From Candidatus Uhrbacteria bacterium (lineage in GTDB: Bacteria; Patescibacteriota; Patescibacteriia; UBA9934), in assembly GCA_943359525.1 (NCBI GenBank), contig CALRHV010000008.1:1-41761 (forward strand): 41,761 bases of DNA, read 5' to 3'. This document shows, piece by piece, positions 1-41,761 of the stretch. A model generated the notes under the pieces. It made no database searches. It saw only the letters and a list, made by a program, of their open reading frames with translations, and had not been told where the DNA came from. The position numbers were made by a program, and so were the translations under genes. Within the stretch, counting starts at the first letter, position 1; each line of letters opens with the position of its first letter.

Positions 1-133
1 CAATAACGACCGCATCCACTCCGCTCACCGGATGCCGCCGGTGACGTTCCGTCACCGGACGAACCAACACGTCGTCACGCACCAAATTCACTCACTCTTA
101 CAAAACGCTCTCCTTGGGAACAGTGTCTAAAAA

Positions 134-1120
134 ATGGGGTCCTTGCCACCAGAAAAGAAATGTGTGAAGTTCCAAGATTTCGCCAATGACTGGTTCGAAA
201 AGTACGTCATGACGAATAATAAGCTATCTGAGCGAAAATCAAAACGCTCGGTGCTTGACCTTCACCTTCTGCCACTGTTTGGGAAATACACGTTGCAAGA
301 AATAACATCACAACGTGTCCAAGAATATAAAGCAAAGAAAACGGCGGAAGGATTCGCAGCGAAGTCGATCAACAATCAGCTGGGAGTATTGCGACGATGC
401 TTACAGATCGCCATGGAATGGGATCTGCTCGATAAGTTGCCTACTGTGAAAATGCTTCGAACGCCACCACCCATCGTTGAGGCTCTCAACGAGAGCGATT
501 GTCAGGCTCTTCTCGCGGATAGCGCGGAGCCATTGGCGCATCTCATGATTCTCGCCGCTGTACGTACTGGAATGCGTTTGGGGGAGCTGTGCGGGCTGTC
601 GTGGGAGGACATCGACTTCAAGAGTGGAAACATTACCGTGAGGCATTCGTTCGTTCGAGGAGAAATGAACTCCCCCAAGAGCAATAAGATTCGATACATC
701 CCGCTCACAACGGACTTGTCCTTGGCGTTACGGGGAGCCGCAAAACCACGTGGATTGGTATTCCAAACCAACGGGAAGCCTATTACGGGCTATGCAGCAT
801 CCGAAATGCTCGGCAGGGCTTGTATCAGAGTAGGAATACGGCACATCGGGTGGCATAAGCTCCGCCATACCTTCGCTTCGCGACTGGTTGCTGGTGGTGC
901 GAATATGCACTCCGTACAAATGCTACTGGGACACTCAACAATGCAGATGACAGAGCGATATGTTCACCTTGCACCGTCGTCGCTCAGACAGGCGATGGCA
1001 GTATTGGAACCGAGATCAAATCTCGAAAGTTTAGGCACTCGGCAGTCACCGACGCTTATTCAGCAGGTACAAAACGAGGTGCTTCAAAAGCTCCAAATGA
1101 GCATAGTTTCCAGCAAATAA
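134..1120 (+). CDS. Tyrosine recombinase / phage-type integrase
   Basis: Catalytic motifs present: RTGMRLGEL (Arg I), HKLRHTFAS, LLGHS, Tyr in TERYVHL; in-frame stop directly upstream of ATG134; next to a tRNA 3' end. Confidence 0.92.
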   Translation: MGSLPPEKKCVKFQDFANDWFEKYVMTNNKLSERKSKRSVLDLHLLPLFGKYTLQEITSQRVQEYKAKKTAEGFAAKSINNQLGVLRRCLQIAMEWDLLDKLPTVKMLRTPPPIVEALNESDCQALLADSAEPLAHLMILAAVRTGMRLGELCGLSWEDIDFKSGNITVRHSFVRGEMNSPKSNKIRYIPLTTDLSLALRGAAKPRGLVFQTNGKPITGYAASEMLGRACIRVGIRHIGWHKLRHTFASRLVAGGANMHSVQMLLGHSTMQMTERYVHLAPSSLRQAMAVLEPRSNLESLGTRQSPTLIQQVQNEVLQKLQMSIVSSK

Positions 1121-1155
1121 TAAAATCCTGATGTTCTTACCATCAGGATTTTATT
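1119..1155. terminator. Perfect 15-bp stem (AATAAAATCCTGATG/CATCAGGATTTTATT), likely bidirectional terminator between integrase and tRNA-Lys
   Basis: Perfect inverted repeat with A/T-rich ends, overlapping the integrase stop codon. Confidence 0.75.
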
Positions 1156-1229
1156 GGTGCGCCGAGCGGGGATCGAACCCGCGACCACGAGCTTAAAAGG
1201 CTCTTGCTCTACCACTGAGCTACCAGCGC
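1155..1229 (-). tRNA. tRNA-Lys(TTT), CCA encoded
   Basis: Reverse complement GCGCTGGTAGCTCAG...CTTTTAA...GGTTCGATC...TCGGCGCACCA folds as cloverleaf. Confidence 0.93.
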
Positions 1230-1242
1230 ATGGGAGAACGTC

Positions 1243-1349
1243 CTCGTTTTGTCTATTTTCGGCTTGCTGCGTCGCACATTCGCTCAACGTACCGAGAAGT
1301 ACGTCTCGCGAACTGTGCTCCTGGCGCACCGAAACTAGCCTAAAACGAG
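1243..1349. repeat. tRNA-adjacent nested palindrome, copy 1
   Basis: Core 1256-1334 TTTTCGGCTTGCTGCGTCGCA...CGTACCGAGAAGTACG...CTGGCGCACCGAAA shared with 9026-9105; outer CTCGTTTT/AAAACGAG stem. Confidence 0.85.
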
Positions 1350-1440
1350 AAAGTCCTCGTTCGTTCCTGTGACAAATTACGTCCGGAGGATATCAGATCT
1401 TAGGGCGTTTGTGAAGCCTTACATGCGTTATACTTAAGCC

Positions 1441-4011
1441 ATGTCGCCGCTTTTACCTTTTCATGCCATTGAGGCGCACGATGCGCTGCTTTCGCTGCGT
1501 TCTTTGATGCAGGGGCTTTCGTCGGACGAGGCGCTGATACGATTACGGGAAGCGGGCTCTTGGAACGTTGCTCCGCCAAAACCGCAGAGTGTGTTTCGGT
1601 TGTTGTGGAAACAGTGTAGGAGTCCGTTTATTGTTATTCTTGTTGCGGCGATTGGTATTTCGTTGTGGACGGGAGAGCTGCTCGATGCTGCAGTAACACT
1701 TGCGATTGTTATTGCAAATATTAGTCTTGGATTCTTTCAGGAGTTTCATGCTGACCGTGAATTCTTCGCGCTGCAACAATATTTACCAAAGCGCGTGACG
1801 GTTCGGCGTGATGGTGCGAGCGTGACGATTCCCGCCGAAGAACTCGTTCCTGGTGACATCGCATTGTTTCGCGCCGGGCAAAACATTGTGTGCGACGGTC
1901 GCATTCTCGAAGCAACGAATTGTTCAGTAAGCGAAGCTGCGCTTTCCGGCGAATCTGCTGCTGTAGAAAAACAGGCATCCATCTGTATTGCAACGATTGG
2001 CATCTTTGCGCGAACAAACATGGTGTACGCCGGAACGTCGATGATTACCGGTCAGGCGACGGTGCTCGTAACAGCGCTGAGTTCGCAAACCGAGTTTGGA
2101 AAGATTGGTGCCATGACTATGAGCGTTGTGGATCGTCAAACCCCGCTTGAAGGGGAGGTGATTCGGCTCTCGCGGGTGTTGACGGCGATGATTATTCTGC
2201 TTGCTGCGGTTGTTTTTGTTGCAGCATTGCTTCGAGGCGATCCACTCATTTTTGCAATTTCACTTTCTGCGGCGCTTGCAATCGCCGTCATTCCGGAAGG
2301 CTTGCCAATGACGCTGACCGTATTGCTTTCCGTAGCAATGCGACGAATGTTTCGTCGTGGTGTGTTGGTTCGCCATTTGAATGCAACGGAAGTGCTTGGA
2401 TGTGTGAACGTTCTCTGCGTGGATAAAACAGGAACGCTTACGACGGGTGTGATGTCGATCGTGGAGGTTCGTGCGCCGTTTTCGGTGATTCTTCCCGTCG
2501 ATGTCGTAAAGGCCGATCTGTTCCCTGCGCTTGGATGCTTTGCAACGATTCATGCGGAAACCGGTGACAGCGCGTTTGCCGGAGCCGCAACGGCCGACGC
2601 AGTAATGCGATACGTTCGCGATGCCGCAGGTTCGAAGAATGTTCCATCGGTCGCGACGATTCCATTTGATCCAACGTATCGGATGAGCGCGTGCCTTCCG
2701 CAGGGTGCCGACCGGACGGCATATGTAATGGGCGCTCCAGATGTGGTGGTTGGGCGATGTGATATTCGTGATGTCGAGCGTGCTCAACTTTTGAAAACAA
2801 TCGACGAGATGGCTGCACGCGGTTTGCGAGTGATCGCGATCGCGTCGGCTGCACTCGGCGGCCGCACGTTCGCTATTGATTCCTTCCGTGACGGAACAAT
2901 TCTCGGTTTACTTGGCATCCAAGATCCGCTTCGTGAAAGCGTTCCTGCTGCAATTGCGAATGCGGCTCGTGCCGGAATTCGCACGGTGATGATGACGGGG
3001 GATCATCCAGAAACCGCCAGAAATATTGCCGCGCAAGCGTTTGGTTCTCATGACATTGCGGTAACACTGGGCGCGGATTTTGTTGCAATGTCGGAGCCCG
3101 ATCGGCTGCATGCAGTGATGAACACCACGGTATTCGCGCGAATGCTTCCCGAACATAAACTTCTTGTCGTTCAGGCGCTGCACGCAAATGGTATGCGCGT
3201 TGCAATGACCGGTGACGGCGTGAACGACGCACCGGCATTGAAAGCAGCCGATGTTGGTATTGCAGTTGGGCATGCCACAGAAGTTGCAAAGGAATCCTCC
3301 GATCTTGTGCTCCTCGATGGAGATTTTGCGAACATCACCGCAGCAATCGCTGAAGGTAGGACGGTGTTTACGAATGCGAGGAACGTGACTATTTTCCTCC
3401 TCGCCATTGGTCTTGGTGAAACCTTTGGTGTGCTTGCGGCATTTTTGTTTTCTATGCCGCTGTTTCTTACTCCACTGCTTATTCTGTGGTTGAATGTGGT
3501 GATTGACGGAATTCCATCAATATTTTTCGCCTTTGAGGGTGCCGATCCCCGCGTCATGCACGAGCGTCCGCGTTCCCCAGACGATGGGCTTGCGTCTTCG
3601 GATGTCCGTCTTTTTTTATACATTTCCTCGGCAATTATTGCGCTTGTGCTCTGCGGTCTTTTGCTTTTCCTTCGAGCGATTCATGCGGAGCAGGCAACGA
3701 TTTTTACCGTAGGGTATCTTTTTATTGGCATACTCGGCATGTGTTTTATTTTTGTCACACGATCGCTGCGAACATCTCTCATAACGAACCTGTTCGCGAA
3801 GACCCCACTTTGGATTGGCGTCATTCTTGGGTTCCTTTTTCTTGTATTACCGATTGCTGTCTTGCCACTCCGATTGTTTTTTGGTCTTGTCGTTCTTCCG
3901 CTGCCAATGATGGGTATAGTGATTGGGGCTATTATTTTCGTTCTCTTCCCGCTTGATTTCGCCAAACGCAGGTTAGTTCACCGTGCGGCGTCGTCGAATT
4001 TGGTATCATAG
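1441..4011 (+). CDS. Cation-transporting P-type ATPase (P2A Ca2+-ATPase-like)
   Basis: DKTGTLT phosphorylation site, PEGLP in TM4, TGDGVNDAPALK hinge, multiple TM helices. Confidence 0.95.
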   Translation: MSPLLPFHAIEAHDALLSLRSLMQGLSSDEALIRLREAGSWNVAPPKPQSVFRLLWKQCRSPFIVILVAAIGISLWTGELLDAAVTLAIVIANISLGFFQEFHADREFFALQQYLPKRVTVRRDGASVTIPAEELVPGDIALFRAGQNIVCDGRILEATNCSVSEAALSGESAAVEKQASICIATIGIFARTNMVYAGTSMITGQATVLVTALSSQTEFGKIGAMTMSVVDRQTPLEGEVIRLSRVLTAMIILLAAVVFVAALLRGDPLIFAISLSAALAIAVIPEGLPMTLTVLLSVAMRRMFRRGVLVRHLNATEVLGCVNVLCVDKTGTLTTGVMSIVEVRAPFSVILPVDVVKADLFPALGCFATIHAETGDSAFAGAATADAVMRYVRDAAGSKNVPSVATIPFDPTYRMSACLPQGADRTAYVMGAPDVVVGRCDIRDVERAQLLKTIDEMAARGLRVIAIASAALGGRTFAIDSFRDGTILGLLGIQDPLRESVPAAIANAARAGIRTVMMTGDHPETARNIAAQAFGSHDIAVTLGADFVAMSEPDRLHAVMNTTVFARMLPEHKLLVVQALHANGMRVAMTGDGVNDAPALKAADVGIAVGHATEVAKESSDLVLLDGDFANITAAIAEGRTVFTNARNVTIFLLAIGLGETFGVLAAFLFSMPLFLTPLLILWLNVVIDGIPSIFFAFEGADPRVMHERPRSPDDGLASSDVRLFLYISSAIIALVLCGLLLFLRAIHAEQATIFTVGYLFIGILGMCFIFVTRSLRTSLITNLFAKTPLWIGVILGFLFLVLPIAVLPLRLFFGLVVLPLPMMGIVIGAIIFVLFPLDFAKRRLVHRAASSNLVS

Positions 4012-4024
4012 AATCACTTTACGT

Positions 4025-4091
4025 GTCATCCCCGCGTAGGCGGGGATCCAGAGCGTTCGGAATGATGGATCCCCGTCTACGCGGGGATGAC
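4025..4091. repeat. Inverted pair of REP-like sequences GTCATCCCCGCGTAGGCGGGGATCCA
   Basis: 4025-4050 and 4066-4091 are inverted, near-identical copies; each has a CCCCGC/GCGGGG hairpin. Confidence 0.9.
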
Positions 4092-4114
4092 CAGAGGTGA
4101 GTTATTAAGACAAT

Positions 4115-5572
4115 ATGGATCTCTCCAGCATCCACAATTTTCAAGACGCGGTGGTGACGGTGATGGGTTTGGGTAGATATAAGCGGGGGAGTGGCATGGG
4201 CGCAACAAAATGGTTGGTGCGTCATGGCGCACAAACGGTGATTACTGATCTGAAAAATGCCGATGAACTCAAGGAGTCGGTGACGATCATCATGGATTGG
4301 TATCGACGGTATCGCGATTTGTTTCCAGATCGCACGCTCTACCAGCCGGTGTTTGTATTAGGTGAGCATCGGAAGGATGATTTTTTGAATGTGGATTGCG
4401 TGGTGCAGAACCCCGGCGTGCCGAGTGAATCGGAATATATCGTTGCCGCAAAGGAGCAGAAGGTTCCCATTGAATCCGACGTGAGCTTGTTTTTCCGTTT
4501 TTATCGTCAACCAATTATTGCGGTGACGGGAACAAAGGGAAAGACGACGACGACGTTATTACTTGGTGAGATGATGAAGCGAAAAGATGAGAAAACTGTT
4601 GTTGCCGGGAATATCAAAGTATCGCCGCTTGAGCACCTTGATGAGTTGATCGAGGAGCCGAATGCGATTCCTGTGGTGCTCGAGCTGTCGTCGTGGATGT
4701 TGGAATCATTGCCGCAGGCGTTTGCCGATATTGCGTGTGGCCCCTCAATCTCCATTCTTACGAACGTGTATCCGGATCACCTTGATCGCTATCCGTCGTT
4801 CGAGGCGTACACCGCAAGCAAGCGCATTATTTTCGAGCATCAAACGCCGGAGCAATACACGCTTTTAAATGCGGATCACGATATTGTTCGTGGCATGGCG
4901 CCGTTGGTGAAAGGGAAGCTCTTCTGGTTCTCAAAGGTTTCTCGCGAAGAAAATGGATGCTACATGAAGGACGGAAACGTCGTGTTTCGGAAGGATGGCG
5001 TCGAAACTGTGGTTATTCCTGTTGCTGAAGTTGCGCTGAAGGGTGATCACAATACGGAAAATATTTTGTCGGCAACGTGTGCGGCGATGCTTTCTGATGT
5101 TTCCGTTGGCGATATTGCCGATGTGCTTCGGCATTTTGAAGGCGTCGTTGACCGACAGGAGATGGTGCGCGAAGTGGACGAGATTACGTATATCAACGAC
5201 ACGGCGGCAACGGGGCCGGACGCGTCCATTGCCGCGTTGCGCCGTTTTGGCACAGAAAAGAAGGATATTGTGCTGATTGCGGGAGGTGTGAATAAAAAGC
5301 TTGCATATGACGGGCTGGGGGAGGAAATTGTACAGGTGTGTAAGGCGGTGTTTTTGTTCCCGGGCGACGCGTCGGACCTTTTAAGCTCAGCAATACAGGC
5401 CCGTATTCCGGTAACGATGGTGAAAAGCATGAAAGAAGCGGTACAAGGTGCTCGTGCCGCAGCAGTTCGTGGTGATACGGTATTGCTCTCTCCTGGCGCC
5501 GCAAGTTTCAACTTGTTCCGCAACGAATTCGAACGCGGGGAGCAGTTCCGTGAGGAAGTGCGGAATCTCTAA
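4115..5572 (+). CDS. murD: UDP-N-acetylmuramoylalanine--D-glutamate ligase
   Basis: Mur ligase ATP site AVTGTKGKTTTTLLL; N-terminal VMGLGRYKRGSG; YINDTAATGPDA; gene-length match. Confidence 0.85.
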   Translation: MDLSSIHNFQDAVVTVMGLGRYKRGSGMGATKWLVRHGAQTVITDLKNADELKESVTIIMDWYRRYRDLFPDRTLYQPVFVLGEHRKDDFLNVDCVVQNPGVPSESEYIVAAKEQKVPIESDVSLFFRFYRQPIIAVTGTKGKTTTTLLLGEMMKRKDEKTVVAGNIKVSPLEHLDELIEEPNAIPVVLELSSWMLESLPQAFADIACGPSISILTNVYPDHLDRYPSFEAYTASKRIIFEHQTPEQYTLLNADHDIVRGMAPLVKGKLFWFSKVSREENGCYMKDGNVVFRKDGVETVVIPVAEVALKGDHNTENILSATCAAMLSDVSVGDIADVLRHFEGVVDRQEMVREVDEITYINDTAATGPDASIAALRRFGTEKKDIVLIAGGVNKKLAYDGLGEEIVQVCKAVFLFPGDASDLLSSAIQARIPVTMVKSMKEAVQGARAAAVRGDTVLLSPGAASFNLFRNEFERGEQFREEVRNL

Positions 5573-5582
5573 TCGTCCTTCA

Positions 5583-5608
5583 GTCATCCCCGTGTAGGCG
5601 GGGATCCA
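5583..5608 (+). repeat. Solo REP-like sequence GTCATCCCCGTGTAGGCGGGGATCCA
   Basis: 25/26 match to 4025-4050. Confidence 0.85.
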
Positions 5609-5621
5609 TCATCGTCGCTCG

Positions 5622-5715
5622 CTGGTGGCTCGGATGTGCAATTCTGCACTCTGCGCAAATCCCCTACGCTGCGACGTCGAACGTTGTTCGACTGCAGCTG
5701 TGGGGCGTGTGCTCG
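5622..5715 (+). repeat. Dispersed repeat with variable central hairpin, copy 1
   Basis: CTGGTGGCTCGGAT...TTCTGCACTC.GCGC.AATCCCCTACGCTGCGAC matches reverse complement of 27536-27589; followed by GTCGAAC-GTT-GTTCGAC hairpin then GTGCTCGTT. Confidence 0.8.
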
Positions 5716-5763
5716 TTTGAATCACACATCCTCGCCACTGGCGCTTGCGACTCATTCTCCTCT

Positions 5764-7092
5764 ATGACTCTCCTCCGCAAAATCAAATCCCTCGTCCCAT
5801 TAACAATCGTTGCGCGATATCACCATGCACTCGCCGGCATCGCCGAGGTTGCGTATCGCCATCCGTCGGACGAGATGATGGTGATTGGCATTACGGGAAC
5901 GAATGGAAAATCGTCAACGGTGAATTTTCTCGCGCAAATTCTGACGACGCTTGGCTACACGGTTGGTTATACGTCCACCGCAGGGTTCAACATCGCAGGA
6001 AAGGATACGGTGAATGCCATGAAGATGACGATGCCGGGGCGATTCACGTTGCAGCGATTGTTGCGATCAATGGTAAATGCTGGGTGTACGGTGGCGATTG
6101 TGGAAACGTCGTCACAAGGTTTGATCCAGCATCGTCATGTTGGCGTGAATTACGACGTGGCGTTGTTTACGAATCTCACACCAGAGCATATTGAGGCGCA
6201 CGGTGGATTCGAGAACTACAAAAAGGCGAAAGCAATTTTGTTTAAACATCTCACGGCGCGATCGAAAAAAACGATCGGAGGAAAGCTGATTCCGAAGGTG
6301 AATGTCGTGAACACGGACGACGAACACGGCGCGTACTACGGATCGTTTCGTGCGGATCGGCATATTGGTTTCGGATTCTCTGGCACGCCGTCATCGGACC
6401 AATTTGTCGCATATGTGGAGGTTCCCGATCGCGCAGGTTCCCCAACGCTCACAGTGAATGGATCCGACGTTGCGTTGGGTCTTCGCGCCGATTTCGAGCA
6501 CAAGAATGCACTCGCCGCAATCGCTGGCGCGGTGGCGATTGGCGTTCCGTTGAAGGATGCGATGCGAGCCGCTGGCATGTTGCATTCTGTGCCTGGACGA
6601 TTTGAAATGATTGATTGCGGTCAGCCGTTTACCGTCGTCGTCGATTACGCGTACGAACCCTTCGCGCTTCTTGCACTGTACCGATCGCTGGGGTCGCTAA
6701 AGACCGGACGGGTGATTGGTATTCATGGTTCGGCAGGAGGCGGACGTGATGTTGCACGCCGAACAGAGATTGGGAAAGTTGCAGCGCAACATGATGACAT
6801 CGTTATCGTCACCAACGAGGATCCGTACGATGAAGATCCTCGAGGTATCATCGATGCTGTTGCTGCTGGTGCGCGAGCTCACGGCAAGGTTGATGGGCAG
6901 ACATTGTTTGCTATTGATGATCGACGAGAGGCTATTGCAAAAGCAATACATCTCGCGAAAGCGGGAGATGTGGTGTTGATTACGGGGAAAGGATCGGAGC
7001 CGGTGATGGCTGTTGCGGGCGGAAAAATTCCGTGGGACGACCGTGAAGAAGTTCGAAACGCGTTGGCACAGTCTGGCTACTCCGGACTATGA
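5764..7092 (+). CDS. murE: Mur ligase, MurE-like (UDP-MurNAc-tripeptide synthetase family)
   Basis: ITGTNGKSSTVNFLAQIL, TNLTPEHIEAHGGFENYKKAK, ITNEDPYDEDP; start placed at MTLLRK rather than ORF start 5707. Confidence 0.8.
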   Translation: MTLLRKIKSLVPLTIVARYHHALAGIAEVAYRHPSDEMMVIGITGTNGKSSTVNFLAQILTTLGYTVGYTSTAGFNIAGKDTVNAMKMTMPGRFTLQRLLRSMVNAGCTVAIVETSSQGLIQHRHVGVNYDVALFTNLTPEHIEAHGGFENYKKAKAILFKHLTARSKKTIGGKLIPKVNVVNTDDEHGAYYGSFRADRHIGFGFSGTPSSDQFVAYVEVPDRAGSPTLTVNGSDVALGLRADFEHKNALAAIAGAVAIGVPLKDAMRAAGMLHSVPGRFEMIDCGQPFTVVVDYAYEPFALLALYRSLGSLKTGRVIGIHGSAGGGRDVARRTEIGKVAAQHDDIVIVTNEDPYDEDPRGIIDAVAAGARAHGKVDGQTLFAIDDRREAIAKAIHLAKAGDVVLITGKGSEPVMAVAGGKIPWDDREEVRNALAQSGYSGL

Positions 7093-7568
7093 TCCAGCGA
7101 AAGTTTTTTGCTTTAGAGCCTGAAGAGGAATTTCTTGGCGTGATTCGCCCAAGTTTGTGGTCGCTTGCTCTGCGAATTCTTTCGGCGCTTGTACTCATTG
7201 TGTTTCCGTTCGCGTTTTGGTCGTCGCTTTTGTATCTTGGCGTGCTGTTTGGTGGGTTGCTCGGTGTGCTATCGCTCATTGTTGGAACCATCCAGCTTCG
7301 TGATACGCGACGGCACTATTTAGAAAATGGGGTGTACATCACGTCTCGTCGCGCAATTGACGTTCACGCAAAACGAAAATCATTTCGTGTCACTGAGCTC
7401 CAGTGGAATGTCGTCGAAAAGATTGTGGCGACACGAAAAGGCCTTTCATCAATAATCGGTTACGGCCATGTGTGTATTCGCGGTGCGAACGAGGACGGTT
7501 TTTCACTCATCGTTGGACCGGTGTGGAAACCGGATGCTGTAATCGGCGCATTGCCTAAGGTACAATAG
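7089..7568 (+). CDS. Membrane protein with bacterial PH-like domain
   Basis: Two hydrophobic segments followed by YITSRRAIDVH...RVTELQWNVVEKIVATRKG; overlaps murE stop. Confidence 0.6.
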   Translation: MIQRKFFALEPEEEFLGVIRPSLWSLALRILSALVLIVFPFAFWSSLLYLGVLFGGLLGVLSLIVGTIQLRDTRRHYLENGVYITSRRAIDVHAKRKSFRVTELQWNVVEKIVATRKGLSSIIGYGHVCIRGANEDGFSLIVGPVWKPDAVIGALPKVQ

Positions 7569-7982
7569 GTGGAGAGTATGAATGATCGTCCGGCGCGTCA
7601 CAGATCAAAGTTTCGTCTTGCGGTGATTCTTCCCGTTATTTTGTTGTTGCTTGTGGGATTTGGATTTGGTGAAGAGTATTTGCGGAACCGAGAAATTGAG
7701 GATCAAATTGCGCGAATGCAGGCAGAGAACGCAAAACTTGATGCAGAACGCCTTTCATCGCTAAAGCTTATTGATACCTTATCGAGTTCGTATTACGTGG
7801 AAAGCGAGGCGCGGCAAAGTGGAATGGGAAAAGAGGGGGAACAGTTGATTATTGTTGAGAGCGGATCAGCGAACGATGGTATTTTAGTTCCCGTTGTGTC
7901 GCATGACGACGTACCAAATCCAATGCGATGGTTCAACTATTTCTTTGATCACGATGCCTTTGCTGCTCTTACGAACGTATGA
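7569..7982 (+). CDS. Hypothetical single-TM protein with coiled coil
   Basis: N-terminal TM helix then heptad-rich segment; overlaps next CDS by 4 nt. Confidence 0.6.
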   Translation: MESMNDRPARHRSKFRLAVILPVILLLLVGFGFGEEYLRNREIEDQIARMQAENAKLDAERLSSLKLIDTLSSSYYVESEARQSGMGKEGEQLIIVESGSANDGILVPVVSHDDVPNPMRWFNYFFDHDAFAALTNV

Positions 7983-8872
7983 CCGTGGTATGGCATCACG
8001 AACATCGTGTCCATGAGCGTCATGTGGCCCCGGAACGTTCCCGGATTGTTTGGTGGATTCTTGGCGCTTCTTTGGTGCTGAGCGTGGCTGTTGCGAGTGG
8101 ATGGTTTTTCTGGAAAGGCTGGAGGAGCGGGTCGCTACCAGCGATTGTCGAGCGGACATTGTTTGTGCCGATTGGATACGAGGATGGTCACGTGTTGTGG
8201 TTTTCGGGTGTTGCACGGTTAGCTCGAGGCATCTCTGCTGCCGACAACCGATTAACAGTCTCCGAAGCTGATTACGCCCAGGCGATCGATGCGATGGTTC
8301 GCAGACACGCGCTCGAAGACATCGCTTCCGAAGAAAACGTCAGTGTGTCGAGCTCGGACGTGTCGTCTGCCGTTGAATGGACGGACGATATTCGCTCGTT
8401 TCAATCGCTCGCAGGGTGGAGTGATGGAGAATATTTGAACTACATTCAGCGATCATTCGTGCTATCAACCGCGGTACAAAATGCGATACTCGCAAGCGAG
8501 GAATATCAAGCTAGGGCACGGGAACGTATGACAGATTTGCAGTCAAAGCTCGCGCTTGGCATTGCGTTTGAGGACGTAGCAAAAGAATATTCAGAAGATC
8601 CTGGCACGGCGCAAATTAAGGGAAGCTTTGGGTACGTTCTCCCGTCCGAAGTTGATGCCGCATTTGCTTCGGTGTTTTTACTGCCGCCAAACACGCCGTC
8701 GGACGTGGTCACAACCGCCGATGCGTATTGGATTCTTCGTATCGAGGATTCGGTCACCGATGAAAGCGGAACACGATACTTGCTTCGAGGAATTGCGGTG
8801 AAGAAAGGAACCCTCGCCGATATTTTGGACGAACGAACCTCGACAATCACGCCATGGCTTTGGGTGAGATAG
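7979..8872 (+). CDS. SurA/PpiC-type peptidyl-prolyl isomerase-like membrane protein
   Basis: TM anchor, SurA-like N region, parvulin-like KLALGIAFEDVAKEYSEDPGTAQIKGSFGYVLPSEVDAAF. Confidence 0.75.
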   Translation: MTVVWHHEHRVHERHVAPERSRIVWWILGASLVLSVAVASGWFFWKGWRSGSLPAIVERTLFVPIGYEDGHVLWFSGVARLARGISAADNRLTVSEADYAQAIDAMVRRHALEDIASEENVSVSSSDVSSAVEWTDDIRSFQSLAGWSDGEYLNYIQRSFVLSTAVQNAILASEEYQARARERMTDLQSKLALGIAFEDVAKEYSEDPGTAQIKGSFGYVLPSEVDAAFASVFLLPPNTPSDVVTTADAYWILRIEDSVTDESGTRYLLRGIAVKKGTLADILDERTSTITPWLWVR

Positions 8873-8927
8873 CGGTGTATTGTTTGCTTTACGCCAAAGC
8901 CCGATCGTGATATAAAACTGCCCGCGT

Positions 8928-9002
8928 GCAGGAGTAGTTCAGTGGTAGAACGTCTGCTTCCCAAGCAGAAGGTCGCGGGTTCGATCCCCGTCTCCTGCTC
9001 CA
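8928..9002 (+). tRNA. tRNA-Gly(CCC), CCA encoded
   Basis: GCAGGAG...TCTGC-TTCCCAA-GCAGA...GGTTCGATCCC...CTCCTGCTCCA. Confidence 0.93.
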
Positions 9003-9003
9003 C

Positions 9004-9128
9004 AAAAACTTCATTATTTGATCCATTTTCGGCTTGCTGCGTCGCAAAGTTGCTCAACGTACCGAGAAGTACGCCTCGCAACATTTGCTCCTGGCGCACC
9101 GAAACTGACCACAAATACTGAAGTTTTT
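9004..9128. repeat. tRNA-adjacent nested palindrome, copy 2
   Basis: Core 9026-9105 matches 1256-1334; outer AAAAACTTCA/TGAAGTTTTT stem; lies between tRNA-Gly and tRNA-Thr. Confidence 0.85.
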
Positions 9129-9140
9129 ACAACCAAACAT

Positions 9141-9216
9141 GCCATTTTAGCTCAGCTGGTAGAGCAATGCTTTCGTAAAGCAGAGGTCCCGGGTTCGATT
9201 CCCGGAAATGGCTCCA
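9141..9216 (+). tRNA. tRNA-Thr(CGT), CCA encoded
   Basis: GCCATTTTAGCTCAGCTGG...TTCGTAA...GGTTCGATTCC...AAATGGCTCCA. Confidence 0.93.
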
Positions 9217-9269
9217 AAACGCCCTCGATGGTATCGGGGGCTTTTTGTTTCGAGTACAATGGGTGCAGT

Positions 9270-10073
9270 ATGAAAAAACCTTCAAAAAAACTCTCTTTTT
9301 CTCGACGACTCGCGATGCTTGCCCCCTTGATGCTTTTGGCGGGCATTGCTGCGGTGCGTGCGACGGAGTTGCATCGAGCCGAAACTGGGCACTTGCTTTC
9401 TTTGGCGGATAGCCGTCATGTGGAGAATATGACGTGTACTGGGCTGTGTAGCGATGTATTGCTCGTGAGCGATCAGGAGCCTGATGTGAAGTATTACGAG
9501 GGAACGACCGAATCGACCTGTTCCGAAGCGATTCTTTGGGCGAATGAGGGTCGTGAGGGCCAGATTGTATTTGCCGGATATCAGTTTGTGGACGGGTATC
9601 AAGAGAATCTTCGAACGCGAACTTTTGGCCTGGATGTTTTGAATGGAATCGATATTGAATTTACGCTGCCAAACAGTGAAGACACACTTAAAGCGCGCGT
9701 GAAGGATACGGGAGAATGGAATTCGTTGGACTCCGTAGAATGCAATGAATTGATATGTTCTGGTTCAACAAGAGTGTTCACTGATCGCGATTCTGGTCGG
9801 GTGAAATTGTACGATTCGTGCGCATCGTCATCGGATAGCGTGAAAATTTATACGCTGTACCAGGCGCCGGAAGTTCATGGCCCAGACACTGACGACACAT
9901 ATCTCGTCGGGATTTCCCTTCGCGCATTGCCAAGTACTGGGTCGACATCCGGACGTGTTGAGGGCGCAGGATTCGAGCGAATATATGCGTCGTCCGAGCT
10001 AAAAGACGCAACGGTTCACGTTGTAGCTGATGTTGGCGACGTAACGTTTGAGTTCGATTTGGTGAAGGATTGA
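9270..10073 (+). CDS. Hypothetical secreted protein
   Basis: Signal peptide MKKPSKKLSFSRRLAMLAPLMLLAGIAAVRA; start inside ORF 9018; several Cys. Confidence 0.7.
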   Translation: MKKPSKKLSFSRRLAMLAPLMLLAGIAAVRATELHRAETGHLLSLADSRHVENMTCTGLCSDVLLVSDQEPDVKYYEGTTESTCSEAILWANEGREGQIVFAGYQFVDGYQENLRTRTFGLDVLNGIDIEFTLPNSEDTLKARVKDTGEWNSLDSVECNELICSGSTRVFTDRDSGRVKLYDSCASSSDSVKIYTLYQAPEVHGPDTDDTYLVGISLRALPSTGSTSGRVEGAGFERIYASSELKDATVHVVADVGDVTFEFDLVKD

Positions 10074-10085
10074 CGCTTCGTTCAC

Positions 10086-10217
10086 TCATCAACGGGTCCT
10101 GTCACCTCGGACCCCGTTACGGTGCTCACCGCGCACGAGACGTTCTCGGTAATCATCATCAGTATTCTGTGCTCGTTGCGCTCCGTACGGGGGCCTCCCT
10201 CGGTGCCACCCGTTGAT
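10086..10217 (+). repeat. ~130-bp dispersed element with TCAACGGGT...ACCCGTTGA ends, copy 1
   Basis: Shares TCATCAACGGGTCCTGTC, GGACCCCGTTACGGTGCTCA, CGTTGCGCTCCGTAC and GGGGGCCTCCCT.GG.GCCACCCGTTGA with reverse complement of 21084-21230. Confidence 0.85.
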
Positions 10218-10250
10218 TCGTTCGCTTCGCTCCGTGCTATAATTCTTCGT

Positions 10251-10934
10251 ATGATCACGTTCAAAAACGTGACAAAAGAATATCCACCAAAAACACATGC
10301 GCTAGCTGGTGTGAGTTTTCGTATTGAGGCGGGGGAGTTTGTTTCTATTACGGGGCAAAGTGGTTCGGGAAAGAGTACAGTTGCGAAACTCATCTTTGCC
10401 GAAGAGAAGCCAACGAGCGGCCATATTCACATCGGTGACTGGGATATCTCCAAGATTAGCCGATCGGATATTCCGGCGTTGCGCAGGCAAATCGGTATTG
10501 TTTTTCAAGACTTCAAATTGCTTCCAAAGAAAACCGCATTTGAAAATGTTGCATTTGGACTCGAAGTTGCAGGGGAATCGACGAAGCGAATTCGCGAGGT
10601 GGTGCCGCATGTACTCAAGATTGTTGGGCTCGGTGAGAAGGGAAGCCGCTATCCTCGTCAGCTTTCTGGAGGCGAGCAACAACGTGTTTCAATCGCGCGA
10701 GCGCTCGTGCATCGCCCGAAGATCATTATTGCCGACGAACCAACAGGAAACCTCGACGCTATTACTGCGCGTGAAATCATCGAGCTTTTTACCCGCATCA
10801 ACGATTTTGGTACCACGGTGGTTCTTGTTACGCACGATCGCGATATTGTGAACAGCCTACATCGTCGAGTGATTACGTTGCGTGATGGCAAAGTGTCGTC
10901 GGACGCAGAGAAAGGCAAATATCTTCTTGGCTAG
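10251..10934 (+). CDS. ftsE: Cell division ATP-binding protein FtsE
   Basis: MITFKNVTKEYP..., Walker A GQSGSGKST, LSGGEQQRVSIARAL, Walker B IIADEPTGNLD; adjacent to ftsX. Confidence 0.93.
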   Translation: MITFKNVTKEYPPKTHALAGVSFRIEAGEFVSITGQSGSGKSTVAKLIFAEEKPTSGHIHIGDWDISKISRSDIPALRRQIGIVFQDFKLLPKKTAFENVAFGLEVAGESTKRIREVVPHVLKIVGLGEKGSRYPRQLSGGEQQRVSIARALVHRPKIIIADEPTGNLDAITAREIIELFTRINDFGTTVVLVTHDRDIVNSLHRRVITLRDGKVSSDAEKGKYLLG

Positions 10935-10937
10935 CGT

Positions 10938-11849
10938 ATGACGTCATTTTTTCGCATTATCCGGTTTGCCCTTCAAAGCATGATGCGGAATTTTTGGTTG
11001 TCGTTCGTGACGGTGTCGGTATTCGTTCTTACGTTGATGACGGTAAATTCGGTGATTATCTTGAACGTGCTTGCAAACGCATCGGTAAAAAGTGTTGAAG
11101 GTCGCGTGCAGGTGACGGTGTATTTCACGTCGGACTCGTCGGAAAGCACGGTAAAAAATGTACAGAGCTATCTTCTTGGACTCTCACAGGTGAAGGATGC
11201 TTCGTATATTACGGCAGACGAAGCGCTCGTGAACTTCAAATTGAACCATCAAAACGATCCGGTGATTCTTGCTGCGCTTGATGAGGTTGACGGCAACCCG
11301 CTGGGCCAAGCACTCAAAATTCGTGCATACAACGCCAGTGACTTTCCGTTCATTCTTGAAGCGCTCGAAACGCCTGAGTACAAAACGTTTATTAAGGAAA
11401 AGAACTACGATAACTACGAATCCGCGCTTCGTGTGTTGAGCGATTTCTCTGAAAAGGTTCGTCTCGGGTTCTTGATTCTTGCCCTCTTTTTTGGCTTTAT
11501 TGCGATTCTCATCGTCTTCAACACGATTCGTGTGGCGATTTACGTGCATCGTGATGAGATCGGTATCATGAAACTCGTTGGTGCGAACGACTGGTTCGTG
11601 CGCGGTCCATTCTTATTCGAATCGTTGTTCTACGCATTGATTGCCACAGGAATCATGGCCGGTATTGTTGCTGCCACACTTTCCTTTGCAAATCCCTACA
11701 TCGTTGTCTTCTTCCAGGGCGTGGACGTGGATCTCGTCGCCTACTACACCGCCAACGCCCTCCCATTGTTCGGCGCCCAATTCGGCATTCTGGCGTTTTT
11801 GGGTCTGGGAACTACGGCCTTTGCGATGCGCAGATATTTGCGAGTGTAA
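10938..11849 (+). CDS. ftsX: Cell division protein FtsX
   Basis: Four-TM permease topology, NTIRVAIYVHRDEIGIMKLVGANDWFVRGPFLFES; follows ftsE. Confidence 0.92.
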   Translation: MTSFFRIIRFALQSMMRNFWLSFVTVSVFVLTLMTVNSVIILNVLANASVKSVEGRVQVTVYFTSDSSESTVKNVQSYLLGLSQVKDASYITADEALVNFKLNHQNDPVILAALDEVDGNPLGQALKIRAYNASDFPFILEALETPEYKTFIKEKNYDNYESALRVLSDFSEKVRLGFLILALFFGFIAILIVFNTIRVAIYVHRDEIGIMKLVGANDWFVRGPFLFESLFYALIATGIMAGIVAATLSFANPYIVVFFQGVDVDLVAYYTANALPLFGAQFGILAFLGLGTTAFAMRRYLRV

Positions 11850-11893
11850 CGGATTTTTGATACATTCTTTCGGCCGAAAAGGCAGGAGTTTCC

Positions 11894-12544
11894 ATGGTTC
11901 CCTCTCTCTGTGAGTCCGATCTCGTCTTCTTCGTCTTTACCGGTGGTCCAGGGCACGGCAAGGATTACCTTCTCGGGCTGCTGATGCTGGATCAGTGGTT
12001 TCAGGAGAATGCATCCTTCTTTTCGGAATCGGCTGAATGGACCATCACCGGTCACAAGATGACCGGTGATGACTTCGCGGATCGAGACACTCGGATCGCG
12101 TTCCAGAAAACTGTGGCGGCGGCTGGGATGCTCAAGTACCACCTGATGGTGCGGCGTGCCGTCCGTTCCGGGAAGCGATACGGATTCTTCAGTCGTCACA
12201 TGATCGATGGCAAAGTGTACGTAGACGGTGGCATCGAAGAACTCGAGTTCATCTCTGGGTTCACGCGGGAGGAAATGAGCCGGGGCGTGACTCACGTGAT
12301 CTGGTGCGGTCCGCCACCCGAGAAGGACTACGAACAGCACAACCCCGACGATCCGACGAAGAAGGGTTTTCGTTTCGAGTCCTATTCTCGCGCCGTGGAC
12401 CTCGGCCAAGCCGTGCTCGTCGCATACAGGGATCATCACCATTCCGTGCATGAAGTGCACGGGACGGAAGACCCGAACGACAAGTACCGCGCGCTTCGCA
12501 GGAGGTTGCACGAACTCGATCCGAACATTCCCGATCTCGAGTGA
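11894..12544 (+). CDS. Hypothetical protein with atypical P-loop (GGPGHGKD)
   Basis: Walker-A-like FVFTGGPGHGKDYLL at N terminus; C/G-ending codons; own terminator downstream. Confidence 0.65.
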   Translation: MVPSLCESDLVFFVFTGGPGHGKDYLLGLLMLDQWFQENASFFSESAEWTITGHKMTGDDFADRDTRIAFQKTVAAAGMLKYHLMVRRAVRSGKRYGFFSRHMIDGKVYVDGGIEELEFISGFTREEMSRGVTHVIWCGPPPEKDYEQHNPDDPTKKGFRFESYSRAVDLGQAVLVAYRDHHHSVHEVHGTEDPNDKYRALRRRLHELDPNIPDLE

Positions 12545-12572
12545 GATCGGTAAGTCACAGCATCAACGACGC

Positions 12573-12604
12573 GAACGGTGCCACCCACGAGGGAGGCGCC
12601 GTTC
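12573..12604 (+). terminator. Terminator-like hairpin GAACGGTGCC-ACCCACGAGGGA-GGCGCCGTTC
   Basis: 10-bp stem just downstream of 11894-12544; near-identical to reverse complement of 29894-29926. Confidence 0.65.
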
Positions 12605-12610
12605 ATGCGT

Positions 12611-13579
12611 TCATTTCATCTTCCATTCGATTGGTGCGGTCTGAATTTCTTTGACGATTTCTCGGCGATGTTCGCTGATTTCTTTGGTGAGCTCGTCAAT
12701 AACCTCGGTTCGTTTTTCCATTTCATTTTCGTACAGCCCTGCTTCTGCAAGATCTTCCGCAAGGATTTCTGTGGTGATGCCGAACTCTGCATAAAATACA
12801 GACCATTCGGTAATCCACTGTGCTTTGTCCAGTACCCATTCATCTTTGTCGCCCATTTCAAGATCGTCTTTGAGCTGCTGCAGTGCTTCTCGGGTTTCTC
12901 CGGCATCGATACGCGCTCGCGCTTCCTCAAGTTTGTCGCGGCGATTGAGGTCAAGGGAAACGAGAAGATTCGTCGGTCCAATATATAGGCCGCCTTGCAT
13001 GTAGGCGAAGTCGTTGTGCTTGCGAATGATTCTTGCGAGCTCTGGATTGGCGTAGTCGGGATTGCTTGCAAGCAGTTCTTGTTCGATTGTGGCGTCGTGG
13101 CTGCAAAGAAAATGTGTGCATTCGTGTACCACAAGTGTGGAATCCCATGCGTCTTCCTCGTCCGAGTTGAGGACAACGAAATTATCCGATCGGTCGGTTG
13201 GCGTGCCGTCGGCAGGGGAGTGGAAGCCGATGGCGTTGACGTCGCCTCCGGCCATCACGGACGTTGGGCCAGCGTAAAAAGCTCCGTTTGCCCAATAGTA
13301 GTCCATCGTTTCCTGCGTCTCGTCGATTGCATCAATCATGGCTTCTGGATTGTCCGCGGATCCATATTCGTCAACCCATCCGCCATTCATTGAGTGAACG
13401 ATTTCTTTGACGATTGGCGTGGCTTCTTTTGCAACGTTAACAAGATATTCCACTTTGTCGTATTGCTCGTCGTTCAGTTTGCTCGTTCCTTCCGGTGGCT
13501 CGCCACAGCCGGTAATGGCGAGTGTGGCGGGGAGAATGATGGATTTTGTGATGCGCTCAAGGGAATCGAGGATGGTCAT
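12611..13579 (-). CDS. Putative lipoprotein with HExxH (HECTH) zincin-like motif
   Basis: Lipobox-like ATLAITGC; LVVHECTHFLCSHDATIEQELLAS; start at MTILDSLE rather than ORF start 13669. Confidence 0.7.
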   Translation of the reverse strand: MTILDSLERITKSIILPATLAITGCGEPPEGTSKLNDEQYDKVEYLVNVAKEATPIVKEIVHSMNGGWVDEYGSADNPEAMIDAIDETQETMDYYWANGAFYAGPTSVMAGGDVNAIGFHSPADGTPTDRSDNFVVLNSDEEDAWDSTLVVHECTHFLCSHDATIEQELLASNPDYANPELARIIRKHNDFAYMQGGLYIGPTNLLVSLDLNRRDKLEEARARIDAGETREALQQLKDDLEMGDKDEWVLDKAQWITEWSVFYAEFGITTEILAEDLAEAGLYENEMEKRTEVIDELTKEISEHRREIVKEIQTAPIEWKMK

Positions 13580-13599
13580 AGATGGAGATAGTGTAGCGC

Positions 13600-13639
13600 A
13601 CCAACAAAACACCAGCCATGGGGCTGGTGTTTTGTTGGT
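13600..13639. terminator. 18-bp perfect stem ACCAACAAAACACCAGCC/GGCTGGTGTTTTGTTGGT
   Basis: Perfect inverted repeat between tRNA-Gln 3' end and the lipoprotein gene. Confidence 0.7.
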
Positions 13640-13709
13640 TCCGGGACGTGGATTCGAACCACGGTTCACGGCTTCAAAGGCCGCTGTCCTGCCGTTAGAC
13701 GATCCCGGA
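13636..13709 (-). tRNA. tRNA-Gln(TTG), CCA encoded
   Basis: Reverse complement TCCGGGATCGTCTAACGGCAGG...CTTTGAA...GGTTCGAATCC...TCCCGGAACCA. Confidence 0.9.
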
Positions 13710-13802
13710 GGAATCGAAGCGAAGTGTATCGCAACCTGAAAGAATCATCAAAGCGGGACGTTCCAGAACGGCGCCTATTTTTGCCTATATTCGTCGTTTT
13801 CA

Positions 13803-13831
13803 TTGACAAAACGGCACTTTTGTGGTATAGT
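13803..13831 (+). promoter_or_regulatory. Sigma70-like promoter
   Basis: TTGACA - 17 nt - TATAGT; ~125-nt leader to ATG13957. Confidence 0.8.
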
Positions 13832-13956
13832 AGTTCGTCAGTGGGAATCCCTTCTTTTCACGAAAATCTGTTGAATAGGTGATTCAACGGGCTTTCGTGG
13901 AGAGAATTCTTTCTCCACACCGCTCCTGCCCCGCCACTCAATCCCCGGAGAACCGC

Positions 13957-15090
13957 ATGTCCCGCAACGCAGCTCACTTCGCTTCTCGTGCCTCCCGCGT
14001 CCAGGACGCTTTCGCCTTCCAAACCGACCGCAACATGGGCCGGACCTCGGCGCCGGAATACAGCCGCGAGATCTTCGTCCTGGATCGGATGCAGGTCGTC
14101 CGTCGGCCCGTCATCGATCGCCGCAAGGTGATCCCGATGGACCGTGCCGCCGTTAACAACGCGGCGGAGATCGCTCGCAATGCGGAGTTGGAGGCCAAGC
14201 GCCAGGCCGCCAAGGATGATCGCGCCGAGCAGGCTCGCAAGGCCACCGAAGTCGCCGAGGCCGCGCAGCGCAAGCAGCGTGAGCTCGTCGCCACTCGTTC
14301 CGAGCTCACGGCGTTCATCCAGAAGATGGACGATGCCGCGATCGCTTATGCCTGGAATGGTTCCCGTGATCGGGCTTGGCTCGTTCAGAATACTGCGAAT
14401 GCGGATCTGAACTGGATCAGCTTGGTGCGCGAGGGGCTCGAAAGCGCGATTGTGCGCCACCAGGAAGCGGAGGGGTATCGTCGCCGGAAAATCGAGGACG
14501 AGCAGTCCCTCCTTCGCAAGGAGCGGGACGAGTTGGCGTCGCTCTTCCAGCATGCGGACATGGCAGCAGTCGACTCCATCTGGGGCTCGGGCCGTTCCCG
14601 CTGGACGTTCGTTTGCTGGGCCCGAGATCTCAATCTTGAGGAGGTGCGTAGCGTTCGTGCTCGCCTCGAGGCCGGTATCAAGAGCTACGCGGAGGCGAAG
14701 GCAAAGCTCGATCCCAAGAGCAAGCACTTCGACGTGCTGGCGCACCTCAAGGCCAACGCCGGGAAGCCCGTTTCCGCCGCCGCCTCGTGTCCCTCGAAAG
14801 AGGAGCTTGAAGCGCTCGGTCGGAAGGTTAACGGCGAGAAGAAGGAGAAGACGATGGTCTACTACTTCGACTCCCCCAATCGGACGCTTAGTGATCGGAT
14901 CCTGGCTCTCAGCCCGGTGACGGTTGCGCGGCTTCACACGGAGAAGCCGGTGCCGCACACCTGGCCGACGATCGAACGAATCCTGAACGCTGTTCGCGGC
15001 GCGAAGACCAAGTTCGAAGGGCGAGTGATCGAGGACAAGGGCGCGCTTATCCGCATCCAAACCTTCGTTGCCTGGTGCGAGCAGGGCTGA
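13957..15090 (+). CDS. Hypothetical Ala/Glu/Arg-rich coiled-coil protein with internal duplication
   Basis: ORF 13879-15090, start placed at MSRNAAHF after GGAGA; strong promoter upstream and hairpin terminator downstream. Confidence 0.7.
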   Translation: MSRNAAHFASRASRVQDAFAFQTDRNMGRTSAPEYSREIFVLDRMQVVRRPVIDRRKVIPMDRAAVNNAAEIARNAELEAKRQAAKDDRAEQARKATEVAEAAQRKQRELVATRSELTAFIQKMDDAAIAYAWNGSRDRAWLVQNTANADLNWISLVREGLESAIVRHQEAEGYRRRKIEDEQSLLRKERDELASLFQHADMAAVDSIWGSGRSRWTFVCWARDLNLEEVRSVRARLEAGIKSYAEAKAKLDPKSKHFDVLAHLKANAGKPVSAAASCPSKEELEALGRKVNGEKKEKTMVYYFDSPNRTLSDRILALSPVTVARLHTEKPVPHTWPTIERILNAVRGAKTKFEGRVIEDKGALIRIQTFVAWCEQG

Positions 15091-15122
15091 GTGACTGTGA
15101 CATCACGGTGACTCACGACGGC

Positions 15123-15155
15123 GGGCCGGAAGACGAAAGTCTCCCGGTCCGCAGT
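15123..15155 (+). terminator. Terminator-like hairpin GGGCCGG...CCGGTCC followed by TTTGTTTT
   Basis: Inverted repeat and T-rich tail after 13957-15090. Confidence 0.6.
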
Positions 15156-15207
15156 TTGTTTTAAAGACTTGGTGTGTTCAATGCAGCGTGAGATACTGAA
15201 TTGAGAT

Positions 15208-15897
15208 ATGTCCAAAGTCGCTGTTGCCCAAGGGAACGATTCTGCGCATGCGATCCGCGAGGCGATCGACAATCTTGGTAGTCCATTCATCAATCTCGCA
15301 AAGTTTGCGCGATCGGTGTGTATTGTTTCAACAGGATCGGACGAATCAACCCAAGCCGTCATCGATGCGATCGACTTTCACAGCCGCGCGCCGATTCATG
15401 TTCTGAATGCCGATGATGAAAACGATGTCATCGAAGCATTGATTCCTCAGGGGGAGGTGCGAGCCCCCATCCGCCGTCCACGCTCCATTATCGACGCCGA
15501 TGTCGTCATCACCATCGCGCCGATGCTCGCGGATCGTAACCGGCGAACTGCGTTATCGATCGAACAGTTTCTTTTTGCCACGTGGTATGTACCAGAACGT
15601 CGCACCACACATGGATTCGTTCGGAGCCATGAACCATGGCTGGAGGGGGATTTGCGCGATTGTGTTCTCGCTGATCTGTACGCTCAACGACCTATCGACC
15701 TCGCGATCATCGATGGAACAGCTACGACCGGCATCGCCCTTGCGAGTTTTGATCCCGTTGCCATCGACGCCGTAGCGATGCATATGAACGGAATCGACCC
15801 AGAATCCGTTGGCTATCTTTCCGTATTATCGCAACAAGGACTGGGTGTTTGTACGCTTTCCAAGATTGATATTCCACTTGGGCTCATTTCACGGTAA
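15208..15897 (+). CDS. DUF362-like protein
   Basis: IIDADVVITIAPML, ALASFDPVAIDAVAMHMNGIDPESVGYL resembles DUF362 C-terminal signature. Confidence 0.6.
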   Translation: MSKVAVAQGNDSAHAIREAIDNLGSPFINLAKFARSVCIVSTGSDESTQAVIDAIDFHSRAPIHVLNADDENDVIEALIPQGEVRAPIRRPRSIIDADVVITIAPMLADRNRRTALSIEQFLFATWYVPERRTTHGFVRSHEPWLEGDLRDCVLADLYAQRPIDLAIIDGTATTGIALASFDPVAIDAVAMHMNGIDPESVGYLSVLSQQGLGVCTLSKIDIPLGLISR

Positions 15898-15919
15898 GAT
15901 AATTGTATTAGACTGATAT

Positions 15920-15959
15920 CCTGCGAGAGATCCTTCGGCATTCGCCTCAGGATGACTGA
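15920..15959. repeat. Solo REP-like end CCTGCGAGAGATCCTTCGGCATTCGCCTCAGGATGACTGA
   Basis: Same family as ends at 23349, 23704, 33137, 33187, 35236 and 35597. Confidence 0.8.
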
Positions 15960-15993
15960 ATCAATTTTCACCCCTTACATTTTATTTCCACGT

Positions 15994-16482
15994 ATGCCCA
16001 CCTGTATTTTTCCTGGTCGGTTTCAGCCGTTTCACGAAGGTCATCTGCTCGTGGTGCAGGGCATGATGAAAATTCACGGCAATGCCACTATCGCGATTTG
16101 CGACGGTAAATCGGAGCACGGTTCGGACACGCCGTTTACCGTGGCGCAACGTCACGAAATGATCAGCGCCGCTTTACTCTCGGCCGACATCACCGAGGCA
16201 GCAATCGTCGACGTTACCGATAAACCAACGGATGAGCAGTGGGTGGACGCAGTACTCGATGCTGCAGGCCGACCGACTGAACCGTTGGTGTGGAGTGGAC
16301 GTGACGAGATTCGCGCGATGTTCGAGATGAAATCGATTGCGACGAAAAAGATTGTTCCCGTTCCCGGCATCGACGGCGCCGCGATTCGTACAGCAATCGT
16401 AAACGGCAAGATCGATGAATGGCGAAAAAAGATTCCTGCTGGTGCACTGGATGTGGTAATGGAAATTGTGAACAAACGGTAA
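15994..16482 (+). CDS. Cytidylyltransferase-like nucleotidyltransferase (NadM/NMNAT-like)
   Basis: FPGRFQPFHEGHLLVVQ (H/TxGH-type motif), ISAALL, GIDGAAIRTAI. Confidence 0.8.
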   Translation: MPTCIFPGRFQPFHEGHLLVVQGMMKIHGNATIAICDGKSEHGSDTPFTVAQRHEMISAALLSADITEAAIVDVTDKPTDEQWVDAVLDAAGRPTEPLVWSGRDEIRAMFEMKSIATKKIVPVPGIDGAAIRTAIVNGKIDEWRKKIPAGALDVVMEIVNKR

Positions 16483-16488
16483 ACGTGT

Positions 16489-16523
16489 AACGGCCCGGGT
16501 CTCTCTCGAGATCCGGGCCGTTT
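16489..16523. terminator. Bidirectional terminator AACGGCCCGGGTCT/AGATCCGGGCCGTTT
   Basis: Strong GC stem with A/T ends between convergent genes. Confidence 0.75.
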
Positions 16524-16537
16524 CCGTCGTGGTGTGG

Positions 16538-17026
16538 TCAACTTCCAAGCGCACACTTCACGATGTCATCGAAGACGCTCTGGGCCTGCCGCAGATCCTT
16601 CGGGTCGTTGGTGATGGTGGGAGCGATCATGAGCGTTTCTTTTCCGATCGCTGCCGCGCCAACGGCATCGATGAGACCGTCCCCGTTGCCTTCGGCCATG
16701 CTGAACGCCACTGTGCCGCTGCCCTTCAGGTCGATGAGCAGCATTGCCATGATGCCGAGCGGAGTGCTGTTGTCCACAGCCGATCCGACGCGGATTTCTG
16801 CGTGGTTTCCGCACTTGGGGACAGCCCACTGCCATTCGTCCGTGAGGACGTCGCCTACCATCATTCGCTGGTAGACACCGACGCTTTTGGCTTTCTGCAC
16901 GAGCGACCGCATGTCGGTTGGCGTGGCGCCGGATGCGGAACGGCTGTACATGGCGGCGCTGAGGATGATGAGCAGGCCGATGACGGCCAGAGCGAGAGTG
17001 ACGTTTTCCTGTCTGCGTGTAGCCAT
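16538..17026 (-). CDS. Hypothetical membrane-anchored protein
   Basis: N-terminal TM MATRRQENVTLALAVIGLLIILSAAMY; convergent with upstream gene; flanked by terminator. Confidence 0.65.
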   Translation of the reverse strand: MATRRQENVTLALAVIGLLIILSAAMYSRSASGATPTDMRSLVQKAKSVGVYQRMMVGDVLTDEWQWAVPKCGNHAEIRVGSAVDNSTPLGIMAMLLIDLKGSGTVAFSMAEGNGDGLIDAVGAAAIGKETLMIAPTITNDPKDLRQAQSVFDDIVKCALGS

Positions 17027-17109
17027 TGAAAATCTCCGCGGCTAATATTAGCAGATTTTGTTGGAAAACTCAAGACCGAGCCTTGTGGGATCGGTCTTTT
17101 CAAGTTCCA

Positions 17110-17847
17110 TCACTTTTTAAATCCCTCGATCGCCTTGAGAACTTCGAGTGGTACTGCGAACACCACGGTGTTTGATGCGTCGGAAGAAATATCGTTGATC
17201 GAGTTTAGCGTTCGGAGATGCAGGGCGCCTGGAGCTGCGGAAAGCGTGGCTGCGGCGCGCGCCAGGTTTTCTGCGGCGGCAACTTCACCTTCTGAGTTAA
17301 TGATCACGGCGCGGCGCTCGCGTTCAGCTTCGGCTTGCTTTGCGATAGTGCGCACCATGTCTGGTGGCAAGTTGATGTCCTTCAGCTCAACGGCCGTGAC
17401 TTCTACGCCCCATCCGCCAGTTGCCGCTTCAACAAGCTGTTCGATACGGCTGGAGATTTGCTGACGCTGAGAAAGAAGCTCATCCAGCGTGACTTCGCCA
17501 ACCACGTTGCGCATTGTTGTCTGCGCAAGCTGCAATACTGCCCAATGGACGTGTTCGACTTCGATCACCGATTTCTGTGCGTCGACGATTTTGTAGTAGA
17601 TGACGGCAGTAATTTTTGCGGAAACGTTGTCCTTGGTGATCGCGTCTTGTGGGGGAACTTCAACAGCCTTTAATCGAAGGTCAACTTTCGTCATGGATTG
17701 AAAAACAGGGAATACGATGCGCCATCCTGGATTGATCATGTTTGAGTATCGTCCCATTGTGAACTTTACACCGCGTTCGTATTGATTCACCTGACGAAGC
17801 GAAATAAGAACGACGAGCACAAGAAGAACGATGAAAAAATAGGACAT
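17110..17847 (-). CDS. SPFH/Band 7 (stomatin/slipin-like) protein
   Basis: TM plus NQYERGVKFTMGRYSNMINPGWRIVFPVFQSMTKVDLR, VEVPPQDAITKDNV, AVELKDINLP. Confidence 0.92.
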   Translation of the reverse strand: MSYFFIVLLVLVVLISLRQVNQYERGVKFTMGRYSNMINPGWRIVFPVFQSMTKVDLRLKAVEVPPQDAITKDNVSAKITAVIYYKIVDAQKSVIEVEHVHWAVLQLAQTTMRNVVGEVTLDELLSQRQQISSRIEQLVEAATGGWGVEVTAVELKDINLPPDMVRTIAKQAEAERERRAVIINSEGEVAAAENLARAAATLSAAPGALHLRTLNSINDISSDASNTVVFAVPLEVLKAIEGFKK

Positions 17848-17874
17848 AGAAAGAGTAAAGAGTATGCAATATGT

Positions 17875-18789
17875 TTATGCCGATTTTGGGCAAAGCGCAA
17901 GGAGTGCGCCGAGTATGGCGTGTTGCGCGGGTTTCTTTTCAACAACGATTTGATACACCGCCTGAAGGAATGGGAGCTCGGCAAGCACGATTCCTGGGAT
18001 ATTGACGACGCAGGGAATGGTATTGAGTGCCTCGCTTCCTCGAATAGGCTTGAGGCCTTGAGCGAACCGAATGCCGGTGGTGTAATTTGTGGAATTCGTG
18101 CTTTGCGCGGTTGCAACAAGATCGCCTAACCCGGCGGGGCCAAGCGCAGTTTCCGGTTTGCCTCCAACAACGCTAACCACGTGCATCATTTCTCGTGTTG
18201 CCTGAGAAACGAGTGCGCCATGAATATTGCTTCCCATCTTGAGACCGTCGCAGATTCCCAGGCCAAGTGCGTAGATGTTTTTGAGCGCGGCAGCAAGAAC
18301 GGCTCCGGCGAGATCGTCGGTTTGACATACGACGAGTGGGGTATGGTCGAAGAGCTTTGCGACCGTCGCTCGAGCCTCGGCGGACGAGCTCGCGGCAATT
18401 CCGATCGCGGCAAGATTGGCGCTAATTTCCTCAGCAATCATGGGGCCGCCAAGAAAAACGAACGGATTGTGGTTGGGAAGGTTCTGCGGAAAGAGCGTAT
18501 CGACGCGGTGGCACGTTTCTTTTTCAAATCCTTTTGACGGACTCACGACGATCGTTTTCGGGTTGAGGAATGGATGCACGCTTTGCAGTGCGGATCGTGT
18601 CGTCCATGTTGGCACGCAGACGAAGAGGATGTCGCACGTTGGGATGATTGTTTGTAATGTGTGTTGTTCTGGAAGAATATCGCTATTTTTATCCCAACAC
18701 GTCACCGTGACATCCGTTTGTGGGACGAGCAGGTGATGCATGGCTTTCCCGAATTCTCCGTATCCAAGGATCGCGACCTGTGTGATCAT
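17875..18789 (-). CDS. gpsA: Glycerol-3-phosphate dehydrogenase [NAD(P)+]
   Basis: AILGYGEFGKAM, SPSKGFE, FLGGPMIAEEI, ALKNIYALGLGICDGLKMGSNIHGALVSQA, GLGDLVATAQS. Confidence 0.92.
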   Translation of the reverse strand: MITQVAILGYGEFGKAMHHLLVPQTDVTVTCWDKNSDILPEQHTLQTIIPTCDILFVCVPTWTTRSALQSVHPFLNPKTIVVSPSKGFEKETCHRVDTLFPQNLPNHNPFVFLGGPMIAEEISANLAAIGIAASSSAEARATVAKLFDHTPLVVCQTDDLAGAVLAAALKNIYALGLGICDGLKMGSNIHGALVSQATREMMHVVSVVGGKPETALGPAGLGDLVATAQSTNSTNYTTGIRFAQGLKPIRGSEALNTIPCVVNIPGIVLAELPFLQAVYQIVVEKKPAQHAILGALLALCPKSA

Positions 18790-18901
18790 ACGACATCAGT
18801 ATACCGGAATTATGAAACATCGATGAAGCGGTGACTGGAATCGATTTCGTGGTCGATTTATACTGGAGCGAGTTCGAGATGAGTATTTTCTTTTTTGACG
18901 T

Positions 18902-20143
18902 ATGGACAAACAGATGCTTAGGCAATATCTTCCGTCGTTCCTTGCTGGGTTCATTGGTGCGGTACTTTTTCAGATTGTGCTTGTAGTGATTGGTCTCGGC
19001 GTGCTCCTCGCTTCTCCATTGAAAGATTCGATTCGTGATCGATTGCGTTCTGTGATCAATCAAGCAGTCACGGAAAAGAACCTCACCGATTCAGCGGGGA
19101 ACCATTCAGACGTGATCGACGTGGTGAGTGCGGTCGATCCTGCTGTTGTCTCGATTGTTATTACGAAAGATGTGCCGAAGATGGAAGAGATTTTGAACCA
19201 GGACGGACAACATAATCCATTCGGTATTTTTGGCTGGAGCACGCCGCAGTATCAACAGAATGGAACAGAAGAGAAGGAAATCGGCGGAGGAAGCGGATTC
19301 ATTGTGTCTGACGACGGGTACATTGTTACTAACGCGCACGTCGTCAGCGATAAAGATGCGAAGTACACGGTATTGCTCAACGATGAAAGCAAACATGATG
19401 CGACGGTGGTTGCCGCAGATAGCACGCTTGATGTTGCGGTGTTAAAGATTGATGCTTCCGATCTGCCGTATCTCGAGTTTGGCGATTCTGACACAGTAAA
19501 AGTTGGTCAGTCGGTTGTGGCGATTGGGAATGCGCTTGGTCAATTCCGCAATACGGTTTCGGTTGGCGTTATCTCTGGATTAGCGCGATCGATTATCGCG
19601 GGAAATAGTGGAGGATCTGAATTGCTTTCCGATGTGTTACAAACCGACGCAGCAATTAATCCAGGAAATTCCGGTGGGCCACTGCTCGATCTCTCCGGGC
19701 ACGTTATTGGTGTGAACGTTGCGACGAGTAGCGGGGGAGAGAATATTTCCTTCTCGCTTCCAAGCAACATGGTGAAATCTACCGTGGATTCCATTCGTCA
19801 ACATGGGCGCATTGTTCAGCCGTATCTTGGCGTCCGGTATGTGGTGATTGATGAAGATTACGCCAAGGCGAACGATCTTCCAGTTACTGATGGTGCGCTG
19901 GTGATTCGTGGTGACGACGGGAAAACGCTTGCGGTGGTTCCTGGTTCGCCGGCGGATAAAGCGGGAATTGAGGAGAATGACATCATTATCGACGTTGATG
20001 GCGTAAAACTCGACAGCACACACCAACTCGCAACAGAGCTCCGTCGAAAAACAGTGGGCGACACGGTGACGTTAAAGATTTTGCACGACGGGGAAGAGCG
20101 TACGGTTAGCGCAATCCTTGAGGAGCGGCCAGTAGCGGACTAG
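18902..20143 (+). CDS. HtrA/DegP-like membrane-anchored serine protease with PDZ domain
   Basis: GSGFIVSDDGYIVTNAHVV, DVAVLKID, QTDAAINPGNSGGPLLD; C-terminal PDZ. Confidence 0.94.
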   Translation: MDKQMLRQYLPSFLAGFIGAVLFQIVLVVIGLGVLLASPLKDSIRDRLRSVINQAVTEKNLTDSAGNHSDVIDVVSAVDPAVVSIVITKDVPKMEEILNQDGQHNPFGIFGWSTPQYQQNGTEEKEIGGGSGFIVSDDGYIVTNAHVVSDKDAKYTVLLNDESKHDATVVAADSTLDVAVLKIDASDLPYLEFGDSDTVKVGQSVVAIGNALGQFRNTVSVGVISGLARSIIAGNSGGSELLSDVLQTDAAINPGNSGGPLLDLSGHVIGVNVATSSGGENISFSLPSNMVKSTVDSIRQHGRIVQPYLGVRYVVIDEDYAKANDLPVTDGALVIRGDDGKTLAVVPGSPADKAGIEENDIIIDVDGVKLDSTHQLATELRRKTVGDTVTLKILHDGEERTVSAILEERPVAD

Positions 20144-20176
20144 CGGTTTCGGGGGAACGGCGTATGCTGATTGTAT

Positions 20177-21067
20177 ATGAAACATCCCTTCTCCTTTGCG
20201 TTAGTGGCGATTCTTGCAGTGCTTGGCGTAGTTTTGGTGCTTTTGTTCGTTTTCCGGGCGTTTAATGGGGCAATCATTCCTCCGGATTGGAGGGACACTA
20301 ACGATACGACCACTGTGGAAGATACTGTGAACAATGCGGACGACGTGCCCGACGCCACACAAAGCGTAACGTCCACGTCGGGGAATATGACCGTTACCAG
20401 TCCGACGGCAAATGAAATAATCGGGTTGCCTCTGGTGATCAAGGGAAGTGCTCGTGTATTTGAAAGCACATTCAATTATCGGTTGCTTGATACAGATGGC
20501 ACGTTGCTTACAGAAGGTGCCGCAATGACCAACGCACCTGATGTGGGGGAGTTTGGAAACTTTACTGTCACGACAAGCTATGACACGCCAACGGGCACTG
20601 TTGGAACGCTCGAGGTTTTTGACTACAGCGCAAAGGACGGCGCAGTGATTGATCTTGTGACATTCCCAGTAAAGTTTCCGTCGATTGAAACGATGGTGGT
20701 GAAGACGTATTGGACGAATCTTGAAACGAGCGGATTGTGCAGTGCGGTGACGGCTACAGAACGTCGTGTCGCGAAGTCTGCTGCCGTAGGCTACACGGCG
20801 CTCACAGAGTTGTTCGCTGGTCCAAACACGCCAGAAGCCATGGCACAGCTCTCCACAAGCATTCCATCGTTCGTCGCTATCAAAAGTCTCACTATCAATG
20901 ACGGCGTCGCAAGAGTTGAGTTTACGAAGTCCCTTGAAACCGGCGGTTCGTGTCGTGTTACCTCGATCCGCGCACAGATCGAATCCACGTTAAAACAATT
21001 CTCGACCGTGACATCGGTGATTCTCAGCACAGAGGGTCGCTCTCCGGCAGAGTCGCTGCAGCCGTAA
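20177..21067 (+). CDS. Gmad2 + GerMN domain membrane protein
   Basis: TM, TSPTANEIIGLPLVIKGSARVFESTFNYRLLDTDG (Gmad2-like), then LTELFAGPNTPEA...GVARVEFTKSLE...IRAQIESTLKQFSTVTSVIL (GerMN-like). Confidence 0.8.
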   Translation: MKHPFSFALVAILAVLGVVLVLLFVFRAFNGAIIPPDWRDTNDTTTVEDTVNNADDVPDATQSVTSTSGNMTVTSPTANEIIGLPLVIKGSARVFESTFNYRLLDTDGTLLTEGAAMTNAPDVGEFGNFTVTTSYDTPTGTVGTLEVFDYSAKDGAVIDLVTFPVKFPSIETMVVKTYWTNLETSGLCSAVTATERRVAKSAAVGYTALTELFAGPNTPEAMAQLSTSIPSFVAIKSLTINDGVARVEFTKSLETGGSCRVTSIRAQIESTLKQFSTVTSVILSTEGRSPAESLQP

Positions 21068-21083
21068 TCGTGAAACGAGCGAG

Positions 21084-21230
21084 TCAACGGGTGGCGCCAA
21101 GGGAGGCCCCCGCCCCCTCCGGGGACAAGTACGGAGCGCAACGAACGCCGCAAAAATGTGATGATCTTGGAAAAGGTGGGGCGTGAGCTGAGCACCGTAA
21201 CGGGGTCCGCGGCGACAGGACCCGTTGATG
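21084..21230 (-). repeat. ~145-bp dispersed element with TCAACGGGT...ACCCGTTGA ends, copy 2
   Basis: Inverted relative to 10086-10217 with matching conserved blocks. Confidence 0.85.
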
Positions 21231-21300
21231 AGCGAGAGGAACGATGGTCCGTTGAAACAAAAAACTCCCCGATTACTCGGGGAGTTTTTCAATGAACAGT

Positions 21301-21588
21301 TTAGAGAAGTGCTTCCTTAGCAGCCTTGCTCACGCCGAACTTGAGGACGGTGCGTGCTGGGATCTTGATCGTTGCGCCTGTTGCTGGGTTTCGGCCCATG
21401 CGTGCGGCACGCTGCTTCTTTACCATCTTTCCGAGGCCTGGGAATGCAACTTCACCAGCGCGTTTGATTTCGCCGTAGATCATTGCAACGAATCCGTCGT
21501 ACATTTCTCCAGCTTGTTTCTTGGACACTCCCCAACGTTCTGAAAGGTCTGCCATGATCTGGGACTTGGTGAGACGCTTTGCTGCCAT
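21301..21588 (-). CDS. HU-family DNA-binding protein
   Basis: MAAKRLTKSQIMADLSERWGVSKKQA...FPGLGKMVKKQRAARMGRNPATGATIKIPARTVLKFGVSKAAKEAL. Confidence 0.9.
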   Translation of the reverse strand: MAAKRLTKSQIMADLSERWGVSKKQAGEMYDGFVAMIYGEIKRAGEVAFPGLGKMVKKQRAARMGRNPATGATIKIPARTVLKFGVSKAAKEALL

Positions 21589-21733
21589 ATATCTTGCGGA
21601 CCCTCTCATCTGAAATGAGCGAGTTCGAATTAGAAATAATGAATTACGTGGGAAAGCTTAGCAATCTTTCACATCTCACGAAAGAAGGTTATTCACAGGG
21701 GGATGTGTGTTGCGCGATTGCTCGCTTTGAACT

Positions 21734-22966
21734 ATGAAGGAGATAACAAATCGCTGTATGTCCTTTTTGATCTTTTGGAAACGCGAAAAACGGAGGGTTA
21801 CATTGCTTGTCGTTGCCATAAGTTGTACAGCAATGGTGACGACTTTTTTGTGGTTTCGTGCAGCTCCGCTTTCGGTTTCTGCTGTCACACCACGCGTGAA
21901 TAGTGCTGTAGACGCTGTGCTTTCAGCGCGGAAGGCGACGGTGCTTGATTTAGACGACGTGCCATTTGGTAATGATCAAACCATCAACGTTCTCGTGCTC
22001 GGACTCGATTCAAGGAAAGAAGGAATCGAGCAACATTGCGACGCGATCCACATGGTGTCTGTCAACACAAAAGAATGGACGGTACTCATGACAAGTGTGC
22101 CTCGTGGAACCTATGCGTACATTCCACCGGGGACGTATGCCGACAACGAATACTATTTGGCGAATGCGTGTGCCTTTGCCGGTTTGGACTACGGCGTGGA
22201 GCAGATTGAACGCATTGTTGGCGTGAAAGCGGACTACGTGGTGACTGCAGGATTTTCTCAGCTGCTTGGTATCTTGCGTACATTGGAATTGCCAACCACC
22301 GAAAGTTTGCAATGGTTGCGTAATCGCCAGAGTTATAGAATTGGCGACCCACAGCGGAGTCAAAATCAAGCGGTTTTTCTGAAAGACGTCGCAATGAAGT
22401 TGCTCAATGGCAACGGCATTCCAAATATTCTGTTCCATCTTTTGTACTCGTTCGTTGATACCGACATGGACGAAAGCACTGCGCGTGCGCTGTACGACGG
22501 ATTGCTTCTTCACGGTATTGTGAGCCGTCCCGACGATATCGTGCTCGCAATGAAACCGCATTACGATGTGCAGGACATCCATTTCGATCCAGCCCAGGCG
22601 AGCAAGCAAGTTGACGATCTTCTCGCGAAGCTTGAAGGGCGATTGTCAAAATTCGACCTTGCTGGTCGCACGATTGATGACGTGCAGCGTGATCTCGTCG
22701 TATATCTTGAATCGGTTCTGACAGAATCGGAAGGATCGATCATCGATGTCATCGATCAGCAGCTGTGGTTGCAGGTGGAGGAAGAGGGAACTCGAGAATC
22801 TTTGCAGTATCGATTCATCGAGGCTCGCACGAAGGAGCTACAAGCAAAGGGCCACGATGCGGCGGTGCAATTCATTGCCGACTATATTTTAGAAAAGCAA
22901 ACGTTGGGATCGCTGGTGTGGGAGGCAAAAGGACGGGCGCTGCTCGAGGCGATCTTGGCGAAGTGA
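21734..22966 (+). CDS. LytR-CpsA-Psr (LCP) family protein
   Basis: TM anchor; INVLVLGLDSRKEGIEQHCDAIHMVSVNTKEWTVLMTSVPRGTY. Confidence 0.75.
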   Translation: MKEITNRCMSFLIFWKREKRRVTLLVVAISCTAMVTTFLWFRAAPLSVSAVTPRVNSAVDAVLSARKATVLDLDDVPFGNDQTINVLVLGLDSRKEGIEQHCDAIHMVSVNTKEWTVLMTSVPRGTYAYIPPGTYADNEYYLANACAFAGLDYGVEQIERIVGVKADYVVTAGFSQLLGILRTLELPTTESLQWLRNRQSYRIGDPQRSQNQAVFLKDVAMKLLNGNGIPNILFHLLYSFVDTDMDESTARALYDGLLLHGIVSRPDDIVLAMKPHYDVQDIHFDPAQASKQVDDLLAKLEGRLSKFDLAGRTIDDVQRDLVVYLESVLTESEGSIIDVIDQQLWLQVEEEGTRESLQYRFIEARTKELQAKGHDAAVQFIADYILEKQTLGSLVWEAKGRALLEAILAK

Positions 22967-22983
22967 TTGTGGTGTGATACGAT
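22955..22983 (+). promoter_or_regulatory. Possible promoter for the structured RNA
   Basis: TTGGCG - 17 nt - TACGAT overlapping the end of the LCP gene. Confidence 0.35.
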
Positions 22984-22987
22984 TCTT

Positions 22988-23320
22988 TCACTGTTTTTGA
23001 TGGTGCGTGGGTTGTGAACCGCAATGGAGGGCTGTGTTTTGCGGGAGACACGGAAAAAATTGCGGTTCGCCGGCGTGCCGTACGATACGGCACTCGGGAA
23101 GTTTACCTGTCGGCGTTCGAAAGATCGCTCGCGAGAAAGTGCCCGTGGGGCCTGGGTGGTATCGCGCACCCCGGGGAAGCCGTCACCGCTCAGCCGAAAG
23201 GTTGCGCGTTCGGTCGTAAGACCGTTTATGACGGCTCCCCGTCTTCCGCCGATCTTACGATCGATCACAACACACGAACGGAGCAAGACAAAACGGTCTG
23301 CTCCGTTTTGCTTTTTACGG
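22988..23320 (+). ncRNA. Candidate structured non-coding RNA of unassigned family
   Basis: Stems 23016-23025/23059-23068 (10 bp), 23075-23082/23086-23093 (8 bp), 23069-23074/23109-23114, GGGG..GCCGTCA 23173-23185 / TGACGGC.CCCC 23229-23240; GNRA loops at 23196-23199 and 23216-23219; terminator CGGAGCA...TGCTCCGTTTTGCTTTTT. Confidence 0.6.
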
Positions 23321-23348
23321 AGAAAAATACATATCATAATGAATCCCG

Positions 23349-23735
23349 CAGTCATCCTGAGCGCATGCGAAGGATCTCCGTCGGTTATTCACCAGATACT
23401 TTCATATACGTCCTTCCAGTCAGGATTCGTGGAACAAATGAGATTGTTTTTCTTCGCTCGAATCCAACCTTTCATTTCTTTTTCTCGAGTAATCGCTGCA
23501 TACGCTTCTCCAACTGGTTCAAAGTATACGAGAATATTACATCGGTATTTCTTTGTGAAACCATCAATTATCCCACTGCGATGCTCTTCGATTCGTCGTT
23601 GGAGATTATTCGTTATACCGATGTACACAACCGTCCTCGCGATATTCGTAAGTATGTAAACGAAGAAGACTTTTTCATCCATAATGATACGCGGATAAAC
23701 CTACGGAGATCCTTCGCATGCGCTCAGGATGACTG
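23349..23735 (-). mobile_element. GIY-YIG cassette 1: ORF bounded by perfect 32-bp inverted repeats
   Basis: 23349-23380 CAGTCATCCTGAGCGCATGCGAAGGATCTCCG and its exact reverse complement at 23704-23735. Confidence 0.7.
23389..23682 (-). CDS. Small GIY-YIG nuclease
   Basis: VYILTNIARTVVYIGITNNLQRRIEEHR, REKEMKGW; ~78% identical by eye to 35288-35581. Confidence 0.9.
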   Translation of the reverse strand: MDEKVFFVYILTNIARTVVYIGITNNLQRRIEEHRSGIIDGFTKKYRCNILVYFEPVGEAYAAITREKEMKGWIRAKKNNLICSTNPDWKDVYESIW

Positions 23736-23783
23736 AAGTGAATGTCTGCACAAATCTGTGGAACAGATTCCCAGACGTTCGAA

Positions 23784-24383
23784 TTACGCTTTCGATCTTC
23801 CCGTCATCGCGCTCGCCAATGTCACTTCGTCGGCGTATTCAATGTCGGCGCCCATGGGGAGACCGCGGGCAAGGCGAGTCATTGATTTCTCGAAGCTTGA
23901 AAGCTGGCGCTGTAAATACATAATTGTCGTTTCGCCGTGGACGTCGGGGGAGAATGCAAGGATGAATTCTGTGATGGACGGTGAGTTTTTGACAAGATCA
24001 AGGAGCGCTTTGACGTTGAGCATTTCTGGCGTGCGGCCGTCGATGGGATTTAATGTGCCGCCGAGCACAAAATAGCGACCTTTATATACGTTTGTTGCTT
24101 CGATGGTAGAAATATCGCGAGCCTCGGCAACAATACAGAGCTTTGTTGCGTCGCGATTTGGGTCTGCACAAATTTCGCAGATATCGTTTTCTGCAAACGT
24201 AAAACATGTTTGGCAAAGGGTGATGTTCCCAAGATCCACAATGGCGCGACCAATGCTTGCGAGTTCAAGTTTGCTGAAATGTAACAAAGCGAACGCGTAA
24301 CGAAGTGCGGTTTTTGGCCCCACTCCCGGAAGGCGACCCAATGCAGCCGCAGCATTATGAATGGGAGTGGGGAACCGTCTCAT
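23784..24383 (-). CDS. recR: Recombination mediator RecR
   Basis: LGRLPGVGPKTALRYAF, zinc-finger CQTCFTFAENDICEIC, ARGLPMGADIEYADEVTL. Confidence 0.95.
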   Translation of the reverse strand: MRRFPTPIHNAAAALGRLPGVGPKTALRYAFALLHFSKLELASIGRAIVDLGNITLCQTCFTFAENDICEICADPNRDATKLCIVAEARDISTIEATNVYKGRYFVLGGTLNPIDGRTPEMLNVKALLDLVKNSPSITEFILAFSPDVHGETTIMYLQRQLSSFEKSMTRLARGLPMGADIEYADEVTLASAMTGRSKA

Positions 24384-24386
24384 GTT

Positions 24387-24680
24387 TTAGAGCCCGAGAT
24401 TCTTAAACGCATCCAATCCGCCCATCTCTTTCATTTTTTTCATGAGCTCAACCTGGAGCTTGCTGTTTACATCGTTGAGCGCGTCCTTCACACCTGCCTC
24501 AATCTTTGATCGATCGAGGGCTTCGTCGATTTTCACGCCGAGCGTTTCGTGACTTCCATTGACGGTGATCATCACCTTTCCGCCCATGCCTTGGCCAACG
24601 ATAATAACCTCGTCAAGCATTGCCTTCATTTGCTTGCTCTGGTCGCGCATGTCTTTGATCTGTTTGATTTTGTTGAACAT
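24387..24680 (-). CDS. YbaB/EbfC nucleoid-associated protein
   Basis: MFNKIKQIKDMRDQSKQMKAML..., GLGxxGGKVMITVNGSHE-like core; upstream of recR in same direction. Confidence 0.88.
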   Translation of the reverse strand: MFNKIKQIKDMRDQSKQMKAMLDEVIIVGQGMGGKVMITVNGSHETLGVKIDEALDRSKIEAGVKDALNDVNSKLQVELMKKMKEMGGLDAFKNLGL

Positions 24681-24721
24681 AGGGAATGGTTAAGGCGATT
24701 GACCGCTCCATCGTACCAATC

Positions 24722-26188
24722 TTAGTGTTTCGGTGGAAGCCCGGCGCCTTTCGGGGGAATGCCTGGCGGAAGGCCGACGTTGTTTGGTCTTGGCGCGCCT
24801 GGTTGCCCTTCGTGCTGCGATGTTGTTTGCATTATTGGTGCGCGAGTTTCCAGGTTTTTAAACGACGCGTGTGTTGCATCCCAATAGAGCGGCACCATGC
24901 CCGTTGGTCCGTTACGATGTTTTGCGATGTGGACTTCGGCACGTGTTTTTTCTTCGGGCGTGAGTTCTTCTGGCTGATAGTTTCTATCAGCGGCCTTGCG
25001 GTACAGGAACATCACGACGTCGGCGTCCTGCTCAATGCTTCCCGAGTCACGAAGGTGGGCGAGCTTTGGAATGGCTGGTTTGGTCATTTCCACGGCACGG
25101 GAAAGCTGTGCGAGTGCAAGCACTGGAACGTTGAGTTCGCGAGCGATCTGTTTTAATCCTCGGGAGATTTCGGCCACTTCTTGCACGCGGTTGTCCGTTT
25201 TCTTTCGCGCCTCCATGAGCTGCAAGTAGTCGATGACGATCATGGAGAGTCCGTGTTCGCTTTGCAATCTGCGAGCCTTCGTACGAATGCTCATAATCGT
25301 CGCAATCGGAGAGTCGTCGATGAAAATCGGTGCCTCGGAAAGTTTGCCAAGCGCTTCGCCGATGCGTGGGAAGTCGTCGGCAGATTCGGAAAGTCGGCCG
25401 GTACGCAGCTTCCACAAGTCAACGTTTGCTTCGGCCGAGATCATACGATCGACCAGCTGTTCCTTGCTCATTTCTAAGCTGAAGAATCCAACAGGCTTTC
25501 CGGTACGGAGCGCTACGTTACGGATAATATCCATGGCGAACGATGTTTTTCCAACAGAAGGTCGGGCAGCGAGAATGATCAGGTCGGAGTTTTGCAATCC
25601 CGCGAGCAAGTTGTCGATGCCGAAGAATCCCGTCGCTACTCCTCGGAGTTTCCCTTTTTCTTTGTGGAGTTCATCGATGCGGTCGAACGCTTCGGTGAGC
25701 AGTGTGTGGAGCGGCGTGAAGGATTGCTTGATGAAGTTCTGGGAAACGTTAAATAATCGACGTTCTGCTTCGTCCAAGAGCACGTCCACGTCCTGTGATT
25801 CGTCAAAGCCCATGTCGGTAATGTCGCTTGCTGCACGAAGCAGTCGTCGTAGCGCCGCCTTTTTTGCGATAATTTCTGCGTGATGTGCGACGTGTGCCGC
25901 TGTTGTGGTTACGTTCGTGAGTTCGACGAGCGCAGTTCGTCCACCGATTTGCTTAAGTACGCCTTTTTCTTCGAGTCGGTTGCCGAGTGTGAGGACGTCG
26001 ATCGGTTCGTGTCTATCGACGAGCTCGAGCATGATTTCGTACAAGATTCGATGGGAATCCTTATAAAAATCTTCGGAACGCAACGTGTCACCAATCTTGA
26101 GAAGGACTTCTTGATCAAGCAAAAGCGCACCGAGCAATGAGCGCTCGGCTTCAAGATTGTGTGGGGGAATCCTACCGACGTCGGCCAT
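24722..26188 (-). CDS. dnaB: Replicative DNA helicase
   Basis: PPHNLEAERSLLGALLLD, LIILAARPSVGKTSFAMDI, IVIDYLQLM, LAQLSRAVE, LRDSGSIEQDADVVMFLYR; start at MADVGRIPP. Confidence 0.95.
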   Translation of the reverse strand: MADVGRIPPHNLEAERSLLGALLLDQEVLLKIGDTLRSEDFYKDSHRILYEIMLELVDRHEPIDVLTLGNRLEEKGVLKQIGGRTALVELTNVTTTAAHVAHHAEIIAKKAALRRLLRAASDITDMGFDESQDVDVLLDEAERRLFNVSQNFIKQSFTPLHTLLTEAFDRIDELHKEKGKLRGVATGFFGIDNLLAGLQNSDLIILAARPSVGKTSFAMDIIRNVALRTGKPVGFFSLEMSKEQLVDRMISAEANVDLWKLRTGRLSESADDFPRIGEALGKLSEAPIFIDDSPIATIMSIRTKARRLQSEHGLSMIVIDYLQLMEARKKTDNRVQEVAEISRGLKQIARELNVPVLALAQLSRAVEMTKPAIPKLAHLRDSGSIEQDADVVMFLYRKAADRNYQPEELTPEEKTRAEVHIAKHRNGPTGMVPLYWDATHASFKNLETRAPIMQTTSQHEGQPGAPRPNNVGLPPGIPPKGAGLPPKH

Positions 26189-26300
26189 ATGAAGAGCATA
26201 GTAACCGACCTGGCCGGCGCTCGAAAGCGAAAACGTGCGTAACGTGTGAAGAAGCTGTGTGCGAGGGGTGGATAAGGAAAAATGATACAATGATTGCGCC

Positions 26301-27431
26301 ATGAAATCAGATTCTTCTTTCATTTGGGGCGCGACGCGTCCACTCATCGGCACCATGATTGGTGTGGGGATTTTGGGATTGCCGTTTGTGGTGGCGCAAG
26401 TAGGTGTTGTTGTGGGAATGATTGAGCTCATTCTTGCAGCACTCGTGAGCTATTTGGTTTTGCGGTTGTATGGCGACCTCATGATGGTTCGTGGTGGAAA
26501 AGCGCGATTTATTCAAGTGATTGGTAGAGAACTTGGGCATTTCGGTACCGGTGTTGCCGCGATTGCATATATTGCCGCAACGTTTGGTGCGTTACTCGCG
26601 TTCATCATTTTTGGTGGGCAGTTTTTGCGTGTGGTCACGTTTTCGTTCTTGCCGCTGACCATCCACATGGCGAGCATCGTCTTTTTTGTTATCGCATCTT
26701 TTTTTACCATTGGCGGAACATTGTTCGTTGCTCGCGCACAGAAATTTCTTATTCCACTATTCATCGGCCTCGTTGTTCTCCTCATGGTCGTTGCGGTACC
26801 GCACATGACGGTTGCGCATTTCTTTGCTTCAACATCTGGCGACTTCAGTGTCCCCCTTGGTGTAATGCTCTTTGCATTTCACGGTATGTCGGCGCTGCCA
26901 GAAATGCGCGACATTCTTGGCAAGCGATCAAACCTCCTTCCAAAGTCAACGGCGCGCGCAATGATTGTTGTGGTGCTCGTTTATGCTGTGTTTATTGTGG
27001 GAATTCTTGGAGTAACTGGCGCGGCAACCACAGAGAACGCAATTCTTGGGCTGTCCACGATTGGTAAAGGTCTCGTTCTTCTTGCAAGCGGCATCGCCCT
27101 ACTCACCACGTTTAATGCGTACACTAATGTCGCAACACAGCTGACGAACACGTTCTTGTACGATCTTCGTATGCGATTTTTTGCAGCGTGGTTTCTCACG
27201 GCGACGATTCCATTCGTGCTCTTTCTTGTTGGTGCGCAACGCATTTCTTCTGTGCTTTCAATTACTGGTGGCGTCCTTGGATCGCTTGTAGCAATCATGA
27301 TGCTCGTTGCCTACGAGCGTGCCCGTGTCAGCGCCGACCTTCCAAAAAACTCTTTGCAGATTTCGCAGTGGGTGATTGGTTTAACCTTCGTAATCTTCAT
27401 TGGCGTGATGGCGACGACGGTGGTGGGGTGA
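26301..27431 (+). CDS. Amino acid permease (APC superfamily, aromatic amino acid permease-like)
   Basis: GTMIGVGILGLPFVVAQVG, ~10 hydrophobic helices. Confidence 0.8.
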   Translation: MKSDSSFIWGATRPLIGTMIGVGILGLPFVVAQVGVVVGMIELILAALVSYLVLRLYGDLMMVRGGKARFIQVIGRELGHFGTGVAAIAYIAATFGALLAFIIFGGQFLRVVTFSFLPLTIHMASIVFFVIASFFTIGGTLFVARAQKFLIPLFIGLVVLLMVVAVPHMTVAHFFASTSGDFSVPLGVMLFAFHGMSALPEMRDILGKRSNLLPKSTARAMIVVVLVYAVFIVGILGVTGAATTENAILGLSTIGKGLVLLASGIALLTTFNAYTNVATQLTNTFLYDLRMRFFAAWFLTATIPFVLFLVGAQRISSVLSITGGVLGSLVAIMMLVAYERARVSADLPKNSLQISQWVIGLTFVIFIGVMATTVVG

Positions 27432-27436
27432 GACTG

Positions 27437-27912
27437 AACTGATCCTTTGAGCGGGTTGTGAAGTGAACGAATCCTGGACGTCGGTGGCAAGGGCGAACTT
27501 TTTCAACGAGCACCCCGCCTCTCGCGAGAGGCGGGGTCGCAGCGTAGGGGATTCGCGCGGAGTGCAGAAGAATGTATCCGAGCCACCAGTTCGGGGTACT
27601 GCGACAGAAATCGACACCCTCGTTTTTTGATGTTTTAAAACTGGGTAACAGGACGTGATCTGGAACGGAAATCGATGAAAAATGAAACCGATTTCAGAAA
27701 TGCATGATCGTTGATCCTAGCCTGCACCATCGACGGCTCCGCGGATCGTCAGAATCACCAAGTGGTTTATTTCTGCGAATCATTCGCATCTGCAAAGCAT
27801 CCAGTTTGAAATCGAGTACCCTCCACTCTCCTCGCCCAACTCAGGCTCGTCGAGCGCGCCGAGGATGTCCTGTTCACGTCATTCCCATCACGACCCACTC
27901 AAAGGATCAGTT
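27437..27912. repeat. 476-bp non-coding unit with 24-bp inverted ends
   Basis: AACTGATCCTTTGAGCGGGTTGTG (27437-27460) vs CACGACCCACTCAAAGGATCAGTT (27889-27912), 22/24 as inverted repeat. Confidence 0.7.
27484..27589 (-). repeat. Dispersed repeat with variable central hairpin, copy 2
   Basis: 27536-27589 matches reverse complement of 5622-5675; perfect 22-nt palindrome 27514-27535 CCCGCCTCTCGCGAGAGGCGGG. Confidence 0.8.
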
Positions 27913-27953
27913 TAAATCTCGCGCCTTTTGTTTCTTTTTGCTACGCTCTCCTA

Positions 27954-29261
27954 ATGATTCCTTCGTTTATACGCATTCTTCACAACGAGCTCCCAGATTC
28001 TCCTGGAGTGTATTTGTATTACGACACAGGGGGGAAATTGCTATACATCGGCAAAGCGACGAGTTTGAAGCGGCGAGTTGGTTCGTATTTCACCAAATCG
28101 CATAACAGCCGAATCGCCGATCTTGTCGCCAACATCGCGCGTATTGATTACGTCCAAACGCCAACCGTTATCGAAGCACTCGTTCTTGAGTCGAATCAAA
28201 TCCGCAAGAACCAGCCACCGTACAATATTTTGAGCAGAGACGATAAGAGTTTCTTGTATCTTTGCATTACGAACGAAGATTTTCCAAGGCCTGTGTTGTT
28301 GCGCGGTCTCGATCTTGAACGCATCGGCATTCAGCCGTTTACGAAAGTATTGTCGCCGACCACGAAGAAGAAGTTTCTCGCCGTTTTTGGCCCGTACATC
28401 AGCAGCCGATCGCTGAGAACGGCGTTAGATTTGGTGAGAAGATCGATTCCTTGGAGTGTGTGTGAATCGGGAAAGAAAGCATGCTTTGACTTTCAGATCG
28501 GTCGATGCCCTGGCGTGTGTATTGGAGCGATTTCAAAGAAGGACTATCGCAAAATCGTCCGTCAACTCATTCAATTTTTTGAAGGAAAGAAAACATCCAT
28601 CGTGAAGCAGATGATGAAAGAAATGAAACGTGCCGCACTCGCAAAAGACTTCGAACTCGCCGCGGGCTTGCGAAATAAAATCAATGCTCTCGAACACGTG
28701 AACGACGTTGCGTTGATTACACGAGAAGATGATTGGGATGTAACAAAAAGCGTCCTCGGTCGCGTTGAAGCATACGACATCGCGAACATTTCTGGCACGT
28801 CAAACGTCGCCTCGATGGTCGTGTTCGAAAACGGTCAGCCGATGAAAAGTGCGTATCGGAAATTTAAGATAAAAAGTTTTGACGGCGCGAATGATGTTGC
28901 GGCGATGGAGGAAACACTCAGACGCAGGCTTCGCCACACCACCCCCTCCGACTCCCCCTTGAAAAGGGGGAGAGATATATGGGAACTGCCTGATCTGATG
29001 GTCATCGATGGGGGAGAAGGGCAAGTGAATCGCGTGAAATCTGTGATCGCCGAACTCGGATTCGACATTCCGATTATCGGCATCGCGAAAGGATTCGATC
29101 GAAAACAGGATCGACTCGTATACGACGAATCGAACGCCGAGCTCCGTCGCATTACGGAATCGAGTAAAGAAATTCTCCAACGTGCCCGCGACGAAGCCCA
29201 CCGTTTCGCCGGCGCGTATCATCGAGTGCTGCGATCAAAGAACTCGGGAATTACTTCTTGA
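27954..29261 (+). CDS. uvrC: Excinuclease ABC subunit C (short form lacking C-terminal HhH domain)
   Basis: LPDSPGVYLYYDTGGKLLYIGKATSLKRRVGSYF, FGPYISSRSLRTALDLVRRSIPWSVC, LPDLMVIDGGEGQV, DEAHRFAGAYHR. Confidence 0.93.
   Translation: MIPSFIRILHNELPDSPGVYLYYDTGGKLLYIGKATSLKRRVGSYFTKSHNSRIADLVANIARIDYVQTPTVIEALVLESNQIRKNQPPYNILSRDDKSFLYLCITNEDFPRPVLLRGLDLERIGIQPFTKVLSPTTKKKFLAVFGPYISSRSLRTALDLVRRSIPWSVCESGKKACFDFQIGRCPGVCIGAISKKDYRKIVRQLIQFFEGKKTSIVKQMMKEMKRAALAKDFELAAGLRNKINALEHVNDVALITREDDWDVTKSVLGRVEAYDIANISGTSNVASMVVFENGQPMKSAYRKFKIKSFDGANDVAAMEETLRRRLRHTTPSDSPLKRGRDIWELPDLMVIDGGEGQVNRVKSVIAELGFDIPIIGIAKGFDRKQDRLVYDESNAELRRITESSKEILQRARDEAHRFAGAYHRVLRSKNSGITS
28941..28980. repeat. Palindromic repeat inside uvrC (CTCCCCCTT-GAA-AAGGGGGAG)
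   Basis: Perfect 9-bp stem at 28952-28972, read through in frame as TTPSDSPLKRGRDI. Confidence 0.75.
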
Positions 29262-29409
29262 GCGATTCCGCAATAGCCTTCGCCTTTTTCTGATCGCCCT
29301 TTCGTTTTACGTCGGTTTTGAGCGCTCTCGCCTTCTGTTTCATTTTCTCGAGTTTCGCAATTCGAGCTTCAAGATCGCTGATTCGTGTGTGGACATCTTT
29401 TGATGGCAT
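29251..29409 (-). CDS. Small coiled-coil hypothetical protein (52 aa)
   Basis: MPSKDVHTRISDLEARIAKLEKMKQKARALKTDVKRKGDQKKAKAIAESLKK, heptad pattern; start inside longer ORF. Confidence 0.5.
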   Translation of the reverse strand: MPSKDVHTRISDLEARIAKLEKMKQKARALKTDVKRKGDQKKAKAIAESLKK

Positions 29410-29440
29410 ATCGTGCAGATCGGTTAGAATGTGACTATCT

Positions 29441-29884
29441 ATGAACCTAAATATAGCAGAAGAGTTGAAGAATGTTCCAGAAGCTAAAGTAGAAGCGCCG
29501 AAGGAGGCTATTTCCGCGGAATCGCAGGAAGCAACACTCACCGCAAAAGCCGAAGGCGCCGAGGCTTCATTGCAAGACGAAATCAATTCCATGGAGGATA
29601 TGTTGGCAAGCATGCCAGATATGGACGCAGAAACCGTAGCAATGATGCGTGGGCAGATTGATGAGATGAAAACAGAGCTCGAAGAGGGTGGGATGCGAAC
29701 TGCTCCAGGGGAGCCTTCAATGAGGGATTTCAAAATGCGACTCGCGCAACGGCAGGAAGAATTGAAGAATGCGGTGCCGAAAAGCCGCGATGCAGATAAC
29801 ATTCAGCACACTATTTGGCAAACTGAGGCTCAAATTAGAGATCTTCAATGGCAGCATAATCAAAAGAAAAATCCACAAGGATAA
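29441..29884 (+). CDS. Hypothetical coiled-coil protein
   Basis: Complete 147-aa ORF, Glu/Met-rich helical pattern. Confidence 0.6.
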   Translation: MNLNIAEELKNVPEAKVEAPKEAISAESQEATLTAKAEGAEASLQDEINSMEDMLASMPDMDAETVAMMRGQIDEMKTELEEGGMRTAPGEPSMRDFKMRLAQRQEELKNAVPKSRDADNIQHTIWQTEAQIRDLQWQHNQKKNPQG

Positions 29885-29893
29885 AACGTAAAC

Positions 29894-29926
29894 AATACGG
29901 CGCCTCCCTTGCGGGTGGCGCCGTTC
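29894..29926 (-). terminator. Terminator-like hairpin, same family as 12573-12604
   Basis: AATACGGCGCCTCCCTTGCGGGTGGCGCCGTTC downstream of the minus-strand oxygenase. Confidence 0.65.
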
Positions 29927-29938
29927 GTCGTTGTCCCG

Positions 29939-31018
29939 CTACCGTTCCGGCATCGGGATGCCCGTGTGGCCGATCTCGTGGAGTCGTGTGATGAGCTTCC
30001 AGCGCTCCGTTCCCAGCGTGACCGACTTGGTCGCGACACCGCGCATGGGCGGGACGATGTCGATCCACGTCTCGCGGTCCGCATGCAGAAAGCACACGCC
30101 ATTGATGCGATCGATCTCGGGATCGTCCGGATCCTTGACGTAGTGTTCTGCCGAGAGCAGGTAGCCGCCCGAGAAGTCCTCGGTGGTGTCTCCGTTCTGG
30201 TAGAGTACTTCGTTCTCGTCGCCGGTGATCTCCACTTCTTCGCCAGATCGGGTGACGGCCACCAGCCCTTTCGCGCTTGCACGCGGGAGGATGGTTCCGA
30301 CGTCGATATCCGTGTGCTTGTGAGAGCGTCGGACATCCTTCGGAACTACGCCGTCCTTGAGCATGCGGAGGAGCTCGGTCATTTCCGGCGTGACATCCAC
30401 CTTGTCGTCACGCCATTGTTGCTCCAGGACGAAGCCGCGGGCGCGAGCAAGGGCCGGAAGGTTCTTCGTGCCGGGGTAGTACAGCCCGCGCTGCATGCAG
30501 TCGCCGCTTTTGCAGATGTCGCGCAGCCAGGTTGGGCCCATGCCAAGAATTTCCGACACGGCTCCGAAGATGATGTTCGCCACCCGCATGATGTTGCGGT
30601 ATACCTCGTCGTTGAAACGCCGGAAGTTCGGGATTTCCGGGTAGGTGTTGACCGCGATCTCTTTGAACCGCGGGTGGTCGGGCAAGAGCGCGACGCCGGT
30701 GGACAGGAAGAGCTTCTTGTCGAACGCGCTGAACTCATTCGTTCCCTTGGCGTGCTCGCACCCGAGCGGGCCGTAGCCGCGCTGCCGGCCGTTGCCTCGT
30801 TGCTCGTATCGCATCCGCATCTCTTCACTCCAGTCCACGAAGAATACGCGAAGCAGCTCGTAGAACTCCTTGAGAAGCTTGGGCGGGATGCCGTGATCGC
30901 TGAAGCGGACAAATCCAATCACGCGGAGCGCCTCCTCCAGTTCCAGGAGGAACCGGATGCGCGTGGCGGGGGAACCTTCGGTGTAGGCACGGAGGGAGAG
31001 GGATGGGACGGTGAGCAT
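29939..31018 (-). CDS. 2-oxoglutarate/Fe(II)-dependent oxygenase, isopenicillin N synthase-like
   Basis: DHGIPPKLLKEFYELLRVFF; HKHTDIDVGTILP (HxD); LLSAEHYVKDP...RINGVCFLHADRE (distal His / Arg region). Confidence 0.8.
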   Translation of the reverse strand: MLTVPSLSLRAYTEGSPATRIRFLLELEEALRVIGFVRFSDHGIPPKLLKEFYELLRVFFVDWSEEMRMRYEQRGNGRQRGYGPLGCEHAKGTNEFSAFDKKLFLSTGVALLPDHPRFKEIAVNTYPEIPNFRRFNDEVYRNIMRVANIIFGAVSEILGMGPTWLRDICKSGDCMQRGLYYPGTKNLPALARARGFVLEQQWRDDKVDVTPEMTELLRMLKDGVVPKDVRRSHKHTDIDVGTILPRASAKGLVAVTRSGEEVEITGDENEVLYQNGDTTEDFSGGYLLSAEHYVKDPDDPEIDRINGVCFLHADRETWIDIVPPMRGVATKSVTLGTERWKLITRLHEIGHTGIPMPER

Positions 31019-31109
31019 TGACGACCTCGAAAGAACGGGTGAATTGCGTGAACACTGTCGGGAAAACGAACGTTGGGAGTGTAGCGAAGGGTTGGGGAGT
31101 TTGTAAAAT

Positions 31110-31168
31110 TCGAAAGCCCCCGGTGCTCGGACTCGCGACGTTTGCGAGGAGCACGCTGGGGGCTTTTC
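31110..31168. terminator. Long hairpin AAAGCCCCC.GTGCTC...GAGCACG.GGGGGCTTTT
   Basis: Inverted repeat with A/T ends downstream of 31187-31663. Confidence 0.65.
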
Positions 31169-31186
31169 GTTCGTGGCGACGTATCG

Positions 31187-31663
31187 CTACGGAAGTTCTG
31201 CGTAGTATTGCTCGCATCGCGTGCTTACCGTGTCGTAATCTTCCGACGAATGGGTGTAGCGCGCGAATATGCATACTCGAACTCTGGTACTTCGCTTTCC
31301 CCAATTCGGATCCGTCTTTCGAAGGCGATCGATCTCTTCGAAACGTAGGGCTTGGCGCAGTCGTCGAAGATCGGACATCGTCTGGTACACGCCGATGTTT
31401 GCGGTGTCGGCCGTGTCCACGTTGTTGCTGACTGGAGCGCCGGTGTCGATCCTCTTCAAGGAGTCGCTGGATTCCTTCAGCTGAGGCTTGTTCGTCCGTT
31501 GTGCGGAACGTACTTGTGGCGGCGTTATTGGCGGATCATTGAATTCGAGCGCGCCGATAACGAAGAGAGTGAACACACCGATTCCAGTGCAGAATACACG
31601 AAACAGGGAGAAAGAAAGTGCAGCCATGAGGGCTCCTGAGAGGGCGGGGTGGAGATTTGCCAA
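31187..31663 (-). CDS. Hypothetical membrane/secreted protein
   Basis: N-terminal hydrophobic segment SLFRVFCTGIGVFTLFVIGAL; start may be at the second Met. Confidence 0.55.
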   Translation of the reverse strand: MANLHPALSGALMAALSFSLFRVFCTGIGVFTLFVIGALEFNDPPITPPQVRSAQRTNKPQLKESSDSLKRIDTGAPVSNNVDTADTANIGVYQTMSDLRRLRQALRFEEIDRLRKTDPNWGKRSTRVRVCIFARYTHSSEDYDTVSTRCEQYYAELP

Positions 31664-31750
31664 GGAAGCAAATCGGTAGGAACGGTGTCTATGATACTAG
31701 AAATGGCGGTTATCCACAAGAACGAGGCGTTTTTTCTCGGTTTGAACCTT

Positions 31751-31790
31751 GAAGTGGTGTAAAGTGGGGACGTGAGGCATGAAGTGGGGC
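31751..31790 (+). promoter_or_regulatory. Putative MraZ operator: four boxes at exact 10-bp period
   Basis: GAAGTGGtgt AAAGTGGgga CGTGAGGcat GAAGTGGggc directly upstream of mraZ. Confidence 0.75.
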
Positions 31791-31807
31791 ACTAAAACAC
31801 TACCGCC

Positions 31808-32239
31808 ATGTTCCTTGGTCAATACAACCATTCTATCGACGACAAAGGACGGCTCGCCGTTCCAATGAAGTTTCGAGAAGCACTCGCGTATGGCGCGGTG
31901 GTGACGCGAGGCTTGGACTCTTCATTATTCCTGCTGCCCTTGGAGGAGTGGGGCAAATTAGCAACATCGCTTGCGAATTTACCCTTGGGCGCTGCCAACG
32001 CACGTGCATTCGCCAGGCTCATGCTTGCTGGGGCAATGGACGTCGTGTTGGACAAGCAGGGACGGTGTGTCGTTCCGGAGTATTTGCGGCAATACGCAGG
32101 CCTCCGGAAGGACGTTGTTATCGTAGGAGTGAATACGCGCCTGGAAATTTGGGACGCAGAGAAGTGGCAGACCTATGTCGCCGCAACGGAGAAAGACGCC
32201 GAGAGTATTGCCGAACAGCTCGGTTCTGTGGGACTTTAG
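31808..32239 (+). CDS. mraZ: Transcriptional regulator MraZ
   Basis: MFLGQYNHSIDDKGRLAVPMKFRE, LDKQGRCVVPEYLRQYAGL. Confidence 0.95.
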   Translation: MFLGQYNHSIDDKGRLAVPMKFREALAYGAVVTRGLDSSLFLLPLEEWGKLATSLANLPLGAANARAFARLMLAGAMDVVLDKQGRCVVPEYLRQYAGLRKDVVIVGVNTRLEIWDAEKWQTYVAATEKDAESIAEQLGSVGL

Positions 32240-32245
32240 CGCCCT

Positions 32246-33121
32246 ATGACCTCCGATTCGGCAAAAGTGCACATTCCGGTTCTTGCTCGCGAAGTTCTCG
32301 ACGGCCTGGCATTAAAGCCTGGAAGCCGAGTGCTCGATGGTACCGTCGGCCTTGGTGGACACGCGAAGCTTATGCTCGCAGCCACATCACCGAACGGTGA
32401 GCTCGTGGGGTTCGATCGTGACGATCGGAATCTCGTCGTCGCAAAAGAACGGTGTGCGGAATTCGGTGACCGCGTCACGCTTGTTCACGATTCTTTTTCA
32501 TCGATCGGTGCTCGCGACGTTGGAACCTTCGACGCGATGCTGTTCGACCTGGGATTTTCTTCGGTGCATGTGGACGACGCATCTCGCGGGTTCTCCTTCA
32601 TGAAGGACGGACCACTCGACATGCGCTACGACACACGGCAAGAACTTTCTGCGGAGGTGATTGTGAACACATGGACTCGTGAGGATCTTACGACGATACT
32701 CCGACGGCTTGGCGAAGAACCACGCAGCGCGATTATCGCGAAGGCCATCGTGGATGCTCGACGAGAAATGCGCATTGACACGACGTATCAACTTGCAGAA
32801 ATCGTTGCAAGCGTCGTGCATCGGTCAGGAAAAATTCATCCGGCAACGAAAACATTTCAAGCGTTGCGCATTGTGGTGAATGACGAACTTGGTGAAGTTG
32901 AACGGGGATTAACTGCGGCGCTCGCAATGCTCAACAGCGGCGGACGATGCGCGGTGATCACGTTTCATTCGCTCGAGGATCGACTGGTGAAGAATCTTTT
33001 TAAAACTCAGGCAGGACTGAAGCCAATCACAAAGAAACCGATTATTGCGACGGAAATCGAGATGAAAGAAAACTCTCGTTCACGCAGCGCAAAGTTACGC
33101 ATCGTCGAAAAGATAGGGTGA
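32246..33121 (+). CDS. rsmH: 16S rRNA (cytosine(1402)-N(4))-methyltransferase
   Basis: HIPVLAREVLDGL, DGTVGLGGHAKLML, FDLGFSSVHVDDASRGFSFMKDGPLDMRYD, ITFHSLEDRLVKNLF. Confidence 0.96.
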   Translation: MTSDSAKVHIPVLAREVLDGLALKPGSRVLDGTVGLGGHAKLMLAATSPNGELVGFDRDDRNLVVAKERCAEFGDRVTLVHDSFSSIGARDVGTFDAMLFDLGFSSVHVDDASRGFSFMKDGPLDMRYDTRQELSAEVIVNTWTREDLTTILRRLGEEPRSAIIAKAIVDARREMRIDTTYQLAEIVASVVHRSGKIHPATKTFQALRIVVNDELGEVERGLTAALAMLNSGGRCAVITFHSLEDRLVKNLFKTQAGLKPITKKPIIATEIEMKENSRSRSAKLRIVEKIG

Positions 33122-33136
33122 CGATATGCTGCCTTA

Positions 33137-33220
33137 GTCATTCTGAGCGTAGCGAAGAATCTCTCGTAGGGTAGCCCGGGTTCACCTGCGAGAGATCCTT
33201 CACTTCGTTCAGGATGACTG
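33137..33220. repeat. ORF-less inverted pair of the GTCATYCTGAGCG...GGATCT repeat (MITE-like)
   Basis: 33137-33170 GTCATTCTGAGCGTAGCGAAGAATCTCTCGTAGG vs 33187-33220 CGAGAGATCCTTCACTTCGTTCAGGATGACTG in inverted orientation. Confidence 0.85.
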
Positions 33221-33286
33221 AAAAAAACAGTCATGATTTCAAATCTAACGAATTGTATGGAGGTACAAAAAGGAGGAAACATTTTC

Positions 33287-33580
33287 GTGAGAGCGCTGAA
33301 AAATCCGCGCGTCATGAGTGTGCTGAGTGTGGGCACGATGCTTGCATTTGGGGTGTTGTACGTTGGCCAGGTGAATAATGCCGCCACAAAAGGGTACGCA
33401 GTGCGTGCTTTGCAGGAAAGGAATGTAGAACTTCGTCATGAGAGCGCTCGATTGGACATGCAAATTGCAAAATTGCGCTCGTTGGATAGCGTAAAAGCGC
33501 GTGAATCATTTCTGGGATTGAAAAAAATTGAACACGCAACGTTTGTTCAGACCGGAAGTGATGTGGTGGCGGTGAGGTAG
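33287..33580 (+). CDS. FtsL/DivIC-like short single-TM coiled-coil protein
   Basis: GTG start 10 nt after AGGAGG; TM then coiled coil; position after rsmH. Confidence 0.65.
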   Translation: MRALKNPRVMSVLSVGTMLAFGVLYVGQVNNAATKGYAVRALQERNVELRHESARLDMQIAKLRSLDSVKARESFLGLKKIEHATFVQTGSDVVAVR

Positions 33581-33604
33581 GGGGCGTGTTATCATACCGT
33601 CATT

Positions 33605-35206
33605 ATGACGGCCGAAAATTCGGGAAATGCGCGTCGTCCACGTCCGGTTGTTCTTTTTGTTTTAGACGGTTTTGGCATTGCACCCGATGCTGAAGGAAAC
33701 GCTATTACCCGTGCGAATACTCCAACGTTTCACGCAATGACGTCGCGGTATCCATCCATGACGTTGCGGGCTTCCAGCGAGGAGGTCGGTTTGAACTGGG
33801 GCGAAATGGGAAACAGCGAGGTCGGTCACTTGGCCATTGGTGCCGGTCGTGTGTATTATCAAACGCTCCCACGTTTGGGGAAGTCTATTGCGAGTGGGGA
33901 ATTCATGAAGAATCCTGCACTCGTGAAGGCATTTGAAAAAATAAAACACACCGGTGGGGTGTTGCACCTCATGGGCATTTTGTCGTCGGGAAAAGTGCAC
34001 GGATTTGATGAGCACTGTTACGCGTTGCTCCGCATGGCAAAAGAATACGGACTACAGAAGGTTGCGGTTCACGCAGTACTCGACGGTCGCGATACGCTGT
34101 ACAACTCTGGTTTAGATTTTGTGAAGAATGCGCTCGCGCAGATGAAGGAAATCGGCATTGGTGAGCTTGCAAGTATGTGTGGAAGATTCTTTGCGATGGA
34201 TCGCGATAATCGATGGGACCGAATTGAAAAAGCATACAACGCGATGGCAATTGGGAAGGCGGACGTGATGGTGGAGAACGCGGTGGAAGCAATTGAGCTT
34301 TCGTATTCGCGCGAAGTGTACGATGAAGAATTCGTTCCAACTGTCATCACGAAGAAAGGAAAGCCTGTCGCAACTATAGGTGCGGACGACGCAGTGATCT
34401 GCTGGAACTTTCGCCCGGATCGATCCCGCGAAATTACTAGGGCATTTGTGGTGCCGGCGTTTGATAAGTTTCCACGTGAGTACATTAAGAGTCTAACGTT
34501 TGTGACAATGACGGAGTATGAGGAAGGGCTTCCGGTCGACGTTGCATATGCGCCAGAAAAGATTTCAAATCCGTTGGCTGAAGTGATTGCGAATGCGGGG
34601 CTTGTTCAGCTCCATATTGCCGAAACAGAGAAATATGCGCACGTGACGTTTTTTTTGAACGGGACGCGTGAAGAACCGTTTCCGCACGAGGATCGCGTGC
34701 TCATTCCGTCGCCACACGTCGCAAGTTACTCGGAACAGCCGGCAATGAGCGCTGTTGCAATTACGGATCGTGTCGTCCAAGAAATCAAACGTGGGAATTA
34801 CGATGTGATTCTTGGAAATTTCGCGAACGCGGACATGGTTGGCCATACGGGGAACCTTGCTGCGACGATTGTTGCAATCGAAACGATTGACGCATGTTTG
34901 GCACGCATCATCGATGCTGTTCTTGCGGCCGACGGTGTGTTGCTCGTGACTGCCGATCATGGAAATGCGGAAGAAGTGCTCAATTTGCAAACACACGATA
35001 TCGACAAAGAACACAGCACGAATCCTGTTCCGTTTTGGATCATCGGCAAACAATTTGAAGGCAAGCCTTCTATTTGCGGGGACGTCCCCAGCGGCGACCT
35101 TTCTCTCATGCCTCCCTGCGGCATGCTGGCCGACGTTGCTCCAACTATTCTCGCGATTTTGGGGATTCCGCAGCCGGCAGAGATGACAGGAACGGCGTTG
35201 CTTTGA
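33605..35206 (+). CDS. gpmI: 2,3-bisphosphoglycerate-independent phosphoglycerate mutase
   Basis: VVLFVLDGFGIAPDAEGNAI, MGNSEVGHLAIGAGRVYYQ, HAVLDGRDT, RDNRWDRIEKAY, NFANADMVGHTGN, TADHGNAEEVL. Confidence 0.96.
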   Translation: MTAENSGNARRPRPVVLFVLDGFGIAPDAEGNAITRANTPTFHAMTSRYPSMTLRASSEEVGLNWGEMGNSEVGHLAIGAGRVYYQTLPRLGKSIASGEFMKNPALVKAFEKIKHTGGVLHLMGILSSGKVHGFDEHCYALLRMAKEYGLQKVAVHAVLDGRDTLYNSGLDFVKNALAQMKEIGIGELASMCGRFFAMDRDNRWDRIEKAYNAMAIGKADVMVENAVEAIELSYSREVYDEEFVPTVITKKGKPVATIGADDAVICWNFRPDRSREITRAFVVPAFDKFPREYIKSLTFVTMTEYEEGLPVDVAYAPEKISNPLAEVIANAGLVQLHIAETEKYAHVTFFLNGTREEPFPHEDRVLIPSPHVASYSEQPAMSAVAITDRVVQEIKRGNYDVILGNFANADMVGHTGNLAATIVAIETIDACLARIIDAVLAADGVLLVTADHGNAEEVLNLQTHDIDKEHSTNPVPFWIIGKQFEGKPSICGDVPSGDLSLMPPCGMLADVAPTILAILGIPQPAEMTGTALL

Positions 35207-35235
35207 GCTCTATAACGTTTGTTTTATGTATTTCC

Positions 35236-35623
35236 GTCATCCTGAGCGTATGCGAAGGATCTCTCGCAGGTTTGTTGGCTAAAGTTTATGGATGAAAAAG
35301 TATTCTTCGTTTACATGCTCACGAATATTTCACGATCGGTTCTCTACGCTGGCGTTACAAATAATCTTCAGCGACGAATGGCAGAGCATCGATCCGGCAT
35401 CATCGACGGCTTCACAAAAAAATACCGATGCACGATCCTTGTGTATTTCGAAGCGACTGGGGAAGCTTATGCCGCAATTACTCGAGAAAAAGAAATAAAA
35501 GGGTGGACACGAGCAAAGAAGAACGTCATGGTGAATTCTGTGAATCCAAATTGGGATGATCTGTACGAAAGTATTTGGTGAACGATAGCCGGCGAAAGAT
35601 CCTTCGCATACGCTCAGGATGAC
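35236..35623 (+). mobile_element. GIY-YIG cassette 2: ORF bounded by perfect 27-bp inverted repeats
   Basis: 35236-35262 GTCATCCTGAGCGTATGCGAAGGATCT and its exact reverse complement 35597-35623. Confidence 0.7.
35288..35581 (+). CDS. Small GIY-YIG nuclease
   Basis: VYMLTNISRSVLYAGVTNNLQRRMAEHR, REKEIKGW; paralogue of 23389-23682. Confidence 0.9.
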   Translation: MDEKVFFVYMLTNISRSVLYAGVTNNLQRRMAEHRSGIIDGFTKKYRCTILVYFEATGEAYAAITREKEIKGWTRAKKNVMVNSVNPNWDDLYESIW

Positions 35624-35630
35624 TGATCCT

Positions 35631-36356
35631 ATGCAATCCACAAAAACCGTCCTCAAAACCCTCACCAAATTCTCCCTCCTCTACCCCGATCTTGGCGCTC
35701 TACACGTCGGCACGCCGTATCACATGATTGTGATGGTCGCGTTATCGGCGCGAACAAGGGACGAGCAGATTTTGAAACTTGCGCCGGGGTTCTTTAAGGC
35801 TTTTCCGACGGTGAACGATCTTGCCGTTGCCGATATCGGGTCGATCACGAAGGCGATCAACACGATCGGGCTGTACAAACAGAAGGCGAAAAACTTGAAA
35901 TCGATGGCACTGATGATCGTGTCCGAATTCGATGGGACTGTTCCGCGAACCCTCGAAGAACTCGTTCGCCTCCCTGGCGTTGGCCGGAAAACCGCGAGCG
36001 TTATTCTCGTTGCGGCATTCGATACGCCGGCGATCGCTGTGGATACGCACGTGTATCGGGTTACGAATCGATTAGGTTGGGTGAAAACCAAGACGGTGGA
36101 AGCCACCGAGCAGGCGCTTCTCAAAATCATTCCGAAGTCGATGCAGCCGATCGTGAATCGCGTCTTTGTTCCCTTCGGCCGTACCATCTGTATCGCAAAA
36201 CCCCGCTGCTGGGCGTGTCCGCTTGTGAATGAATGTACGTTTGCGCAAAAGAATCTTATCCCTCCGTCCAACAAAGAGAAGATTCTGAATACGATACAAT
36301 CCATGCGTAACGGGATTCGAATTCTTAAAGAAGCCTTACATGCTGCACTTCGATGA
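35631..36356 (+). CDS. nth: Endonuclease III
   Basis: LVRLPGVGRKTASVIL (HhH), AVDTHVYRVTNRLGW, 4-Cys cluster CIAKPRCWACPLVNEC. Confidence 0.92.
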   Translation: MQSTKTVLKTLTKFSLLYPDLGALHVGTPYHMIVMVALSARTRDEQILKLAPGFFKAFPTVNDLAVADIGSITKAINTIGLYKQKAKNLKSMALMIVSEFDGTVPRTLEELVRLPGVGRKTASVILVAAFDTPAIAVDTHVYRVTNRLGWVKTKTVEATEQALLKIIPKSMQPIVNRVFVPFGRTICIAKPRCWACPLVNECTFAQKNLIPPSNKEKILNTIQSMRNGIRILKEALHAALR

Positions 36357-36843
36357 ACATCTTACGGAGCAGATTCGCGATGCCGGAAAGCCGTTGCTCC
36401 CTTTTTGGCGTTTTCTTGCGAGCTATGGCATGTGGGGATTTCTCATCCTTATTGGTGCGTTGGGTGCGTTTGGCATTGGAACACCGGTCGCTTGGCTTGC
36501 ATTGTGTGTTCCCGTCGTTATTACGCATCTCCTTACTCTCGCTCTTCAGCTCATTATTCGCCGACCTCGACCGCCCATTAATGTTGCAGCAATCCACATG
36601 TGGCATCGCACGCCGTCATTTCCATCAGCACACTCGGCGGGAAGCATGGCTTTCGCGGTGATGTTGTCGTCGGTGCTTTTTTATCAACCCGGCTTTGGTG
36701 TGTGGTTTGCGTGCGCTATCACGTTCTTTGCATTGTTCATTGGCATTTCCCGCATTATGGTTGGTGTTCACTATCTTGGCGACGTGCTTGCTGGGCTGTT
36801 GTTTGGCATTCTGGTGACGGGGATTTTTCTGACGGTTTTGTAA
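36340..36843 (+). CDS. PAP2-family phosphatase
   Basis: RRPRPP, SFPSAHSAGSMAFAV, GISRIMVGVHYLGDVLAG. Confidence 0.88.
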   Translation: MLHFDEHLTEQIRDAGKPLLPFWRFLASYGMWGFLILIGALGAFGIGTPVAWLALCVPVVITHLLTLALQLIIRRPRPPINVAAIHMWHRTPSFPSAHSAGSMAFAVMLSSVLFYQPGFGVWFACAITFFALFIGISRIMVGVHYLGDVLAGLLFGILVTGIFLTVL

Positions 36844-36931
36844 GAAAAGCATCGCTCGTGTGGATAAGCATGCAGTACGCCGTTCACAATTGCGATATGA
36901 TTCTTCTGAATTTATTCACCTACCTTTTTCT

Positions 36932-39118
36932 ATGATTGACGCTCGAATTTCATCGGCGACGATAACGCGCCTCAAGAGGTTTACTGCTGCAGGTCTTTTG
37001 GCCGCGATGGGATTCTTGGGCACAGGTCATTTTGCTCACGCGGCGGCTCCACAAGGAACGTTGACGGGTACAGTGAAGACATTGACCGCTGGAACAACAA
37101 CCCCAATTAATGCCATCAAAATAACCGATTTCGGAACAGCAGAAATCACAAACACGAATGATATTAAGATCAAGATTCCAAGCACGGTCAATGCAAAATG
37201 GGATACCTCAGACACAACAGCAACATTGACACAGCCTGCGGTAACCGGTGTGGTAAACACAACGGTAACCTATGCAGATTCTGGTAGAACGTTGATTTTG
37301 GACGTTACAACAAGTTTTGCGAACTCCGAATTCGTTGAGGTGAGCGGCTTGAGCTACATTCCATTTGCGGCATCTTCGGCTGTGGCATTGACCTGGGCTA
37401 TTGATGGCGCAACGTATCTTGCGGGAAATGCGAATACGGCATTAACCGTTATTCCAGAGCCACAGCTCACATCTTCCATTACGCTTGGTGGAAACTCGGT
37501 CGTAGGAACCGCAGGAAGCACCACGCTTCTTTTGACGCCACCATTCGCGCTTGCGGCAAACGACACTATTGTGTGGACCATGCCAACGAACATAAACGTT
37601 CCGCAGGGAGCAATCACCGTTGCGTCGCAAACATTGGCTGGCGGCGGAGTATTTACGTGTACTGGTGTGAATGCAACACGAGTCATTACCTGTACCACGG
37701 ATGGCGTTATTACTGCTGATGTTGCGGGAAACATTGTCTTGAGTGGAATTACATCAATTTTCGTGGCGGTAACCGGAAACGTTGCGGATCTTACTATTAA
37801 TAGCGTGACCGCTGGATCTGGTGCGGATATCGCCTTGGATACGACAACGGCGGTAACTGCCACAACAGCCGGCGTGATGACATCGACGAATGTCGTTCCA
37901 GGCGGCACAACTGTTGGAACGACGAATACGGCAACGGTAACGTTTACCACCGTCAATTCCATTGCTGCTGATGGTAATGTGAAAATCACCTTTGGTTCCG
38001 GATTCGTTCTTACGAGCGTTGCATCTACAGACATGGCATGTTCAACGCTGACTGGCGGAACAACAGCAACGACGGTTTCTGGTCAAACAGTTATTCTCAC
38101 CCGAACGACCGGGGACGTGGAAGTTGCTGGAGCGCAGACCTGTACAATTGCTCACGTCATTAACCCTGTTACTGCTGGGACGACCGGGACATACACCATT
38201 TCTACCACAAACAGTGCAGATGCTATCGTGGACTCTGATGCTGCGGTAACTGCAGACACCATGTTTGCTGCAAGTGGTACGTCAAATTCAGAGGCAACAT
38301 CAACTCCGCTTACGTACGACATCGCATTGTCTGCTCCGGATGTTGCATCTGCATACGATGCAGGAGACGCAATCACCATTACTTGGTCCACCAATGGAGG
38401 AACGGGAGCTGTTGCGGCAGTGAACCTGGATTATTCCACGGACGGAGGCGTAACATTTACTTCTATTGTTACAGGAACCACGAATGACGGTTCATACATT
38501 TGGACGGCACCAAGTATCAGCGCGCAAAGCGTTACCATCCGCGCACAGGCAACGGATCTTCTCACCGTTCTTGATACTGACACTTCAGATGCGTTCAGTA
38601 TTGGAACAGAAGCAGAGGCAACAGAAGATACCGAAACTCCAGTGGAAGACGTAGATACCACCGCAGGTTCAACAACCCTTCTTCCAACAGGAACATATTT
38701 CAGGGGGGAGTCTTGGAGCACGGTGTACTACGTGGATGGCACAACACGCCGCCCATTCTTGGACGCGCAAACATTCTTTACCTACGCCGACAATTTCGAT
38801 GCAGTGATCGAAACGTCTGATGATTACTTGGCGAACTTCACCATTGGCACACCAATGCTGCCAAAGGCAGGAACGGTGCTCGTGAAGATTCAATCAGTGA
38901 ACAATGTATATGTGCTCGGTGAAGACGGCGAACTTCGCTGGATTACTTCTGAGGCTCTTGCAGTAAGCATGTACGGTGGCGTGTGGGCAGATTACGTTAT
39001 CGACGTGCCGGTGACTGCATGGGGACACTTCACATTTGGTACAGACATCACATCGATTGCAGATGTTGCTGTTGACCTCACGATTATTCAAACACGCAAT
39101 GCGCTGAATTCGAAATAA
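36932..39118 (+). CDS. Large secreted surface (S-layer-like) protein
   Basis: Signal peptide ...AGLLAAMGFLGTGHFAHAAA; Thr/Val-rich beta repeats; C-terminal YFRGESWSTVYYVDGTTRRPFLDAQTFFTY... cell-surface-type module. Confidence 0.75.
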   Translation: MIDARISSATITRLKRFTAAGLLAAMGFLGTGHFAHAAAPQGTLTGTVKTLTAGTTTPINAIKITDFGTAEITNTNDIKIKIPSTVNAKWDTSDTTATLTQPAVTGVVNTTVTYADSGRTLILDVTTSFANSEFVEVSGLSYIPFAASSAVALTWAIDGATYLAGNANTALTVIPEPQLTSSITLGGNSVVGTAGSTTLLLTPPFALAANDTIVWTMPTNINVPQGAITVASQTLAGGGVFTCTGVNATRVITCTTDGVITADVAGNIVLSGITSIFVAVTGNVADLTINSVTAGSGADIALDTTTAVTATTAGVMTSTNVVPGGTTVGTTNTATVTFTTVNSIAADGNVKITFGSGFVLTSVASTDMACSTLTGGTTATTVSGQTVILTRTTGDVEVAGAQTCTIAHVINPVTAGTTGTYTISTTNSADAIVDSDAAVTADTMFAASGTSNSEATSTPLTYDIALSAPDVASAYDAGDAITITWSTNGGTGAVAAVNLDYSTDGGVTFTSIVTGTTNDGSYIWTAPSISAQSVTIRAQATDLLTVLDTDTSDAFSIGTEAEATEDTETPVEDVDTTAGSTTLLPTGTYFRGESWSTVYYVDGTTRRPFLDAQTFFTYADNFDAVIETSDDYLANFTIGTPMLPKAGTVLVKIQSVNNVYVLGEDGELRWITSEALAVSMYGGVWADYVIDVPVTAWGHFTFGTDITSIADVAVDLTIIQTRNALNSK

Positions 39119-39130
39119 TCACATACAAAA

Positions 39131-39160
39131 AGCTCGGGCCTTAAACGGCTCGGGCTTTTG
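39131..39160 (+). terminator. Hairpin AAAGCTCGGGCC...GGCTCGGGCTTTT
   Basis: GC stem with T tail after surface protein. Confidence 0.6.
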
Positions 39161-39178
39161 TGTTACCCTGAAAGCTCT

Positions 39179-39919
39179 ATGATCCAGGCTATTCTTCTTG
39201 CAGGAGGAAAAGGAACCCGCCTTGCGCCGCTCACAGACAATTTGCCGAAGCCGTTGGTACAGATCCATGGCAAGCCGATGATGCAGTACGTTTTGGAGCA
39301 TCTGCAACGCGCCGGCATCACGAACGTCGCAATCTCCGTGGCACACCTTGGCCACATGATTTCCGACGAGTTCGGTGATGGATCGGCACTAGGCATGAAC
39401 CTCTCGTATCTCGTGGAGCCAGAACCGATGGGAACTGGCGGATGGACGAAGTTGGTGAATTGGGACGATCTCGATGAGAACTTCATCGTCGCAAACGCAG
39501 ACAACTTGTTCTGGATCGACGTGGCATCGTTCCTCGAACGCCATCGATCCCACGGCGACATCGCGACCATTGCCGGCATTGAACTCCCAAGCGCAGACAT
39601 TGCGAAGTATGAGATTCTTCGACCGGACCTCGATCATACGAGTCTCAACGCGTACGTTGATCGATCGCAGGCCGAGATCGAACTCGCAGGAAAAGAAACC
39701 GGCTTTATTAGCTCCGGTTGGTACGTTATGAATAAAGGGGTCAGGTCGTTTATCGTACGGTCAGAGTTGCCGATCTCAAACGAAGTCCATATCTGGCCAG
39801 CAATTTCACAGAGCGGCCGATCCATCGGCTTCTACCACGCCACCGAGCCCTGGTTCGATTCCGGCACGCATGAGAGGCTGGCAAGGGTTGCTGCACATGT
39901 AGCGTCGATCAAACAATAA
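39179..39919 (+). CDS. Sugar-1-phosphate nucleotidyltransferase
   Basis: IQAILLAGGKGTRLAPLTDNLPKPLVQIHGKPMMQYVLE. Confidence 0.9.
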   Translation: MIQAILLAGGKGTRLAPLTDNLPKPLVQIHGKPMMQYVLEHLQRAGITNVAISVAHLGHMISDEFGDGSALGMNLSYLVEPEPMGTGGWTKLVNWDDLDENFIVANADNLFWIDVASFLERHRSHGDIATIAGIELPSADIAKYEILRPDLDHTSLNAYVDRSQAEIELAGKETGFISSGWYVMNKGVRSFIVRSELPISNEVHIWPAISQSGRSIGFYHATEPWFDSGTHERLARVAAHVASIKQ

Positions 39920-39924
39920 ACCCT

Positions 39925-40968
39925 ATGCCAACCTATTCCTGGGAAAAATCGATGAAAAAGAAGGGGTCAGGTCTTTACCTTTCACTTTTTATCGTCGCCT
40001 TCGTTGTTTTTGGCATTGGTCGATTCGCGTATTCCGCGTGGTTTGCAGCTCCGACCAACGGCACTCCTGAGGTAAATATCACTGTAGTTGAGGGTGAGCG
40101 TTTCTTTGCCGTTGCCAACGATCTTGAAGATCGTGGCGTTGTCAGTGCGTTTTGGCTTCGCGCGTATGTGAAATTCTTTGACGACGCCACAGTGTATCCC
40201 GGCGACTACGTTTTTATTCCTGGCTCGAGTTACGCCAGTATCATGGCCGTGCTTCATCAGGTTGAATCGCACGTGGAGCGTATCACCATTCCGGAAGGAT
40301 ATTCTCTTGCCGATATTGGTGTTCGTGTCCATAAATATCTTCCGAGCATTACCATCGAGGAATGGAACAGCGCGGTCGGAGTGGGCGGAACGGCATCAGC
40401 ACACCCATTTGTTGCGGCATCGATGAAGCCGAGTGACGTCGATCTTGAAGGCTATCTCTTTCCCGACACGTACGAATTTTCTCGGGACGCCACAGCGGAT
40501 GACATTGCGAACATCATGATCGATACGATGAAGAGTCGTATCGACGATCTCGGCGCTCCGACTGGTGACGCGGCGGGGTTCTCAACTCACGACATGCTTA
40601 CGCTGGCATCGATCGTGGAAAAAGAAGTGCGTAAGCCGGAAACCATGAACAACGTTGCGGATATTTTCCTAAAGCGCATCGCAATCAATATGGCGCTGCA
40701 GTCAGACGCCACAATCAATTACATCATCGACGGCGACAATCCAAGCCCGCTGTATTCCGATCTTGAGGTTGATTCGCCGTACAACACGTACAAGAACCCC
40801 GGCCTTCCACCAGGCCCAATCTCGGCACCAGGCCTGAACGCACTCACCGCCGTGTTTCACCCAACGCATAATGATTACTATTATTTCCTTACAACGGACG
40901 AGGGCGATATCTACTACGCAAAAACGTATAACCAGCACTTGGTGAATAAGGCGAATCACCTCAAATAA
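39925..40968 (+). CDS. mltG: Endolytic transglycosylase MltG (YceG-like)
   Basis: TM anchor, ITIPEGYSLADIGVRV, LEGYLFPDTYEFSRDA, LASIVEKEVRKPE, LQSDATINYI, SPYNTYKNPGLPPGPISAPGLNAL. Confidence 0.94.
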   Translation: MPTYSWEKSMKKKGSGLYLSLFIVAFVVFGIGRFAYSAWFAAPTNGTPEVNITVVEGERFFAVANDLEDRGVVSAFWLRAYVKFFDDATVYPGDYVFIPGSSYASIMAVLHQVESHVERITIPEGYSLADIGVRVHKYLPSITIEEWNSAVGVGGTASAHPFVAASMKPSDVDLEGYLFPDTYEFSRDATADDIANIMIDTMKSRIDDLGAPTGDAAGFSTHDMLTLASIVEKEVRKPETMNNVADIFLKRIAINMALQSDATINYIIDGDNPSPLYSDLEVDSPYNTYKNPGLPPGPISAPGLNALTAVFHPTHNDYYYFLTTDEGDIYYAKTYNQHLVNKANHLK

Positions 40969-40973
40969 TCTTT

Positions 40974-41761
40974 ATGTTTACGATGCTCTTCACGATTGTT
41001 GGTTTGGCGGCGTTCGAAATTGTTTCCAGCATCGACAACGCGGTGATTAACGCCGAGGTGCTACAGACGATGAGCCCCAAAGCGCGAAAGTGGTTTTTGC
41101 TTTGGGGAATGCTTTTCGCCGTTGTGGCAGTTCGTGGCTTGCTCCCATGGTTGATTGTGTGGGGCGTGATGCCAGACTTGGGCCCTGTTGGCGCGCTCAT
41201 GTCCACCATGAGCAGCGATCCGTTGGTGCATCTTGCGGTGGAGAAAGCTGCTCCGGTGTTGTTTGCAGGCGGTGGCACGTTCTTACTCTTCCTATTCTTC
41301 CACTGGTTGTTCCTTGAAGAAAAACACTTCGGCCTTCCGCATGAACGATTCTTTGCGCGACAAGGTTTGTGGTTCTACGCTGTGGTTTCGATTCTTTTGG
41401 CATTCATTGTATGGACGTCGCTCTCCATTGAGCCATTTATGGCCTTTGGTGCCGTGATTGGTTCAACCGCATTCTTCATTACCCACGGATTCAAAGACAA
41501 CGCCGAGCGTGCAGAAAAAGAACTCCTCTCCGGCAACACCAAGCGCAGCGACGTGAGCAAGATTCTCTATCTTGAAGCCATCGACACCACCTTCTCCATC
41601 GACGGTGTGTTAGGTGCTTTTGCCTTCACCCTTTCCGTTCCTCTTATTTTGATTGGCAACGGCATCGGTGCGCTTGTGGTGCGCCAACTCACCGTAAGCA
41701 ACATCGAAACGATTAAAAAGTACATCTACCTCAAAAACGGCGCGATGTACTCACTTCTCAT
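40974..41761 (+). CDS. DUF475/TerC-like integral membrane protein (truncated by window edge)
   Basis: Open frame from ATG40974 to the end: MFTMLFTIVGLAAFEIVSSIDNAVINAEVLQTM..., EAIDTTFSIDGVLGAFAFT. Confidence 0.8.
   Translation, partial: MFTMLFTIVGLAAFEIVSSIDNAVINAEVLQTMSPKARKWFLLWGMLFAVVAVRGLLPWLIVWGVMPDLGPVGALMSTMSSDPLVHLAVEKAAPVLFAGGGTFLLFLFFHWLFLEEKHFGLPHERFFARQGLWFYAVVSILLAFIVWTSLSIEPFMAFGAVIGSTAFFITHGFKDNAERAEKELLSGNTKRSDVSKILYLEAIDTTFSIDGVLGAFAFTLSVPLILIGNGIGALVVRQLTVSNIETIKKYIYLKNGAMYSLL

Follow-up and report, generated by a model that had tools for sequence, protein, structure and literature searches.

RAYTs are the partners of GTAG REPs. Another group of repeat-associated enzymes, the GIY-YIG site-specific single-strand nucleases (Ssn), is reportedly described in a 2025 article in Nature Communications, which is said to report thousands of homologues and their NTS repeats. 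The Neisseria member reportedly acts on a repeat of hundreds of copies and affects transformation.

The CGTC-tagged REPs described by Di Nocera in 2013 'apparently lack a dedicated transposase' (PMC3733652). They are defined by an unpaired (C/T)GTC tag, a stem beginning with AT, a loop of 4–5, a continuous stem of 8–9 bp and a CCA tail, and families were found in alphaproteobacteria and Neisseria (PMC3733652). Transposase genes were checked in that study, GIY-YIG is nowhere mentioned in it, and it was suggested that the element responsible might have died out (PMC3733652). Two groups of TnpA-REP enzymes are distinguished, one having co-evolved with imperfect palindromes and the other with perfect ones (PMC8266576).

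GIY-YIG cassettes in the window

The window, that is, the whole stretch of DNA analysed here (41,761 nucleotides), is the whole of contig 8 of a genome of 864,550 bases. Cassette 1, composed of a GIY-YIG ORF enclosed by two inverted REPs (table 1), is located between a 410-aa ORF (21734–22966, +) and recR (23784–24383, −). An earlier note on this DNA had described a 97-aa GIY-YIG ORF in a 387-bp unit with perfect 32-bp inverted ends, and the description is accurate on both points: the ORF matches the Pfam GIY-YIG family PF01541 with an E-value of 6e-15, and the 32-mer CAGTCATCCTGAGCGCATGCGAAGGATCTCCG of the left end is repeated on the right as its exact reverse complement. The ends have no further matches when up to three mismatches are allowed, and none is expected by chance. 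In the folded form of each end, a GA/GA internal loop separates a stem of 5 bp from a further 2 bp closed by a loop of 4 nt, which bears out the tandem G.A mismatches noted earlier. No target-site duplication, the mark of a classical insertion sequence, is visible next to cassette 1.

The numbering of this unit as the first was also apt, as there is a second cassette in the window, with a closely similar ORF. Its neighbours are a 533-aa ORF (33605–35206, gpmI-like) and a 245-aa ORF (35619–36356, endonuclease III-like). A third member of the enzyme family in the same genome is carried by contig C7; its ends (AGTC-ATCCCCGC-GTAG-GCGGGGAT-CCAG) differ in sequence from those of cassettes 1 and 2.

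Table 1. Positions of the cassettes, their components and other REPs in the window.
Feature	Position	Strand	Remarks
Cassette 1 (REP, GIY-YIG ORF, inverted REP)	23349..23735	-	387 bp
Cassette 1, left REP end	23349..23380	+	tag AGTC facing outward; stem class AT-C-CT-GA
Cassette 1, right REP end	23704..23735	-	perfect inverted copy of left end
Cassette 1, 97-aa GIY-YIG nuclease ORF	23389..23682	-	Y9, Y20, G22, R30, H34, E67 and N86 all present
Cassette 1, codons of residues 72-77 (G-W-I-R-A-K)	23452..23469	-	predicted REP-reading segment between two helices
Cassette 2 (REP, GIY-YIG ORF, inverted REP)	about 35236..35623	+	
Cassette 2, left REP	35236..35261	+	tag CGTC
Cassette 2, right REP	35598..35623	-	tag AGTC
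Cassette 2, 97-aa GIY-YIG ORF	35288..35581	+	78% identical to cassette 1 ORF; complete catalytic set
REP dimer, cassette stem class	33137..33218	33137-33161 +, 33194-33218 -	no ORF between
Solo REP, cassette stem class	15929..15956	-	
REP dimer, perfect-stem (CGTC-1-like) class	4025..4091		matches contig C7 enzyme
Solo copy, perfect-stem (CGTC-1-like) class	5583-5606		

REPs of the same kind are dispersed through the genome. The stem class of the window (GTCATYCTGAGC..GCGAAGRATC) is represented by at least 22 hairpins, only four of which are cassette ends. In having REPs on either side of the enzyme gene and further copies of the same class at other sites, the cassettes are organized like a REPtron. 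The ORF was also scanned for an HUH motif or the catalytic tyrosine of a transposase, as in RAYTs, and only GIY-YIG was found.

Association of the enzyme family with hairpins

The family was searched in 85,462 species genomes with an alignment of six sequences as query, and the best 80 loci were taken. These span Clostridia, Chloroflexota, Bacteroidota, Omnitrophota, Spirochaetota, Proteobacteria, Patescibacteria and others. A hairpin was scored, within 250 bp, where GTC was followed by a stem of 5 bp with AT at its start, a loop of 4–45 bases and then C. Among the 74 of these best 80 loci that have full flanks, the GTC-AT..AT-C hairpin is present on the left in 60, on the right in 63 and on both sides in 51, versus 12, 18 and 0, respectively, of 389 control windows shifted by 900–2200 bp at the same loci. 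A search free of any motif gave inverted pairs at 31 of 76 loci versus 4 of 404 controls; GTCAT or ATGAC is carried by 23 of the 31 pairs, versus 7% of background 30-mers.

An independent draw from the class of the window gave at least one hairpin in 23 of 26 cases and hairpins on both sides in 16, the nearest tag facing outward on the left in 17 of 19 and on the right in 18 of 20. In the pooled non-redundant set, drawn mostly from many phyla, a hairpin lies within 250 bp in 130 of 135 loci, and on both sides in 89. The outward-facing unit in this set has a median span of 397 bp, with a median distance from REP to ORF of 38 bp on the left and 21.5 bp on the right.

A small sister GIY-YIG subfamily (loci L172–L201), searched using a protein of a same-genus genome, is common in the same class as the window. 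None of 27 genes of this subfamily has a hairpin nearby (Fisher p about 5e-26 versus the pooled set). Together with the shifted windows, none of which carries hairpins on both sides, this count rules out chance pairing.

The earlier note proposed the GIY-YIG enzyme as the dedicated partner of one REP-like family, a proposal that would fail if homologues usually lacked such ends. REP ends are indeed present in the homologues, alike in architecture but with other stem sequences. The pairing thus stands, across phyla, with a change of partner: this is a hairpin superfamily and not a single 32-bp end. A uniform 32-bp end as the mark of the family is ruled out, the architecture alone being common to homologues. 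Sequence comparison indicates that each enzyme clade has its own stem class within the hairpin superfamily.

Hairpin classes and enzyme residues

There are five main stem classes: AT-N-Y-T-GA, AT-N-Y-C-GA, AT-T-G-C-GA and two perfect-stem classes, CCCG-like (which includes CGTC-1) and CTTG-like. On a tree of 135 proteins, the REP class requires 18 changes versus 52.1 with shuffled labels, and none of 200 shuffles is as low. Enzyme clades cross phyla. Paralogues of one genome belong to different REP classes (genomes G274, G062, G248 and G211), and because these same-genome paralogues match different classes, the REP background of the host is ruled out as the cause of the match. The distribution indicates that hairpin class follows the enzyme and not the host.

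The class signal is concentrated in the segment K71-x72-x73-x74-R75-x76-x77-K78. The typical segment is K-G-W-(L/T/K)-R-x-K-K for the NYTGA class, K-K-W-R-R-E-K-K for NYCGA, K-(G/A)-G-S-R-x-K-K for TGCGA (G73 in 17 of 18, S74 in 18 of 18), K-K-W-x-R-x-W-K for CCCG (W77 in 16 of 17) and K-(N/R)-W-(H/N)-R-x-W-K for CTTG (W77 in 13 of 13). Drawing only on relatives less than 60% identical elsewhere in the protein, residues 72, 73, 74, 76 and 77 predict the class in 97.4 of 119 cases (82%), the rest of the protein in 34.4 (29%) and a majority guess in 42; these training figures carry some hindsight, since the class labels were refined once, after the loop sequence was seen to have misfiled some TGCGA hairpins. 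With the segment columns removed, the tree gives 43 changes versus 73 for shuffled labels and has few well-supported branches. Repeated independent switching of the residue code is likely, although with so few supported branches each test had one or two independent pairs to draw on, too few for formal proof.

A draw from a second phylum, in the alphaproteobacteria (the class of the L071 genome), gave matches in 52 of 116 genomes. The strict hairpin is present at 22 of 29 alphaproteobacterial loci, on both sides at 12, and variant stems were found at L266, L270, L275 and L282. Out-of-sample prediction of the class, trained on the earlier loci, was right for 14 of 20 alphaproteobacterial loci, or for 18 of 20 with the two perfect-stem classes merged, a merging made after the result was seen.

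Genome-wide co-occurrence of one REP class with the presence of the enzyme is weak, because REPs outlast enzymes: TGCGA REPs are present in 4 of the 20 no-match genomes listed versus 118 of 287 overall. The genome of the window itself has 19 TGCGA-class REPs, yet no TGCGA-type enzyme was found in it; the enzyme is therefore not needed for REP upkeep. The repeats look as though they had outlived a lost enzyme.

Enzyme fold and active site

Residues Y9, Y20, G22, R30, H34, E67 and N86 are invariant in 54 homologues (a set that leaves out six rows from plasmid records), which assigns the enzymes to the GIY-YIG superfamily (PF01541). The nearest solved folds are those of the UPF0213 protein BH0048, Slx1 and the UvrC N-terminal domain. 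In the AlphaFold model (pLDDT 94.8), residues 72–74 form the turn between helix 60–71, which bears the catalytic E67, and helix 75–85. The class-predicting residues are thus placed by the model in this turn and at the start of the next helix, and the turn would be expected to touch the hairpin.

Empty sites

At the recR locus, the ORF to the left of cassette 1 is directly next to recR in three sister species, and there is no REP. Besides the cassette itself, about 400 bp of flanking sequence distinguish the cassette 1 locus from this empty site. The roughly 380 bp to its left (22967–23348), which lie outside the REP unit and contain terminator-like inverted repeats, are also absent from the sister species. 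At the second locus, little or nothing separates the gpmI-like gene from the nth-like gene in genomes G001 and G002; in G004 the gap is longer but cassette-free. In a further genome, G003, contig 6 starts (L152, position 1) within a few bases of the counterpart of the right end of cassette 2, where the repeat perhaps broke the assembly.

A similar situation is found in Azospirillum lipoferum 4B (L164), where a REP dimer, the ORF and another REP dimer lie between sufB and sufC, inside the suf gene run. In three relatives, 94–96% identical over the flanks, the unit is absent and the gap between sufB and sufC is 87–129 bp. For Shinella, the relatives without the unit are distant (only 79% identical), and the Rhizobium and Planktothrix plasmid records gave no clean pair of strain-level empty sites. 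The empty alleles at recR, nth and sufB–sufC contain no REP that could be an intact recognition site, a count that species divergence leaves in some doubt.

The presence/absence polymorphism that the earlier note expected in sister strains thus exists between sister species, at the recR and nth loci; all differences are between species, whose flanking sequences differ as well, and excision or insertion was not observed at the level of strains. Self-mobilization of the cassette is plausible.

Distribution in named organisms

The loci of named organisms come from plasmid-collection records. The enzyme gene lies amid CGTC-type REPs in Azospirillum lipoferum, Rhizobium sp. CIAT894, Shinella, Sinorhizobium meliloti, Aeromonas caviae and Planktothrix. 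The Neisseria gonorrhoeae homologue, the sole family match in its record, lies amid an array of dRS3/CGTC-1 (dRS3-like) repeats. The REPs are on one side only in Spirosoma, and inverted pairs of variant sequence (GTCAC.. and GTCGC..) occur in Sphingobium and Novosphingobium. Hairpins are found only at a distance in Photobacterium (L171), and there is no CGTC-type hairpin by the enzyme gene of Rhizobium tumorigenes (L166) or Sinorhizobium sp. K101 (L170).

On Planktothrix plasmids (L160, L208), the enzyme gene and its REPs are located between an MmeI-type restriction gene and the DISARM gene drmA; on a related plasmid, other genes fill this gap. Contig 5 of G274 (L217) carries two identical enzyme ORFs, 696 bp apart and with identical REP ends, which represent a tandem duplication of the unit.

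Proposed mechanism and alternatives

We favour, with moderate confidence, the interpretation that the cassette is a GIY-YIG counterpart of the REPtron, whose enzyme would recognize and nick its own REP hairpin and so spread REPs and sometimes the cassette. The small nuclease would recognize the hairpin form of its own CGTC-type REP class and would most likely nick the REP in single-stranded form, which could arise on the lagging strand, for example, or in DNA entering the cell. Repair or recombination after the cuts would spread REPs of the same class, mostly as solo copies or head-to-head dimers, and occasionally the entire REP–ORF–REP unit would be copied to a new site. The components of this interpretation are not equally secure. 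That the enzyme recognizes its REP is very probable from the sequence associations, which also argue strongly for direct binding. Single-strand nicking, suggested by the fold and by what is reported of the Ssn enzymes, is probable. We lean only slightly towards the view that such nicks lead to the spread of REPs and, at times, of the cassette, although this appears to be the best reading of the anatomy and the empty sites. A point against spreading is that, in some genomes, a REP class is present but the enzyme that would match it is not. To our knowledge, GIY-YIG enzymes have no covalent intermediate of the kind used in HUH-type strand transfer.

A domesticated nuclease of the Ssn type, not mobile, could cut incoming or exposed single-stranded DNA at REPs and so tune natural transformation or repair, the flanking REPs marking or insulating its own gene. 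The gonococcal homologue amid its repeat array would suit such a role, as would the meningococcal enzyme, reportedly a modulator of transformation, and the conserved catalytic residues, which imply that activity is selected. The genes, however, are patchy, occupy another locus in each species, occur as same-genome paralogues of different classes and leave empty sites in close relatives; this is unlike a stable housekeeping gene, and we consider the domesticated role unlikely. Homing is still less probable. Here, the nuclease would cut an ORF-less REP or REP pair, and cassette-templated repair would copy the ORF in; the empty sites without any REP at recR, nth and sufB–sufC, the lack of the additional domain with which homing GIY-YIG enzymes bind DNA and the target left intact in the cassette's own ends all speak against it, even though GIY-YIG domains are typical of homing endonucleases (PMC1564403) and the ORF, with a REP on either side, looks as though set within a dimer, of which an ORF-less example exists at 33137–33218.

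The short distances between the REPs and both ends of the ORF would allow the REPs to act in transcripts, the enzyme binding or cutting them in its own gene or message and thereby limiting its expression, with the spread of REPs otherwise caused. Such autoregulation seems very improbable: the ends point outward as inverted repeats, matching REPs are scattered genome-wide, and autoregulation alone leaves the joint movement of REP and ORF unexplained. Many of these genomes are rich in REPs, which are common in loosely packed intergenic DNA and might by chance surround small accessory genes there; given the shifted windows, the sister subfamily and a stem class that follows five enzyme residues, this hitch-hiking has a negligible probability.

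In the widest form of the REPtron-like mechanism, the whole CGTC-type REP superfamily in many phyla would have been made and spread by this GIY-YIG family, each enzyme reading its hairpin by way of residues 72–77 at a helix-turn-helix junction. There would then be a second REP-spreading system, convergent with the RAYTs and built on an unrelated nuclease; this widest form is tentative, and we stop a little short of expecting it. As an intact enzyme family predicts the repeat class, the origin and spread of CGTC-type REPs become directly testable. A protein-to-hairpin code in a protein of fewer than 100 residues might also help in choosing or designing single-strand-specific nucleases.

Comparison with known systems

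We take the cassette enzymes to be, most likely, members of the Ssn single-strand nuclease family: both are small GIY-YIG enzymes tied to a repeat, and the repeat association by which the family is reportedly defined is found here in the hairpin pairing and in the gonococcal member amid dRS3. The earlier note knew of no formal description; the enzymes are probably not wholly undescribed, as the Ssn article reportedly describes them. We know of no account in the Ssn work of inverted-REP-bounded cassettes, empty sites, a link to CGTC REPs or a residue code. A literature search, whose reach did not extend to the 2025 article, found no paper tying GIY-YIG to REPs. By sequence and fold, the nearest solved structures are UPF0213 proteins (PDB 1zg2, 1ywl); the count of 0 of 27 without REPs refers to the sister subfamily of the same genomes and is not a figure for the UPF0213 proteins themselves.

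The window ends resemble CGTC REPs in their tags (AGTC/CGTC), stem (ATCCT) and loops (GCAT/GTAT), but differ in the GA/GA internal loop and in the tails (CTCCG, CTCTC and CTTTC instead of CCA). They are therefore a relative of the CGTC REPs outside the four named families. The left end of the contig C7 enzyme (L008) has the continuous stem and CCA tail of the CGTC REPs, and CGTC REPs flank enzyme genes in Azospirillum, Rhizobium, Shinella, Sinorhizobium, Neisseria and Aeromonas. The CGTC-REP superfamily, without a dedicated enzyme as of 2013, thus appears to gain a likely partner.

The closest parallel is with the REPtrons formed by RAYT/TnpA-REP enzymes and GTAG REPs: in both systems, a nuclease gene is bordered by inverted REPs, and the genome contains solo and dimeric REPs (PMC3733652, PMC8266576). 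The two differ in the nuclease, GIY-YIG here versus HUH/Y1, and in the tag, (C/T/A)GTC here versus GTAG. The perfect and imperfect hairpin classes of the GIY-YIG family are a striking parallel to the two palindrome groups of the TnpA-REP enzymes (PMC8266576).
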